A program made the translations under genes and the position numbers. Below the pieces are notes generated by a model, which saw only the letters and a list, made by a program, of their open reading frames with translations, ran no database searches and was not told the DNA's origin. DNA of 64,000 nucleotides from Diplolepis rosae (lineage: Eukaryota > Arthropoda > Insecta > Hymenoptera > Diplolepididae), in the NCBI GenBank assembly GCA_030998225.1, contig JAPYXD010000678.1, positions 372,001 through 436,000 on the forward strand, written 5' to 3'. Positions within the stretch are counted from its first letter, which is position 1; every line of letters begins with the position of its first letter. Below, piece after piece: positions 1 to 64,000 of the stretch.

Positions 1-142
1 GACAAAATTTGTAGATCTTTTTGAAACGAACAATTTTATATTCTTACGTTTTTTCGTATTTCACATATTATTGTTAAAAAATTGAATTTTGGATTTTCAA
101 TAGTTTTTTTTTTTTAATTAAAAAGAAAAATATGCATCTTAT
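1..142 (-). repeat. Copy of a decayed AT-rich repeat
   Basis: The first 115 bases match, in reverse orientation, the repeat block near 50,050-50,160: both share the words for an Ile/Phe-rich AT tract, an ACGTTTTTTCGTATTT core and a GTAGATCTTTTT end. The LTR of the large gypsy element begins directly after it, so the element probably inserted into this repeat family. No gene is visible here. Confidence 0.6.
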
Positions 143-994
143 TGTTACGTCACAAATACGTAAATACTTACTTTGATCGAAGATTCCTCGTTTTAAGTTA
201 GGATCGAATGATCCTCGCTTAGGGATGAGGATAAGTCAATGAAAGACACAATGATTATAAAAATAATACAAATTGAATTTATTTTACTGGTTAAAATTTC
301 CGGATATACATTCGTTAAGACAATTCTTATATAATGTAGGCACAGGCTGGTTGGTACGTAGGTGAGAAAGAGACAAAGAATAAAGATAGAGAGAGAGAGA
401 GGTTCGGTACCTTTATGATTCGTAAGTTGTGTTGAGGTTTAATCCACACGGCGGTGAGTTGTAAGTACTGGATCCCCACAGGTGTATTCCAAGTGTGTGA
501 GAGAGACGGAGTTATAGGCCGCACAGGTATATTCCGTAAAGGGCGGTGATTCAAATTTACGACACTGTTCGAAGATCTTTACAAGATCTATTCAAGTCTA
601 CGATGACTTTTACGACTCCCGAACTTGGATTTGAAATTGTACCGGTCGAATTTTATTAATCTCAAACTCAGAGATTTTCGAAGTTAAATTGAAATGCTGC
701 ACTGGACTATTGTCGCGAGACCGGTTATAAATCCGAAGGAAAATTTAAGTGTCGAACTAGACGAAGAATTTACTGACTGCTTGCTCTTGGTGTGGGCCTC
801 TTTTATATTTTTCTATACAAATTGACGGTCAGCGAAAATCGTGACGTAGTCATATCTTCTTAGAGGAGAAGGGGCCCTATACTGCTCCCTACTTCCCCTA
901 CTCCCTATTCCCCTTTATCGATTTTCTCATAGATTCCTAACTCAAACCAGCCTGTGTGTATTATATACATTCAAATATGTCGCGGGACGTGACA
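143..994 (-). repeat. 3' LTR of the large gypsy element
   Basis: Read on the minus strand the LTR starts TGTCACGTCCCGCGACATAT and ends GACGTAACA, so it has TG...CA ends with a short imperfect inverted repeat (TGTTACGTC on the plus strand against GGGACGTGACA). It lies directly after a purine-rich tract. Length is about 852 bases. No second LTR copy is in the window because the 5' end of the element is lost, so the borders rest on terminal structure and the PPT, not on an alignment of two LTRs. Internal sequence includes a purine/pyrimidine-rich CT tract near 365-405. Confidence 0.7.
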
Positions 995-1006
995 CCTCCC
1001 CCCTCA
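995..1006 (-). other. Polypurine tract (plus-strand primer site)
   Basis: On the minus strand TGAGGGGGGAGG lies immediately before the LTR start at 994. Position and composition are those expected for the PPT that primes second-strand synthesis in LTR elements. It links the accessory genes upstream to this LTR. Confidence 0.75.
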
Positions 1007-1520
1007 GTTCGAGCGCGGGGGCAAGGCTTCCGCGATCGAATCTTCGGAAGAAGAATACATTAGTTTGTTTTGAAGAAATACATTCAAATACTTTTTTTTT
1101 TTTATTTAATAACAATATGTGAATGATAAATATAACATTCATTTCGACGCTTGTTCTACAATTTGTATTATCTGCTTTTTGTAATTTGATACAATCCAAT
1201 ATTAACATATTTTTTGGATAAAAATTTATATTATCTTAATATTATAATTTTTTGTTATAAATTATTACATAGTTTTTTGAAATAGTTTGAACTTAGCATT
1301 AATATAAGGTTACACATGGTTTTTTTTATATATATATATCTAACTAAATACATCAATATTATTTTTTATACGTGAATTGGGTATCTCATGTTCGTAAATT
1401 ATAAATAACATGCTGTAATATATAAAATATAATTTTTATAATGTAGTAGATTAGTGAAAATATTCATTAAGGGTTATTTTTATATTTTTTATTACGTAAA
1501 GGGTTGCGGCAGTTATGAGC
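1007..1520. other. 3' non-coding region of the gypsy element
   Basis: AT-rich sequence between the last accessory ORF and the PPT. It holds a short GC-rich patch (1,005-1,045) and AT runs, including a TATATA tract near 1,330. No convincing coding frame is seen; the short frames here have low-complexity composition. Confidence 0.5.
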
Positions 1521-1931
1521 TTAATGTCCTCTTTGAAAACACCTTTCACATGAATTAGTCCATTTTTGTAAAGCTTCTTTATTGTTTTTATCACTTATAT
1601 TATAAAATTTAGATTCTGTTATTAAGCATTTTTCTAACTTTTCTTCTAAAAATATATATTTCGTGGAAAGTGTTTCCAAGACTCTAGCTGCTGCATTTTG
1701 TTTTGCTACTTTCTTTTGGGACGCAGGTTCTCCAACACAAGCATAGGTTAAATTATTTTTTTTAATTTCACAAGTTGCCTCGAATGGCGGTAGTTCTTGA
1801 TGTATTCCAAGAGATTTTACTGTGTATTCTGGTATTGAAAAATCATATTCAATACTTATTTCATTAAGTATTTGTACTGCGCTACCCTTTGTCAAATCTC
1901 TTTGTTGCATTGCCATTGTCCTTATCTGCAA
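1521..1931 (-). CDS. dsRNA-binding domain protein with a terminal half zinc knuckle
   Basis: A 136-residue protein. Residues about 17-90 have the layout of a double-stranded RNA-binding domain: first helix with SAVQILNEI, strand 1 with IPEYTV, strand 2/3 with FEATCEI and LTYACVGE, then the basic start of helix 2, ASQKKVAKQNAAARVLETL, which is the most diagnostic part (KKxAKxxAA). The C-terminus reads CERCFQRGH and then stops, which looks like a CCHC knuckle lacking its last Cys. It is the last gene before the 3' LTR. In viruses, stand-alone dsRBD proteins often hide dsRNA from Dicer; such a role here is inference. The frame is intact apart from the possibly early stop. No host gene homologue was recognised. 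Confidence 0.8.
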   Translation of the reverse strand: MQIRTMAMQQRDLTKGSAVQILNEISIEYDFSIPEYTVKSLGIHQELPPFEATCEIKKNNLTYACVGEPASQKKVAKQNAAARVLETLSTKYIFLEEKLEKCLITESKFYNISDKNNKEALQKWTNSCERCFQRGH

Positions 1932-2029
1932 AAGAATTATCTATTTGAGTTGTTAGTGATTTAATTTGATATAAATGGAAATTAGTTATTATTATTGTTA
2001 ATAATTATGTATATGGATTATAAATTATT

Positions 2030-2386
2030 CGTTTTCCGCGTTTGCTAACTCAAAGAGATATTCAGTGCAAAGAAAACATTGGTCTGCTCTGAAACGTATG
2101 AAAAAAATTTGCTCTTCGCAGACAGAACATTTTAATTCGTTAAGATCCGTGGTTACAATGTGGCGGTTAAGGAAAGGTACAGATATTTCTGATTCAAAAA
2201 GGTAATTTTAAATCTGTAACATTCTTTACATATGAATTTTTGATCTAAAGTATTCTGATATATTTCGTTTTCTGGAGAGTAACAACAAAAATGTTTCATA
2301 ATTATTTGATCGATATACGGTTGGTAGTACTGTTCGTCGTTTTCTGGATTTTCGGCTTGAATGGATTCAAAATCTTGCGGCAGCAT
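2030..2386 (-). pseudogene. Small Cys-rich ORF, frame broken near its end
   Basis: An intact 77-codon frame (2,153-2,386) encodes an acidic N-terminus, then HFCCYSPENE and CKECYRF. Just past its stop, another frame (about 2,030-2,160) continues with CSVCEEQ and CFLCTEY. Together the Cys pairs suggest a zinc-binding module of four CxxC-like pairs split by a frameshift near 2,155. I do not recognise the family. It sits between the Cys-rich ORF at 2,508 and the terminal dsRBD gene and belongs to the accessory block. Its function is unknown. Confidence 0.5.
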
Positions 2387-2507
2387 TTTTCTATAACAAA
2401 TTCGTTATTGAGCTTTAAAATACTAACTAGATCCTAACAGTGTTTTGCTTAAAGAGAATTTTCTAGACATATTTGAAATTTTATTTATGACTACAATTTA
2501 TAATATT

Positions 2508-2858
2508 TTATCGAAAAACATTTTCAACTATAACCTCGTTTCCTAATTGAAGTTGCATTTTATTTTTTAAGAATTGCTCAGTACAACCTTTACAGTCGAT
2601 TCCCCTACAGCGTGGCGTTATTAATGCTTCCCTACAACCGTTACAATTCATATTAACGCATTGTATTTTACAAACTGAGTGCCATGAGGTACAGAATTCG
2701 TATTTATTTTGTTCTGTAATTGGTAATTTTTCGAAGAAAAATTGGCAAAATTTCTTTGTTGTTTGCTGACTGTAATAAATGAATAAGGTTGACTCTTCTA
2801 AGTCGAAACAAAAGTATTTATTAAATGTCCATATGTGATTGGATAATCCTGTGGACAT
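2508..2858 (-). CDS. Cys-rich accessory ORF, function unknown
   Basis: A 116-residue frame. The C-terminal half is dense in cysteine with regularly spaced pairs (CTSWHSVC, CVNMNCNGC, CRGIDCKGC), which suggests a structural zinc site or disulfide-rich fold. There is no signal peptide or membrane segment, so zinc binding inside the cell is more likely than a secreted disulfide protein. It lies between envelope 2 and the other small Cys ORF. I do not recognise a family. The preceding region, 2,870-3,250, is AT-rich with no clear gene. Confidence 0.5.
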   Translation of the reverse strand: MSTGLSNHIWTFNKYFCFDLEESTLFIYYSQQTTKKFCQFFFEKLPITEQNKYEFCTSWHSVCKIQCVNMNCNGCREALITPRCRGIDCKGCTEQFLKNKMQLQLGNEVIVENVFR

Positions 2859-3253
2859 ACACCGTCCACAGGTCCTGAGTGGAACACGATCGCTTCTGCC
2901 GCAGTCGGAATCATTCTATAAATTTAAAAAGAAAGGGATCTAAATTTACTTAACTATACCCTTGATTATATGACTTTTATACTTTATCTATTTAATTCGT
3001 GCAAAAGTACCCAAAATTTGATTCCAACAGAAGTTCTACATTATTGAGAGGTATTCTATTTCTCCATTAGAAAAACAATTCTTATATTACAAGACCCTTA
3101 CGAAAACTGTTCTTCTAAAGGTACATTCCCAGTGATCATGCTGTGGTTTTACAGTATAGAAAGAGAGGGATGGATTGTACTTGTACCAGGAAGGTTGAAA
3201 GGATGGAAAATATGGGTCCTTTCCAGTTTATAGATACGTTTGAAAAGAAGTAG

Positions 3254-5035
3254 TTAAAATTTGAATGATAGGTCACTTAGAAGAGGTTTTGTTGATAGGC
3301 TAAGAGGAGTTTTCTGATCTAGTTTAATTTCATTTATATTTTTATTAGTTTTTTTTGAAATTTTTTGAATTTTAATTAGTATTATTAATAGAATAATTAT
3401 TATAAGAAAAGTAACTGTAGTATGTGCTATATATATTTTATGTGCACTAGAATTAAAAATAGATGGGATAATTTTCTGAATATTAGCATATTTTGTGAGT
3501 AGAAAAACATGACTTTCAAAAGTCGATATAAGCATGTCATCTTTTTTATAAAAAAGATGTAACACGTTTTTTAACAAGTGAGGTTCTGTGATCGACATAT
3601 TATATAAGAAGGGAGAAATTATTTCAAGAGAAGTGGTCGATTTACTAAGTGGAATTGAGTTATCCATTATTTTTGGGTAATTTTTAATATTATAGTATGG
3701 AATTGATGAGTCCAAATTACAGTCAGATTCTATTTGTAAAATTCCTATTCCTTGAAGAGTAATAAGGGTTTTGGAATTTTTGGAGCAAGATAAAAAGATT
3801 TGTTTAGGAAGAATAGTTGAATAAAGCCATCCACGGTGTGACAACAGTGGTGTTAAAAAAGGATATTCATTGAAACTTATGAATGTTTTACATTTATACG
3901 GTTGGGATTTTATAAACATTGATGTTTCGCAAATAGGATTATTTTGAGTACTGTATATGGAATGAGGAGGGTGACAAAAATTTTGAAGTCTATTTTGGTG
4001 GCATGAAGCGAGGAAATTTTCATTTGTTGTGAAGTAAGATTCGTTATTTGGAGAAATCGCGATATAAGAAAATTGAGGTTTTATGAATATAGGTATAATA
4101 TAATCAGTGTTGAAGTCAAAATGTATAGGGGTTGAATGTGTTTTAAATATTTGAAATTCTTCAGAAGATGGAATTGGTATGGTCATAGTAAAAATTAAGT
4201 AGTTATTGAAAGTAAAGTATCTTATTTTAGAAAATGGAATGACCATAGAAAAAAGAGACGTTGGAAGGTGAGGATCTTCTTTGTTGGATTTGAAGTCTAG
4301 GAAGGTATCTGGAAGCAGCATGGGGTGCCATAAATTTGTGGCAGCATGGGTCATAGCTTCCGTAAGCTGTGTTAGGAGTGATAGAAAGGATCGGGATACT
4401 TCATGCAAGTCCATCAGCCAATTTGCTGCAAGAATTCTATAAATGTGCAAATTTGGGTAAATTTGTGATTTATGCCAGTCTTTGTACATCGTAACGTTAT
4501 TGAGATTGGATGAACGATTTTTAATTTGTTCAGAAAATGGATTTGGGAGTAGGAACAAATTTTCTTTAGGCCAATAAAGAGAAGTTTTTTGTCTTATTTT
4601 TGATTGTAGAAGAACTTTTTGAATTTGATGTAAAAATGGATCACTATTTTTGGAAATTTTAGTGATGTTATGAGCTTGTCTGGATATAAATGAAATTTCT
4701 CCGAGAAAATAATTTATACGTTCTTTCATAAATTCAAGCTGAGTGTGGTGATTATATATATTACAGTTTTTTGCAATATTTGTGAGTATACAATGTTCAT
4801 AAAGTTTGTGAGATATATCTACTATTTTATATTTTAAGTTTTCTGGTTGCAAAATGTCAAAATAAGAGATAAAATTATAATTTTCGGAAAATAGACGTAT
4901 TTTTGAAATTGGTTCAAAATAAATACCAGATGAGTGATAAAATTGTGAATTGATATAGAAGTTATCTGCTTTAGAAGTGAAAAACAGAATTAGCATCAAG
5001 TATACGCCATAAAGTAGTTGGTATAGGAATTTCAT
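3254..5035 (-). CDS. Second envelope glycoprotein, errantivirus/F-like
   Basis: A 593-residue type I membrane protein. Residues 1-24 form a signal peptide (hydrophobic core LLYGVYLMLILFF), about 533-556 form a membrane anchor (TFLIIIILLIILIKI), and a basic tail of about 37 residues follows. There are multiple NxS/T sites. The opening GIYFEPIS, the DFNTDYIIP block and the LQGIGILQIESDC block resemble the layout of insect errantivirus Env and baculovirus F proteins (assignment from overall pattern, not a search). A clear RxxR furin site followed by a fusion peptide was not found, so maturation is uncertain. The frame is uninterrupted, in contrast to envelope 1. It begins 61 bases after the dsRBD/zinc-knuckle gene. 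Confidence 0.65.
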   Translation of the reverse strand: MKFLYQLLYGVYLMLILFFTSKADNFYINSQFYHSSGIYFEPISKIRLFSENYNFISYFDILQPENLKYKIVDISHKLYEHCILTNIAKNCNIYNHHTQLEFMKERINYFLGEISFISRQAHNITKISKNSDPFLHQIQKVLLQSKIRQKTSLYWPKENLFLLPNPFSEQIKNRSSNLNNVTMYKDWHKSQIYPNLHIYRILAANWLMDLHEVSRSFLSLLTQLTEAMTHAATNLWHPMLLPDTFLDFKSNKEDPHLPTSLFSMVIPFSKIRYFTFNNYLIFTMTIPIPSSEEFQIFKTHSTPIHFDFNTDYIIPIFIKPQFSYIAISPNNESYFTTNENFLASCHQNRLQNFCHPPHSIYSTQNNPICETSMFIKSQPYKCKTFISFNEYPFLTPLLSHRGWLYSTILPKQIFLSCSKNSKTLITLQGIGILQIESDCNLDSSIPYYNIKNYPKIMDNSIPLSKSTTSLEIISPFLYNMSITEPHLLKNVLHLFYKKDDMLISTFESHVFLLTKYANIQKIIPSIFNSSAHKIYIAHTTVTFLIIIILLIILIKIQKISKKTNKNINEIKLDQKTPLSLSTKPLLSDLSFKF

Positions 5036-5095
5036 TATGCTTCTCGAATGGCTGAAAAAGAAAAAAAAGGATTAGTATTGGATAAAATTGGATGT

Positions 5096-5665
5096 TTACA
5101 TATGGTTGGATTTAGGTCTAGAAGTTTTTTGGAAAAAAGGGGAAAATAGATTACTAAATGTTGAGGAGTTTCGTGGTGGAAGTGGAGGGGGAACTTGTGT
5201 TGATTTATCAGCTTTAAAAACATTCCGTCTACGGCACTCTTTTGTAGCATGCATTTGAGTGTTACAATATCTACATGAATTTTTCCATGATACTAATTTC
5301 GGTCTTGGATCAGTTTGAGCACTTTGATTCTTCGTTTTTTTTGTTTCTTTACATTTATTATTATAAAAATCCTCATCGCAAAGATCATAAGATCTTATTA
5401 ATATTTGTAGTAATTTTAAAGCAGCTCTATTTTCGGCTAACTCGCTTGTAGGACCCGCTTGTACAGCAAAATGATCGTTTGTATTAACTTGAGCAAGAAA
5501 AAATGATTTGGTTTTTGAATTTGGATCAGGATAAACGATGTATTGTGGTAACGGTAATCCATATTTTATCGTAAAATTTCTCAAAATTTCCACTTGGTTT
5601 AAAAGTCCCAGAGAGTCTGTTCTACATATCTTTTTTGTAACTTCGCACGTGGGTAGGCTCATCAT
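5096..5665 (-). CDS. dsRBD plus CCHC zinc-knuckle protein
   Basis: A 189-residue protein. Residues about 22-92 follow the dsRBD pattern: helix 1 QVEILRNFTIKYG, strand 1 LPQYIVY, strands with FFLAQV and HFAVQAG, and helix 2 ELAENRAALKLLQIL. The usual KKxAK at the start of helix 2 is replaced by a weaker, more acidic version, so RNA affinity may be altered. A zinc knuckle follows at CRYCNTQMHATKEC (C-x2-C-x4-H-x4-C). The C-terminus has PPPLPPRN, a proline motif of SH3-ligand type. It starts 50 bases after the stop of the tandem dsRBD gene and ends 60 bases before envelope 2. Likely role, by inference: binding viral or host dsRNA. Confidence 0.75.
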   Translation of the reverse strand: MMSLPTCEVTKKICRTDSLGLLNQVEILRNFTIKYGLPLPQYIVYPDPNSKTKSFFLAQVNTNDHFAVQAGPTSELAENRAALKLLQILIRSYDLCDEDFYNNKCKETKKTKNQSAQTDPRPKLVSWKNSCRYCNTQMHATKECRRRNVFKADKSTQVPPPLPPRNSSTFSNLFSPFFQKTSRPKSNHM

Positions 5666-5715
5666 AGTAATGCTCCATTATAGATGATTTCCTGAATTAG
5701 TATGGAATATTTATA

Positions 5716-6448
5716 TTAGAATTTATTGTACTGATTGGGGGGTCTATATCCGCATTTAAAACATTTCTTAAAGCTTTTTCCAGAAAAAGGCGATGTAGTA
5801 GAAATATTATTTCTTTTTATTTTATAAGGATTTATATTTTTAAAACGACTGTTAATATTAGGTTTTGTTATCTGACCACTCGTTGAAGGTTTTGGATCAT
5901 TTATAAGTGATTCTTGGATTGTAACATGCAAATGTTCTAGTGAGTTTATTAAATTTACTTCACATTTTTTATCTTTTTGCAAAAGAGAATTTATCGTTTT
6001 TATAGCTGCGAAATCCATTGCTGTTTTTATTGTGTTTCCAATTCCTATTCGTTTGATATCATTAATAAAACAAATTGCTATGTATGTTGAGTTTTTTGAT
6101 GAAGTGTTTTACTCGTAATACTGTATATTTTGGATATTCGATTTTATTTTGAGTGCAAATTTCGTTTAATTTTTTGAAATTTTTACCAATAGAATTCGGT
6201 TGGACGTTTTGATTTGTTTCCTTTGATTCATTAATTAAAGCATTATATAAATTTTGTGCTACCTTTTGCTTTACGTTTTCTTTATCTTTGCCACTATTCA
6301 TTATTATATAATTGTTATATTGTAAATTAACGTGAAATAGACATTCATTATTATTGGTTTGTTCAATGAGTATCTCATAAATGAGGGGTGGATCTCCTCT
6401 TTGTTGAATAATTTTGTTTAGTAAGGTTGTAAAAGGAACATGCGACAT
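5716..6448 (-). pseudogene. Tandem dsRBD gene, broken by one frameshift
   Basis: Two frames make one gene. The first (6,062-6,448) encodes a complete dsRBD (helix 1 FTTLLNKIIQQRG, strand FHVNLQYNNYIIMNSG, helix 2 VKQKVAQNLYNAL) and the first helix and strand of a second one (LNEICTQN, EYPKYTV). The second frame (5,716-6,018, open further upstream) starts inside the last part of the second dsRBD and continues into a linker ending CFKCGYRPP. A single-base frame change near 6,095-6,110 separates them. In its intact state the gene would encode about 240 residues with two dsRBDs. It starts 12 bases after the stop of envelope 1, so translation coupling, splicing or a subgenomic RNA is needed. Confidence 0.7.
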
Positions 6449-6459
6449 TCTTTAAGATG

Positions 6460-8490
6460 TTAGATTCGGATTGAATAATGTGATCTACTAAGTTCTTCTT
6501 TTAGTTCAGAGTGAGGATAAAGAGTAGTCTTCGTACTATTATGATCTTTACCTGAATTGGTATTTTCGTTAGGAGATGAACTTTTAGTTTCCTCTATAGA
6601 GTTTTGTGGTGCTGAAGCTGTAAGCAGTGGTTGATGGCTCTCAGCGGGAGGTCCAGCAGGTCGGTTGGTACCTAAGTGTAACAAAAGGTTAGTGACCGAA
6701 TCCCAGAAGGCGCCTAGTAAATGGAGAGACCATCCAAATAATCTATGTAATAAATAACCATGAATAATGGTATCTGCTATTAATTTGATCCCTCTAATTA
6801 TTATAATTAATCCAATTAGACCTGCAATAGTAGTACCAAAATTTGTAGAAACTGTCCAAAATCTACCCCAAGCTGATTCAGCAATTTTATCAATTACTTC
6901 TTGGTTAAATAAATTTGTCAATGATATTCCTTGATTAATAGTCGGATGTCCTGTTATTTCTCTAGCTAAAGAATTTAAAATCATTGGTTTTTCTGCTGGG
7001 AACATTATATGATCTCGTAGCTTATCAAGGTCAGATTGAGAATAAATGCCACTTGTTGCTAAGGATGAAGGATTTGTGTATTTCCAGGTTGCTTTTGTGA
7101 GAGGTTTAACTATAGTTGGTGCTATAGATTCGACAGGATTTGGAAGTAATTTGTACCAGGTTTCTCCAAAAAGGTACATTGGTGGAAGGAAAGAATTGCA
7201 ATTTGTTTGGATACCTGATTTTGTTAATATATGAGTTCGTGGAGAAAGGAAAAAGGATTGATTTCCTCTAAATATTGGTAGTTGTAGATAACATTCTTCA
7301 GTTTTGCGATATTTTACTTCAACCCGTATACATTTTACGATATGTACTACTTCTCCTGCAATTACTGACATATATCCTGGGCCATTCATTAAATGATATG
7401 CAAATTCGTCTGGTGATTGGGTTGCTAAGGTTAATGTATTTCTAAAAACTTGCTGTTCAAGTATGCATCGTTGAGTAAGAACATCGTGATAAAGTCTATT
7501 TACTTCAGTGCGTATGTGTCGTTCTACATATATAAATTTAGAGTTGACGTATGTGAAAATGTCCATATTTTGAACTTCTAAATGTTTATTTTCTAAAAAT
7601 GAATTCCCAGGTCTGGTTTCAAAAATTAATAATTTTGGATGTTCAGTTTGTATTAAAACGTAACTGCAAACTGGTTTTCTTGTTTTTTCAGCCAGTACAA
7701 AGGTTATATCTTCAGTCGTTAAAGAATACAAGGTTTCAGAAATGTCTGTCGTGTTGTCATATGTTTTATTTGCTGGTCCTTCATAAATAATTTCATATTT
7801 GTTAAAATTACATACGTCATTAGGTAATGTATCCCAGAATGTTTGTCCATATTCTACGTCTGTACAGAATGTGTCTGAAAGTGTGCATATTATTCCAGAT
7901 CCGAACTGAATTTTAGTTGAATTTAAATGAATAGTCGCGTAATGTTCTTGTAAAGTTATTTTAAATATTGCTTGGACTACGACATTATTCCATGTTCCAT
8001 ATGGGTCAGAAAATTGTGTACCAGTACAGTCTCCATTAGGTGTTACAGAACCTGCTAAAGTAACGCTATGAAATGAAGTTTCGTTTACTTTTAACTTTGA
8101 TATCTGAAGAGAAGGGGTTACTAAAAATGTTCCTATTGTGTTCATTTGATTACATTGATCTCGTGTAACATCATGTATATATTCACTGTGGCCATTTGCT
8201 ACTATGGAACTGTGAGAATGCATACCACAATGAGCGATGGCGCGTCGAATTTCTATTTTGCATTGTATTACTTTTGTATTTGAAAATCCAGTTAATTGTA
8301 AAAGTTGTATATAAGTTCTTTCAACATGTACTTGAGATCGAGGTAGATCACATTCTCCTACCTCTAGTAAAGATAATGTCGTAATATTTGATTAATTTGA
8401 ACCGCAATCGAATCCTATGATGGCGTAGACTGTTGTTATATAGTTGAATTTGCAAATGAGCAGTGCCAAAAGAAAGCCTCGTAATCCCAT
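6460..8490 (-). pseudogene. First envelope glycoprotein, mononegavirus/chuvirus type, with an in-frame stop
   Basis: The frame starts at an ATG at 8,488-8,490 with a hydrophobic signal peptide (LRGFLLALLICKF), meets a TAA at 8,392-8,394 about 32 codons in, and then stays open to 6,460. The 587-codon open part has many conserved-looking cysteines, NxT sites, blocks such as DPYGTWNNVVVQ and EYGQTFW, a membrane segment at about 458-480 (TTIAGLIGLIIIIRG) and a long Ser/Asn-rich cytoplasmic tail. The style is that of the glycoproteins of chuvirus-like negative-strand RNA viruses that insect LTR elements have captured; this is from remembered family features, not a search. It is unrelated in sequence to envelope 2. 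The stop would abolish expression from this ATG unless bypassed by splicing. Confidence 0.65.
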
Positions 8491-8637
8491 CTCTGGAAAA
8501 AGGAGGTTCCAATTAGCAGCTTGCTTTGTAAAAAAACAGAATGAATAAAATTACTTAATAAACAATTTTGTTGTTGCTGTTATATATATATATATTTTTT
8601 TTTTTATGATATTTATTAAGTTTTTTATTTTATGTAC

Positions 8638-8919
8638 CTAGTCTATAATATCCAACATGTCAGCTATGACAATATGATCTGATAGGCGTAAACTGATAAT
8701 CAAGTTTTTGTATGCGTCTGGTCCTCTTGTTTTGATTGTTGAAAAAATGTCTTTTATTGTATCTGGATTGTTTAGGTTTTTGCTCCATGTGGGAATATTA
8801 CAGTCGTCTTGGTTAAAAATTCCAGTTTGAATTAAGTATGGCCAGAGAGCTACCATGTCGATAAAACAGGGAACTATTTCAATGAGATCATCTATGCGTT
8901 TGCGATGAATTTGATCCAT
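8638..8919 (-). CDS. CARD-domain-only protein
   Basis: A complete 93-residue frame that is one six-helix CARD. The C-terminal half carries the family signature TRGPDAYKNLIISLRLSD, followed by a last helix ADMLDI; the N-terminal half has helix 1 MDQIHRKRIDDLIEIV and the L-x2-TGIFNQDD turn. The RGPxAY signature is typical of initiator caspase and Apaf-1 type CARDs. There is no caspase, NTPase or membrane segment. Known CARD-only proteins act by binding other CARDs, either blocking or nucleating apoptosome-like assembly. Its place between integrase and envelope in a retroelement suggests a captured host domain that blunts cell death; this is inference. The frame has no break although its neighbours do. 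Confidence 0.8.
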   Translation of the reverse strand: MDQIHRKRIDDLIEIVPCFIDMVALWPYLIQTGIFNQDDCNIPTWSKNLNNPDTIKDIFSTIKTRGPDAYKNLIISLRLSDHIVIADMLDIID

Positions 8920-8924
8920 TATAT

Positions 8925-9150
8925 CTGGAATAATGTGTTATATCTAAATTTGTTGTATATATTTTTTATATAAAATATATATTTTTATATACATTTTATA
9001 TATGTATATTTTTGTTTTGTTTTATTTTTACCATTTATCGACAAAATAAAATTTCTATATTTTGTTTAAATTGTATATGTATACATATTTTTATAATTAA
9101 AGTAAAGATATTTTGTTAATAATTTTTTTTTTAATCTATTTTTGTACTTG
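8925..9150. other. AT-rich spacer between integrase and CARD gene
   Basis: About 230 bases of ATATAT-rich sequence without a coding frame. It may hold the splice acceptor or promoter for the downstream accessory genes, but no specific site can be supported. Confidence 0.4.
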
Positions 9151-9156
9151 TACGTG

Positions 9157-10257
9157 TTAGCGTTTTAGTCTATTAATGTGAACTACAGTAGGTGTGCCTT
9201 TATAGCTTATTTTGACATTCCCTTTTCCTAAGACTTCCAATATTTCATAAGGCCCTGTATAATGGTTCTCTAGTTTTTTTATTTTACCTCCTTTTAATAA
9301 AAATACGTTGTCTCCAATTGTTACTTCTAAAGGATTAATTTTTTTATCATAATATATTTTCGATTTTTCTTTTGCTGAAATAAGATTCTCTCTTGCTTGT
9401 GTTCGCATTTCGTGTAGTTGAGTTACGAAATTAATTAAATAATCATCATACGTTTGTAATTTTTCTTGTTGTGATAAAGGTTCGCTGGAAGGTTCACGAG
9501 CTAATTTACCAAAAACCAATTCATAGGGTGTGCATTTTGTGCCTTCATGTACACTAGTATTATACGAGAACATTGCTAGTTCAAGCCAATCATCCCATTC
9601 TGAATTTTTTGCAACAAATTGTTTGAGATATTCTCCTAAAACATGATGTGAACGTTCTAATGATCCGTTTGATTGAGGATGAAAAGCTGTGGTACGAAAT
9701 TGTTTAATTTTAAAACGTTTTGCCAATCTTTTTAATAAATTACTTAAAAAATCTCTGCCTTGGTCAGTAAGTACTCCTTTTGGTGATCCAAATATGCAAA
9801 TAAATTTTTTCACAAAAGCATCTGCTATTGTACTAGCTTGGTGATTAGGAAGAGGTATTGCTAAAGAATATTTGGTAAAATTGTCTTGTATCGTTAGAAT
9901 ATATAAGTTACCAGATTTTGTTTCAGGTAGTGGACCAACAATGTCCATTGATATTTTTTCAAAAGCAGTAGTGGGTGTGTCTGTGATTACCATAGGATCT
10001 TTTGTTTTGACTCCGATTAATTTTTTCAGTTGACATTGTAAACAGCCTTGAATATATTTTTGAATGTCTACTTTCATATTTTCCCAAAAAAATTTTTGGC
10101 GAATTCGACTATAAGTTTTTGTGACGCCTTTATGGCCTCCTAATGCTGAAGAATGAGCTTCTTCAATTAAATGAGTTCGTTGTTCTTTTGTTGGATATTG
10201 CGTTATTCCATTGCAAACTATAATTTTTGTAGTTGAATTTGAAAAAAATTGAGTCAA
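9157..10257 (-). CDS. Integrase (C-terminal part of pol)
   Basis: Ty3/gypsy integrase. The zinc-binding HHCC module is at H35, H42, C72 and C75. The DDE core is at D104 (SMDIVGP), D164/165 (LTDQGRDF) and E201 (NGSLERSH). A GPY/F-type module (HYTGPYEI) lies near the end and the last residues are HINRLKR. It inserts element DNA into the chromosome. The frame overlaps the end of the pol frame by about 95 bases in a different frame. The change of frame maps to a run of seven A on the plus strand (10,242-10,248), where both frames encode recognisable FF-containing sequence. That is either a one-base indel in a homopolymer or a programmed shift; integrase is normally in one frame with RT, so an indel is more likely. 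Confidence 0.9.
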   Translation of the reverse strand: MTQFFSNSTTKIIVCNGITQYPTKEQRTHLIEEAHSSALGGHKGVTKTYSRIRQKFFWENMKVDIQKYIQGCLQCQLKKLIGVKTKDPMVITDTPTTAFEKISMDIVGPLPETKSGNLYILTIQDNFTKYSLAIPLPNHQASTIADAFVKKFICIFGSPKGVLTDQGRDFLSNLLKRLAKRFKIKQFRTTAFHPQSNGSLERSHHVLGEYLKQFVAKNSEWDDWLELAMFSYNTSVHEGTKCTPYELVFGKLAREPSSEPLSQQEKLQTYDDYLINFVTQLHEMRTQARENLISAKEKSKIYYDKKINPLEVTIGDNVFLLKGGKIKKLENHYTGPYEILEVLGKGNVKISYKGTPTVVHINRLKR

Positions 10258-13200
10258 AAATTGATTTCACTTCTTCCCAAAGTATATGATTAATTCTGGA
10301 AGTTTTAGAAATACTAATTGACCGTAACTTCAGATTTTGAGATAATTCATGTAATGAGTATATTGATAATTTTATATTATTTAAAGTTTCGGATAAATTG
10401 TCTTTAGTTTCTTCTTCAATTGGAAGTGCAAAATGGTAGTAGTTTCCTTTTTTAATCTCTTTTGCTATCCCTTTTTGTAAATTTTTAAATTTTGGTAAAA
10501 TTGCACGTTTTTCTAAAGTTTTTGATCCGTTGTCGCGAGGAGTTCCATTTGTTGTAACAAAATATGCATAATTATCTTTTCGCATAGTTAATTGATCGCG
10601 ATATTCAACTAAATTTTTCCTTGTTATAATTTTTTCTGTTTGAGCGTTTATAGGAGGAGGTTCTGGGGGTGGACGATTATAATCATCATAATCATTTTCG
10701 TTTTTTCCAGAATTTATTTGAGGTTTTCGGTTTATTTTCAAATTTTCTTTAAAATAAGGCTCTTCAAATTCTTCTTCCAAATTTTCTTCTTGGTTTTCTT
10801 CAAAATTCTCTTCAAAATTTTTCTCAAGATTGTCTTCAAAATTTTCTTTAGAATGCTGTTCGAAATTCTTTTCAAAATCGTCTTCAAGATCATCTTCAAA
10901 ATTCTCTTCCCAATTTTCTTCATGATTTTCTCCATCATTTTCTTCGTGTGAGGTTTCAATGTCGTTGATTTCATCTTCTGAGGTTGAAAAATAATTCTCC
11001 CTTTCTTCGCTTTCAAATTCATTAATATTTTTTCGCTTCTTGGCATTCTTCTTCATTTTGTTTTTTGCTTGAGCTCGTTTCAAATTATCTAAATAATCAG
11101 GATCAGAGTCGGAATCTGATTCTACTTTTGTTCGGCTTCCCTTTTGCATATTTATTTTTGGTAATTCATCTTCATATATTTGTTTTCTTGGTCTACCTCT
11201 CTTTCTTTTTGTTTGAGAGGGAATATTTTTGAAATTTGTAAGTAGATTTTTCCTTGGCCTAGCTCGTGGTTTTTTCACAAGAGGTTTAGAAGAAAAATTT
11301 TCGTCTAATTTTTCTTGAATTTCATTTCCATTCAAATTTTTTGCTTTTTCTTGTTGTATTCTCTTTTGAGCTCTCGTAGTAATAGTTTTCCATGATAAAT
11401 TTTCGTATTTTTTGGAAAACACTGGACTTAATAAAAATATTGTCATAAAAATAAGTCTTGAAGCCATATTTTTGAATAAATTTGTGTATTTTAAAATGTT
11501 CTCACCAATTTCACTAAATGATTCTTCACTAAGGAATTCTTGTAAAAATTCTGGGTTAATATTCAATATTTGGGCTTCTGAAATTTCGCTAAAATGATCT
11601 GCGTCGTCTGGTACGATTCCTGGATTCAAGTTTCTTCGTTTTAAAGGTCTTACCTCATTTTTAGAGTTTTCTTGTTTATTTATTGTAAAAGTTTTCTTGA
11701 AAAACGTTTTTTCTTGAGAAGTCATAAAAGTATCATTGTCATCAACTTGTAAATATTTTGATTTCTCCTTGTTATCATCAATAGGGTTTCTTGAGAGAGC
11801 GTCTGCATTTACATTCATTTTTCCTGCTTTGTAAATTACATCAAAATCAAATTCTGCAAGTTTTAATCTCCAACGTGAAACTCGTGAACACGGGTCTTTA
11901 GAATTTTGAAACCAAACTAGAGGTTTGTGATCAGTCACTAAAGTAAATTTTCTTCCATACAAATAAGGACGAAAATGAGTTACACAAAATATTATAGCAA
12001 GGGCTTCTTTTTCATATGTATCATATTTTTTCTCAGTATCACTTAGACTACGTGAAGCATATGCTATTGGTTTATCTTTACCTATTTTACCTTGTGATAA
12101 AATACCTCCTATTGCAAATCCTGAGGCATCTGTTGTGAGTATAAAGGGTTGAGAAAAATCAGGTCGTTGTAAAAGTGGTTCTTCACATAATTTTGCTTTT
12201 AAAATTTCGAAAGCTGCTTGTTGTTTTTCTGTCCAATTAAAAGGTGTATCTTTTTTCAGAAGTTGATTTAAAGGACTTGCAATTTTTGAAAATCCGTCAA
12301 TAAATCGTCTATAATATCCTGCTAAGCCTAAAAATTGTTTAACATTTTTCTGTGTTTTTGGGACTGGAAAGTTTTTTACAGCTATTATCTTTTTTGGATC
12401 TGGACGTACTCCATTTTTATCAATTATATGACCTAAATATCCTACTTCAGGTCGTAAAAATTCGCATTTGTCTGGTTGTAAATGAAGATTTGCTTTTCTA
12501 AGTCTTTCTGCTAAATTGTTAAATTTAATTTCGTGCTCTTCTAGAGTATTTGCATATATAACTATGTCATCAAGATATACAAAAAGTTCCGTTCCGATTA
12601 ATCCAGTTAATGTTAAATCCATTAATCTTTGAAATGTGGCGGGTGCTGTTTTCAAACCGAAAGGCATTCTATCGAATTCGTAATGACCGTGAGGTGTAGA
12701 AAATGCGGTTTTATGTGAGTCTTTTGGGTTCATTTTTATATGGTAAAAACCGGTAGCTAAATCAAACACTGAAAAATATTTTGCTGATCCTAGAGAATCA
12801 AGTATATCGTTTATATTAGGTAAAGGATACGAATCGCCAATTGTTTTTTCATTTAATTTACGAAAATCAAGAACCATTCTCCATTTTATTTTTCCTTGAG
12901 AATCAGGTTTTTTAGGAACTATCCACACTGGAGTGTTATATGGTGATTGTGAGGGCTTTATTATTTTATTTTTTAATAATTCATCGACTTGTCTTGTTAT
13001 TTCTTCATTGTGAACTGGGGGAAATCTATATTGTCTTGAAAAAATTGGAGCGTCATCTACAGTAGGAATTGAATGTTGTAATACATTAGTAGCTTCAAGT
13101 GGTTCTCCTGGGATTTGAAATCTGTCTGCATTATTTTTAATTAATTTTTCTACATGTTCATATTCATCTTGATTTAAGTGGTCTAATCGAAGAAGTTTTT

Positions 13201-13897
13201 TAATACATTCTACTCTGTCTTCGTCTGTTACATTATAAAATTTGCATGAGTTAATTAGAGAATTGTCAGTTTTTAAAAAGTTATTTATTATTTTACTTGA
13301 TAAATCTTCGTTATTTGTTTTTTTGAAATTAATTAAATTTTCAATTTTTTTATAACATTCTTGTTCTTCAAAGTCTTCTAAATTAACTAATGGGACGGAT
13401 AATGTAATTGGGATTTCATTTGTGTTTGCAAATTTTAAATAAGCTTTTCCTCTGTGATTTTTTACAACTGCGTCACCTACGTAGACGCCATCTTGGATAT
13501 GTAATCGAGGTACATACCCTTCACTCTTTTCTGTATTTTTTATATTAACATAAAATGTTGTAACTGTTCGAGCTGGAATAGTAATCGTATTGGTAGATTT
13601 AAAAGGGTAACAGTGGTTCTCAATTTCTAAGCATTTTGAAGTATAGTTTATATTCACACTATTATCTTGAAAAAATTCTGATCCTAATACTTCATCTTCT
13701 TCTACTGGGACTTCATTGGGAATAATGTTAAATATCGTTGGATAACCAAAAATGTTTATTTTTACCTGTCCTAACGTGTAAAGTGGTAAATCATTAATTC
13801 CTGTAAGTTTCAATACGTTTTGGCTATTTATTGGTACTTCAGGGTTGAGAACCTTTTGTTTAATTAAATTTCGAGCAGCACCAGTATCAATCATCAT
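10163..13897 (-). CDS. Pol: protease, reverse transcriptase, RNase H, with an unusual insert
   Basis: A 1,244-codon frame. The protease active site is IDTGAA at residues 3-8. RT spans about 290-470, with FDLATGFYHI and the catalytic YLDD at 441-444. RNase H spans about 585-700 (TTDASGFAIGG, TDHKPL, NADALSRNP). Residues about 705-1080 are not usual for gypsy elements: a hydrophobic, signal-like stretch (LIFMTIFLLSPVF), AT-hook-like basic motifs (RARPRK, KRKRGRPRKQ) and an acidic repeat built on EENFEDD-like units. The linker to integrase follows. The frame is open upstream of the first ATG and overlaps the gag end in the -1 register near 14,017-14,035, which fits -1 frameshifting from gag. Confidence 0.9.
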   Translation of the reverse strand: MMIDTGAARNLIKQKVLNPEVPINSQNVLKLTGINDLPLYTLGQVKINIFGYPTIFNIIPNEVPVEEDEVLGSEFFQDNSVNINYTSKCLEIENHCYPFKSTNTITIPARTVTTFYVNIKNTEKSEGYVPRLHIQDGVYVGDAVVKNHRGKAYLKFANTNEIPITLSVPLVNLEDFEEQECYKKIENLINFKKTNNEDLSSKIINNFLKTDNSLINSCKFYNVTDEDRVECIKKLLRLDHLNQDEYEHVEKLIKNNADRFQIPGEPLEATNVLQHSIPTVDDAPIFSRQYRFPPVHNEEITRQVDELLKNKIIKPSQSPYNTPVWIVPKKPDSQGKIKWRMVLDFRKLNEKTIGDSYPLPNINDILDSLGSAKYFSVFDLATGFYHIKMNPKDSHKTAFSTPHGHYEFDRMPFGLKTAPATFQRLMDLTLTGLIGTELFVYLDDIVIYANTLEEHEIKFNNLAERLRKANLHLQPDKCEFLRPEVGYLGHIIDKNGVRPDPKKIIAVKNFPVPKTQKNVKQFLGLAGYYRRFIDGFSKIASPLNQLLKKDTPFNWTEKQQAAFEILKAKLCEEPLLQRPDFSQPFILTTDASGFAIGGILSQGKIGKDKPIAYASRSLSDTEKKYDTYEKEALAIIFCVTHFRPYLYGRKFTLVTDHKPLVWFQNSKDPCSRVSRWRLKLAEFDFDVIYKAGKMNVNADALSRNPIDDNKEKSKYLQVDDNDTFMTSQEKTFFKKTFTINKQENSKNEVRPLKRRNLNPGIVPDDADHFSEISEAQILNINPEFLQEFLSEESFSEIGENILKYTNLFKNMASRLIFMTIFLLSPVFSKKYENLSWKTITTRAQKRIQQEKAKNLNGNEIQEKLDENFSSKPLVKKPRARPRKNLLTNFKNIPSQTKRKRGRPRKQIYEDELPKINMQKGSRTKVESDSDSDPDYLDNLKRAQAKNKMKKNAKKRKNINEFESEERENYFSTSEDEINDIETSHEENDGENHEENWEENFEDDLEDDFEKNFEQHSKENFEDNLEKNFEENFEENQEENLEEEFEEPYFKENLKINRKPQINSGKNENDYDDYNRPPPEPPPINAQTEKIITRKNLVEYRDQLTMRKDNYAYFVTTNGTPRDNGSKTLEKRAILPKFKNLQKGIAKEIKKGNYYHFALPIEEETKDNLSETLNNIKLSIYSLHELSQNLKLRSISISKTSRINHILWEEVKSIFDSIFFKFNYKNYSLQWNNAISNKRTTNSFN

Positions 13898-14016
13898 GTG
13901 TGTTGGATTTTTTAGACCTTCCGTTGATATTATAATTGATGGATTTGAAGTGGACTTTGAAATATTTATTGTTGTTGTTGTATGATCGTTAGAAGTGGAT
14001 GCCAGTGGTTCTCGAT

Positions 14017-14958
14017 TTATGCTTTCCTCAGTGCACCCGTGCTGGGGAGAGCTTTGGAGTTTTCCTGATTAGCTGTTTGTGATTGGTTATTTCTAGGAAA
14101 ATTATTATTATTGTTGTATCTTTGTTGTAAAAAATTATTATTATTGTTTCTATAATTGTTATTACTATTTTGTAAAAAATGATTGTTGTTATTATTAAAA
14201 TTATAATTTTTATTTCTTAAAAAATTGTTATTTGGAAAATTATTGTAATTGTTTTTTGCAAAATTATTATTATTATTACTTCTTTGACCATTGAAATTAC
14301 TATATCCTTGTTGGTTAGGATGCAAAAATTTTCTTTGTTTATTGTTAAGAACTGCATCTTGAGCTTTACTTAAATGAAAACATTTTTCAGTTGTGTGACC
14401 TGGTTTTTTACAAATTAAACAAATAGTTTTATTTTCAAGTGCTACGGTGAATCGGGTGGTTTTGTTATTTTTATTATTATTAGTTGATTCTTCGGTTTTT
14501 AAATAATCAGTATTTTTATTTCTTCGCAGTGCAGAACTTGCAGCCAATCTTCGTTCTATGTCTATTGTATCATTAATTACTTCCTTAAATGTGTCCTTTT
14601 CTTCCACACGAATTTCTAACTCAGGACGCAAACCGCGTATAAAACATTGAATTACATCTCTTTCTAAATTTTGTTTAAAAGCATTATCTACCTGACCGTC
14701 ATTATTAAGTCTGTGAGCACCTTCTATTCTATCAGCAATTTCTTTAATTCTAGCAGCATAGGAAAGGACATTTTCTCTTTCCCACATAAATGTATTACCT
14801 AATTCTCCCTGCAATTGATATACGCTTTTCGCAGGGGCATATACTCTTTTCAATTTTTCTATTAATTCCTCTATTGTTGCATACGTTGACCCAAAAATAC
14901 ATTTTCGTGCCTCACCAGACAATTTACCTCTCAATAGACGTGCAAGATGGACAATCAA
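14017..14958 (-). CDS. Gag, N-terminus missing
   Basis: 313 codons of Gag. The capsid-like part contains VHLARLLRGKLSGEARK and FIRGLRPELEIRV. One CCHC zinc knuckle (CLICKKPGHTTEKC) follows, and then about 90 residues rich in Asn encoded by AAT/AAC runs (14,100-14,290). There is no ATG at the start: the frame opens just after a stop at about 14,960, where the sequence changes to the neighbouring island, so the N-terminus and the 5' LTR are lost. Gag packages the element RNA. Pol begins in the -1 frame before the gag stop. Confidence 0.85.
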   Translation of the reverse strand: MIVHLARLLRGKLSGEARKCIFGSTYATIEELIEKLKRVYAPAKSVYQLQGELGNTFMWERENVLSYAARIKEIADRIEGAHRLNNDGQVDNAFKQNLERDVIQCFIRGLRPELEIRVEEKDTFKEVINDTIDIERRLAASSALRRNKNTDYLKTEESTNNNKNNKTTRFTVALENKTICLICKKPGHTTEKCFHLSKAQDAVLNNKQRKFLHPNQQGYSNFNGQRSNNNNNFAKNNYNNFPNNNFLRNKNYNFNNNNNHFLQNSNNNYRNNNNNFLQQRYNNNNNFPRNNQSQTANQENSKALPSTGALRKA

Positions 14959-14959
14959 C

Positions 14960-15208
14960 TAGGAATGTGTAATAATCTATTCTAACAGTGAATTTCGAAA
15001 TATGTTCCAAGTACGTCGGTGATTTAAGTGTTGGCCGTTTCACCAATCGCCAAGTTGATTTGTTACGGTAAACTGGCTTCCTAGCAATTCGACGCCTGAA
15101 AAGTTTTCCGTAGGCGTAGTTCACTGTTACTTCTGCAGCTACTGTATTGTCATAATTGTAAAAGAGCGTGTAGTCGTAGGACGGAGTAATACTAGTAAAC
15201 TTCAACAT
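14960..15208 (-). pseudogene. Start of an unknown basic protein, cut by the gypsy junction
   Basis: An ATG at 15,206-15,208 lies one base after a copy of the AGTTTACCGT motif (15,210-15,219, minus strand). The frame encodes about 83 residues rich in Tyr, Arg and Lys (NYAYGKLFRRRIARKPVYRN and so on) and then runs into the gypsy gag sequence. A second motif copy lies inside it at about 15,065. I do not recognise the protein. Its start context matches those of the other two genes in the island, so it may be a third cassette gene or a truncated exon. Confidence 0.4.
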
Positions 15209-15209
15209 A

Positions 15210-15550
15210 ACGGTAAACTAAACTATATATGAACACGGTAAATCAAATAATTAAATGTGGAACAGCATCGAAAACGCGATCACAGTTACACAATCACTGA
15301 ATGAACATGGCGTTAGAAGAGACGCCGCTGACTGAACAAAATTGGCGCGTAATTTCAAATAGGTATTTGAAATTGCGCAGTATTTTGTCCTGATGCCGAG
15401 TTGAGACAAGTCAGAAGTGAGAATCGTTTTTGATTGGTGGGTCCAACCGGAATACGGAAGTCCTCTTTTTAACGCGCATAAATATTTTAAAGTACAAACA
15501 TCAACGTGGAATGAAAAAACGGTAAACTAATTCTAGGGCTAACGGTAAAC
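15210..15550. other. Spacer with AGTTTACCGT-type motifs
   Basis: Non-coding sequence between the truncated small gene and the Tudor-like gene. It holds reverse-oriented motif copies at 15,210, 15,519 and 15,541. The stretch around 15,508-15,536 is almost repeated at 17,556-17,583, both reading GAAAAAACGGTAAACTAATT on the plus strand. Confidence 0.5.
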
Positions 15551-15556
15551 TTAATG

Positions 15557-15907
15557 TTACGCGTCCTCCAGATGTTGTTGGAGACGTTGCATATACTCAT
15601 CGAAGCGCGCCACATTGCGAGCTCTTGACCGCATTTCTTCGGGGGATCGAGAGTCAAACGACAAGCATTTCTGGATAGAAATGAAGTATTTGGCGTTCGT
15701 TCCATCGAAGAATTGGACCCGAAATTTGCCGTTTCCCATGTTGCTTTTGATAATTCCAGGAAGGTAATCGTAATTGCTGTATTGCGCCCAAACAATAACT
15801 CCGACAGCGATGATCTTACTGTGTCGTCGCGCAGCTCTTGCTCTCACGGGTTGGGCGGGTCTTTCCACGTTGATGTTCACTTCCTGAAAAATATGTTTTA
15901 GATTAGT

Positions 15908-15947
<40 letters not shown>

Positions 15948-17111
15948 CAGATAGACAGATAGACAGACAGACAGATCTTACCTCCGGATTGTTGATCTGT
16001 ATATTTACAGCCGGTTGCATAGGAGCGGTGTCCACATGCACAGGTAGAATTTGGTCTACCGGATGGTCGGGAGACCTGATGACAAGTTCTCTTGGCGATC
16101 TCGGCTGGACCGTCGAGCTGCCAGGTGATCGTCGTGGACTGCGTGGGCTGCGTGATCTGCGTGGGCTGCGTGATCTGCGTGGGCTACGTGATCTGCGTGG
16201 GCTGCGTGATCTGCGTGGGCTGCGTGATCTGCGTGGGCTACGTGATCTGCGTGTGCTGCGTGATCTGCGTGGGCTGCGTGATCGCATCCGACTACGTCTC
16301 GGCAGGAACTGGTTCCTGTAAGAAAAGGTGATTATTTGCGAGATGTATTTACATAATGTGTTATTGAATAGCAAATCATGCAAATGCATTTCGCAAACAC
16401 TTACAACTGCGTACGTACGTGTTGCGTCAAGTCCTCAACTACTTCCGGATGAAATTCATCCGGAAGTAGTTGAAGAATTGCCGCAAACACATCGTCAGCT
16501 TTGCGGCATAGTCGCCGGAACTCCCGAATTCTACGATCAGTAACACGCATCTCCCCATACAAGTTGGATAAGATTCTCCGGGCTTGTCCCATTGAGATGT
16601 ACTGGATGTTCAAATCATATCCTTCCTGTTGACAGATGCTGAAAAAAAAGAAAATAACCTATACCCAGCGAACAATCACAGGTGTTATGTAACTGTTACA
16701 TAACATCTGTGGTTGATCGCTGGGTATGTGAAAAATTAATTAAACGGTAAACTAAATTAATTGAATGGTAAACTAGATTAATTGAACGGTAAACTAAATT
16801 ATTAAAATAGTAAAGTAAATTCAAATGTCAATATACTGTTTCGCGAATCCCACACAGGCCACGGCAAGCGACAATTTATATGCAGGAGTCCGGAGAAATT
16901 CTTCAATCCCTCCTGCTTGCTGAAGGAATTCTCCAATTGACAAATCCTGTCTTTCATTCCTTTTTGATGTTAGACCTAAACCTTCTTCGCGAATTAATCG
17001 ACAAATCATGCGGTCGCGCAAATTTAATTGACGATGGTCCGTCAGCCACTCTTTTAAATCCAATAGTTTATCAGGATGGTCGGAAAAATATTTCGCGTCG
17101 AGATTTGCCAT
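15557..17111 (-). CDS. Four-exon gene: novel helical module, RS repeat, Tudor/PWWP-like barrel (intact copy)
   Basis: Exons are 16,837-17,111, 16,405-16,638, 15,982-16,315 and 15,557-15,883; all junctions are GT-AG and phases agree, giving 389 residues. Exons 1-2 (residues 1-169) encode an unrecognised, probably helical module (LGLTSKRNERQDLSIGEFL; GQARRILSNLYGEM). Exon 3 encodes RS/RRSRSP repeats of 18 bases and a Pro-rich linker. Exon 4 encodes a small beta-barrel like Tudor or PWWP (AVGVIVWAQYSN, GKFRVQFFDGTNAKYF). The mirror copy on the plus strand has exons 1 and 2 of exactly the same lengths (275 and 234), which supports the model. RS plus Tudor architecture suggests an RNA-protein complex factor; the true function is unknown. 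A variant motif, GGTTACCGT, lies upstream of the ATG. Confidence 0.75.
15909..15976. repeat. (GATA)n microsatellite in intron 3
   Basis: GATA/GACA tetranucleotide repeat lying inside intron 3 of the minus-strand gene. The matching intron of the plus-strand copy has the reverse-complement (CTAT)n at 22,424-22,482, flanked by the same sequence on both sides. Confidence 0.95.
16661..16727. repeat. Small palindromic MITE in intron 1
   Basis: A near-perfect 67-base inverted repeat from ATACCCAGCGA to TCGCTGGGTAT, centred on TGTAACTGTTACA. It lies in intron 1 of the minus-strand gene. Three spaced motif copies (16,744, 16,765, 16,786) follow directly in the same intron. Confidence 0.8.
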
Positions 17112-17143
17112 CGCTTTTGTACGTCTGACAGTTTAATAACAAT

Positions 17144-17440
17144 TGACGGTAACCGACCCATTGTCATATAATAGACTGGGTACCAAGTCCCGAGTCGGTT
17201 ACATGGCCATGGGTCGGTTATATGGCAATCCTTACAATTCCCCCATTCTCGACTGAGAACGTCTCCGGGGGCTATCTGGGCCCTGTATTGAGCCTCTGGA
17301 GGCACGTGGGTTCCTTCTGTATGACTTGCCATGTAACCGACCCATTGCCATATAATAGACTCGGGACTTGGTACCCAGTCTATTATATGGCCATGGGTCG
17401 GTTACATGGCAATGGGTCGGTTATATGGAGTGTCTACGAT
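17144..17440. repeat. Composite inverted repeat upstream of the Tudor-like gene
   Basis: Repeated blocks with GGTCGGTTACATGGC, TATAATAGACT and GACTTGGTACCCAGTC in both orientations flank a GC-rich core (17,245-17,330). A related core with CGTCTCCGGG and a TAATAGACTCGGGACT block recurs at 20,500-20,560 upstream of the plus-strand copy. Probably a MITE-like element. No coding role is supported. Confidence 0.6.
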
Positions 17441-17794
17441 GAGTATGTAAGAGACTAAAACACGCAATAATACAAACAATGAAATTGAGGCATTATGTTT
17501 TTTATTTATATAAAATGTATATATATATATATATAAATAGTTCATAGAAAATAAATGAGTGAAAAAACGGTAAACTAATTCTAGGGCGATGGTATGTATG
17601 TATGCATTTATTACTAATTCATAAATCAGTTTTTTCATATCCAATTTGTTACATATGACTCATTTATGATTATGTTTCTATTAAAAATATATAGATCTCG
17701 AATCCTGGACTCATCGAATCGTTTACCGTCAACGGAATCTTCAATGCGTTTATTAAAATGGCACAATCACGAGACCCCATGGCAGTTAATAAAT

Positions 17795-18730
17795 TCAAGA
17801 GCTGTAATGCTGACCTCGACCTCCAGTGGAATGCTGACCTCGAACACGACCGGGATGCTGACCTCGACCTCCAGTGGAATGCTGACCTCGACCTCCAGTG
17901 GGATGCTGACCTCGACCTCCAGTGGGATGCTGACCTCGACCCCCAGTGGGATGATGCGGATCAATCGTGCAACGGTAAACTGTATCCTTCTCGGGAGCCT
18001 TCTTTTGCTCTGAAAGAAAAATAATGTGATTATGCGTTCGTTTTCCAGTGGAATGCTGACCTCGACCTCCAGTGGGATGCTGACCTCGACCTCTAGTGGG
18101 ATGATGCGGATCAATCGTGCAACGGTAAACTATATCCTTTTCGGGAGCCTTCTTTTGCTCTGAAAGAATAATATTGTGATTATGCGTTCGTTTGTAAAAA
18201 AACAAATCAAGAATAAGCTTACCTGTTTTTAATTTGTCACAATCAGGGCGTGCGTGCCCTGGCACTCCGCAATGTAAACATAATTGTATGGGATTTTTCA
18301 TATTTGTACAATCTTTTGCAAAGTGCCCATACTCTTTGCATTTAAAACAGATATTTGTTAGCGCCGTTGGGAATTTGTGGAACTTGTGAGTGAAGGGCAT
18401 AGGCGGTTGCACTTTTCCGCTCTTCACAAGTTCCCTCGCATTTTCGTAATCGCTTTCGGTTGACAATCTGTCCCAGTTATTAGGATCTTCTTTCTTCAAA
18501 TCAGGGTTCGCAAACATCCTCATCGCAATGTTATTAATGCGTTCCTTCTTTTCAGCTTGCGATAGCACCCTTGTAAATCGATTCCTTGCGCGAATTTTGG
18601 CCGCCCAAATGAACGTTTTAGATATATGTACCTGTCTTCGAGTGCACTTTCTGATGATGATATCCTCGTCCTCCTTGTCTGTCGATTCGTTGAATTCCAC
18701 CTCACCATAATCGGAATCCTCGCTCTCCAT
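17795..18730 (-). CDS. Acidic CCHC zinc-knuckle protein with RG-type repeats
   Basis: Exons 18,223-18,730 and 17,795-18,159 (GT-AG, phases agree) give about 290 residues. The N-terminus is acidic (SEDSDYGEVEFNESTDKEDE). Two CCHC knuckles, CFKCKEYGHFAKDC and CLHCGVPGHARPDC, suggest single-stranded nucleic acid binding. The C-terminal half is built of 8-residue TGGRGQHP-like repeats from a 24-base minisatellite; it contains an internal tandem duplication of the exon start together with the end of the intron, which stays in frame. The start codon is 18 bases after a six-copy array of the AGTTTACCGT-type motif. It is divergently arranged with its plus-strand relative at 19,803. It resembles cellular CCHC or Gag-derived proteins, but no family is assigned. 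Confidence 0.7.
   Translation of the reverse strand: MESEDSDYGEVEFNESTDKEDEDIIIRKCTRRQVHISKTFIWAAKIRARNRFTRVLSQAEKKERINNIAMRMFANPDLKKEDPNNWDRLSTESDYENARELVKSGKVQPPMPFTHKFHKFPTALTNICFKCKEYGHFAKDCTNMKNPIQLCLHCGVPGHARPDCDKLKTGKLILDLFFYKRTHNHNIILSEQKKAPEKDIVYRCTIDPHHPTRGRGQHPTGGRGQHSTGKRTHNHIIFLSEQKKAPEKDTVYRCTIDPHHPTGGRGQHPTGGRGQHPTGGRGQHSTGGRGQHPGRVRGQHSTGGRGQHYSS
17806..18110. repeat. 24-base coding minisatellite, two blocks
   Basis: Unit on the plus strand is GCTGACCTCGACCTCCAGTG plus four bases, about six copies at 17,812-17,955 and two to three at 18,055-18,105. On the coding (minus) strand it encodes G-G-R-G-Q-H-P-T. The core GGTCGAGGTC(A/T)GCATCC also builds the RS repeat of the plus-strand Tudor-like copy, read in another frame. 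Confidence 0.85.
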
Positions 18731-18747
18731 TCTGGTATTTCTTCTTC

Positions 18748-18870
18748 ACGGTAAACTCAGGATGAACTGGCGGTAAACTCACGATGAACTGGCGGTAAAC
18801 TCAGGATGAACTGACGGTAAACTCAGGATGAACTGACGGTAAACTCAGGATGAACTGACGGTAAACTCAC
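18748..18870 (-). promoter_or_regulatory. Six-copy array of the AGTTTACCGT motif before the zinc-knuckle gene
   Basis: Six direct copies with exact 22-base spacing (GGTAAAC at 18,750, 18,772, 18,794, 18,816, 18,838 and 18,860 on the plus strand). The unit combines the motif with GGATGAACTG. It lies immediately upstream of the minus-strand start codon at 18,730. Regular spacing and position suggest a protein-binding or promoter array, though a satellite-like expansion is possible. Confidence 0.6.
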
Positions 18871-18969
18871 GATGAAGGATCAACTCCATAGGCAGAAATA
18901 GACTGGAATGGCAGGCAACTTCTTCTTCTTTAGTTAGTTTACACAGTTACACAGTGCGAGAGGCAGTAA

Positions 18970-19117
18970 GGGTGCTTTCATACCTCGGTTTGTTGGTCAG
19001 CTGCATGCAGGAAACCCATAGGAGTGAAAGAGATAGACAGACTACTCTGTCTATCTCTTTCACTCCTATGGGTTTCCTGCATGCAGCTGACCAACAAACC
19101 GAGGTATGAAAGCACCC
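18970..19117. repeat. Perfect palindromic MITE with TAA target duplication
   Basis: Long inverted repeat from GGGTGCTTTCATACCTCGG to its reverse complement, nearly perfect over about 70 bases per arm with a short spacer. Both sides are flanked by TAA. The TAA duplication and GGG terminus fit a Harbinger-derived MITE. A similar terminus (GGGTACGTTCACACCTCG) starts at 19,121. It lies in the region between the two divergent cassettes. Confidence 0.75.
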
Positions 19118-19364
19118 TAAGGGTACGTTCACACCTCGCTTGCTTGCAGGCGGAAAATGTATAACCGCAAATTAAGGTTAATATTCGTAAATGTTTGTAA
19201 ACATTCTTATAATAAATATATGTTACCATGACAACCTGCATGCATGCAAAGGTACACGAAGAGTTCTTTTTTTTACGCTACTTGCAGGAACGCCATCCCT
19301 TGGGAAGTTCCCGTACTCAATCAATGTACTTCCGACAAAAAGATACTCATTTTCAGTTACATTA

Positions 19365-19724
19365 GTTTGGTCTCCTTATATCCATTCCCGAAATGAAGTT
19401 CTGCCAAGTACATAGTTACAATACTTCCCGATGAGGGCATGTGTGTTCCCTGGGTGCAAAATGGCGACGCCAAATACACAATGCTAATAAACCGTGGATG
19501 CCGCCATTTTGCACACGAAATGAAGTTCTGCCAAGTACTTAGTTAGGGAACTTCCCGATGAGGGCGCGTGTGTCCCCTGGGTGCAAAATGGCGGCATCCA
19601 CGGTTTATTAGCACCCAGGGAACACACATGCCCTCATCGGGAAATATTGTAACTATGTACTTAGCAGAACTTTATTTCGGGAATGGATATATGGAGAGTG
19701 GTCTCCTTATATCTAGTCTCCATG
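19365..19724. repeat. Inverted-repeat MITE, family shared with 51,111-51,400
   Basis: Contains two arms with CGAAATGAAGTTCTGCCAAG and TTCCCGATGAGGGC in opposite orientations and ends ATCTAGTCTCCATG. The copy at 51,111-51,400 has the same arms and both terminal repeats (CATGGAGACTAGATATAAGG). This one appears rearranged, with an extra arm. Confidence 0.75.
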
Positions 19725-19802
19725 CCTATGACTAATATCGCAGATGAGAACAGTTTGTTGGTTGGTTCACTTCGTTTTTATTTGTTTACCGTGTACAACA
19801 AC

Positions 19803-20225
19803 ATGAGTGATTCAGAAGAGAGCGGTTACGAAGACTTTTTGGATGCCAAGAAGAAGCCAGTGGAGCCTGGAACAATTCTGCTCGAATACAACAAAAACCT
19901 TTACACCTTCCAATCTTTGAAAGAGCTTAAGAGAGAGAAGTTGGAAGCCTTGGAGAATGATCTATTCGAAAAGCTAGTAAAGAGCTGGAAAAACGACGTT
20001 AAAAAAACCATCTTTGATGAAACTCCGAAAACTGTGAGAGGACGTTTAACCAAACGAAAACTAGACACGCGTTCGGATAAATGTTTTAATTGTTTGGAGC
20101 AAGGCCACAAACGTTCCAATTGTGACAAACCGCAGACTGAAAAGTATTGCTATGTATGCGGCAAGCGAAACTTCACAAGGAAGGACTGTCCAAACTGCAA
20201 AAAGGAATATATGTCTGTAAACTAA
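19803..20225 (+). CDS. Zinc-knuckle protein, plus-strand relative
   Basis: A 140-residue protein. The start is placed at the ATG of MSDSEESGYEDF because it aligns in style with the acidic start of the minus-strand gene and lies 11 bases after a GTTTACCGT motif (19,784-19,792); the frame upstream is MITE sequence. It has one good CCHC knuckle (CFNCLEQGHKRSNC), a second lacking the His (CYVCGKRNFTRKDC) and a final CPNC pair. The middle is charged and helical. It lacks the RG repeats of the minus-strand copy. It is head to head with that copy, about 1.07 kb apart. Nucleic acid binding is likely; the pathway is unknown. Confidence 0.6.
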   Translation: MSDSEESGYEDFLDAKKKPVEPGTILLEYNKNLYTFQSLKELKREKLEALENDLFEKLVKSWKNDVKKTIFDETPKTVRGRLTKRKLDTRSDKCFNCLEQGHKRSNCDKPQTEKYCYVCGKRNFTRKDCPNCKKEYMSVN

Positions 20226-20339
20226 ATCCTGTAGGTATTACACTTACCATACAATATTTAGAAATATTTCTGTTTATCCGCCTGTTTATGCTATATTCTA
20301 CATTTTTTTATTGCAGATATGTTAGAGAATGACCGTCAT

Positions 20340-20775
20340 CAGTTTACCGTCATCAGTTTAGAGTTGGAATCAAGCAGATATATCTGAGAATTACCATATT
20401 AGTTACTTCTATACTTTTATGTAGTTTACCGTTGTCGTTCCTCCTTAAATACATTCTTTTTATATTTTTATATATTTTTTTATATTTTACCCATGGTCAT
20501 ATAATAGACTCGGGACTCAAGATCTGTACAGGCGTCTCCGGGAACTATCTAGGCCACGCTAGTCTCACTTTCTGGAGCTTTCTAGTGACTTTTCCGAAGT
20601 TACTAGTGACAAGTTGGTCACCCTGCCTGGCTATTTGGCAACACTGCCAACCGTCTCTCTGAGAGTCGATTTAATTTTCATTCGCGCGTTAACCGTTTAC
20701 CCTACCTTTGTTCTGGCCATTTGTTCTTTGAACAAGAAGAAGAAGTTTACCGTAGTCGATCATAGTTTACCGTAT
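20340..20775 (+). promoter_or_regulatory. Spacer with forward AGTTTACCGT motifs
   Basis: Copies at 20,341, 20,423, 20,744 and 20,764, all on the plus strand, which is the direction of the following gene. The last lies 10 bases before the ATG at 20,784. The middle of the spacer (20,490-20,660) matches the GC-rich repeat core upstream of the minus-strand gene. Confidence 0.5.
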
Positions 20776-21100
20776 TATCAAGAATGGCTTTACTAGATGA
20801 TGCGTACTTCGACTATCATCCAGATATGTTATTGCGATTAAGAGAATGGTTGGTAAGCCATAAAAATATCGACCTCAACGATAGAACCACGTGCATTTTC
20901 ATCCGGCGCGAAGCCCTGGGATTGACGTCGAAAAGGAATGAACAACAAGATCTGTCCATTGGATGTTATTTACAGGAAGCAGGCGGAATTGAGGGATTCT
21001 TGAACACTTCGCCGTATAAACAATCTCTCCCTGTAGCGTGCGTGGCCTTCACCAAATAGTATGTTTGTTTACCGTCTCATCTTTTTATTTATGTTCCCTA

Positions 21101-21263
21101 GCGGACCTGACTGAGAGAACGGTCATAGAATACTCTGACCGTTCTCTGACCATTGCACTGCCTTCAATGACAGGTACACGATGTTTTCTTAGTTTTTATC
21201 GCAATAATGCGAGGTCATAGAACGGTCAGAGTATTCTATGACCGTTCTCTCAGTCAGGTCCGC
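21101..21263. repeat. TA-flanked palindromic MITE, family shared with 38,287-38,675
   Basis: Inverted termini GCGGACCTGACTGAGAGAAC and its complement, flanked by TA on both sides. The interior has the ACTGCCTTCAATGACAGG word also found in the copy at 38,287-38,675. Lies in intron 1 of the plus-strand gene. Confidence 0.8.
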
Positions 21264-21721
21264 TAGGGTTATTGTTTACCGTTTCCTTTTTGCTCACTCT
21301 TCATATTGTGTAAGTCAATATTTTATATACGAAATATTACCCTTTATGCAAAAAAAATTATTGGCAAGTATTGGCGTTAATACTTTTTTCGAGAATAAGT
21401 ATACCTATAAGTATTTTTTGCATAAGAGACGAAATATACGTTCTACACATATGTCTTTTTTTGTCATTTTTCAGCATCAACGAAAGAGAAGGATACACGA
21501 TGAACATTCAGTTCATTTCGTTTGGGCAAGCAAAGAGAATCGTTTCGTTCCTATTTTCTAATCTAACAAGAAAAGACGAAAGAATCAAGGTCTTCCAACT
21601 ATTGTGCCGTAAATCGAATTCAGTATTAGCCGCTATTTCTCAGCTACTACCAAAAACTTTTTCTCCAGAAATGATTGAAGAATTACAAGAATACTTACGT
21701 AGCCAGCTGTAAGTACCTCTA

Positions 21722-21909
21722 CACTGAGAAAACAGTTTCTTTGAATCAAAGAAACATTTCTTTGATATACGGTCAAAGAAAACATTTCTTTAAATTGGAG
21801 AAAGTTTTTTTAATTCAAAAACATTTTCTTCAATTTAAAGAAATGTTTTCTTTGACCGTATATCAAAGAAATGTTTCTTTGATTCAAAGAAACTGTTTTC
21901 TGGGTAAAC
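21722..21909. repeat. Palindromic MITE in intron 2
   Basis: Long inverted repeat, arms with GAAAACAGTTTCTTTGAATC and GGTCAAAGAAA, folding into one hairpin. Lies within intron 2 of the plus-strand gene. Confidence 0.75.
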
Positions 21910-22426
21910 ACTATTGATTATTGAACTAAAACTTACGTAATTTTCATATTTCAGGCAAGATAGGTCAGGAATTTCGAGATCTGCATCCCGGTCGAGGTCT
22001 GCATCCAGGTCCAGGTCGACATCCCGATCGAGGTCTGCATCCAGGTCCAGGTCGACATACCGATCGAGGTCGGCATCCCTGTCCAAGCGGGCATGTCGGT
22101 CGAGGTCGACATCCAGGTCCAGGTCCAGTTCGACATCCCGATCGAGGTCGGCATCCAGGTCCAGTTCGACATCCCGTCGAGGTCTGCATCCCGGTCAAGG
22201 TCTGCATCCCTGTCCAAGTGGGCATCCAGGTCCAGGTCGGCATCCCTGTCCAAGCGGGCATCCAGGTCCAGGTCGGCATCCCTGTCCAGGTGGGCATCCA
22301 GGTCCAGGTCGGCATCACCAAAGGAACAAAAACTGATCACAGATCAGCCACAGGCTGACGAGATTGCTACACCGGAACCTGCAGCATCTGTTATGCAGAT
22401 CGCCAATCTGGAGGTAAGATCTGTCT

Positions 22427-22427
22427 G

Positions 22428-22482
<55 letters not shown>
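22427..22482. repeat. (CTAT)n microsatellite in intron 3
   Basis: Tetranucleotide repeat, reverse-complement counterpart of the tract at 15,909-15,976 in the mirror copy of the gene. Confidence 0.95.
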
Positions 22483-22483
<1 letters not shown>

Positions 22484-22679
22484 ACTAATCTAAAACATAT
22501 TTTTCAGGAAGTGAACATCAACGTAGAAAAACCCGCCCAACCCGTGAGAGCAAGAGCTGCGCGACGACACAGAAAAATCATCGCTGTCGGAGATATTGTT
22601 TGGGCGCAATATAGCAATGACGACTATCTTCCTGGAATTACCAAAAGTAACATGGGAAACGGCAAATTTCGGGTCCAAT

Positions 22680-24726
22680 CCAGTAACGTAAAGTATTTCT
22701 TGTTCCCTACGATGGCTAGTTGATCTTCGATAAGAGGCATAGGGTAATTATCTCTCGCAGTCACTTTATTAAGGACTCGGAAGTCCACACACATTCGCGT
22801 TTTCCCATTTTTCTTTTTAGTCAAAAATATAGGCGATGCGAATTCGGAGTCGCTATTCCGAATGTACCGCTTTTGTAACAGATCGTCTAGAATCACCTGA
22901 AGCTTTTCTTTATCATCATAAGCGAGTTTGCGCGGAGTACAATAAAATGGTTGCGGATTGTCTAGTCTCAATTTCAGCTCGGCTTTCGTTTTAGGCTCCA
23001 ATTGCCTTGGACAATCTACGTATGATTCCTGAAACATCTGTTTTAACTTTATTTTCGCTTCATAAGGTATCGCTGAATTTACTCTTAGGTCATCGACTAA
23101 GTGTCTCTCGCCTTCAATTACGTTAATGTTCATAATTTCTCTCCAAGCACTGTCATCAGTCGGAAACGTCAACCGAATACCGAATTTGTGCAATATACCG
23201 CGACCCAGTAGGGCTGGCGTCAATGATGTATTCTCGGGTACGACATAAACTCTAAGATTCTCTCTCATAGTATCACCGATAGAAATCTTCGAATAAACTT
23301 TTCCTAAAAGATCTAATTTTACCTTCTTACACCCGCCATAATCGCGATCTGACGAATCCAATGGGTGAAGCCCTTGTTTTCCAATAAATCGCTCTTTAAT
23401 GAAACTAATTGGGCTACCTGTATCGAGAAGCGTATCCAAACACAGCACTTGTTGCAAAATACAGTCTTTTACCTCATACGTTACTAGTTTTCGGTGTTCA
23501 ACACTCTCTTCTTCCGCTGGATCTTCGTAAACGTTGGATACTTGCAACTTCTCCTTCGTCTCCTTCGATTCTTTCGTTTCCCGAGTTGGGCAATTTTTTG
23601 CTATATGTCCCATTTCGCCACAGTCGTAGCATGATTCTCGTTCTCGTTTGGGCTTCGCGCAATTTTTAAAAATATGCCCGGTTTTGTTACAGTTATAACA
23701 CTTCACCGGTTTATCCCATGTTTCTTCCTTTATCGATGTCTTCTGCGGCTTCGCTTCTGGTTTCGTCCTGTTGGTTGACTTGTCTATTGCCGAATTCTCT
23801 CCGTGCTGTGAGTCTTTCTTAAGGGTGCGATTTCCAAGAGAAATCTTGCGAATCCCATTCAGTAAGTCTTTTACTGAATTAAAGTTTTGCATTCGCGCCT
23901 GATTGCGTAATGTTTGATCAGGTATCCCGTCCACTAAATAGTCCAATAAATCGGCGGCATCTTCAATTGGTACTAAGTTACCCAAAATGAGTTTTTCGTG
24001 ATAATAATTGTTGAATGATTTATTCGTTTGCCATGTCCTCAATTCAAACTTCCTGAGACGATCAACTCTACATGGTCGCTGATCGAAAGCGTCCTTCATT
24101 GCTATTAGCAATTCATCGAGCGTCATCTCTGTGTACTCCGGTTTTGAACGGAACCACCTATCCGCTTTACCCTTAAGTTTGGAGCTAATAATTATCTTCA
24201 TAACTGCATCGTCCACCGAGAAGAGTCTTTTGACTAGTCGAACTTGCTTTTCCCAGTCCTCGAAATAGCGATTCGTTCCGTCGAATTCACCTAGCAAACC
24301 TCCGATGCCTTTGACGTCTGCACGGAATTGTTGCGGCGCTGTAACTGCGTCCACCCGTTGCTGGAGATGTCTTTGCATGTCGTTTTCTAAATTTCAATTT
24401 ACTGCTGGAATATTTTCCAGCATACCTGCGTTTGCTAATTCCAGTTCTCGTTGAGCTATTTGAGCTTCTCGCCGTGCTACGTCTCGTTCTCGACGCGTGA
24501 CTTCAAGCTCTTGTCGCAACAGCTCGTTTCGGTCACGTTCCAGTTGGACTTGGTCCTCTTCCTGTGCGACTGAATTGTCAGCTTCCTCGTCATTTGTCCA
24601 GTTCCCTTCCGGGTCCACTTCCATCAATCTCGCGATTAATGCTGGCTTCGATCCCGTGGTTGGCAAATTGTGCAATTTTAATTTTCTTTTAAGTTGCTCT
24701 GCTGTGAAGCGGTTCTGTAAATCCAT
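22680..24726 (-). pseudogene. SAP-domain Gag, protease and truncated RT of gypsy fragment
   Basis: One reading frame from ATG at 24,726, interrupted by a TGA at 24,394-24,396 and then open to the break near 22,680. Residues about 8-40 form a SAP motif (AEQLKRKLKLHNLPTTGSK), followed by a Glu/Arg-rich coiled coil, a capsid region, two CCHC knuckles ([28 protein letters not shown]), a protease with [10 protein letters not shown], and RT up to the [14 protein letters not shown] region. The final residues after KKYFTLLD are read from the neighbouring island. SAP motifs bind AT-rich DNA; in a Gag this may aid chromatin targeting (inference). Confidence 0.85.
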
Positions 24727-24928
24727 TGTGATGTTTTAATGAAAATCACCGATGGGTAATCATAAGCAACCAATATCGATCGTATTAATCTTCAGAATTT
24801 TGAACGCGTTATTTAATTATTTTATATTTTAGTAGTATTATTCACATAAGTTTCCCATAAATATCTCTCACATCATTTGCAAAAATCGTGCTCGATTATT
24901 TTTATAAATGTCAATCGTACTACACAAG

Positions 24929-24953
24929 ATTCGACTCGTGTCACCATAACACA
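24929..24953 (-). other. Putative primer binding site
   Basis: On the minus strand TGGTGACACGAGTCGAATC follows the proposed end of the LTR. TGG at the start and a T-arm-like GATTCGACTC complement fit the 3' end of a tRNA. The tRNA type is not assigned. Confidence 0.5.
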
Positions 24954-25356
24954 GCGTAAACAAAGTCTCAGCTGTCATAAATTTCCGGCTATCTTGCCCC
25001 GTCGTAATGTTATAAGGTGTACTTACTACCGTCGGTAAATATCCGCACGAAGCTCCCGACTGTCGGTAACTTTCTTAAATCGTGGCCTGCTGCACGGAGA
25101 AGATTCTCGAACGACACCTCCGTTGCTACGCGCACAGACCTAACATGGCGGATAACGAACTTCTAGATCTTTCGATGCACGAACGATCCTGTCTCGTAAC
25201 TCCCCCGCCTCGTAATGTTCTCACTCAATGTTTTTTTATTTAACAGGATCGACAGACCCCGATTACACATAAACTGGTTTCACGTAAGTCCGATGCTAGA
25301 ATATAGATCGTAAAATCTACACCGATAAATCTTAACTATAACACGCGCTGTCGTTA
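24954..25356 (-). repeat. Putative 5' LTR of the gypsy fragment
   Basis: On the minus strand it starts TGTAACGACAGCGCGTGTTA and ends directly before the putative primer binding site. Length about 403 bases. No second LTR is present for comparison, so the limits are tentative. Confidence 0.5.
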
Positions 25357-25620
25357 CACGTAAATTGTTCCTCTCACGTAAATTTCACGTTTTCTCGCGG
25401 ATCCCACTTCCGAAATTGTAGGAATTGGTATTGGTCAGGGCAGGTCGACCTCTAATGTATTGGGTGTCCCCGTAGGATAGTTCATGTGCGGTGGTGTACG
25501 CGGCGCTAGTTGTCGGAAGCGGGCGGAGTGCGGCAAAGGGAACGGCTTCGTATGAGTTCCGCCATTGTTGTATATATGTATCAACAATTCGTACGCGATC
25601 GCGCTTTATAATCATTTAAA
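25357..25620. other. Spacer upstream of the THAP gene
   Basis: No gene seen. The 35-base block at 25,478-25,512 (TAGTTCATG...GGCGCTAGTTG) recurs in direct orientation at 27,976-28,010, so it may be a remnant of an element end or shared promoter. Confidence 0.4.
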
Positions 25621-27764
25621 ATGAATTCGAAGTACGAAATTCAGTGTGCTGTGAGTGGGTGTACCTCCAAAAGGGGTCGGAAGAACAATGTGTCAATTCA
25701 TCGGTTTCCGAAGAAAGAAAATGCCGGACAACGATGGATAGAAGCATGCTCAAATCCCTACTTGTCGAGGTTAGGATACCTCGAAGTACTAGAAAGACAA
25801 TTTTTTATTTGTCATCGACATTTTTCCGACGTTAAATTTACCGTCGTGTAGTGATGTGTCGAGTGGAAGTGATGTGAACATTAAACCGGCGAGCGTTTCT
25901 TCCCCATCAGACTTCGAAATTTTTATTCCCGAAGTAGAAAAACCTGCAGAAGGCACACGAGACTTTGAAGAAAGTAGCGTGCAGTTTGCCCACGTAAGTA
26001 ACAATATTTTTAATTTCATACGATATTGTATATAATTTCAAACTTTTCGACTCTGATCAGAGTCCTCATTAGTGATCTTTATTTCTAAAATTTTAAGTGC
26101 AATAAATAAAATATTACATATATGAGCCCTGTTTCGAAGTAAACTTTGAAAATGTGAAAAAATGTAAAAATCGTAAGAAAATTTACATAAAATAGTACAA
26201 GAAACTTCGATGAAGTATCTAAAACTTTCTTAGGAATGACAATAAAATTCTAGCACGTAATTTTGAGATACCAAACTAAAAAAGTAGTATATACATTACT
26301 GGTCAAAATTATTTATTCACCTGCTGTGTTAGCTATTCTTAAAGTGTCTTAATTTTTATAATTATTTAAATTTTGCATCTAGTGAGCCCAAGTTGAAGGC
26401 AAAATGATAATTTTATAAGAATCTATTGCAAAAAACGTCAAATTTCGATCTTTTTGAATAAATATTAATAACACTGAAATTAATTAAGACCTTTAAACGT
26501 TTCTGGTCTCATTTTGAAGGTTACTCTTCATAGTATTTTGTTAACTTATCAAGATATTTTTAGAATTTTTCTTTTGGATTCCACCCTGGGGTCAAACATG
26601 GTACAAACATGTCGAAAATTTTCAAATGAAGACAGTAATCTATAAATTTTATTAAAATATGATACACATTGGTTTTTAAAAATTTCTTGTAAGTAGCTAC
26701 ACATTTTTAAAATTTTATGACCTTTTTGTATCATTTTTGACGCCGGGTAGAATCCAGGGAAAAAAATCTGAAAATATCTTGATTAGTTAGCAAAATACTA
26801 TGAAAACCTACCATTTAAATGAGACAAAAAACTTTTAAAAATCTTAATTAATTTCAGAGTTGTTAATATTTTTCAGAATGATTGAAATTTCAAGTTTTTT
26901 GAAATATTTTTTTATAAAATTAACATTTTGTTATTTTTTCTGATTTTTCTAAATCATTTCAGTCGATTATGTCGATCATTAGAAGAGTGTATCACTGTAC
27001 GTGACAACGGAACTCTACTATATCGACCTTGTCAACCTATGATTCAGAATTAATCCAACGTTATTTAAAACTAGATGGTATTTTCCAATATAAATTGAAG
27101 AAATTTTTCTGTGAAAAAAAAAATTTCTTCAATTTTGTTATTTAGTTTATTTTATTATTTTTTATTTTGTTTTATTTGTTATTTGCAAAATTTTATTAAC
27201 TTTTATTTTATGATAGGAAAAAAATTTCAACTTATTATCATAAAAATTAAGACACTTTAGGAATAACTGAAACAACAAGTGAACAAATAATTTCGACCGG
27301 CAGTGTACTTCTGTCTAAATGTTACTGAAGATATAGATGCAAGTACATATATAGTATAAAATTACAAAGGATTATTTATGTAAAAATAGCTGAGAATTGC
27401 CAATACAAATTCCACAATGTCAGAAATTCCCACCACAATTTCGCGAAACATGTGACTGGAGTTTTATTTTATAAAATTTATTTTTATTTATTTTATAAAA
27501 TACCTACGAAATAAATTTCAAATATTCATATAAATTAAATGCTTTTAATCTATATTCCAGAAAAAAGAATCAGAAGATATCCCAGAAGCAGGAAGCAGCA
27601 AGGATGTACTTGGAGAAGACTTTCACACAACACCGAAGAGAGCTATCTCGACCCCACAAAGTGTTCGATTATCTTGTAATACAAAAATCAACGCAAAATG
27701 TGCTAAGCAACTATATTTTCTGAAAATAAAAATACAAATTACAGATATTTTTGATTTTTATTTA
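25621..27764 (+). pseudogene. THAP zinc-finger gene, probably from a DNA transposon
   Basis: The first exon (ATG at 25,621) encodes a THAP C2CH finger: C9, C14, C64 and H67, with HRFP at 27-30 and W39. THAP domains bind DNA in P-type and other transposases. After about 70 residues the frame meets a stop at about 25,850, but a +1 frame continues without a gap as SCSDVSSGSDV to a GT donor near 25,994, so one base seems to be lost near 25,848. A further exon starts after an AG at about 27,561 (KKESEDIPEAGSS) and ends TPKRAISTPQSV and a stop. The intron of about 1.57 kb contains a transposon-like palindrome. There is no transposase core, so it is a truncated or domesticated THAP protein. Confidence 0.65.
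26300..27310. repeat. Non-autonomous Tc1/mariner-like inverted-repeat element
   Basis: Ends TACATTACTGGTCAAAATTA on the left and, in reverse complement, GTACACTGCCGGTCGAAATT on the right, with longer matching inner arms (TTATTCAC, GTGTCTTAATTTTTAT). The TA-rich borders fit a TA insertion. The interior has repeated AT-rich blocks and no transposase. It sits in the THAP gene intron. Confidence 0.6.
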
Positions 27765-27779
27765 TGACGAGAAAACCAT

Positions 27780-27875
27780 GATTTAAGGCAAAATTGTGTA
27801 AATGTAATTAAAGAGTGAGTTGATATCAACATAACTTCTCACTCTTGAATTAAATTTTCACAATTTTGCGCTAAA
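27780..27875. repeat. Small hairpin near the THAP gene end
   Basis: Inverted repeat from CAAAATTGTGTAAATGTAAT to its imperfect complement around a GTTGATATCAAC centre. The following stretch (27,870-27,965) is similar to 39,580-39,670. Confidence 0.55.
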
Positions 27876-28104
27876 TCTTCAATTTCCTTTTAATTTTATT
27901 TGAATATATTCTTTGTAACACATTTAAAGAACCTACGTATGCATGTATATGCACTAACACGTGCACATATAATGGTAGTTCATGCGCAGTGCTGTACGCG
28001 GCGCTAGTTGCTAACGGTCCACCACCTTTCCATTAGGTTTGCACGGCCTGGTATTGGTCGGATGATAGAGCGTACGACACTGGATTTAGGCTGTGAAATG
28101 AAAT

Positions 28105-29833
28105 TTAGATCTTTATTGAATACAAGGAAATAAAAACTATATTAACCTCGCTCGCAGACGTGTTGCCTCGAGGAAAACCCGGCAGCGGACTGTCTCTCGC
28201 TGCCCCCTCTACCGCGGCACGTATGGCAGCGGGCAGGAGCGTAACCAAAATTTTAGACGCTGTTTTACACTGTTTGCTTACAAATTGTTCTTTTTTCTTC
28301 TCGTCTCTCTTTAATTCTTCACTGAAATTCGTAAGTTCTTCTTGCGTATCGTATGGCAAGTTTTTATCGAAATCTTTACGGCTCTTTTCATCGACAACTT
28401 GATTATCCATTTCGTTCAATTCGTTAAGTAAACTCCATGTTCGTTCTCGCATTCTTTTCAAGTCAAACATCGAGTCAGTAAGTACGTTTAGAACATTTTT
28501 AATTGACTCCGAAAGGTTAACGTCATCTTCATGAGGCTCACTGTTCGACATTTTTGTTTGAGCTACAAAACAATAAATAATTTTGACTTATTTCCGCAAA
28601 TCTCGTTATATATTCACATTGATACACAATGCATTTCACATGATGAATGATTAAATTTTATTGCGAATTTTACCTGATGCATGTACTTCACTAGTCGGCT
28701 CGATCGTTGTTTTTAGTGATTTTTCTGGAGATTTCCTATCCGTGGTACTTGAAGTATTTATCGAAGCACCTACTTCTACGTCCTATTAATGATACAAAAT
28801 TAAATAATAATCCAATGGCTACAGTTTCTTTTCTTTTCTTAATAAAATTTTTAATTCGATGTTTTCATATTTTTTCATAGATTGAGTATTTTTCATATCA
28901 AAATCCAAGTTTATTATTTGACGCCAAACTACATTAAAGAACTACCGTTGCTTCGACTTGAGATGGTACGGTTTTGACGCAATCCTTCAAAAAATGCAGC
29001 CACTCCATACACTCTCTCTTGGAATCACATAAAACATCGACGGTCGTTGTTTCACCTGTAAATACAGCGGAAAATCGATGTCAAATTGTGAAAGTCTACA
29101 CATTTTGTTACAATTCACATCACAATTATAACGCAGAGTCATGGGTGACTAAAAATAAAAAATTATAAGGGACTACCTACTTGACAATTTGAAACACGAT
29201 TTTAAATGATTTTTTCATTCAAATTTTTTCAACTTTTAGATGTATATATTCGTTAATTGCAAAATTAACATGTAGCAGAAAAAATATAAATATCACATTT
29301 AGATGAATCAACTGGAAACCGTCTCGGAGTTTTCAAGAATGACAATGACGCAGGTTCATCTTGCGATTCGCCATGGCGTATTTTAATTTTCCTCATACTT
29401 CTGCCTAGATTGCCAGAATCTGTCGTCTCGTAATCGCTGTCTTGCGCGTGTTTCAATGCCTGTTCATAGGTATCTGAACAAACATTTGATTATAATTACC
29501 TCTCTTTTTCGCTCTCTATTATATTCTAATTCCCTTTGAGTCTATATATATATATGTAAATGACAGAAAATTACCATAATATTTCACGTCTGAGACTTCC
29601 CATTTTTCCCATTTATCATTTGGCTTTTGGCGATTTTTTATGTAGCACGAAACATGACTTGCGAATTCAGGCCAGTAGCAGTAATATTTTCCCATCTCTT
29701 CTTTGATCCAAAAATCAGGAACCTCATTCCGAGATTCGTTCGAAAACGAAACAACGGCAAATTTTTCCACCATAGTTTGATCTGCGATTGTAAAACTAGT
29801 ATGGAAATATGTTGCAGAAGCTCTTCTGTACAA
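28105..29833 (-). pseudogene. DUF4806-type accessory gene of a CACTA-like element
   Basis: Several exons on the minus strand. The first (29,519-29,833) encodes the usual N-terminal module of these insect proteins (FAVVSFSNES, DFWIKEEMGKYYCYWPEF, KWEVSDVKYYG). Middle pieces lie at 29,265-29,456 and about 28,690-29,040. The last (28,105-28,551) holds LPYDTQEELTNFSEEL, the start of a DUF4806 domain, and a hydrophobic AAIRAAVEGAA part, but the usual C-terminal domain end is not seen. The gene lies downstream of the CACTA-like transposase on the same strand and is probably its second gene. The biochemical role of DUF4806 is not known. Exon limits are approximate. Confidence 0.5.
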
Positions 29834-29869
29834 GCTAAGGACTATATTTTTCTAAGAACATAGAGTATA

Positions 29870-30980
29870 TGCGAGTTTAGATACATCGAGGAGTGAGGTA
29901 AATCGCGTTTTCTCAAATGGTTGGAAAAAATAGAATACTTTTCATGGGAGGAAAGGCAACGATTTCACTCGTGCGACATTAGTAAGCTGAGCGAAGCGAG
30001 CCCTCAGCGTCATTCGACCTGCTAACGTCACCCTAGCACAATCGTTGCCTTTCTTCCATTGTGACGGAATTTAATATTTACGTGCATTTTTTTTTCTCGA
30101 CGAAAAAGTACAGCTGGTTTTTCAAATGAAGAAAAACCAGCTGTTACATGGAACTGGTGAACTAAGCCTAGTAATGAGACCAGTTTTCCAAACCGAAAGA
30201 TTTCAGCAGATTTACTAAGGCATTTTCATAATTAGGCAAGACCAACTGGAGAAACCAAATGTAAAAATTAATAGGCATAGCCAGATGATTTTATGCACTT
30301 GGGATACTAATTCAGATTTTTGAATTTGGAAGAATTAGTATGATAATGCAGCTAGATTAGGCATGGTAGAGCAGATCCAAGCCAAATGATCAATTATAGA
30401 AAGCAGAAAATGATGGATAAAAAATAAAAATTTAGTAACTAGAAGATGAAAAATAGTATATTATACGAGATGTCAAAAACCATAAGAAGTTAACGAAAAG
30501 TAAATTTCAATCTAAAAGTAAATGATAGATTATAGAGTATAATGTATTTTTGAAGTAACATTTGATAGATTTCACAAAATGATTAGTTATGGGTTTTAGA
30601 ACATAAATTATATGTCAAAGAATCTGAAATATGAAGGATTTAAAAAAATGGTATATGACGGAATAAAGAAGATAGAGAATGATAGATTTAGGAAGATAAT
30701 AGATTAGACGATACAATAGATTCTACCAAGTAATAATTGATAGATTTTAGTAATTCGCTTATTATAGGTTTCAGAAGATTCTAAATCATACATGTTGGAA
30801 TCTAGAAGATAATGGATTCTTTAAGATGGTTTATAATAAAAATTGAAAGATAAAAGATTTTACATTCAAGTAAATAGTAAATATATATGTATATATAGTT
30901 TGTTTACTGATAAATGCACTATTCATCACCCTTTCATCCAATTTGAAGCGGTTTTGAGTTCGAAATTTCGAAGGTCTTCG
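29870..30980. other. Non-coding spacer in the CACTA-like element
   Basis: No gene. It has an inverted repeat at 30,110-30,145 (CAGCTGGTTTTTC and its complement) and many imperfect AGATAATAGATT-like words between 30,480 and 30,860 that look like a decayed tandem repeat. Confidence 0.5.
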
Positions 30981-30982
30981 TA

Positions 30983-33166
30983 TTAATCCGACTCATCTTT
31001 CCAGTTCGTGAAGGTATGAAATTGATCAGTGCAATCGTGTAGTGGAAGGCACATGCATTTATTCACCGCTGTATGAATTGGCCAAACGAGGAGAGCTGAT
31101 AAGTTTTTTACTAAAAAAATCCCAATGTCCATCGACGGACAAGGTTCCGTGAACAAATTTAATGAGTTCACGAACATTCGCCCAATAATATATATCGAGC
31201 CGTCGTTTTTTTCCGCAAAGTTTTCGACAAGAATTATCTCATCATTGATTTGACAACAATTATCGGGAGTTGCATTGGTCAAGGTGAAATTTTCGAAATG
31301 AAAGGCATTATATTGACACTTAAAGTTCCCTAAAACGAGTGGGCCACAATAATGGAGATTTGAGGGTCCTCTTAGTCCACTAGTTGGTTTCGTACAAAAG
31401 CTAACACCAAGATTAAGCATTGCAGCATAAGTGTTTGACAATTGTTCAAGTGGTGTCTTCGTCGAATGTAAAGATCTTTTGATATGTCTTAAAAAGTTTT
31501 CAAAAGGGTACGCGCTGAATGTATCTAGAGGTCCGAGATTCTTAACATCATCGGTAAGATGAAGTAAAGCGTGTATGCAGGTCGTTGCGTTTTTCGGGCC
31601 ATACAACTCGATGAATTCAATCACAAATTCCTTCGTATATTGCTCAGCTACATCAGTATTCTTGTTGAGCGACAATAATCTTGTGGCTACGTTCAATTTA
31701 GTGAAATTGATCAAAATTTCGTTATCAACCTTGAAACTAACACGTAAAGCGACTATTCCCACGTATACAAGAAACAATCTATACTGAGTAGCTTTCCATT
31801 TACTGCTCGTGTCAATAGAAGTAATTTTTCTGCCACACTCTTTCGGTATATGCATCGCGATTAATTTTAAATACGTCGTCAAAACGTTGGAATTTTTTTT
31901 AGTGAAGAATCGTACTGACTTCGGACCCCTTTCCCACAACATAAGCAATCTCTTCACAACACCCTCGCTGATTGCGTGCATTGGATCTATTGGAATTCCA
32001 GTGAGCACCAAAATTCGGAATATCAAGTAAAATAGATCTGCCTTTTTGAAATTCTTCGTCTTCTTCATTGAATAAACCTTCATCTGTTCGTGCCTTACAA
32101 TCGACCCCAAGAAAAACTACTCGGTTTTCAATATACATTCCATCGATTTCGCATTTTGTACAACTCCTATAGCCCATGTGGCCTTTGGTCATCAAAGCAA
32201 AAGCTTTAGCGGGGATGTCACAGATTAAAGAATGTAAATGTATGACAAGTTTTTGACCCTCATACAAAAAACCATTTTTTATTAAAAATGAAATGTCTTC
32301 GACAAAAGCCCGAAAGTATTCGTTTGAACTTGCTGGTTTTGATTCGCCATAATAACAACCGATTAAAAAAACTGTTGTACTGATTGTTATTCGTCTCATA
32401 AGAGGCCAAAATTGCCCACCTCCACTATTTGCAATTGGCAGTCCATCGGTTGACACCTGAATATGCAGTTCTAAAGTTTTACCGTCCCATTCATGCTTCA
32501 AAAAGTCCAAAATACCACAATCCAAACCACAATAGAAAAATTTTCCCGGTTTCATATCGACAATATGAGCTTGTCGAGGAATACAAAGTAACGTTCTAGC
32601 ATCTGAAGGTAAATCCAAATGGGAACTGAATCTACCGTTTATACGAAGAAGAGCACTGACAGCAATCTGAGGAATTTTGTGCATTAGAGCCCATTTGGCT
32701 AGATGCCGCTGAAAATCTGATTTCATGGAGGAGGACATAGTTATATTGACAGTCGTTCAATCATCTACATAAGTCTTTGTCCGATCCAAACGACAATTTC
32801 TTACACTGTTATGCAATTCTTCAGAAATATGAACGTCTGAGTCCAAAAAAGAATGTGGATCAACAAAGTCGCTTTTTCCTGCGGCCGAAAGATTATTGTG
32901 ATCATCTTCTCGCGAATAAGAATAGCTTTTGACAGACGTATCGATTTGAGTAAGTGTTGTAAGGCGTGCCTTCAAAAGTTGCCTAGGCAACACTGAAGAT
33001 TCGGGACAAGAAAGAATATCGACACTGCATTTTCTCTGAAGTGTGTTGACTGCATTATTACTTGATACAATTTGTCTTGCTTTGTCTGTACAACATATTT
33101 TTTTTCGAGTGATTGGGACATTTTTGTAATAGACTTCAAATTATCTCTCTCCCTTGATTTGGTCAC
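30983..33166 (-). pseudogene. CACTA/EnSpm-like transposase
   Basis: The frames 32,972-33,166, 32,757-32,993, 31,899-32,738 and 30,983-32,110 are consecutive parts of one gene. The core has STDGLPIANSGGGQFWPLMR, a likely catalytic Asp, then CDIPAKAF, GHMGYRSCTKC and DPMHAISEGVVKRLLMLW. The C-terminal part has YPFENFLRHIKRSL, as in the DUF4218 region of plant CACTA transposases. Breaks: an in-frame TGA at 32,757-32,759 and a frame change near 32,030, within the region just before DPMHAIS. The short N-terminal pieces may instead be exons. Without these breaks the protein would exceed 650 residues. CACTA-type cut and paste transposition is inferred from the family. Confidence 0.7.
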
Positions 33167-33169
33167 AAT

Positions 33170-34690
33170 TTATAACAGTAGTTACTTATGCTTCCGAATT
33201 TTATTCGATTCTGCGGAAGACAGCAAAACACGGAAGTTATTTATTTTAATATCAATAAATCTGCAGAATTTCCACCTTCTTTCCACTTTTGAGAAATATC
33301 TACGTTACCCAGCTTGAAAAATCTAGTTGGATTACGAGGCGCTAATTCTCTAACTGTGAAGTTCAGTTGGAATTCCAGTTGAGATTTCCAACTGCATTTT
33401 TCAACTGAAGCTTTCCCAACTAAAAATTTCCAACTGTTTTTACTAACCGGTTTTTCCAGCTGGTTTACTATGCCAATTCTTCAGTTGGAGAAAACCAATT
33501 GGTTTTTCCAGCTGATTTTGACCAACTAGTTTAAAAAAAACACGTGAACGACATTTTTTTTTAATTTTCTAAAAAAATTAATAAAAACTTACGTCGACAT
33601 CTGACGCACGCTCACATTTACAAATGTCGTGTGTGTGTGTGTGTATCATCTGTCGACGTGAGATTTTATTTATTTATTTTTTTTGTGAATTTCCACTAAA
33701 AAATTTCCTTTTGCGCTTTAAAGCGGAATCGATAGATGTTTTCATCTTCACGATACGATTTTTTTATGCGAGTTATCATGGAAATGAAATATCTATTTCT
33801 ATCCTATTTAACCTTGCTTCAAAACGCTTCATCCTCTTATATCGCACTTTCCTCCCCGATCGCCAGTTACTGCCACCTCGACGTATCACATTTCATAAAT
33901 TACCAAATTGCGTAAAATAATTGCTTTAATGCCCTGGTAATTTTTGTTTAATCGCTTTGCAATCACTTCGGAAAACTAATAATAAATTGTAAATTTAGAT
34001 AACAGATTAATGAAAATCAATTGTTTCGTCTCACCCCAAAAAAATGTCAAATGGAAATGATCTTTAACCTTAAATGCGTAATTATTTGTGTACTTCGGAT
34101 TCATTTCATGTAACACGCTATTTCAACCATAATTTACCCGATTTTCCCATTCATCGATTATTTCGCGTTAATTCAAACACAATCGCTTTACCGCCATATA
34201 CGAATGCAATGCGAGTGCCAAAATACTGTCAGAGATTTACTTATTTAATGGTTGTTTAGCTATAAGTTTACTGTTTTTTTCGAATTTCAGAAATGCAATT
34301 AATATTTTAGATACCTTTTTGTGAGACGATTCTTAAAAAATTATTGAAAATGGCGTGAGTCAACGTTTCGGAAAAAGATCCCGTGTCACAGTACGTGTGC
34401 GTAAGTGCACGTGTACCTATCACTTTCTTCAACTTTCCTCTTGCTACTTGGTAGGATTCGTCTGGATTTGTCGTTCTTCTTTTTATTTGCGATTTTGTTG
34501 AAAAACTGGTAACACGGCAACATTATAAATAAGTTATGAAGGAATTAACGCATTCGAGTAAAAAATTAGTGAAAACCGTAATATTAGATTTGCACCAAAC
34601 ATAAAAAAGTTTTCAATCTTTTTTTTTTTTGATAAAGTAAAGTAATGTTTAGTAATTTTTTAAAAGTATAGATTCAACGAAAGAAATAAA
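33170..34690. other. Non-coding stretch with a CAGTTGG-rich patch
   Basis: No convincing gene. At 33,360-33,535 the words CAGTTGG and CCAACTG recur in both orientations, like the inverted repeat at 30,110, suggesting a MITE fragment. A GTGTGTGT run lies at 33,628-33,643. Confidence 0.5.
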
Positions 34691-34862
34691 CAATTGGTAG
34701 ATGAAAAAAACTTTTGCGTCCGTCCAGTTAGATGATAATGGTTGCCACACCGTTCCGACATCATGGTTGAAAAATTATAAAATGTGTTTCTTTCCATTAC
34801 TTGAAAATTTTGATGAATTAAAGGTATTGATGAAGCACGTAAGGGAGCCAATGGACGGATTA

Positions 34863-36210
34863 GACCAAGCAACAGGGAATTTGTTATGAATGATTTATGA
34901 CATTATTTATTTCAGAAAACGGACTGCGCCATCAGAAGAGAGGTTAGTCATAGAGTAATTGTGTCATGTTTTGGACAACGAAATATGGTTTATAAATTTG
35001 TTATTAACATTTAAGACAAAAAAATCGCACTTTTTTTAGTTTTTTGTTTATAACATTAAAGGTAATTATCCAATCTTAATTAAATTAATTGAAAAGTTGT
35101 AGAAAACTTAATTTCGAACAATATGAGTCGTCGCTTGATCTGATTGGATAATTAGAAGCGGAGAAAATTCGGAAAAACCGGGAAATTGAGCTTTTGTTAA
35201 AGAAATTAATATCCCAGTTAAATTTGAACTTTTCAGGTTGAGGTTTGGTGGAAAAGTAACCAAATTTATGCTCTTCAAATGTATAAAAAAAAGAACACTT
35301 TAAGATAATACGTTTCCGCGCTATTGACACTTTAATTTATTTCATGCGTTAATTGTAAAATGTCTGCTTGCCGCAGAGGTGGTCCGATTTTTATTTTGAA
35401 AACGGTTTTTAAAAATATAAATCAAGCACAACAGAACGTCAATCTTGGTTTTTCGCTAAAATGTTGCAAAGTTCATTAAAAAAAGGTCCAAACATGGCTC
35501 TAAACGCTTGAACGCAGCAAAGTGACACAGTGAGCCTACTCGCCTTCTCCCCCCACCACTGTCACTTTGCTGCGTTCAAGCGTTTAGAGCCATGTTTGGA
35601 CCTTTTTTTAATAAACTTTGCAACATTTTAGCGAAAAACCAAGATTGAAGTTCTGTTGTGCTTGATTTATATTTTCAAAAGCCGTTTTCAAAATAAAAAT
35701 CGTACCACCTCTGTGGCAAGCAGACATTTTACAATTAACGCATGAAATAAATTAAAGTATCAATAGCGCGGAAACGTATTATCTTAAAGTGTTCTTTTTT
35801 TTATACATTTGAAGAGCATAAAGTTAGTTACTTTTCCACCAAACCTCAACCTGAAAAGTTAAAAATTAACTGAGATATTAATTTGTTTAACAAAAGCTCA
35901 ATTTTCCGGTTTTTCCGAATTTTCTCCGCTTCTAATTATTCAATCAGATCAAGCGACGACTCATATTGTTAGAAATTAAGTTTTCTACAACTTTTTAACT
36001 AATGTCATCAAGATTGGATAATTATCTTTAATGTTATAAACAAAAAACTAAAAAGAGTGCGATTTTTTTGTCTTAAATGTTAATAACAAATTTATAAATC
36101 ATATTTCGTTGTCCAAAACATACAATTACTCTATGACCAACCTCTCTTCTAATAGCGCAGTCCGTTTTCTGAAATAAATAATGTCATAACAAATTCCCTG
36201 TTGCTTGGTC
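34863..36210. mobile_element. 1.35 kb palindromic element with TA target site
   Basis: The sequence is one long inverted repeat: arms of about 650 bases from GACCAAGCAACAGGG to CCCTGTTGCTTGGTC with a short GC-rich loop near 35,530-35,560. TA is present on both sides (34,861-34,862 and 36,211-36,212). Removing it rejoins the flanking exon remnant. A fragment of one arm recurs at 48,020-48,215. No transposase is encoded. It is a foldback-like, probably Tc1/mariner-class, non-autonomous element. Confidence 0.8.
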
Positions 36211-36852
36211 TAGATGGAGAGAAATGAGAATCGTCAAGATTCGTGGAATATTTTGTAAGTGATTTCAACGACGAATTTAATATAGAGTCAGTTCGACTAT
36301 GAAATAATAGTAACAATTACTATTTGTGACCTCTACATTAAATTTATAATGAAATCGAGTGAAGGAAGGTCGTTGCAATATTTTAATGAAGCTAATCGCA
36401 TTTTTTAGTGACATGGGAAGAAGGTAATGCAGCAAATTTACGATACACATCGATGGAAACATCAATAAACAGTAGGTTACATATGCGTATAATTGGAAAA
36501 ATGAAATGATACGATTAGAAAAAAGTGCCTATAATTGAAAAAATAAATTAATATGATTAGAAAAATAATAATAATTTGTTAACACATTTAAAAAAATTTC
36601 TGTTTTTTCTTTAATTTTTCTCTGTTTTGCACGTTTTTTATGATTCATTTCTGTTATCGAAGATTTATCTGATTTTTTCTTCGCTGTCCTGCAAAAAATG
36701 AGAGAAACAATAGAGAAAAGAAAAAAAATTTAAGAATATAAACCTTTCTTTACATAAAAAGGAACGAAACATGTTCGATCAAATACTTATAATGTTCTAG
36801 ATCAAGAATTTCTAAAATATGTGGAGGACATGAAGAGAGGGGAGGGTGTCAT

Positions 36853-37018
36853 ACCAGTGTTCGCAGAACGTGGACGTAAACGGCCTCCACCATGGACCCT
36901 ACCACCTCATGGCTTCTTCCTCGCTCCACTGCCATAGGTTGGTTGAATGAGGAAGACACAATGAGCTCGAAGCATCTATGGTGGGGGCCGTTTACGTCCA
37001 CGTTCTGCGAACACTGAC
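36853..37018. repeat. Inverted-repeat element
   Basis: Arms CAGTGTTCGCAGAACGTGGA and complement, with AAACGGC(C)(T/C)CCACCAT inside, around a 75-base centre. Flanked by ATACC and TGACATG. Probably a MITE. A possible relative with GAACGTGGGG and GGCCCCCACCACGTTC lies near 55,405-55,435. Confidence 0.65.
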
Positions 37019-38286
37019 ATGAAAAATTAGAGAACATGGTCTATGAAAAGAAGGCAAAGAAGCTAAAACTGTTTGCAGTGAATAACTCCGGCTATTATAA
37101 TTTTCCATTGAAAACGGTAAAGCAATTGAATGATCAAGAATACGACATGAAGGACTCTGAAAAAAAAAATTAGTGAGCTACCAAATATACCATTCGATAA
37201 GTCATAAAATCGATTTCAGAAGTAAAAAGAGTGAATGAAAAAATTACTTACCTCTTGAATAGTCTTATTAATATTGTTCTCACCACAAAATTACTTACAA
37301 ATTATTTAAAAAAAGTTAAATATCATGAATAATTTCACATGTCATAATTTCAACTTTTTGTCCAAACTTCATTTGTACCTTCTTCAAACTTTGTTTGACA
37401 CACTAATTTTTTTTATAGAGTATCCATAATAAAATTGAATTATATATTTTCAAGTGATGTTACCATTGCAGAAACAATTGTTACAAGGAGTAGCAGTGAA
37501 CGATTCCATGGAGTCTTCTGTGAAAATAATGCTGAGTCACATATTGATTGACGAATTGGCAGATTTATATACGTGGAAAGGACAAACAAAATTGAATTCC
37601 TCCAACCTGCGAATTACGAAATTGAACGCAGGTATTTTGATTCGATATAATAAATCAAGTTTTTGTATTGAATGGTAAAGCGCTGATAATTGACTAAAAT
37701 CGTATGTACAAATATTGAAAATTTTACTAACGATTCATGGTTTTTGAGCTCACAAATTCCATCAGAGTAATATACCTGGCATTAAAAAACTGTTTTCTTC
37801 AAATAATATAAAATTTCACATGCTATTTTCAGATGTTGCGGTTATAAAATATGCGAAAACGACTAGTGAAGTGGAGAAAGTTATACATTTTTGGTTCAAG
37901 GATTCAAGCAAAAGAATTCACTGAGAAAAAGAAAAAAAGCGCAAAGCAGACGAAAAAAGAATCCATCAACAAGAGCTACGAGAAAATTTGCGAAAACAAA
38001 TACCGCGTGAGAGCAGTGAAGAAAGCGACGAATAAGTAGTTGATTAATCAATCAACGTAAGGTTGCATAACTAAATTTTTCTTTTTCAAACAGAATTCTT
38101 GCAGTTCCCATTTTCATAGCCTTCAAATTTTATATAACTACGAAAGCTCTATATTAAGAAATAGCGAAGAATTCCCGGGTATGAGTGAAATTTGGATGCT
38201 AGTTCTTTCCATCATTTTTCTTTCTTTTTTTTTCAACAAAATACATTTTCTTTCGTAAGTTTTTTCATTTTTTATTGTTTTCCATA

Positions 38287-38675
38287 GCGGACCCGGTTGA
38301 GAGAATGGTCAGAGAATACTCTGATCGTTCTCTGACCTCGCATTATTATGGCTAAGAACGGTAAAAAAACAATTTGTTGGAGTGAGACGCAACTACGTTT
38401 ATGTCACATCTACCAATAGTCAATCCTGACGGTGGAGACGTTTCGCAAATGGTGAAGGACTACACTGCCTTCAATGACAGGCATATGATGTTTTCCTAGT
38501 TTTTTATCGCTAAAAATTAAAATTATTGTATTTATTCCTACACCTTCCATTCCAAATTTCGACACACAATCATAATTGCAATGCTTTAAATGTTTTTTTA
38601 CCGTTCTAAGCTATAATGATGCTAGGTCAGAGAACGATCAGAGTATTCTCTGACTATTCTCTCAACCGGGTCCGC
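38287..38675. repeat. TA-flanked MITE, larger member of the 21,101 family
   Basis: Termini GCGGACCCGGTTGAGAGAAT and its complement, flanked by TA at both ends. The interior holds the CTGCCTTCAATGACAGGC word, and an ACGGTAAAA block that resembles the island motif but is not identical. Confidence 0.8.
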
Positions 38676-38679
38676 TAGG

Positions 38680-40330
38680 GTTGGTAACAATTTCCTTGCT
38701 TTCGTGCAAAAATAATCGAGCATGAACGAAAATGTGCATTTCTTTTGCGAAAAAAGTTTGGCAGTTTTTTATACTACTTACTGTTTTATACATGAGATGT
38801 AGCATCGATTCAAATATATTTTTTAACATATAAATATATTAATATTTCCAATGTGTCAAAACATAGCATTCGATTTTGCAAGTCGTTTTTTCTTTTTTAT
38901 CGGCGTACACAAGTACCGAGGCGATTGCAACAACGAGAATTGTAAAAGTATTCATAGTACTGTCATCTTTATCAATTAGATAGCCCAAATTTGATAATTC
39001 ACAGTAATATATGAACGTCCGTCCTTGAAATATTCAAGTTATGAAAATGTTATGTTATATCTTCATTATAAGGGCTCGTAATTGTAGAATTTCGTAAAAA
39101 ATTGTTATATTTATAAAATAAAATACTTTTCATTGAACTTTACCTACCTTTATTGATTTCTACAATTTTTCATGATTTTTTTTATTTACGGAATAGAATA
39201 TCAGTGTTTCCAATGAATGTAGTGTGTATCGAAGAAGGATATTGCTAAGGATTGAATACGATCCAGGAGTGGACAAAAATACCGACACTGGATCATCTTA
39301 AACACGATCCTGGGCCTCTATTCAAGAGTTGCCAGTAAATCCAGTGCTCGCAATTGTCAATGCGATTTAATGCGGATCGGGAATGGATTTGATACACTTT
39401 TTTGTAACCCGCTTTAAGCAACAGCAGATGCACAATTTAGCGGCCATTTCAGAACATTCAAAACGTATTCGAGACGAACCAGCGCCGAAACGATGCGTCT
39501 TCAAGAGGGAGCTGAAAATTTCCTGGACCCTAAATAATACGAATTCAAAACGGAGTTGCGTTTATTGGGATGTTCATAATTTTGCATTAAATCTTCAATT
39601 TTCTTTCAATTATATTCTCTGCAGCACATTTACAGAACCTACATATGCATGTATATGCACTATCACGTTATTCTTATTTTCTAATAATTTCCCAAAATTT
39701 CCCTGCTTGATTCAACTTAAAATTTTAAATATGGGGAAAAAACCGACAAGAATGGGACTTAATTCATCAGCTGATGTGGTTGATCTATGACTTTAAAATG
39801 CATTCAAAAGATTCATTCTCGATTCCGTTTCTTTCCAGATCTTAACATTTCAATGCCATTCAATGCCCACCTTCTTACTGGGATATTCTACAGAGCGGAA
39901 AATTTAAAAATATATGGTATGAAATTTTGGTTTTTTAAACATAAATTACAGTGATTTATACCATCATATTTTATGAAAAGAATATTAAACTATGGTTGCA
40001 ACAGGTTAAAAAGAACATCGGTAGCATAGGGTTGTAACGAGCGACTATAGAGTCTCGCTTGAAGTTGATCAATTTAATCGACCTATCAAATTATCGATTG
40101 TGAAATAAAATGAAAGTTTAAATCAAGGAAATTCACATCTTATTTAAAATAGATGAATTTCCTACCGCACACAGCTGCAAATCATAAAAAGACCTTGGGA
40201 AAAACTTAGAATTTCATTAGCTAGAAATATTACTTATAAATAATTGATTTAAATTTATTATACGAGTGGTCAACATGTACCGTTAAAAAGGAACTCAGCA
40301 ATGTAGATTAGTTGTAAGATTTCTCTGTCA
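38680..40330. other. Non-coding stretch
   Basis: No recognisable gene. One open frame at 39,383-39,790 has no domain and biased composition. The part 39,580-39,670 resembles 27,870-27,965, so it belongs to an interspersed repeat. Confidence 0.5.
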
Positions 40331-42122
40331 GATTTATATGGCTACTATGTGTACTAATTTTAAGAATAAGAAAAAGTTAAGTCTGAACTTGAAGTTGAAG
40401 TTCCTGCAGCTCAACCTCGGAAGGGGGAAGGATGCCCAGGACCTCCTGATGCAGACTGCCAGGGAGAGGGGGGCTGATGTGCTGTTCATTAGTGAGCAGT
40501 ACAAGTGGTCCGATAACTCTGCTTGGTATCAGGATGTATCAAGGAGGGCCGGCATCCTTGTTTGTAACCACGATTTGGGCGTCAGGGACTTCCTGGAGAC
40601 CGACGCAGGGTTCGTCTGGGTAGAGGTGGCGGATGTGCGTGTGTACAGCTGCTACTTCTCCCCCGGCGATCCCTCCGATGTCTTTGAGACCCAGATCCTC
40701 CTCCTTGAGGAAAGCCTCCGTGAGGCCATCGGGCGATCCCTCATAGGGGGTGACTTCAACAGTAAGTCGCCCGAGTGGGGTGAAGCCCGCCTAGATAGGA
40801 GGGGAATCTTGGTTGGCGAGATGGTCGCTAGGAACGAACTGATCGTCTTGAATCGGGGCGGGGAATTTACGTTCAGACGAGGAGCGGGGGGGTCAATAAT
40901 TGATCTCACAATTGCCGCACCTCGCCTCGCTTCAAGGATAAGCGACTGGTCGGTCCTCGAGTTAATAACCTTGAGTGACCACCGGTGCATCGAATTCACA
41001 CTAGAACAACGGTGTCAGGCGGTGGATAAGGATAGGGGCGGCGAAGGAAGGAGCCCCTCCTGGAACACGAGACGACTCAGCAGGGAAAGACTTCGCGAAC
41101 ACCTCGAAGAAACCAGGCTCATCGATGAGCTTGGTTGGCTCTGCCCTGCTGGGTCGTTTGAAGCTGCTGTGCGCTCGGTGAGGCAGAAGGTGGTCGCGGC
41201 TTGCGACTACTCGATGCCTCGCCGTGAGCGCAGGCAAGCCAAGGGCTCGATGTACTGGTGGAACGACCAGTTGGCAGCCCTACGTCAAGAATGCCTCGCA
41301 GCGCGGCGAAAATTCACCCGTTCAAAGTGGGATGCTACGCTGCACGAGGCATGGAAAAGGGCAAAAACAGCTTTGAGGCGAGGCATAAAGAAAAGCCGAC
41401 TTCAATGCTGGAAAGACTTGATTGGTGAGGTCGAGAAGAACCCATGGGGTCTCGCCTTCAAAATAGTCACCAAGAGATTGGTGGCTAGAAGAAAGACACC
41501 GGGCCTGGATAATCCCGATCGAGTCCAGTACATTGTGCGTAGCTTGTTTCCACACGTGGAGCCGTTCCAAAGACAGGACCGAAGTTCATGCGTGGTCCGG
41601 CGCGAAGAACTCTTCACTCTCGAAGAACTAAAGAGAGCGGGTGGAAGGCTTAAGGCAAATACAGCGCCGGGTATCGACGGGGTGCCGAACGAGATCCTCA
41701 AAGAGGTGATCGGGGCGTACCCAGAGATCCTCCTAGAAGCCTTTAACTCCTGTCTTCGGGAGGGGAGGTTCTTCGCAGATTGGAAGAAGCAGAGGTTGGT
41801 CCTGCTGAGGAAGGGCAACAAACCTCTAGGGGTTGCCTCGTCGTATAGACCAATATGCTTATTGGATACGATGGGGAAGCTTCTGGAGGAGTTGATTCTA
41901 CAACGGCTTCAAGCTCTCTTGGTCGGGGAGAACGGGCTCTCGGAAAACCAGTTCGGATTCAGGAAAGGCAGGTCCACTGTGGACGCCATCCAAGCTGTGG
42001 TTAACATCGCCACAAATGCAAGAAAAGGAACTGGTAAGCGTAAGGGATTCTGTGCGTTGATTAGCATTGACATACGCAATGCGTTCAATACCGCGAGATG
42101 GAACATCTGCATCGAGGCGATG

Positions 42123-45100
42123 CACAGTGGTCTGAAACGCCTCAAAACCTGGCCAAAAATGAAAAATCTTAATGAAAAATTTTCGACTTTGAAATACAAC
42201 ATTCTATTCAGGACGTATTTATGTACTGGACGCTGAAAAGGTAGAGCGTTATCATACCTACGCGACTTTTGAGAGCATCTCAAAGTCAGCTGTTTGCACT
42301 TTCTCGCGAAAATTTCCGAAACGTCGAAAAAAGCCTCCGTTGAAAGTGAATTTCCTTTTCACAGAGCAGCCTGATTGTTAACTTGCGACATGGGAACTGT
42401 TGTTGAAGGTATGTACGTTTACTTTTTTGTATGCTTCGTTTAATATGAATAAGTAATACGTTTAGTTGCCGATGTCGAAATACTCTCATGATGAATATTC
42501 ACCTAACCAAAATAGTATGAAAAAACATGCTGGAAGTTTTTGATTGGTGAGCTTTGGTCAAAATCTCATGTGAATAACAAGGGTTAATGTCTGTCGATTG
42601 ATATTATCCGAAAAATAGCTGCTCTTTTCTGCCCCATTCGTTTTTATGAATTTTTTTGTGAGCGCGTGCTTGTCAGCACGGGCGCGTGTTATGTTGCGCC
42701 AAGGCTCATACCACACTCATCAGGACCGTGCGCGGTCCTAACTTTCCCCCGGCCCCGTGGCCGCGGAGCCTAGGGGCAAGTTATTGTAACGATGAAAATT
42801 TATGTAATGAGTGATTTTTCCTAAATCACTCGCTCTCGAGTTTGTTTAATGGGACGTTTTTTTGGAATTAATGTGGCTTATATTATACATACAAATAAGT
42901 TTTCATTCTCTATGCAGGGTTACAACCTTCTGAAATACAGTGCACTCGCAAAGAAATCTTCGAGGCACTGAGAGAAAACTCTCAGTCGAGCTACGACGAA
43001 AAGCTTGCAACTTTGGAAAGAAAGTTATCCTCAGAAAAAAAAAACGAATCCATTCCTTATCCATCCAGATGAAAGACAGAGAGTTAAGAATTTGCTTTCA
43101 CAGTTTGAAGTGAAGTGGAAAGAGTCACACAGATTTATCGAGAGATTTTACAAGAACAACGATAGCTGGCTAAACTCGACGATAAAAATTGGAGTGAGTT
43201 TCACACTTGTTGTGTTGATTGAAAAAAAATCACGAATGCATTTCTCTGGTTGTGATAATTGATTCTCTAGTATATGATATTTCATTCTATCTTCAATTTT
43301 TATATTCATATTTAATAAACTGTACATGCATATTCTTTTTTCTAGATCCTGATAGAAAAAAATCAAAATCGAGGAAAGTCGACACACGATGAACCATCAA
43401 CAAGTCGTGGTCGCGATTCGTCCAATTTCGATGATAGCAGTGAAAGAAGCAAAAGAAGGAAAACTGAATCTCTGCGATCATCATTCACAACTTCTCAGTT
43501 AGTGTACGCCACGAGGATGAGCTTGCACGCATCTGGAGCCCCGAAAGCATCAACTGTTTTAAAAGAAGTAGCGTCAACGTCCCCAAAAAGGGCTTCTAAA
43601 TATCAGGCTGCTTACAGAGATTCATTGAAGGAGCCTCTCAGAGAGATATCTGCAGACATTGCATTACATTTAATAATTTCCGGAAACATGACAAAAGAGA
43701 CCTATCTTTTGACAAGATCGGTGACCAACGAAAACCGTCGTGACTCAGTCTATCCTGCCTATGAAAAAGTATTAGCTGCTAAAAACCGTTGTTACCCTGC
43801 AATTACTAAAATGACTGTTTCCGAAACAAGTGCGGAAATTCAATTGCAAACCTTGCTTGATCACACAACGAGTAGATTATTACTCTCTCAGAAAGAAGTA
43901 ATCGAATCGTTGGATCCAAATTTGCAAAGTGAAATGACATTATTCTTGAAATGGGGCTGTGACGGAACATCTGGTCAGGAATACAAGCAAAAATTTGAGG
44001 ATGACAGCAGTTCAGACGCGCACGTTTTTTTTACTTCGGTTGTTCCTTTGCGATTGTATGTACGAAACGATAATGATGAGACCCTTTTAATTTGGAATAA
44101 TTTAAAACCTTCGTCTCCACGTTTTTGTCGGCCATTAAGGCTCCAATTTCTCAAGGAAACTGTACAGTCCATTCTGGCCGAGAAAGATCATGTCGAAAAA
44201 CAAATTGAGAATCTCCTGCCATTTGACACAGTTTTATCGTCACGCAATGTAAGGGTTGTTTACCAGTTAGCTTTCACGATGATTGATGGTAAAGTGAAAA
44301 ATGCTGTAACGGGAACTTCATCTGCCATGCGGTGTTACATCTGTAAGACAACATCGAAGGACTTTAATGATTTGGATTCAATGCTGAAAAAAGAGGTGGA
44401 CAAAGATAATTTTCGATTTGGAATTGGATCTCTCCACGCTTGGATTCGATTTATGGAATGGTTTCTTCATCTCGCTTATAAAGATATTGAAAATGAAGAC
44501 GGGAAAAAGTGGCAGGCACGTTCGGCAGAAATGAAGGCGAAAGTTGCAGCGCGAAAACTCGAAATTCAAGATCAGTTCAAGAAAGAGCTAGGTTTGCGCA
44601 TCGACATTCCGAAAGGAGGAGCTGGAACAACTAATGACGGAAACACTGCGCGACGTTTTTTTCGGGATGTTTCAATCAGTGCAAACATACTTCGAGTAGA
44701 CGAGGAAGTGATGGAGGGTTGTAAAGTTGTATTGCAAACGATGTCGTGTGGCTTTGACGTGGATGTCCAGAAATTCCGAGAGTTCTGCTTGCAAATCGCT
44801 GAGAGATATGTTCGACTGTACAAATGGTATCCTATGCCTACCTCCGTGCATATTGTCCTCATCCATGGGTACGCCGCAATCGACGCTCTTGCTTTGCCAA
44901 TCGGGAAACTATCCGAGGATGCGCAGGAGGCCAGGAACAAAGATATAAAAAAATATCGCGAAAAGCATGCAAGGAAATGTTCACGTGAAAAAACGATGGA
45001 AGATGTTTTCAAAAGGCTCCTCGTATCTTCGGATCCATTGATATCCAGTTACCAAAAAATGCGCCCAAAAACTAGTGATCCTCTTAGTTCGAAAGTATTA

Positions 45101-45733
45101 AAATTGTTGGTTTCGTCCCAAGCATGTACGCCAAATGTCAAAGATGTTGACCTAGAATTGTCCGATACTGATCGCGATGATTAGAAATTCGCTCTTAGTG
45201 GGAACACGTTCTATACTTTTGTAACATATATATCCACTAACAAAACTAATAATGACTTGTTTTTTTAGAATTTTCCGACCCTGAAAACTCTTCAGTTATT
45301 TTTTTTTACAGTCAAAAATCACTTTCATTAAATTTGACCCTTAATGTTGTAACTACCATTTTATTTTTCCAAAATCAGACTTCATATTCATAATAAGCGA
45401 CCTCAAAAACCCGTTTACACTGAGATTCATGCAAATCTGATAATTACTTCCAAAAACTGTCCGCCATGTTGTATCCGCCATTTTATTTTTTGGAAATTTT
45501 CACTGTGAATTTGTAATTAAGCGACCTCAAAAACCAGTTTACACAGCGTTTTATGTGAATCTAATGATAACTTGAAGAAATGTCCGCCATTTTGTGACCG
45601 CCATTTTGTTTTCGGAAAATATGACTAAAAATTCGTGATCAGCGACCTCGAAAACCCCCGAGTAAATGTTTTCATCGAATAAAATGGAACCTTTATATTT
45701 TGGCCAGGTTTCGAGGCGTTTTAGACCACTGTG
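42123..45733 (+). mobile_element. Complete Transib DNA transposon
   Basis: Terminal inverted repeats start CACAGTGGTCTGAAACGCCT at 42,123 and end in the imperfect complement ...TTTTAGACCACTGTG at 45,733; the repeat is about 36 bases with a few mismatches. The 5-base target duplication CGATG is at 42,118-42,122 and 45,734-45,738. Total length 3,611 bases. It lies in the RT gene of the R1-type LINE. The first seven bases, CACAGTG, equal the vertebrate V(D)J recombination heptamer, as known for this superfamily. Non-coding inner parts (45,190-45,690) carry repeated GCGACCTCAAAAAC words. Confidence 0.9.
42390..45184 (+). CDS. Transib transposase (RAG1-like)
   Basis: Exon model: a short first exon with ATG at about 42,390, an exon from about 42,919 to 43,193, and the large exon from 43,347 to 45,184. 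The family blocks are visible: WGCDGTSGQEYKQKF with the first catalytic Asp, FFTSVVPLRL, RFCRPLRLQFLKET, MRCYICKTTSKDF, LHAWIRFMEWFLHLAY, GTTNDGNTARRFF, LPIGKLSEDAQEARNKD with the probable catalytic Glu, and REKHARKCSREKTMEDVF, which corresponds to the C-terminal core of RAG1. It cuts at the terminal repeats and makes 5-base duplications. In the second exon a run of A (about 43,033-43,043) shifts the frame, so this copy may be inactive; the large exon is unbroken. Confidence 0.85.
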
Positions 45734-47275
45734 CGATGGTGCGGAAAAAGGTTCCAGACTACCTGTTGCAAATGATAGATGACTATCTGAGCGACAGGTG
45801 GGTGATATATGAGGGCGACAAATGGTCTCTCAAGGAGGAGATGACATGTGGCGCCCCTCAAGGGTCGCGGGTGGGTCCACTCGTTTGGAACGTCATGTAC
45901 GACGATTTCCTGCGCATGGACCTGCCTGATGGAACGAGCATCGTCGGCTTCGTGGATGACGCACTTGTCGTGAGAGCCGATTAATACGTCGGAATCATAG
46001 AGCTGAGGCTCAATGAAAGTCTGTGGCGAGCGAAGCGCTGGTTGGATGGCAGAGGTCTTAAAATGGCCCCTGAGAAAACCGAGGCTTTGCTCGTTACGGA
46101 CAGGAGATCCTTCCAATACCCGAGGATCGTTCTCGGAGAGCATGAAGTCGAGTGGAAAACAAGCATTAAGTACCTGGGGGTGCAGCTGGATCGTAGGCTT
46201 AGCTTTGGCGAACACCTAAAGATCGCAGCCGCCAAAGTCATCCAATGTGGAGCAAACTTGGCCCGGCTTATGCCAAACATTGGTGGACCCAGGGAAGCGA
46301 AAAGAAGATTGGTGGCGAGCGTGGTCCATTCGAAGCTGCTTTATGCAGCTCCGGTCTGGGCCAATGCCTTGCAAAACCATGCTATCCAGAAGAAGCTGTT
46401 CTCGGCGCAGAGACTTGTCGCGCTGAGAATAGTTTCGGCATATAGAACTATCTCGACGAGCGCTGTGCTGGTCCTGGCGAGCGTCCCGCCAATAGATTTA
46501 TTGGCGGAGGAAAGGCAGGAAACCTTTCAGCTTCGCAAGGAGCTTACCTGCGCCGGTCTGCAGGAAGTCGCTCGCGCGAAGGAGGCCATCCGCAAGGATG
46601 GAAGGCGCAGACTCGGCGAGAAATGGCAGATGAGATGGCATGGTGAGCAGACAGGGAGATGGACCTACCGCCTGATCCCGGAGCTAGCCACCTGGCTGAA
46701 CAGAAAGCACGGGGAAGTCGGCTTTTACTTGGCACAAGCGCTCTAGGGCCATGGCTGTTTTAACGCGTACCTGAGGCGCTTTAAGAAGAGAGACGAGGAG
46801 ACGTGTTGCTACTGCGATTCCCCGGTGGATAACGCAGAGCACGCACTCTTCGTCTGCGCAAAATGGGGTGTGGCTAGGGAGGTCCTCGGATAGGCGGTGG
46901 GTTCCGAACTTACTCCTGACACGATGGTCCCCCTCATGCTTCAGTCTGAGCGGTTCTGGAAGCTCATAGAGTCATTCGTCACACTTGTGATGAAGACGAG
47001 AGAACTTGATGGGCGTTGAGAGCGAAACAACGGGGAGGGCCAGTAGAAATCGCATCGGGGCCTGCACCCGTGGTTCTGCGTCTCGGGTAGACTTGTCTGT
47101 CCGCGTCGTTCGGGGGAGGAATCTGTTTGTTTCTCCCCTGGGTGGCGCGGCTAGTCGGTTAAACTAGTGGGCGTGTGGCCGCGGGTGGAAGTTCCGAGCG
47201 AACGGATGACGGAAGAGTCGTACGCAACTTTATAAACAACGTCTATAAAAGATTTTGCCATTTTTCCTCCTCACC

Positions 47276-47301
47276 AAAAAAAAAAAAAAAAAAAAAAAAA
47301 A
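47276..47301 (+). other. Poly(A) tail of the R1-type LINE
   Basis: Twenty-six A following the LINE 3' UTR mark the 3' end of target-primed reverse transcription. Confidence 0.8.
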
Positions 47302-48880
47302 GATAGGCAAAAACTAAACGAAATAGGTAGGTCAATAGGTATAAAAACTAATTAGTAACGTATAGCTAAAGAAATTGAAAATAGTATGTCTGGTTGCCAG
47401 AAGGAAGTAAAAATAATCCTTTGAGATTTACAGCTTTACTACCTTCTTTTGCGCGTTCACTGCAAACGCCATCTTGTAGCCGAGCCTAGAGGCTAGGATT
47501 AGGGTTTTCCGAATCGAGCTTCTTCGGACTCGGATTTTCCCAGTCGAGCTTCTTTGGACTCGGATTTTCCCAGTCGAGCTTCTCCAGGAAGTTGGGCTGG
47601 GCCCAATGAGGTCCAGCGTGTTAAATCGAGTTCAGTTATACAGACACTTCTACAAATTCCCTCATCGAATTTGTAGAATATCAGACTCTTTAAACTTCCG
47701 CGAAGACCGGTATTATAATCTGTAACAATCCAGACTTGAAGGGTTTTAAAATTGTAGCATTAATGTATTGAACATTAATTTACCCGAGATTTGTGCTTTT
47801 CATTATTTTTTAACTTAAAATTTTCCCCGGTTCCTTTTAAGGATTCACACCAAGAATGAATCCACCAATCAGTGAGTTCGCGCAATCTCCATGTAAGCGG
47901 ATCGTAACACGGTAGCGACAATAGCGCCACTGCTTGTTGATAGCAAACACTATAATTTGTTCCCATTTACTCCTATAGGAGTTCCCTAGCGAACCCAGCT
48001 TTACGCTGCAGCGTAAACTCAGCGTAAACTAAAAACAGTGCGATTTTTTGGTCTTAAATGTTGATAAAAAATTTATAAATCATATTTCATTGTCCAAAAC
48101 ATGACACAATTACTCTATGACCAACCTTTCTTCTGATGGCGCAGTCAGTTTTCTGAAATAAACAATGTCATAAATCATTCATAATAAATGCCCTGTTGCT
48201 TGGACTATCGACTCTATACTTCGCGTTGCGCGCTCCAAGCGCGCGGTCACACAAAAAAATTTTTTTCTCGAAAAGTATCAAACGGTCCACTACCAAATTT
48301 TGACACAAAGTTCTGAGTACTTAACGAACAAATTACACAAAAAATGATTCAATTCAAACATGTCCCTTTTGAGATAATTTCATTTGTTTACTTAATTGTT
48401 GCATAGAAAGTACTAAATACCGTTTCTGAGTTTTGATCAAAGCATGGACTTAATAGTAGATCCCATGGCATATTTCATTTATGTATTCTATGCTCTTCGT
48501 TGAATATTAGAAGCAGTATTGAAAAAAACATTTTTTGCACTTTGAAAATAAAAAAATCAATAACTTGAAAAATTTACATATCATATTGAAAAAAAAATAC
48601 GTGTCATTTTTTTTCCTCTCTAGAACGAGGAAAAAAATTTTCAGGTTAATCAAAATTTTGATTGTAAATCTGATATGGAATAACCCATATATAATAAAAG
48701 AACAAATTTTTTTACCTACTTGATGCTATTTCACGTAGTAAAAAAACAGAAATAAATAAAAAGGTAATAATTGCCGCTCGACAGATACGAGTGAACTTGT
48801 ACACATATTTATTTTTTGAGTTTCAAAAGTGGATTATTTTGATCCCAAAAAAAATCACTGGCTCATCTAGTAGAGTCAAT
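47302..48880. repeat. Repeat-bearing non-coding stretch
   Basis: A 30-base unit (TCGAGCTTCTTYGGACTCGG plus ten) is repeated about 2.5 times at 47,513-47,585. At 48,020-48,215 there is a copy of one end of the palindromic element of 34,863-36,210, ending CCCTGTTGCTTGG. The rest (48,220-48,880) shows no gene. Confidence 0.6.
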
Positions 48881-48885
48881 ATTTT

Positions 48886-50460
48886 TACATTCTCATCATA
48901 GATGAGACGGTATTGGTTTTATGTAAAAAATGACTTTCGAAATTTTCATCAAATCTTTACGTTTTGAGACCCCCTGAGTCAGAAAAAACGGTTTTAACGA
49001 AAGTGTCTGTCTGTCAGTCTGTCTGTAGTAGGTCGTGTGCGGCATAACTCTCGATAGAATTATCAGATTGAATTGAGCTTTGACACACTTTATCGGAGCC
49101 GAAAAAGTAAGGACAAGTTCGTTAACCAGCCACATCCAATCAAACTTGAGGGATTGAGCACTACTTTTGTGTTTTTGAAAATAACTTTTTGAAAAAAAAA
49201 ATTTTGATACTCGTTTTGATAGTGCTCATAAATCTTTACGAATTATCCTGATAATATTTGTTGATTAAATCAAAATTAGAAATGTTACACCATATTCAAA
49301 TTCGAAAAAAGTCAATATCAAAATTCCATTTTCCACTTAAATTATATAAGATACGTAAAAACGTTATGATACAATATTATTTTCTACATAAAAACCTTCA
49401 AATTTGAATTGTAACATTTTTTCATAAGATGAATATTTTTCTTTTTAATTTCAAAAAATACTATTTAAAATCCAAAATTCAATTTTAACATTCTCATCAT
49501 GGTTGAGAAGGTATTGGTTTTATGTGAAAAATGACTTTCGAAAATTTCATCAAATCTTTACGTTTTGAGACCCCCTGAGTCAGAAAAAATGGTTTTTACG
49601 AAAAGTGTCTGTCTGTCTGTCTGTAGTAGGTCGTGTGCGGCATTACTCTCGATAGAATTATGAGATTGAATTGAGCTTTGACACACTTTATCAGAGCCGA
49701 AAAAGTAAGGACAAGTTCGTTAACCAGCCACATCCAATCTAAATTGAGGGGTTGAGCACTACTTTTGTGTTTTTAAAAATAATTTTTTGAAAAAATCAAA
49801 AATTTCAATACTGGTTTTAGATAGTGCTCATAAATCTCTAAAAATTATCCTGATAACAATTTTTGATTAAATCAAAATTAGAAATGTTACAGCATATTCA
49901 AATTCGAAAAAAGTCAATATCAAAATTCCATTTTCCAGCTAAATTATACGAGATACGAAAAAACGTTATGATACAATATTATTTTCTACATAAAGACCTA
50001 ATCGTAACATTTTTTCATAAGATGCATATTTTTCTTTTTAATTAAAAAAAAAACTATCGAAAATCCAAAATTCAATTTTTTAACAATAATATGTAAAATA
50101 CGAAAAAAACGTAAGAATACAAACTTATTCATTTTAAAAAGATCTACAATTTTTGTCTCGCATAGTTTCTGATAAAACATATATTTTTTGTTTCAATTCC
50201 AAAAATACGATTAAAATTCAAAAATTAAATTTTTTAGACAAAATATGTGAGATACAACAAAAACGTTTAGATGGAAAATTACTTGCCTAAATGAGGTCTA
50301 CAAATTCTCATTAAGACATTTCTTGACAGGATGTATATTTTATGTTTTGATTTTAAATATTGAAAAAATTCCACTTTTTTTACCAAAATATGTGAGATAC
50401 GAAATGAGCGTTGTTCCTCAAAATCGTTTCCTTAAATAAAGTCTACGGTTTTTTTTCCTT
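48886..50460. repeat. Decayed tandem repeat, 600-base unit with about 150-base subunits
   Basis: The block starting CATTCTCATCAT at 48,889 recurs at 49,489, 600 bases on, with high identity through the GTCTGTCTGTCTGT and CCCCCTGAGTCAG words. Downstream the shorter motif ATATGTGAGATACGAAAA recurs about every 150 bases (near 49,940, 50,090, 50,243 and 50,388), with more decay. A reverse copy is at 1-115, and a partial reverse copy of the first part is at 53,225-53,290. No coding potential. Confidence 0.75.
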
Positions 50461-51110
50461 TTTGAGAGATTTAGAAGAAAATAAATTATTTTAATCATGT
50501 AATTTATTAAAAAGTTATTGAAATGTATACAGAAAATCGAGCGTGAATTTAAGCGCGAGCGTCATGATGAGACTGTGTTCCTTAAGGCGCGCTCAAACAT
50601 GCGAGCGAAGCGAGCTGCGCGCGATGAGAATGTGCCCGCGAAGCGAGCAGATTTTTTATTCATCAAAATGCTTTTTTATCTAATTTCTTGATAAAAATTA
50701 TTAAAATTATGCCATTTAATGAATATTTAATAATTATTTTTCAATAAAAATTCTTTTCTTCAAATTTCAATCATGTCTCGTTTGGAAAATCGTACTTTTT
50801 ATTGAAATTCTTTACTCGTTAGTATTTATATTTTCAAATCAAAGCAAGAACGAAGTATTTTTAAAAAATTCAGTGTTAAATACGAAAAAAAATGTTTGTT
50901 TTTAAACTACAAAAAGCAAATCTCATGAATAATGGTCAGTTATGTTTAATGTATTCATATTCTAATGAATGTGCATGGTATAATCTAATAAATTTAGATC
51001 AGAGTGGTACTGGTCATAATGCAAGGAAAACTAAAATTTACGCCACATCTGATACATTTAGTAAACGCAGATGATCTTATTTTCACAATTTTGATCGGAT
51101 GAAGCTGGTT
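50461..51110. other. Non-coding stretch
   Basis: AT-rich. A local GC-rich patch with GCGAGCGAAGCGAGC words lies at 50,540-50,650. No gene is seen. Confidence 0.5.
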
Positions 51111-51400
51111 CATGGAGACTAGATATAAGGTGATCAATATCTTATGGCCGTACTTCACAAAACACGAAATGAAGTTCTGCCAAGTACTTAGTTAGGAAAC
51201 TTCCCGATGAGGGCACGTGTGTTCCCTGGTTGCAAAATGGCGGCATCCACGGTCTATAAGCATCGTGTATTGGACGTCGCCATTTTGCACCCAGGGAACA
51301 CACATGCCCTCATCTGGAAGTTTTGTAACTACTTACTTGGCAGAACTTCATTTCGGGAATGGATATATGGAGATTGGTCTCCTTATATCTAGTCTCCATG
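51111..51400. repeat. MITE with complete terminal repeats
   Basis: From CATGGAGACTAGATATAAGG to its reverse complement at 51,400, with inner arms ATGAAGTTCTGCCAAGTACT and CATTTTGCACCC. Same family as 19,365-19,724. Length 290 bases. Confidence 0.8.
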
Positions 51401-51409
51401 AGATGGTTA

Positions 51410-52215
51410 ACAGGGTTGCGAAGGTAAAATACCTAACGTAATTTACATGGTTTTCTACACGTAATTGACGTATATGCTAGACTTAAAGTTTTGGCACGAA
51501 AATTACTTTTTTCCAGGAAAAGTTGCATTGCCATTGAAAATGATTTGCTAGCAGATAAGCAGATGCATATTGACAAAAGGCAAGATAGCACTTGCACTTT
51601 AAGTATGAGTCTTGTGCTCAATAAAAGCAATATTTCTTCAGTAGGAATAGTGCTGTTATACAATAACGCTAAAGTAAGTCTTGTGCTTAATGCTTATATA
51701 AAATAAAACTTCAATATGATGTCAATTAAAAAGAATTTACCGTGGCTAAAATTATTTAATAGTAAAGATGGTTCACAAAAGAAATGACAAATGTTCTTAA
51801 TTTTGCACAAATTATAATATAACTATTAAATTTAGTTTATGTCTTTTTAGTACTTTTTTTCAATGAACAATTTTTTTCTTGAGTTAGAAATCGAATGATA
51901 TAGACTTTATAAAACTATTTTTCTAAATCTCAAGACTCAACAACTGACATGTCAAAAAATTAAGCTTATAAATAAAATAAAATTTGAGTTTGAATTATTG
52001 AATATGAAATTATTAAATATTATTAATTTATTTCAAATTAATCAGTTGAGTTTGAAATTTCTGCCACTGCCTACATTATCGGAGAATCACTAGTCGCGTA
52101 TCAGATAGGATACGTTGCCAACATGTGTCCTCGTAGACAATTTCAAACTCTTATATCGCAAATAAATGCAAATTAAATTCAAATTTAAAGAATATGTAAT
52201 CTTTCTGTGGAAAAA
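51410..52215. other. Non-coding stretch
   Basis: No recognisable gene. A short open frame near 51,440-51,700 has no domain and is not supported. An ACGTAATTTACATGG word at 51,434 recurs around 53,082, so both may flank one inserted block. Confidence 0.45.
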
Positions 52216-52218
52216 AGA

Positions 52219-52308
52219 CGCCTTCGACTGCGCTGGGATTCGAACCCAGGTCTAGCAGTCGACCAGCAATCTAAATACCTGGGCTCGAATCCCAGCGCAG
52301 TCGAAAGC
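52219..52308. ncRNA. tRNA-like palindrome (not a normal tRNA gene)
   Basis: A 90-base inverted repeat whose arms each contain a T-arm (CTGGG-TTCGAA-CCCAG type) plus an acceptor-like CGCAGTCG / CGACTGCG stem. On the minus strand the middle reads GACTGCTAGA, like the anticodon loop of tRNA-Ser(GCT), followed by a T-arm. A proper D-arm and variable arm are missing. It is probably a tRNA-derived element or pseudogene in hairpin form. Confidence 0.5.
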
Positions 52309-52319
52309 GTTATTATTAA

Positions 52320-55300
52320 AGCTATCAATATTATTTTATTTTGCTGAAATAAAGGATCACTGAAAAGCTTATAAGCTTTACTTTACGATTTTTAAAAGGA
52401 TTATCTATTTCTGTAAGGTCCTCTTGAGATGGATGATTGTTATTCCCAGAATTGTATATTTTCGTTGATTTCACTTTACAGACGTTTCTTAACATAAATA
52501 AAACAATAATTTAGTATGAGTTTAAAGCAAAGTGATCACAGCATTAACATACATTATAAAGTCTGTATATTACTATAAAATTTATTGAAAAGAAAATTAC
52601 GTTATCCTGAATATAACATATTACAGTAGTTCGGTAAATATTTATAACTTCTCTAGGTTTTCTATTAAAATGATTGATATTCCAGTGATTAGCAAAAGAT
52701 AATAAACAATTATTTATTTACCTGTGACCTAAAAGCCGATCGTAAGCACTGTTTTTTAAAATTTTGTCAAACTGTAAACATTTTGCCACAATTTTATCAG
52801 TTTCTTTTAAACACTTGAAATTCAATTCCGACCATGAGACTTTATTTGCGCATTTCATTATTTTTCCTCCTTCAGATTTGCTCATTTTATATTTTGATTT
52901 TAATTTCGACACTTGCCGAATTAAGAAAAATGCAAATTTAAATTTTAACTATAATTAATTGCATAAACAAACACAACAAGAGAGATTATACATACTCTTT
53001 TAAGGTTCGCTACCTTGAATATGTAATTAACTACAGTTTTCGACGTAAATTACGTATATTACGTATATTACGTAATTTACATGGAAAGCCTCGAGTTACG
53101 CGTAATTTTGCAACCCTGCTGGTTAATGAATTTTTCCTTACTTCTTGCGTAGGGTGTACTTTGGATCGTATATCGACTCTCCAAAGCATTAATTCTCCCA
53201 GGCGCAGTGAACTTCACGCTGGAAATTTCGAAAGTCATTTTTCTTGTAAAACCAATACCTTCTCATTCATGATGAAAATGTAAGAATTTTAATATAATCT
53301 TCAATATAGTATTCACCGTATGAATCGTAGAAAATATTCATTTTTAATTTCACCATCATAAATATCGAGTTTGATTATAAACAAATAATTTGTAAATTCG
53401 GTTTTATAACTCTTTTAGGGCCGTCACAAACCTGACTTCATCCAATACTTTCCGTTCTCTTCATTCTTAAATTCATAGCGCAAGTGGATTTTTCCTAGCA
53501 CATTCCCTAGAGAACTGGCTGAACGGTAGGTTAACTGTTAACGAACGCAAATTTATTTTTAGATAAATTTAATTCAGATTCACATTCACTTTATGACCTG
53601 CTAGTAGAAAAAATGATTAATATTTCATTTGCACGCTTATAACAGTATTAAGCGTTGTCTTTTTAATAAAAAATTATATGTTGAATAATGGGATAGAAAA
53701 TATTTTTCAATCTTTTCATACAACTAATAAAAAATGAAACACAATAGTAATATGTAATCCAGATGGATTTATTTGACAAATGTAATTACACAATCGGAAG
53801 TTAATCATTCCACAAATTAGTCAGAAGTATCATGTTGCGTAGCATATGACAAATTAATAATTTTAAAAATGAAATAAAAAATTTGCTCAGACAGAATTAT
53901 AGCTAATTAAATTAATAGAATTGAAATTTGAATTAGTAGAGAATTACAAGTTATTGATCTAAATACTTACTAAAGTAATTCGTGAGCGATTCCGAACATT
54001 CACAATTACTTTAGTTTTCTACCTATTCAGATCAAGAGACTGTATTGAATTAATTTTGATAACATATACTTTTTTATGATTCACAGACAAATTTCTTCGA
54101 ATTTTTACCACATAGCAAAACAAATATTTGTATGATTCGAATAAATTTTTCTATAAACAAACATTTTTTCTAAATATGAAGTTTACTTTTTGAATGTAAA
54201 TAATAATTGAAGAGAATTTGATTCATCAAAAATATATAATTGAAAGCAGTCGATTATTTAGGAAAAGAAAGAATAAAACCTATAAGACTTATTTGATTAT
54301 TTGTAACTTTCAGAATCGCCTACTCCAATGGCGGTGAATAAAGTCAAGTTTACACATTTTAACGTACAATTGAGTTTTACAGGTCTACTTTAGATCTATT
54401 TAGAATAAAAAGCCATTTCATTTATATAATTTACAAATTTTTGCATTAATTTATATTAACCTAAATTTTTCAGTTTTAAATATTTTCCTAAATTCTTTGA
54501 TATTTATGAGTGGGGACTCTCTTTGTGAGACACATTGTTTCTAAGAAAAAGATTTGATTTTCTTCAATTTAACCAAAAGAAATTAATATTGTAAAAGTAG
54601 CATTAAAAAGAATAACTCGATCTGGCTTCATTGCCTTCATTGAGCTTTTGTGCTTATCGTCACTCAAATAGTAGAAACGCTCAGGTGGTAAATGGATTCT
54701 AACTTCCATCGTTTACCGACGCATCATGTACACCCCCTAAGCACGACAATGTAACTCTTAGGTGGACCCGCCAAAATGGCGGTGAAAAAAAGGCATGTTT
54801 TTAAGAATTTTTTTTGGTGATGCAGATAGTGTTAGTTCATTCAGTCAATCTCCATATAATAATGTAACATTTGAACAATATTTGCCTGAATTTTCATTGC
54901 AAAATATTGAAAATTGAGCGAGTGACAGTAAATCTCCGGAGGCGCCTCGAAAAAAAGTTGTTTTGCGGTGTACATCATAACTCGCAACAGAATCATTTGA
55001 AACTAAAAAATCAAAATGCATTTGTTGAAGGAGATGTTTTTCGAGGTCACCCTGGGAGTTTTTTTTTCGATGTTTCAATTTTTCGTAGCACTTGGAAGCC
55101 AAAAAACTGTTTTTCGCTAAAAAAATTGGCTAATTTGTTATTGTAAAATGAATAATTATTAAAATAAACAAAAAAGCTCCCAGGGATACCTAGTGATATA
55201 TGTGAAGAAGTACGGTCCAAAATTTAAAAACGATTTGTCTAGTAGATTTTTTTAAAAATTTTTGAAAAATAAAAAAAAATGCAAAAACAAACGTTTAAAT

Positions 55301-56080
55301 CCCCCCCCCCCCCCTTAAGGACTTGTAATCTCCCACCTCATCTCTGGCATTGGTTCACCATTTGCGAAACGTCTCCACTCAGTGATCCCAGATCAGTGTC
55401 TCCAGAACGTGGGGTTTTTCGGCCCCCACCACGTTCCCATCTGGGAGAAACACATGCAAACGTGGCGTGTCAGTGTGTCGGCTCTGCTACACGCTGCGGT
55501 CACCAGCTTCGTGTAAAGCCGAAGGTGCACGAAGACGGACTTGGTTACAATGCTTGAGTTTTCAAGTTATTTTTAGATTTCACGCTTCCGTTTATCGAGT
55601 CGAAATTAAGAATTGTATTTTTCTCGAATACGTGCAAAAGAGGCGTGAAGCAGACGACGAATTTGAATTTACGAAGTATATAGTTCAAGAAATAACACTT
55701 TTCTTCAATTTCTTGAAGAAAGTCTGCATGAAATAAACATCAGTATGATCTTGGAAAATTTCATGAGGATTTCAACACTTCAAAAATAAACTTTCAGTGA
55801 AATTTAGTGACAATAAATGTATAAAATTTGAATCAATATATAATTTTCCATTCAAATTTATATACTTCTTACTAATTTTGTACATTTAACAATTTTTCAA
55901 TTAGAACAATATTTTCTATCAAGATAAAATGAACATAAAATTCAAGTTCATAACTTATATTTTCAGTTATATGTTAGAAATATTTTCATCTCACATTTTT
56001 GTAGCCTAAGCACAAACTTTTCATTCCAAAACTTAAAATCTCTACGGAAATGGAAAATTGTCTAATAGCAGTAGATAAAT
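52320..56080. other. Long non-coding stretch
   Basis: No supported gene over 3.7 kb. It has weak repeats: ACGTATATTACGTATATTAC at 53,052-53,075, a partial reverse copy of the 48.9 kb repeat at 53,225-53,290, a run of about 16 C at 55,300-55,314, and GC-rich, repeat-like sequence at 55,320-55,560. Short open frames at 54,845-55,146 overlap on both strands and are not credible genes. Confidence 0.5.
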
Positions 56081-56082
56081 TA

Positions 56083-58346
56083 AAAAGCTAAAATATGTGT
56101 TTATTGGTATTTCCATATTAACATATAAATATCAATCAACTTTAAATTTTACATAAAAATGTTCGTTCGAAGTGTTCAAATCTTGTTACAATTTGACAAG
56201 ATTTTATGGAGGAGTGCAATCTTTTGGATGAAATATTTTGTAGTTCTTAATTTGTCTGTCCGTCTGAAATCGTAGTAAGATTTGAACAGTAAACAACAAA
56301 TTTTCCAATAGAATTCAGGATCAATAATAATTGATTCAGGAAATACTTCAACTCTGTAGAGCATTTTTGTATTTCGAATTCAAAATGTGTGCTTAAGCCA
56401 CAAAAAAGTAAGCTGAAAATGTAGATATAAAACTAATTATGTCATGTTTATGTCTTCTTAATGGAAAATACTTTGCATATAATTCTCTAATTCGATATTT
56501 TTTTAATGTATGAACATTCAAGAAATTGATAAATATTCCATCTTTTTATAGGAACTAAAAATTTCCGGATAATGCTTTGATTGAGAAAACTAAAAATTTG
56601 TCAAATATTGATATAAATTGCAATTTTACAATTGCATTATTTTTCAAATATTTTAACATCTCTTCAATCTTGATAATTCTTACAGAAGTTTATTTCATGT
56701 GAGTGACTTTTTCTTTTTCTAATGAAAGATTTCGTAATTCTAAATTCGGCCCAATTCGTAACATTGTAAAAAGATTTTAAAACTTCATAAAATTTTTTTT
56801 CTGTTTTATTGAAAGTCAATAAATATTCAATGTTTGGAATCGAAATATTAAGTAAATGATTTTTAATTTCTGGGAATAAACTGCTTTAATAAGACAATCT
56901 TTCTTCTTTGTGAGAAATGTCAATTTTAAAATTAAAATTCTACGCATAGGATACAAAAACATAATATGAAAATACTTTTATTACAGAATTTTGGAATATA
57001 CAAGTTGACCAATTTTTAATCGAGTAAATCGGCTACTTTAAGCAAAAAATTATGTTAAAAATATTTTATCACAAAAAAATAAGACACATTAAATTACGGT
57101 TTAAAATCCACATTCATAGATTGATGGTAAAAGCAGTTTAAAGTTTTTTAATCTTACGTTTTAGTGACGTATGCACAGACTTTTAATCAGATAAATGAAA
57201 TGCTTTATAGAAAGTCAAAATTTTCTTATTACTGCACTTAATCAAATTTATAAAGTAAAAATATTTTTTAATTGATGCTTTCACTCAATTCTTTAAACAT
57301 TCATTAATTGAAAATTGTACTCAAAATTTAATCTTGCAGCGTTCCAATATTCCCACAATGTTACAAAATCTTATTAATCATTATTTTAGTCGAATTATTT
57401 TCAAAATATTTAAAAAATAAATGTAAATATTTTGATTAAATACTCTGTCAAATTTTGCATTTGACTGATCTTGCAAAATTGTTGAAAGTTTTGAATACCG
57501 ATAGAAGAAACTTTAAATGAAATTTTATGTCCATAAATGCTTAAAGTTCTATATAGAAATATCAACTACAACATTCTCAAATTTTATAAATAAACTACTA
57601 AATTCAAAAAGTTTCGGATTTTTTTAAATACTGTACAAATTTCAAATATGAATCAGTCAAAATCTACTGATTATCAGTTAAATTTGACTGATTTAAATTA
57701 CTAAAAACAGGTTACTGTGCATCAGTCAAATTTCACTGATTACTTCAGTGAAAAGTAACTGATTTAACAGTAAAAAATATTGTTTCCACTGATGATTCAG
57801 TGAAAAGGCAAATCACTGATTCAATCAGTGAAAATTTGACTGATTCAGATTTAGAGTGTATACAAATTTCAAATATAAAGTGTACTCTGTACATTAATCA
57901 AACAAATTTAGAAGATGAATATTTTATTAAATATTCCTAAATATTATTGGAATATGATACATATCGATTTAGAAAAACTCCTTCAAAGTACTCAGACATT
58001 TTTCTTATTTTACGACATTTTTGCACCATGTTTGAACTTTGGGTAGGACTCAAGAAAACAATTGTAGACGTACTTTCATTACTTAGTAAAATACTATGCA
58101 GACTTGCTTTTTAAATTAAAGCGAAAACTTTTAAAACCTTTAACAATCGGTTGCATAGATTCGGCTCTAATCTTGGACGCAATTAGAGAAATAGGTTTTT
58201 TTGCTTTTTTTAGATCTAGTTTTTGCCTTAAACATAAAAGAAAGAAAACACATTTGAAATATTAAAATAAGAAAGCTGGTTCATTCTTAGAGAATCCCAA
58301 ATATTCTGAAATAAAACTCCTTTCCACACCACCACGTTGGTAGAGT
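56083..58346. repeat. Left arm of a giant inverted repeat around the hAT gene
   Basis: Reverse complement of 61,735-64,000 at high identity over at least 2.26 kb; for example the inner ends GTGGTAGAGTTT / AAACTCTACCAACG and the outer ends AAAGCTAAAATATGTGTTTA match. The right arm is cut by the window edge, so the true left limit may lie before 56,083. Inside the arm a nested palindromic patch with TCAGT words lies at 57,640-57,860. Confidence 0.9.
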
Positions 58347-59029
58347 TTACTAGCAATAGTTCAATACATTTTATGTACACTTTCAAGGCACATCGTTTTT
58401 CCTTTTGCAAAAATTTTTAAAACTTCCAATTTTTCAAGTAATTGGGAGAAGTACATTTTAAAAAAAAATTGTTTTCTCTACTTCTACTCGCGCTAGCTTA
58501 ACAAATTTTCAGAATTTTACGATTTTATTAATATTGTATTAAGTGTCTACATTTTCTGAAACTATCTACAGGAGAAAAATTTTAATACTTCAGTAAAGAA
58601 AGTTTTCTGAAAAGTTGTAGCTCAATCAGATTAATAGCCAAAACGTTACAAATGTTTTAAATCGCAAACGAACGGTATAGAGGTCAAATTGGAGACGAAA
58701 ACAAATAATAATAGCAACCTTCTTTTGTTTTCTTCTAAGATATACTTGATTCTCGCTTTATGCGTTATTTGAGAAGGCAAGAGTGTGGATTCTTCATATT
58801 TTTATCGTAATTCCTTATTGAAAACGGCAAAAGTAAGAATATTATATTATTATTTGGTGATACGTCAGTGCTCTTACGTACGTTATTGTTTGATGCTTGT
58901 GGGTAAGTTTATTTTGTGAAACTTAATTTGTGTGCAGATTACAAATTATCCACATTCGCTCAATTTTATCGACTTTTCATCTTATTAATTCTTTTCAAAT
59001 AATTCTGTTTTCCTTCGTCGTATAATTTA
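58347..59029. other. 5' flank of the hAT gene
   Basis: Unique sequence between the left arm and the transposase start. No TIR could be fixed with confidence. Likely holds the promoter and 5' UTR. Confidence 0.4.
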
Positions 59030-61258
59030 TTGTTCACAATGAGTAATCCGGTTGACCCAAATTCGAGTGTTTTGAAGGACAGCCAGGTTCAAACGAAGGT
59101 TGACCACCGTTTGAACTCTGGTTCAAACGAATGTCAACCCGCTAGAAAAGTCATGAAAAATGCAAAAAATTTTCAGTTGGGATGGTTTGAGGAATTTCCG
59201 TCGTGGAGAGAGTGGGTGGTTACATTAGCAGATGAAACAAGATTTCATTGCAAAATTTGCAATAAAACGTTGCTATGTGGCAAATCGGAAATTGAAAAGC
59301 ATGAAGCATCTTTATCACACAGAAAGAAGCAAGAGTTTTCAAATAAATTAGAATGTTATGGAGTAGTAAGTGAAAATTCTTCTAATGTAACTGCCAATTC
59401 TTACAGTGTTGAACCTTGTGTAGCAAGTTCTTCTGCTTCAGAATTCACAAATTCCACGATTCCGGAAAGTGTTACTTTCAAACAGAAAGTACAAGAAGCA
59501 GAGATTAGGATTAGTACATTTTTCGTAGAGCATAATTTACCATTCGCGATTTCATCAGAATTGATAGGACTTTTCCAAGATATGGAACCTTCGGTTTTAA
59601 AAGACGTTAGATTGAGCCACACTAAAATGGTCCTAGTTGTAAATAACGTCGTATGTGCTGCTGAAACTGATCGCATGGCAAATATTTTGCGTAAGCAATC
59701 ATTTTCAGTGTACGAAGACGAAACGACCGACAGGACTCTAGAAAAGTGGCTGTCATTAATGGTTCGATATGTGGAGCCAACGACATTTTCTGTCAGGGTG
59801 GAATTGCTCCAGCTTATTAATGTAAATGCTTCGGATTGTTCTGCCTCTAAAATTTTTGATGCGTTCGAAAAAGCATTGTCCGGGCAGAAAATCCCTTTAT
59901 CTAATATCTGTGCTTTAGCTTGTGATAATGCACAGGTGATGGTCGGCAATAGGTCCTCATTTAAAACAAAATTAAAGGAAAAAAGTCCCCGTTTAATTGT
60001 TTTCCCGTGTGTCTCGCATTCGTCAGCAATTGTAGCAAAATATGCTTGTGCCACAATCCCAGATGTAAAGGATTTAATCAAAGATTTGCCAGCTTTTCTT
60101 AATGCTAGCTCCAAGCGAACGGCTATTTTTCGATCGATTGTTTTGGAATTAGGAAATGACTATCAAAAAATTCCTAGTCATTCTGATACTCGCTGGCTTG
60201 TCCGCTATCGATGCATAGATATTATAATAAAGAATTGGGAAGTTATTCTTCAGTATCTTATGGTCCTAGTATCTGAGAAGGTAGAGAAGGCCAAAGACTT
60301 GTTAGGAAAAATGCAGAATCCTTTGACACTCGCATATTTCCTATTCTTAAAATTTACTTTGAATAGGTTCAACGTATACAATGCGAAATTTCAAAGTCGC
60401 GAAACAATGGTTCAGGAACTCCAGCCAAACTCGGCTAAATTCTTCGTATGGATTCTTAGCAGTTATTTGAAAGAGGGTCTTCTTCAACCGAATTTATTCT
60501 TTCAAATCATTAGAAATGTTAACTTTGCAGATCCTAGTAATCAAAAGCCGCTTTAAGACATTGACGTTGGTAAGGAAACGCGAGAATATTTCCAGCAGCA
60601 ACTTACAAACAAGAAGTTGCAAATAGTAGAAGTTGATCTATTTCTTCGTAATTGCTTGAAATTTTATGTCACAGCAAGCGAAGAAATTCGCAATCGACTT
60701 CCTTTTGATGACATCTTTTTGTCTTGCTTTGCTGTTTTCCGGCCTCTAGTAGCTTTCTATGCTGATCGAAGCGAAACTTTTCCTAGGGTCTGGAAAGTTT
60801 GTCAAGATTTAGGGTCGTTTGATAGAATAGGTGTACAAAAAGAGTGGGATTCTTTACTCAAAATCAGACAGGAACTCAAAGAAAAGTGGTCGAATTTATC
60901 TTTTGACGAAATGTGGTCTAGTATCGGTGTATCTTCGACGAGTACAGGAGAAAAACTTTTTCCAAATTTGACCTCAGTATTAAATCATGTTCGGAGTCTT
61001 CCTCATTCAAATGCTGAGGCGGAGCGAGGTTTCTCCATGCTCACGGACGCGAAAACTCCCAAAAGAAATCGCTTAGGAAACAGGACGGTCAACTCAATTT
61101 GTGTTACTCGATCAGCCCTAAAGGCGAGAGCTGAAACAGCCAGAACAACGAGCATCACTTCGAAGCATTTGCAATTAATGACCGAAAATCTATATGAGAT
61201 GGCAGAAAGTGATAGGGAAAGTGGTTTGTCGCTCTTCGCTCACGAAGGAGAGGATTAA
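59030..61258 (+). pseudogene. hAT-superfamily transposase with one nonsense codon
   Basis: A single frame of 742 codons, interrupted only by TAA at 60,554-60,556. A BED-type zinc finger lies at C74, C77, H91 and H97. The middle has YEDETTDRTLEKWLSLMVRY, the usual place of a catalytic Asp, and LACDNAQVMVGNRSSF and CVSHSSAIVAKYA with a CxxH-like block. The C-terminal dimerisation region is SLPHSNAEAERGFSMLTDAK. It resembles the ZBED/FAM200-like branch of hAT proteins. hAT enzymes cut out and reinsert DNA with 8-base duplications. Start: ATG at 59,030, with a second ATG four codons on. The single stop in an otherwise clean frame points to a recent loss. Confidence 0.85.
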
Positions 61259-61734
61259 TTCTAATGGCCAAGGCATGGCGTTAATCAATTTCAAACCCCT
61301 TTCTTACTCACAAAATAATGACATTTTATTTCTTATATCAGAGATACGTTCTTTATTCCTTTCTTCGCGTGCCTCGGGTATGGAAATTGTTTAGTTTTAA
61401 TTATTATTTTGTGAGTAAGAAAACATACTGAAATTGAGTAATATCACGCTTTGGGCATAAATGAGAGGCAAGGGGACTCACAATAATCAAGCACCCCAAA
61501 TCATCCCGAATTAATCAAACTTCTTCATTATTTGATTTAAAACAAAACATTTTTGTTCGACGTATACTGGCATTTGATAGAGGCAAGCCTGAAGTACGGG
61601 CTACATTTGTAGCGTTTTTTACCACTTTGCTTCATTTTTTTCCTTTTTTCTTTTTGCTTGAAAGCAAAAACCCTTTTCGTTTCGTAGGACGTGGACTAGG
61701 CCTACAGAGGATACCACGTAAAAAAACGAGCCTT
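61259..61734. other. 3' flank of the hAT gene
   Basis: Non-coding; a short AT-rich 3' UTR-like region containing an inverted TTTCTTACTCACAAAATAAT word (near 61,300 and 61,405). No hAT terminal repeat was securely recognised. Confidence 0.4.
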
Positions 61735-64000
61735 AAACTCTACCAACGTGGTGGTGTGGAAAGGAGTTTTATTTCAGAATATTTGGGATTCTCTAAGAAT
61801 GAACCAGCTTTCTTATTTTAATATTTCAAATGTGTTTTTTTTCTTTTATGTTTAAGGCAAAAACTAGATCTAAAAAAGCAAAAAAACCTATTTCTCTAAT
61901 TGCGTCCAAGATTAGAGCCGAATCTATGCAACCGATTGTTAAAGGTTTTAAAAGTTTTCGCTTCAATTTAAAAAGCAAGTCTTCATAGTATTTTACTAAG
62001 TAATGAAAGTATGTCTACAATTGTTTTCTTGAGTCCTACCCAAAGGTCAAACATGGTGCAAAAATGTCGTAAAATAAGAAAAATGTCTGAGTACTTTGAA
62101 GGAGTTTTTCTAAATCGATATGTATCATATTCCAATAATATTTAGGAATATTTAATAAAATATTCATCTTCTAAATTTGTTTGATTAATGTACAGAGTAC
62201 ACTTTATATTTGAAATTTGTATACACTCTAAATCTGAATCAGTCAAATTTTCACTGATTGAATCAGTGATTTGCCTTTTCACTGAATCATCAGTGGAAAC
62301 AATATTTTTTACTGTTAAATCAGTTACTTTTCACTGAAGTAATCAGTGAAATTTGACTGATTCACAGTAACCTGTTTTTAGTTATTTAAATCAGTCAAAT
62401 TTAACTGATAATCAGTAGATTTTGACTGATTCATATTTGAAATTTGTACAGTTTTTAAAAAAATCCGAAACTTTTTGAATTTAGTAGTTTATTTATAAAA
62501 TTTGAGAATGTTGTAGTTGATATTTCTATATAGAACTTTAAGCATTTATGGACATAAAATTTCATTTAAAGTTTCTTCTATCGGTATTCAAAACTTTCAA
62601 CAATTTTGCAAGATCAGTCAAATGCAAAATTTGACAGAGTATTTAATCAAAATATTTACATTTATTTTTTAAATATTTTGAAAATAATTCGACTAAAATA
62701 ATGATTAATAAGATTTTGTAACATTGTGGGAATATTGGAACGCTGCAAGATTAAATTTTGAGTACAATTTTCAATTAATGAATGTTTAAAGAATTGAGTG
62801 AAAGCATCAATTAAAAAATATTTTTACTTTATAAATTTGATTAAGTGCAGTAATAAGAAAATTTTGACTTTCTATAAAGCATTTCATTTATCTGATTAAA
62901 AGTCTGTGCATACGTCACTAAAACGTAAGATTAAAAAACTTTAAACTGCTTTTACCATCAATCTATGAATGTGAATTTTAAACCGTAATTTAATGTGTCT
63001 TATTTTTTTTTAATAAAATATTTTTAACATAATTTTTTGCTTAAAGTAGCCGATTTACTCGATTAAAAATTGGTCAACTTGTATATTCCAAAATTCTGTA
63101 ATAAAAGTATTTTCATATTATGTTTTTGTATCCTATGCGTAGAATTTTAATTTTAAAATTGAGATTTCTCACAAAGAAGAAAGATTGTCTTATTAAAGCA
63201 GTTTATTCCCAGAAATTAAAAATCATTTACTTAATATTTCGATTCCAAACATTGAATATTTATTGACTTTCAATAAAACAGAAAAAAAATTTTATGAAGT
63301 TTTAAAATCTTTTTACAATGTTACGAATTGGGCCGAATTTAGAATTACGAAATCTTTCATTAGAAAAAGAAAAAGTCACTCACATGAAATAAACTTCTGT
63401 AAGAATTATCAAGATTGAAGAGATGTTAAAATATTTGAAAAATAATGCAATTGTAAAATTGCAATTTATATCAATATTTGACAAATTTTTAGTTTTCTCA
63501 ATCAAAGCATTATCCGGAAATTTTTAGTTCCTATAAAAAGATGGAATATTTATCAATTTCTTGAATGTTCATACATTAAAAAAATATCGAATTAGAGAAT
63601 TATATGCAAAGTATTTTCCATTAAGAAGACATAAACATGACATAATTAGTTTTATATCTACATTTTCAGGTTACTTTTTTGTGGCTTAAGCACACATTTT
63701 GAATTCGAAATACAAAAATGCTCTACAGAGTTGAAGTATTTCCTGAATCAATTATTATTGATCCTGAATTCTATTGGAAAATTTGTTGTTTACTGTTCAA
63801 ATCTTACTACGATTTCAGACGGACAGACAAATTAAGAACTACAAAATATTTCATCCAAAAGATTGCACTCCTCCATAAAATCTTGTCAAATTGTAACAAG
63901 ATTTGAACACTTCGAACGAACATTTTTATGTAAAATTTAAAGTTGATTGATATTTATATGTTAATATGGAAATACCAATAAACACATATTTTAGCTTTTT
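61735..64000. repeat. Right arm of the giant inverted repeat (runs off the window)
   Basis: Mirror of 56,083-58,346. The 62-codon frame at 63,718-63,906 is the exact counterpart of the one at 56,176-56,364, so it is a repeat-borne open frame, not evidence of a gene. The TCAGT-rich palindromic patch recurs at 62,230-62,450. Confidence 0.9.

What the first reader, a model, noticed from the sequence alone, without database searches (positions are those of the whole stretch)
8638..8919. A retroelement that encodes a CARD-only protein
Seen: a clean 93-codon frame between integrase and envelope 1, with the TRGPDAY signature and the right length for a whole CARD. Known: CARD-only proteins act through CARD-CARD contacts with caspases and apoptosome adaptors. 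Inference: the element captured a host initiator-caspase or Apaf-1 type CARD and uses it to block or retune cell death in infected cells. The frame stayed open while the neighbours broke, which may mean late acquisition, chance, or selection. I know of no described insect retroelement with this gene.
Basis: partly seen in the sequence, partly recalled or inferred. Interest (0 to 1): 0.95.

Follow-up and report, generated by a model that had tools for sequence, protein, structure and literature searches.

The report
Insect retroelement carrying a caspase-type CARD
A very abundant retrovirus-like element in an insect genome carries a small, conserved gene that looks like the docking domain of the host's own cell-death starter enzyme, so it may control whether the infected cell dies.

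The parts
8638..8919 (-). CARD-only ORF, 93 aa
9157..10257 (-). integrase frame, separated from the rest of pol by a frame change in this copy
   Evidence: Integrase_H2C2, rve; some other copies have one open frame of up to 1652 aa here
10163..13897 (-). protease-RT-RNase H part of pol plus a charged linker
   Evidence: domains recognised by eye, not scanned
14017..14948 (-). gag, cut off at its 5' side; homology to the four other copies compared ends at 14948
   Evidence: identified by eye and position (Pfam gave only a weak zinc-knuckle row)
8395..8490 (-). envelope 1 signal-peptide stretch (by eye), parted from the body by an in-frame stop in this copy
6460..8391 (-). envelope 1 body, chuvirus/Monjiviricetes fusion glycoprotein type
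   Evidence: PF24664 E=4.8e-210 (from the ATG at 8223); for the stretch before it
6062..6448 (-). double-stranded RNA binding ORF a
   Evidence: dsrm 27.7 bits over cut-off 23
5716..6108 (-). ORF with a CxxC motif, unknown
5096..5665 (-). double-stranded RNA binding ORF b (weak)
   Evidence: dsrm 18.3 bits, below cut-off
3254..5035 (-). envelope 2, baculovirus F type, 593 aa open
   Evidence: Baculo_F E=1.7e-16
2508..2858 (-). cysteine-rich ORF, unknown, found in 4 of 4 other copies
2156..2404 (-). short frame found in 4 of 4 other copies
1521..1931 (-). double-stranded RNA binding ORF c
   Evidence: dsrm 31.2 bits over cut-off 23
143..995 (-). 3' LTR (about 853 bp); no 5' LTR found in the window
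   Evidence: matches both LTRs of three other copies (3' LTRs of two only in part, as fetched)

Best explanation
The ORF is a stand-alone CARD captured from an insect Dronc-type initiator caspase by an env-bearing Ty3/gypsy-type element, probably through a spliced RNA, and kept by selection. Shown by computation: CARD sequence, confident predicted fold, Dronc kinship, absence of the host intron, element-wide synteny, purifying selection. Inferred: it is translated, and it works as a dominant mimic of the Dronc prodomain. It would occupy the CARD of the host apoptosome adaptor (Dark) or pair with Dronc's own CARD, so that Dronc is not recruited and activated, which keeps element-producing cells alive. 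Inferred, weaker: it is one arm of a counter-defence set together with the three dsRNA-binding ORFs, which might blunt RNAi.
Confidence: 0.62

Rival explanations
1. The captured CARD promotes caspase activity instead of blocking it: it nucleates Dronc, giving sub-lethal caspase activity that the element exploits for release or for access to germ cells.
For: CARDs can nucleate as well as cap (established knowledge); fold and kinship do not tell the direction.
Against: The one stand-alone viral CARD whose abstract I saw inhibits: grouper iridovirus CARD reduces caspase-8 and -9 activity (PMC4457926). A lethal gene would not be expected in so many copies unless tightly expressed.
Confidence: 0.15
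2. The CARD has a structural or replication role in the particle (CARD-CARD assembly, packaging, localisation) unrelated to host cell death.
For: Under purifying selection as integrase is, small, between pol and env.
Against: The C-terminal half stays close to the host caspase (alignment), consistent with keeping a host-like surface; no particle data exist.
Confidence: 0.12
3. The ORF is a chance frame or a dead relic without function.
For: ORF length alone arises by chance in 1.3-3.1% of random sequences; 15 of 40 integrase-picked copies are not unbroken over 93 codons.
Against: Gapless relatives at 46-62% identity, omega 0.12-0.25, same slot in further subfamilies.
Confidence: 0.03
4. A host CARD gene (or Dronc pseudogene) lies next to the element by accident, or the element-borne copies were co-opted by the host.
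For: Annotated Belonocnema kinseyi proteins LOC117169146 X5/X6 carry this CARD, so some copies may be host genes now.
Against: CARD lies between integrase and env1 in 8 of 8 loci, beside the integrase in 37 of 40, at many genomic places.
Confidence: 0.03

Closest known systems
Viral CARD-only proteins of iridoviruses (grouper iridovirus CARD, 91 aa, PMC4457926, abstract and section list seen; Lymphocystis disease virus 3 and cod iridovirus CARD proteins, rows)
   Same: Stand-alone CARD of about 90 residues in a viral genome; best viral structural matches (E 0.25 and 0.65, not significant by E-value, probability 0.99 and 0.95)
   Different: Large DNA viruses of fish; the abstract compares the grouper protein with human ICEBERG. 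Here a reverse-transcribing element of an insect, Dronc-type.
Burro giant gypsy-like elements of planarians (PMC6431247, passages seen)
   Same: Giant gypsy-type element with env homology and apoptosis-linked domains (BIR, BCL2-like)
   Different: Those domains are described as parts of a large polyprotein; the word CARD does not occur in that main text; different phylum.
Anakin, Bel/Pao element of mosquitoes with a chuvirus glycoprotein (PMC7642597, listing only; as told in PMC10084718, passages)
   Same: Retroelement that took a chuvirus-type glycoprotein
   Different: Bel/Pao; PMC10084718 states that it found no clear evidence of such capture by gypsy elements. Here integrase and PF24664-type envelope recur together.
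Dronc prodomain (Drosophila, PDB 3j9k, 8y6q) and the Dronc-like caspase of the window's own genome
   Same: CARD; the own genome's one aligns without gaps, 47 of 92
   Different: Host version lies upstream of a protease domain and is split by an intron; the element version is CARD-only and intronless.
Errantiviruses (gypsy, ZAM; recalled)
   Same: Ty3/gypsy with baculovirus-F-type env (recalled)
   Different: About half the size, one env, no CARD and no dsRBD (all recalled, not tested).

Membership tests
CARD (Pfam PF00619) | Score over the family's gathering cut-off | tested here: inconclusive
   Window protein 19.5 bits under 23.9; relatives P0029 25.5 and L113/L120/L121 at 30.9/30.2/29.4 pass
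CARD (Pfam PF00619) | Six-helix bundle with kinked first helix | tested here: met
   predicted model only: helices 3-13, 16-19, 22-31, 42-47, 52-62, 69-79, 83-90
Initiator-caspase type CARD (Dronc, CED-3, caspase-9) | Closer by sequence to initiator-caspase CARDs than to other solved CARDs | tested here: met
   (family profile): ten best of 17 rows; NLRC4, RAIDD and NOD1 rank lower; for the host caspase. The window protein alone found MAVS rows at E 0.66-0.87 and no caspase
CARD-only protein (COP) | Whole protein is one CARD, no other domain | tested here: met
   93 aa, helices span residues 3-90
CARD-only protein (COP) | Modulates caspase activation through CARD-CARD contact | not testable with these tools
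   needs binding and cell assays
Ty3/gypsy-type LTR retroelement with env | LTRs, gag, pol with integrase, env | tested here: met
   gag and RT by eye; assignment to Ty3/gypsy rests on domain order and recall, no RT tree made
Errantivirus | RT phylogeny within errantiviruses | not tested
   no RT tree was built

The most novel reading that the evidence does not exclude
An insect retrovirus-like lineage carries a dedicated counter-defence set: a Dronc-prodomain mimic against cell death, three dsRNA-binding proteins against RNAi and two unrelated envelopes, and the CARD mimic is in an evolutionary contest with the host's apoptosome.
Probability: 0.35. Interest if true: 0.93.

Novelty: new variant of a known kind. 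Interest (0 to 1): 0.86.

Why it matters
In the paper lists searched here I saw no reverse-transcribing insect element that carries a host caspase prodomain. If it works as proposed, control of cell death by caspases is a barrier to insect endogenous retroviruses, beside piRNA and RNAi, and that becomes testable: one small protein, two obvious partners (Dronc, Dark), easy insect-cell assays. High copy number and recent copies also make it a resource for dating a host-virus contest.

Tried and rejected
Wrong strand first. IMG/VR scans for the CARD and integrase found no relative. A structure run on close relatives only was poor and its fold search meaningless. The window protein alone against PDB gave a designed repeat protein and MAVS CARD at E 0.66 or worse; profile hits to designed repeat proteins and weakly to influenza PB2 are absent from the 17 rows of the wider profile and are read as chance. 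No Apaf-1 row stands among those 17 rows. The trees with CED-3 and caspase-9 left the origin of the element CARDs open, long branches. The window holds no LTR pair that the repeat and BLAST searches could find; other copies explain why (5' truncation). A mosaic was seen: subfamily B differs from the window by dS 0.23-0.25 in integrase (14 copies) and about 0.2 in CARD, but by 0-0.03 in the first 100 codons of the env1 body, so there is a recombination border near 8520; it is not special to CARD. Control against my reading: the env1 piece of the same 40 loci has a pooled pN/pS of 1.00 against the window (0.45 among themselves), CARD 0.29 (0.35 among themselves); the window's own env1 seems to have drifted. 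First upstream stretches of the host caspases showed no CARD; the next ones did. One search stopped with an error after printing the values cited; redid the rest. Its count of 25 of 93 columns identical in seven representatives against a null of 2.1 ignores their relatedness; with three lineages it is 38 against 15.4. Paper searches; in the rows listed (several lists were capped, e.g. 15 of 59, 12 of 51) none tells of a CARD in an insect retroelement; the library lacks most subscription papers. The sea cucumber paper's single mention concerns NLR-type genes. Of PMC12440569 I read parts 1-3 of 5; Troyka has no envelope according to it and was dropped.

Full report
What is there. On the minus strand of window 143-14948 lies one LTR element: gag (cut off at 14948), pol in two frames, a 93-codon ORF at 8919-8638, envelope 1 of the chuvirus/Monjiviricetes fusion type, three ORFs with double-stranded-RNA-binding motifs (one weak), envelope 2 of the baculovirus F type, small unknown frames and the 3' LTR. 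In four other copies examined the frames from dsRNA-binding ORF a to ORF c recur in the same order (4 of 4; DNA pieces 91-98% identical to the window). Three copies have LTR pairs: contig C182 99.06% identical over 854 bp, C31 99.4% over 521 bp and C107 96.9% over 553 bp (the last two partial as fetched); by coordinates they span 17.7, 17.3 and 17.4 kb. The window copy is therefore a 5'-truncated member of a giant, recently active family.

Where it came from. The genome's caspase domains lie at four places (8 matches). Upstream of the one on C95 two frames encode a CARD; an intron of 159 bases with GTGAGT and TTTTTACAG borders would part them (other borders were possible and gave shorter products). 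The spliced CARD aligns to the window protein without a gap, 47 of 92 identical; to ten element CARDs the count is 34 to 48 of 92. It passes Pfam's cut-off (29.6 bits). Of the C95 caspase pieces one matches caspase-2, -4 and -9 best; the other has its best E-values to effector caspases over 35 residues and matches Dronc over 63 residues, fifth by E-value. I call it Dronc-like on the CARD and these matches together. The element version lacks the intron. Initiator caspases with CARD prodomains occur in nematodes, flies and vertebrates (established knowledge), so the direction host to element is the simple one. Whether there was one capture or several is open (p-AU 0.512).

It belongs to the element and is selected. 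Integrase, CARD and env1 lie together in 8 of 8 loci (one is the window itself). In 40 loci picked by integrase, 37 have CARD similarity and 38 have env1 similarity; 25 of 40 are unbroken over 93 codons, 4 align over 93 codons with stops (two of these shifted in frame), 11 are truncated, shifted or absent. Three further subfamilies of the same genome have the CARD in the same slot (L113-L117 and L119; L120; L121), eight of the nine genome matches to the Pfam model over its cut-off. Window against subfamily B: about 10 synonymous and 11 non-synonymous changes, dS 0.21, dN 0.05, binomial P 0.015 (0.007-0.042 for neighbouring counts). Pooled over 16 distinct intact CARDs from the 40 loci, pN/pS against the window is 0.29; the env1 piece of the same loci gives 1.00 against the window and 0.45 among themselves. 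Integrase: dS 0.23, dN 0.02. Against more distant subfamilies omega is 0.12-0.22, with dS of 1.45-2.41 near saturation; for L120 dS is saturated. Some of the closest copies (L010-L012, L018, L019) have ratios of 0.74-1.00 on 4-5 changes, as expected of copies that decay after insertion. Copies were ranked by CARD similarity, which favours low dN; the integrase-picked set does not have that bias.

How it most likely works. Shown by computation: a CARD of the Dronc kind, kept under selection by a mobile element. Inferred: translation, binding to Dark or Dronc, inhibition of Dronc activation, survival of producing cells. The nearest precedent seen is the grouper iridovirus CARD, which lowers caspase-8 and -9 activity (abstract of PMC4457926). 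The opposite effect, or a particle role, remains possible.

Comparison. Viral CARD-only proteins are known in large DNA viruses (PMC4457926). Planarian Burro gypsy elements carry BIR and BCL2-like domains (PMC6431247, passages). An arthropod survey states that it found no clear capture of a chuvirus-order glycoprotein by gypsy elements (PMC10084718, passages). The paper lists I saw hold no CARD-bearing insect retroelement (several lists capped). Hence: new variant of a known kind, high interest, function unproven.

Noticed in passing
window 1521-1931, 5096-5665, 6062-6448 (-): Three ORFs with dsRNA-binding motifs in one retroelement, b and c recognisably alike (25-28% identity between b and the c of other copies); candidate RNAi suppressors.
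   Followed up: partly
window 3254-5035 and 6460-8391 (-): Two unrelated envelopes in one element: baculovirus F type and chuvirus type; env2 found in 4 of 4 other copies, env1 in 38 of 40.
   Followed up: partly
window about 8520; L044-L062: Mosaic: integrase and CARD of subfamily B are about 0.2 dS from the window, env1 start nearly identical; a recombination border between CARD and env1.
   Followed up: partly
P0090, P0091 (Belonocnema kinseyi LOC117169146 X5/X6): An annotated gall-wasp protein carries this CARD; either an element ORF annotated as a gene or a co-opted copy.
   Followed up: no
P0116-P0118: Short proteins from unnamed sources that fit the host Dronc second exon slightly better (25-28 of 37) than the window CARD (23-25 of 37); perhaps Dronc exons of other insects.
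   Followed up: partly
L118 (G000:C284:24095373-24095615): A further host CARD, 29.8 bits; the frames printed beside it look unlike element genes; gene not identified.
   Followed up: no
window 8638-8919: GC at third codon positions 0.35 against 0.17-0.24 in nine other ORFs of the element, 0.31 in the cysteine-rich ORF.
   Followed up: no
window 10732-10980: A 12-base repeat array inside the pol frame encodes an acidic stretch beside AT-hook-like motifs (by eye).
   Followed up: no
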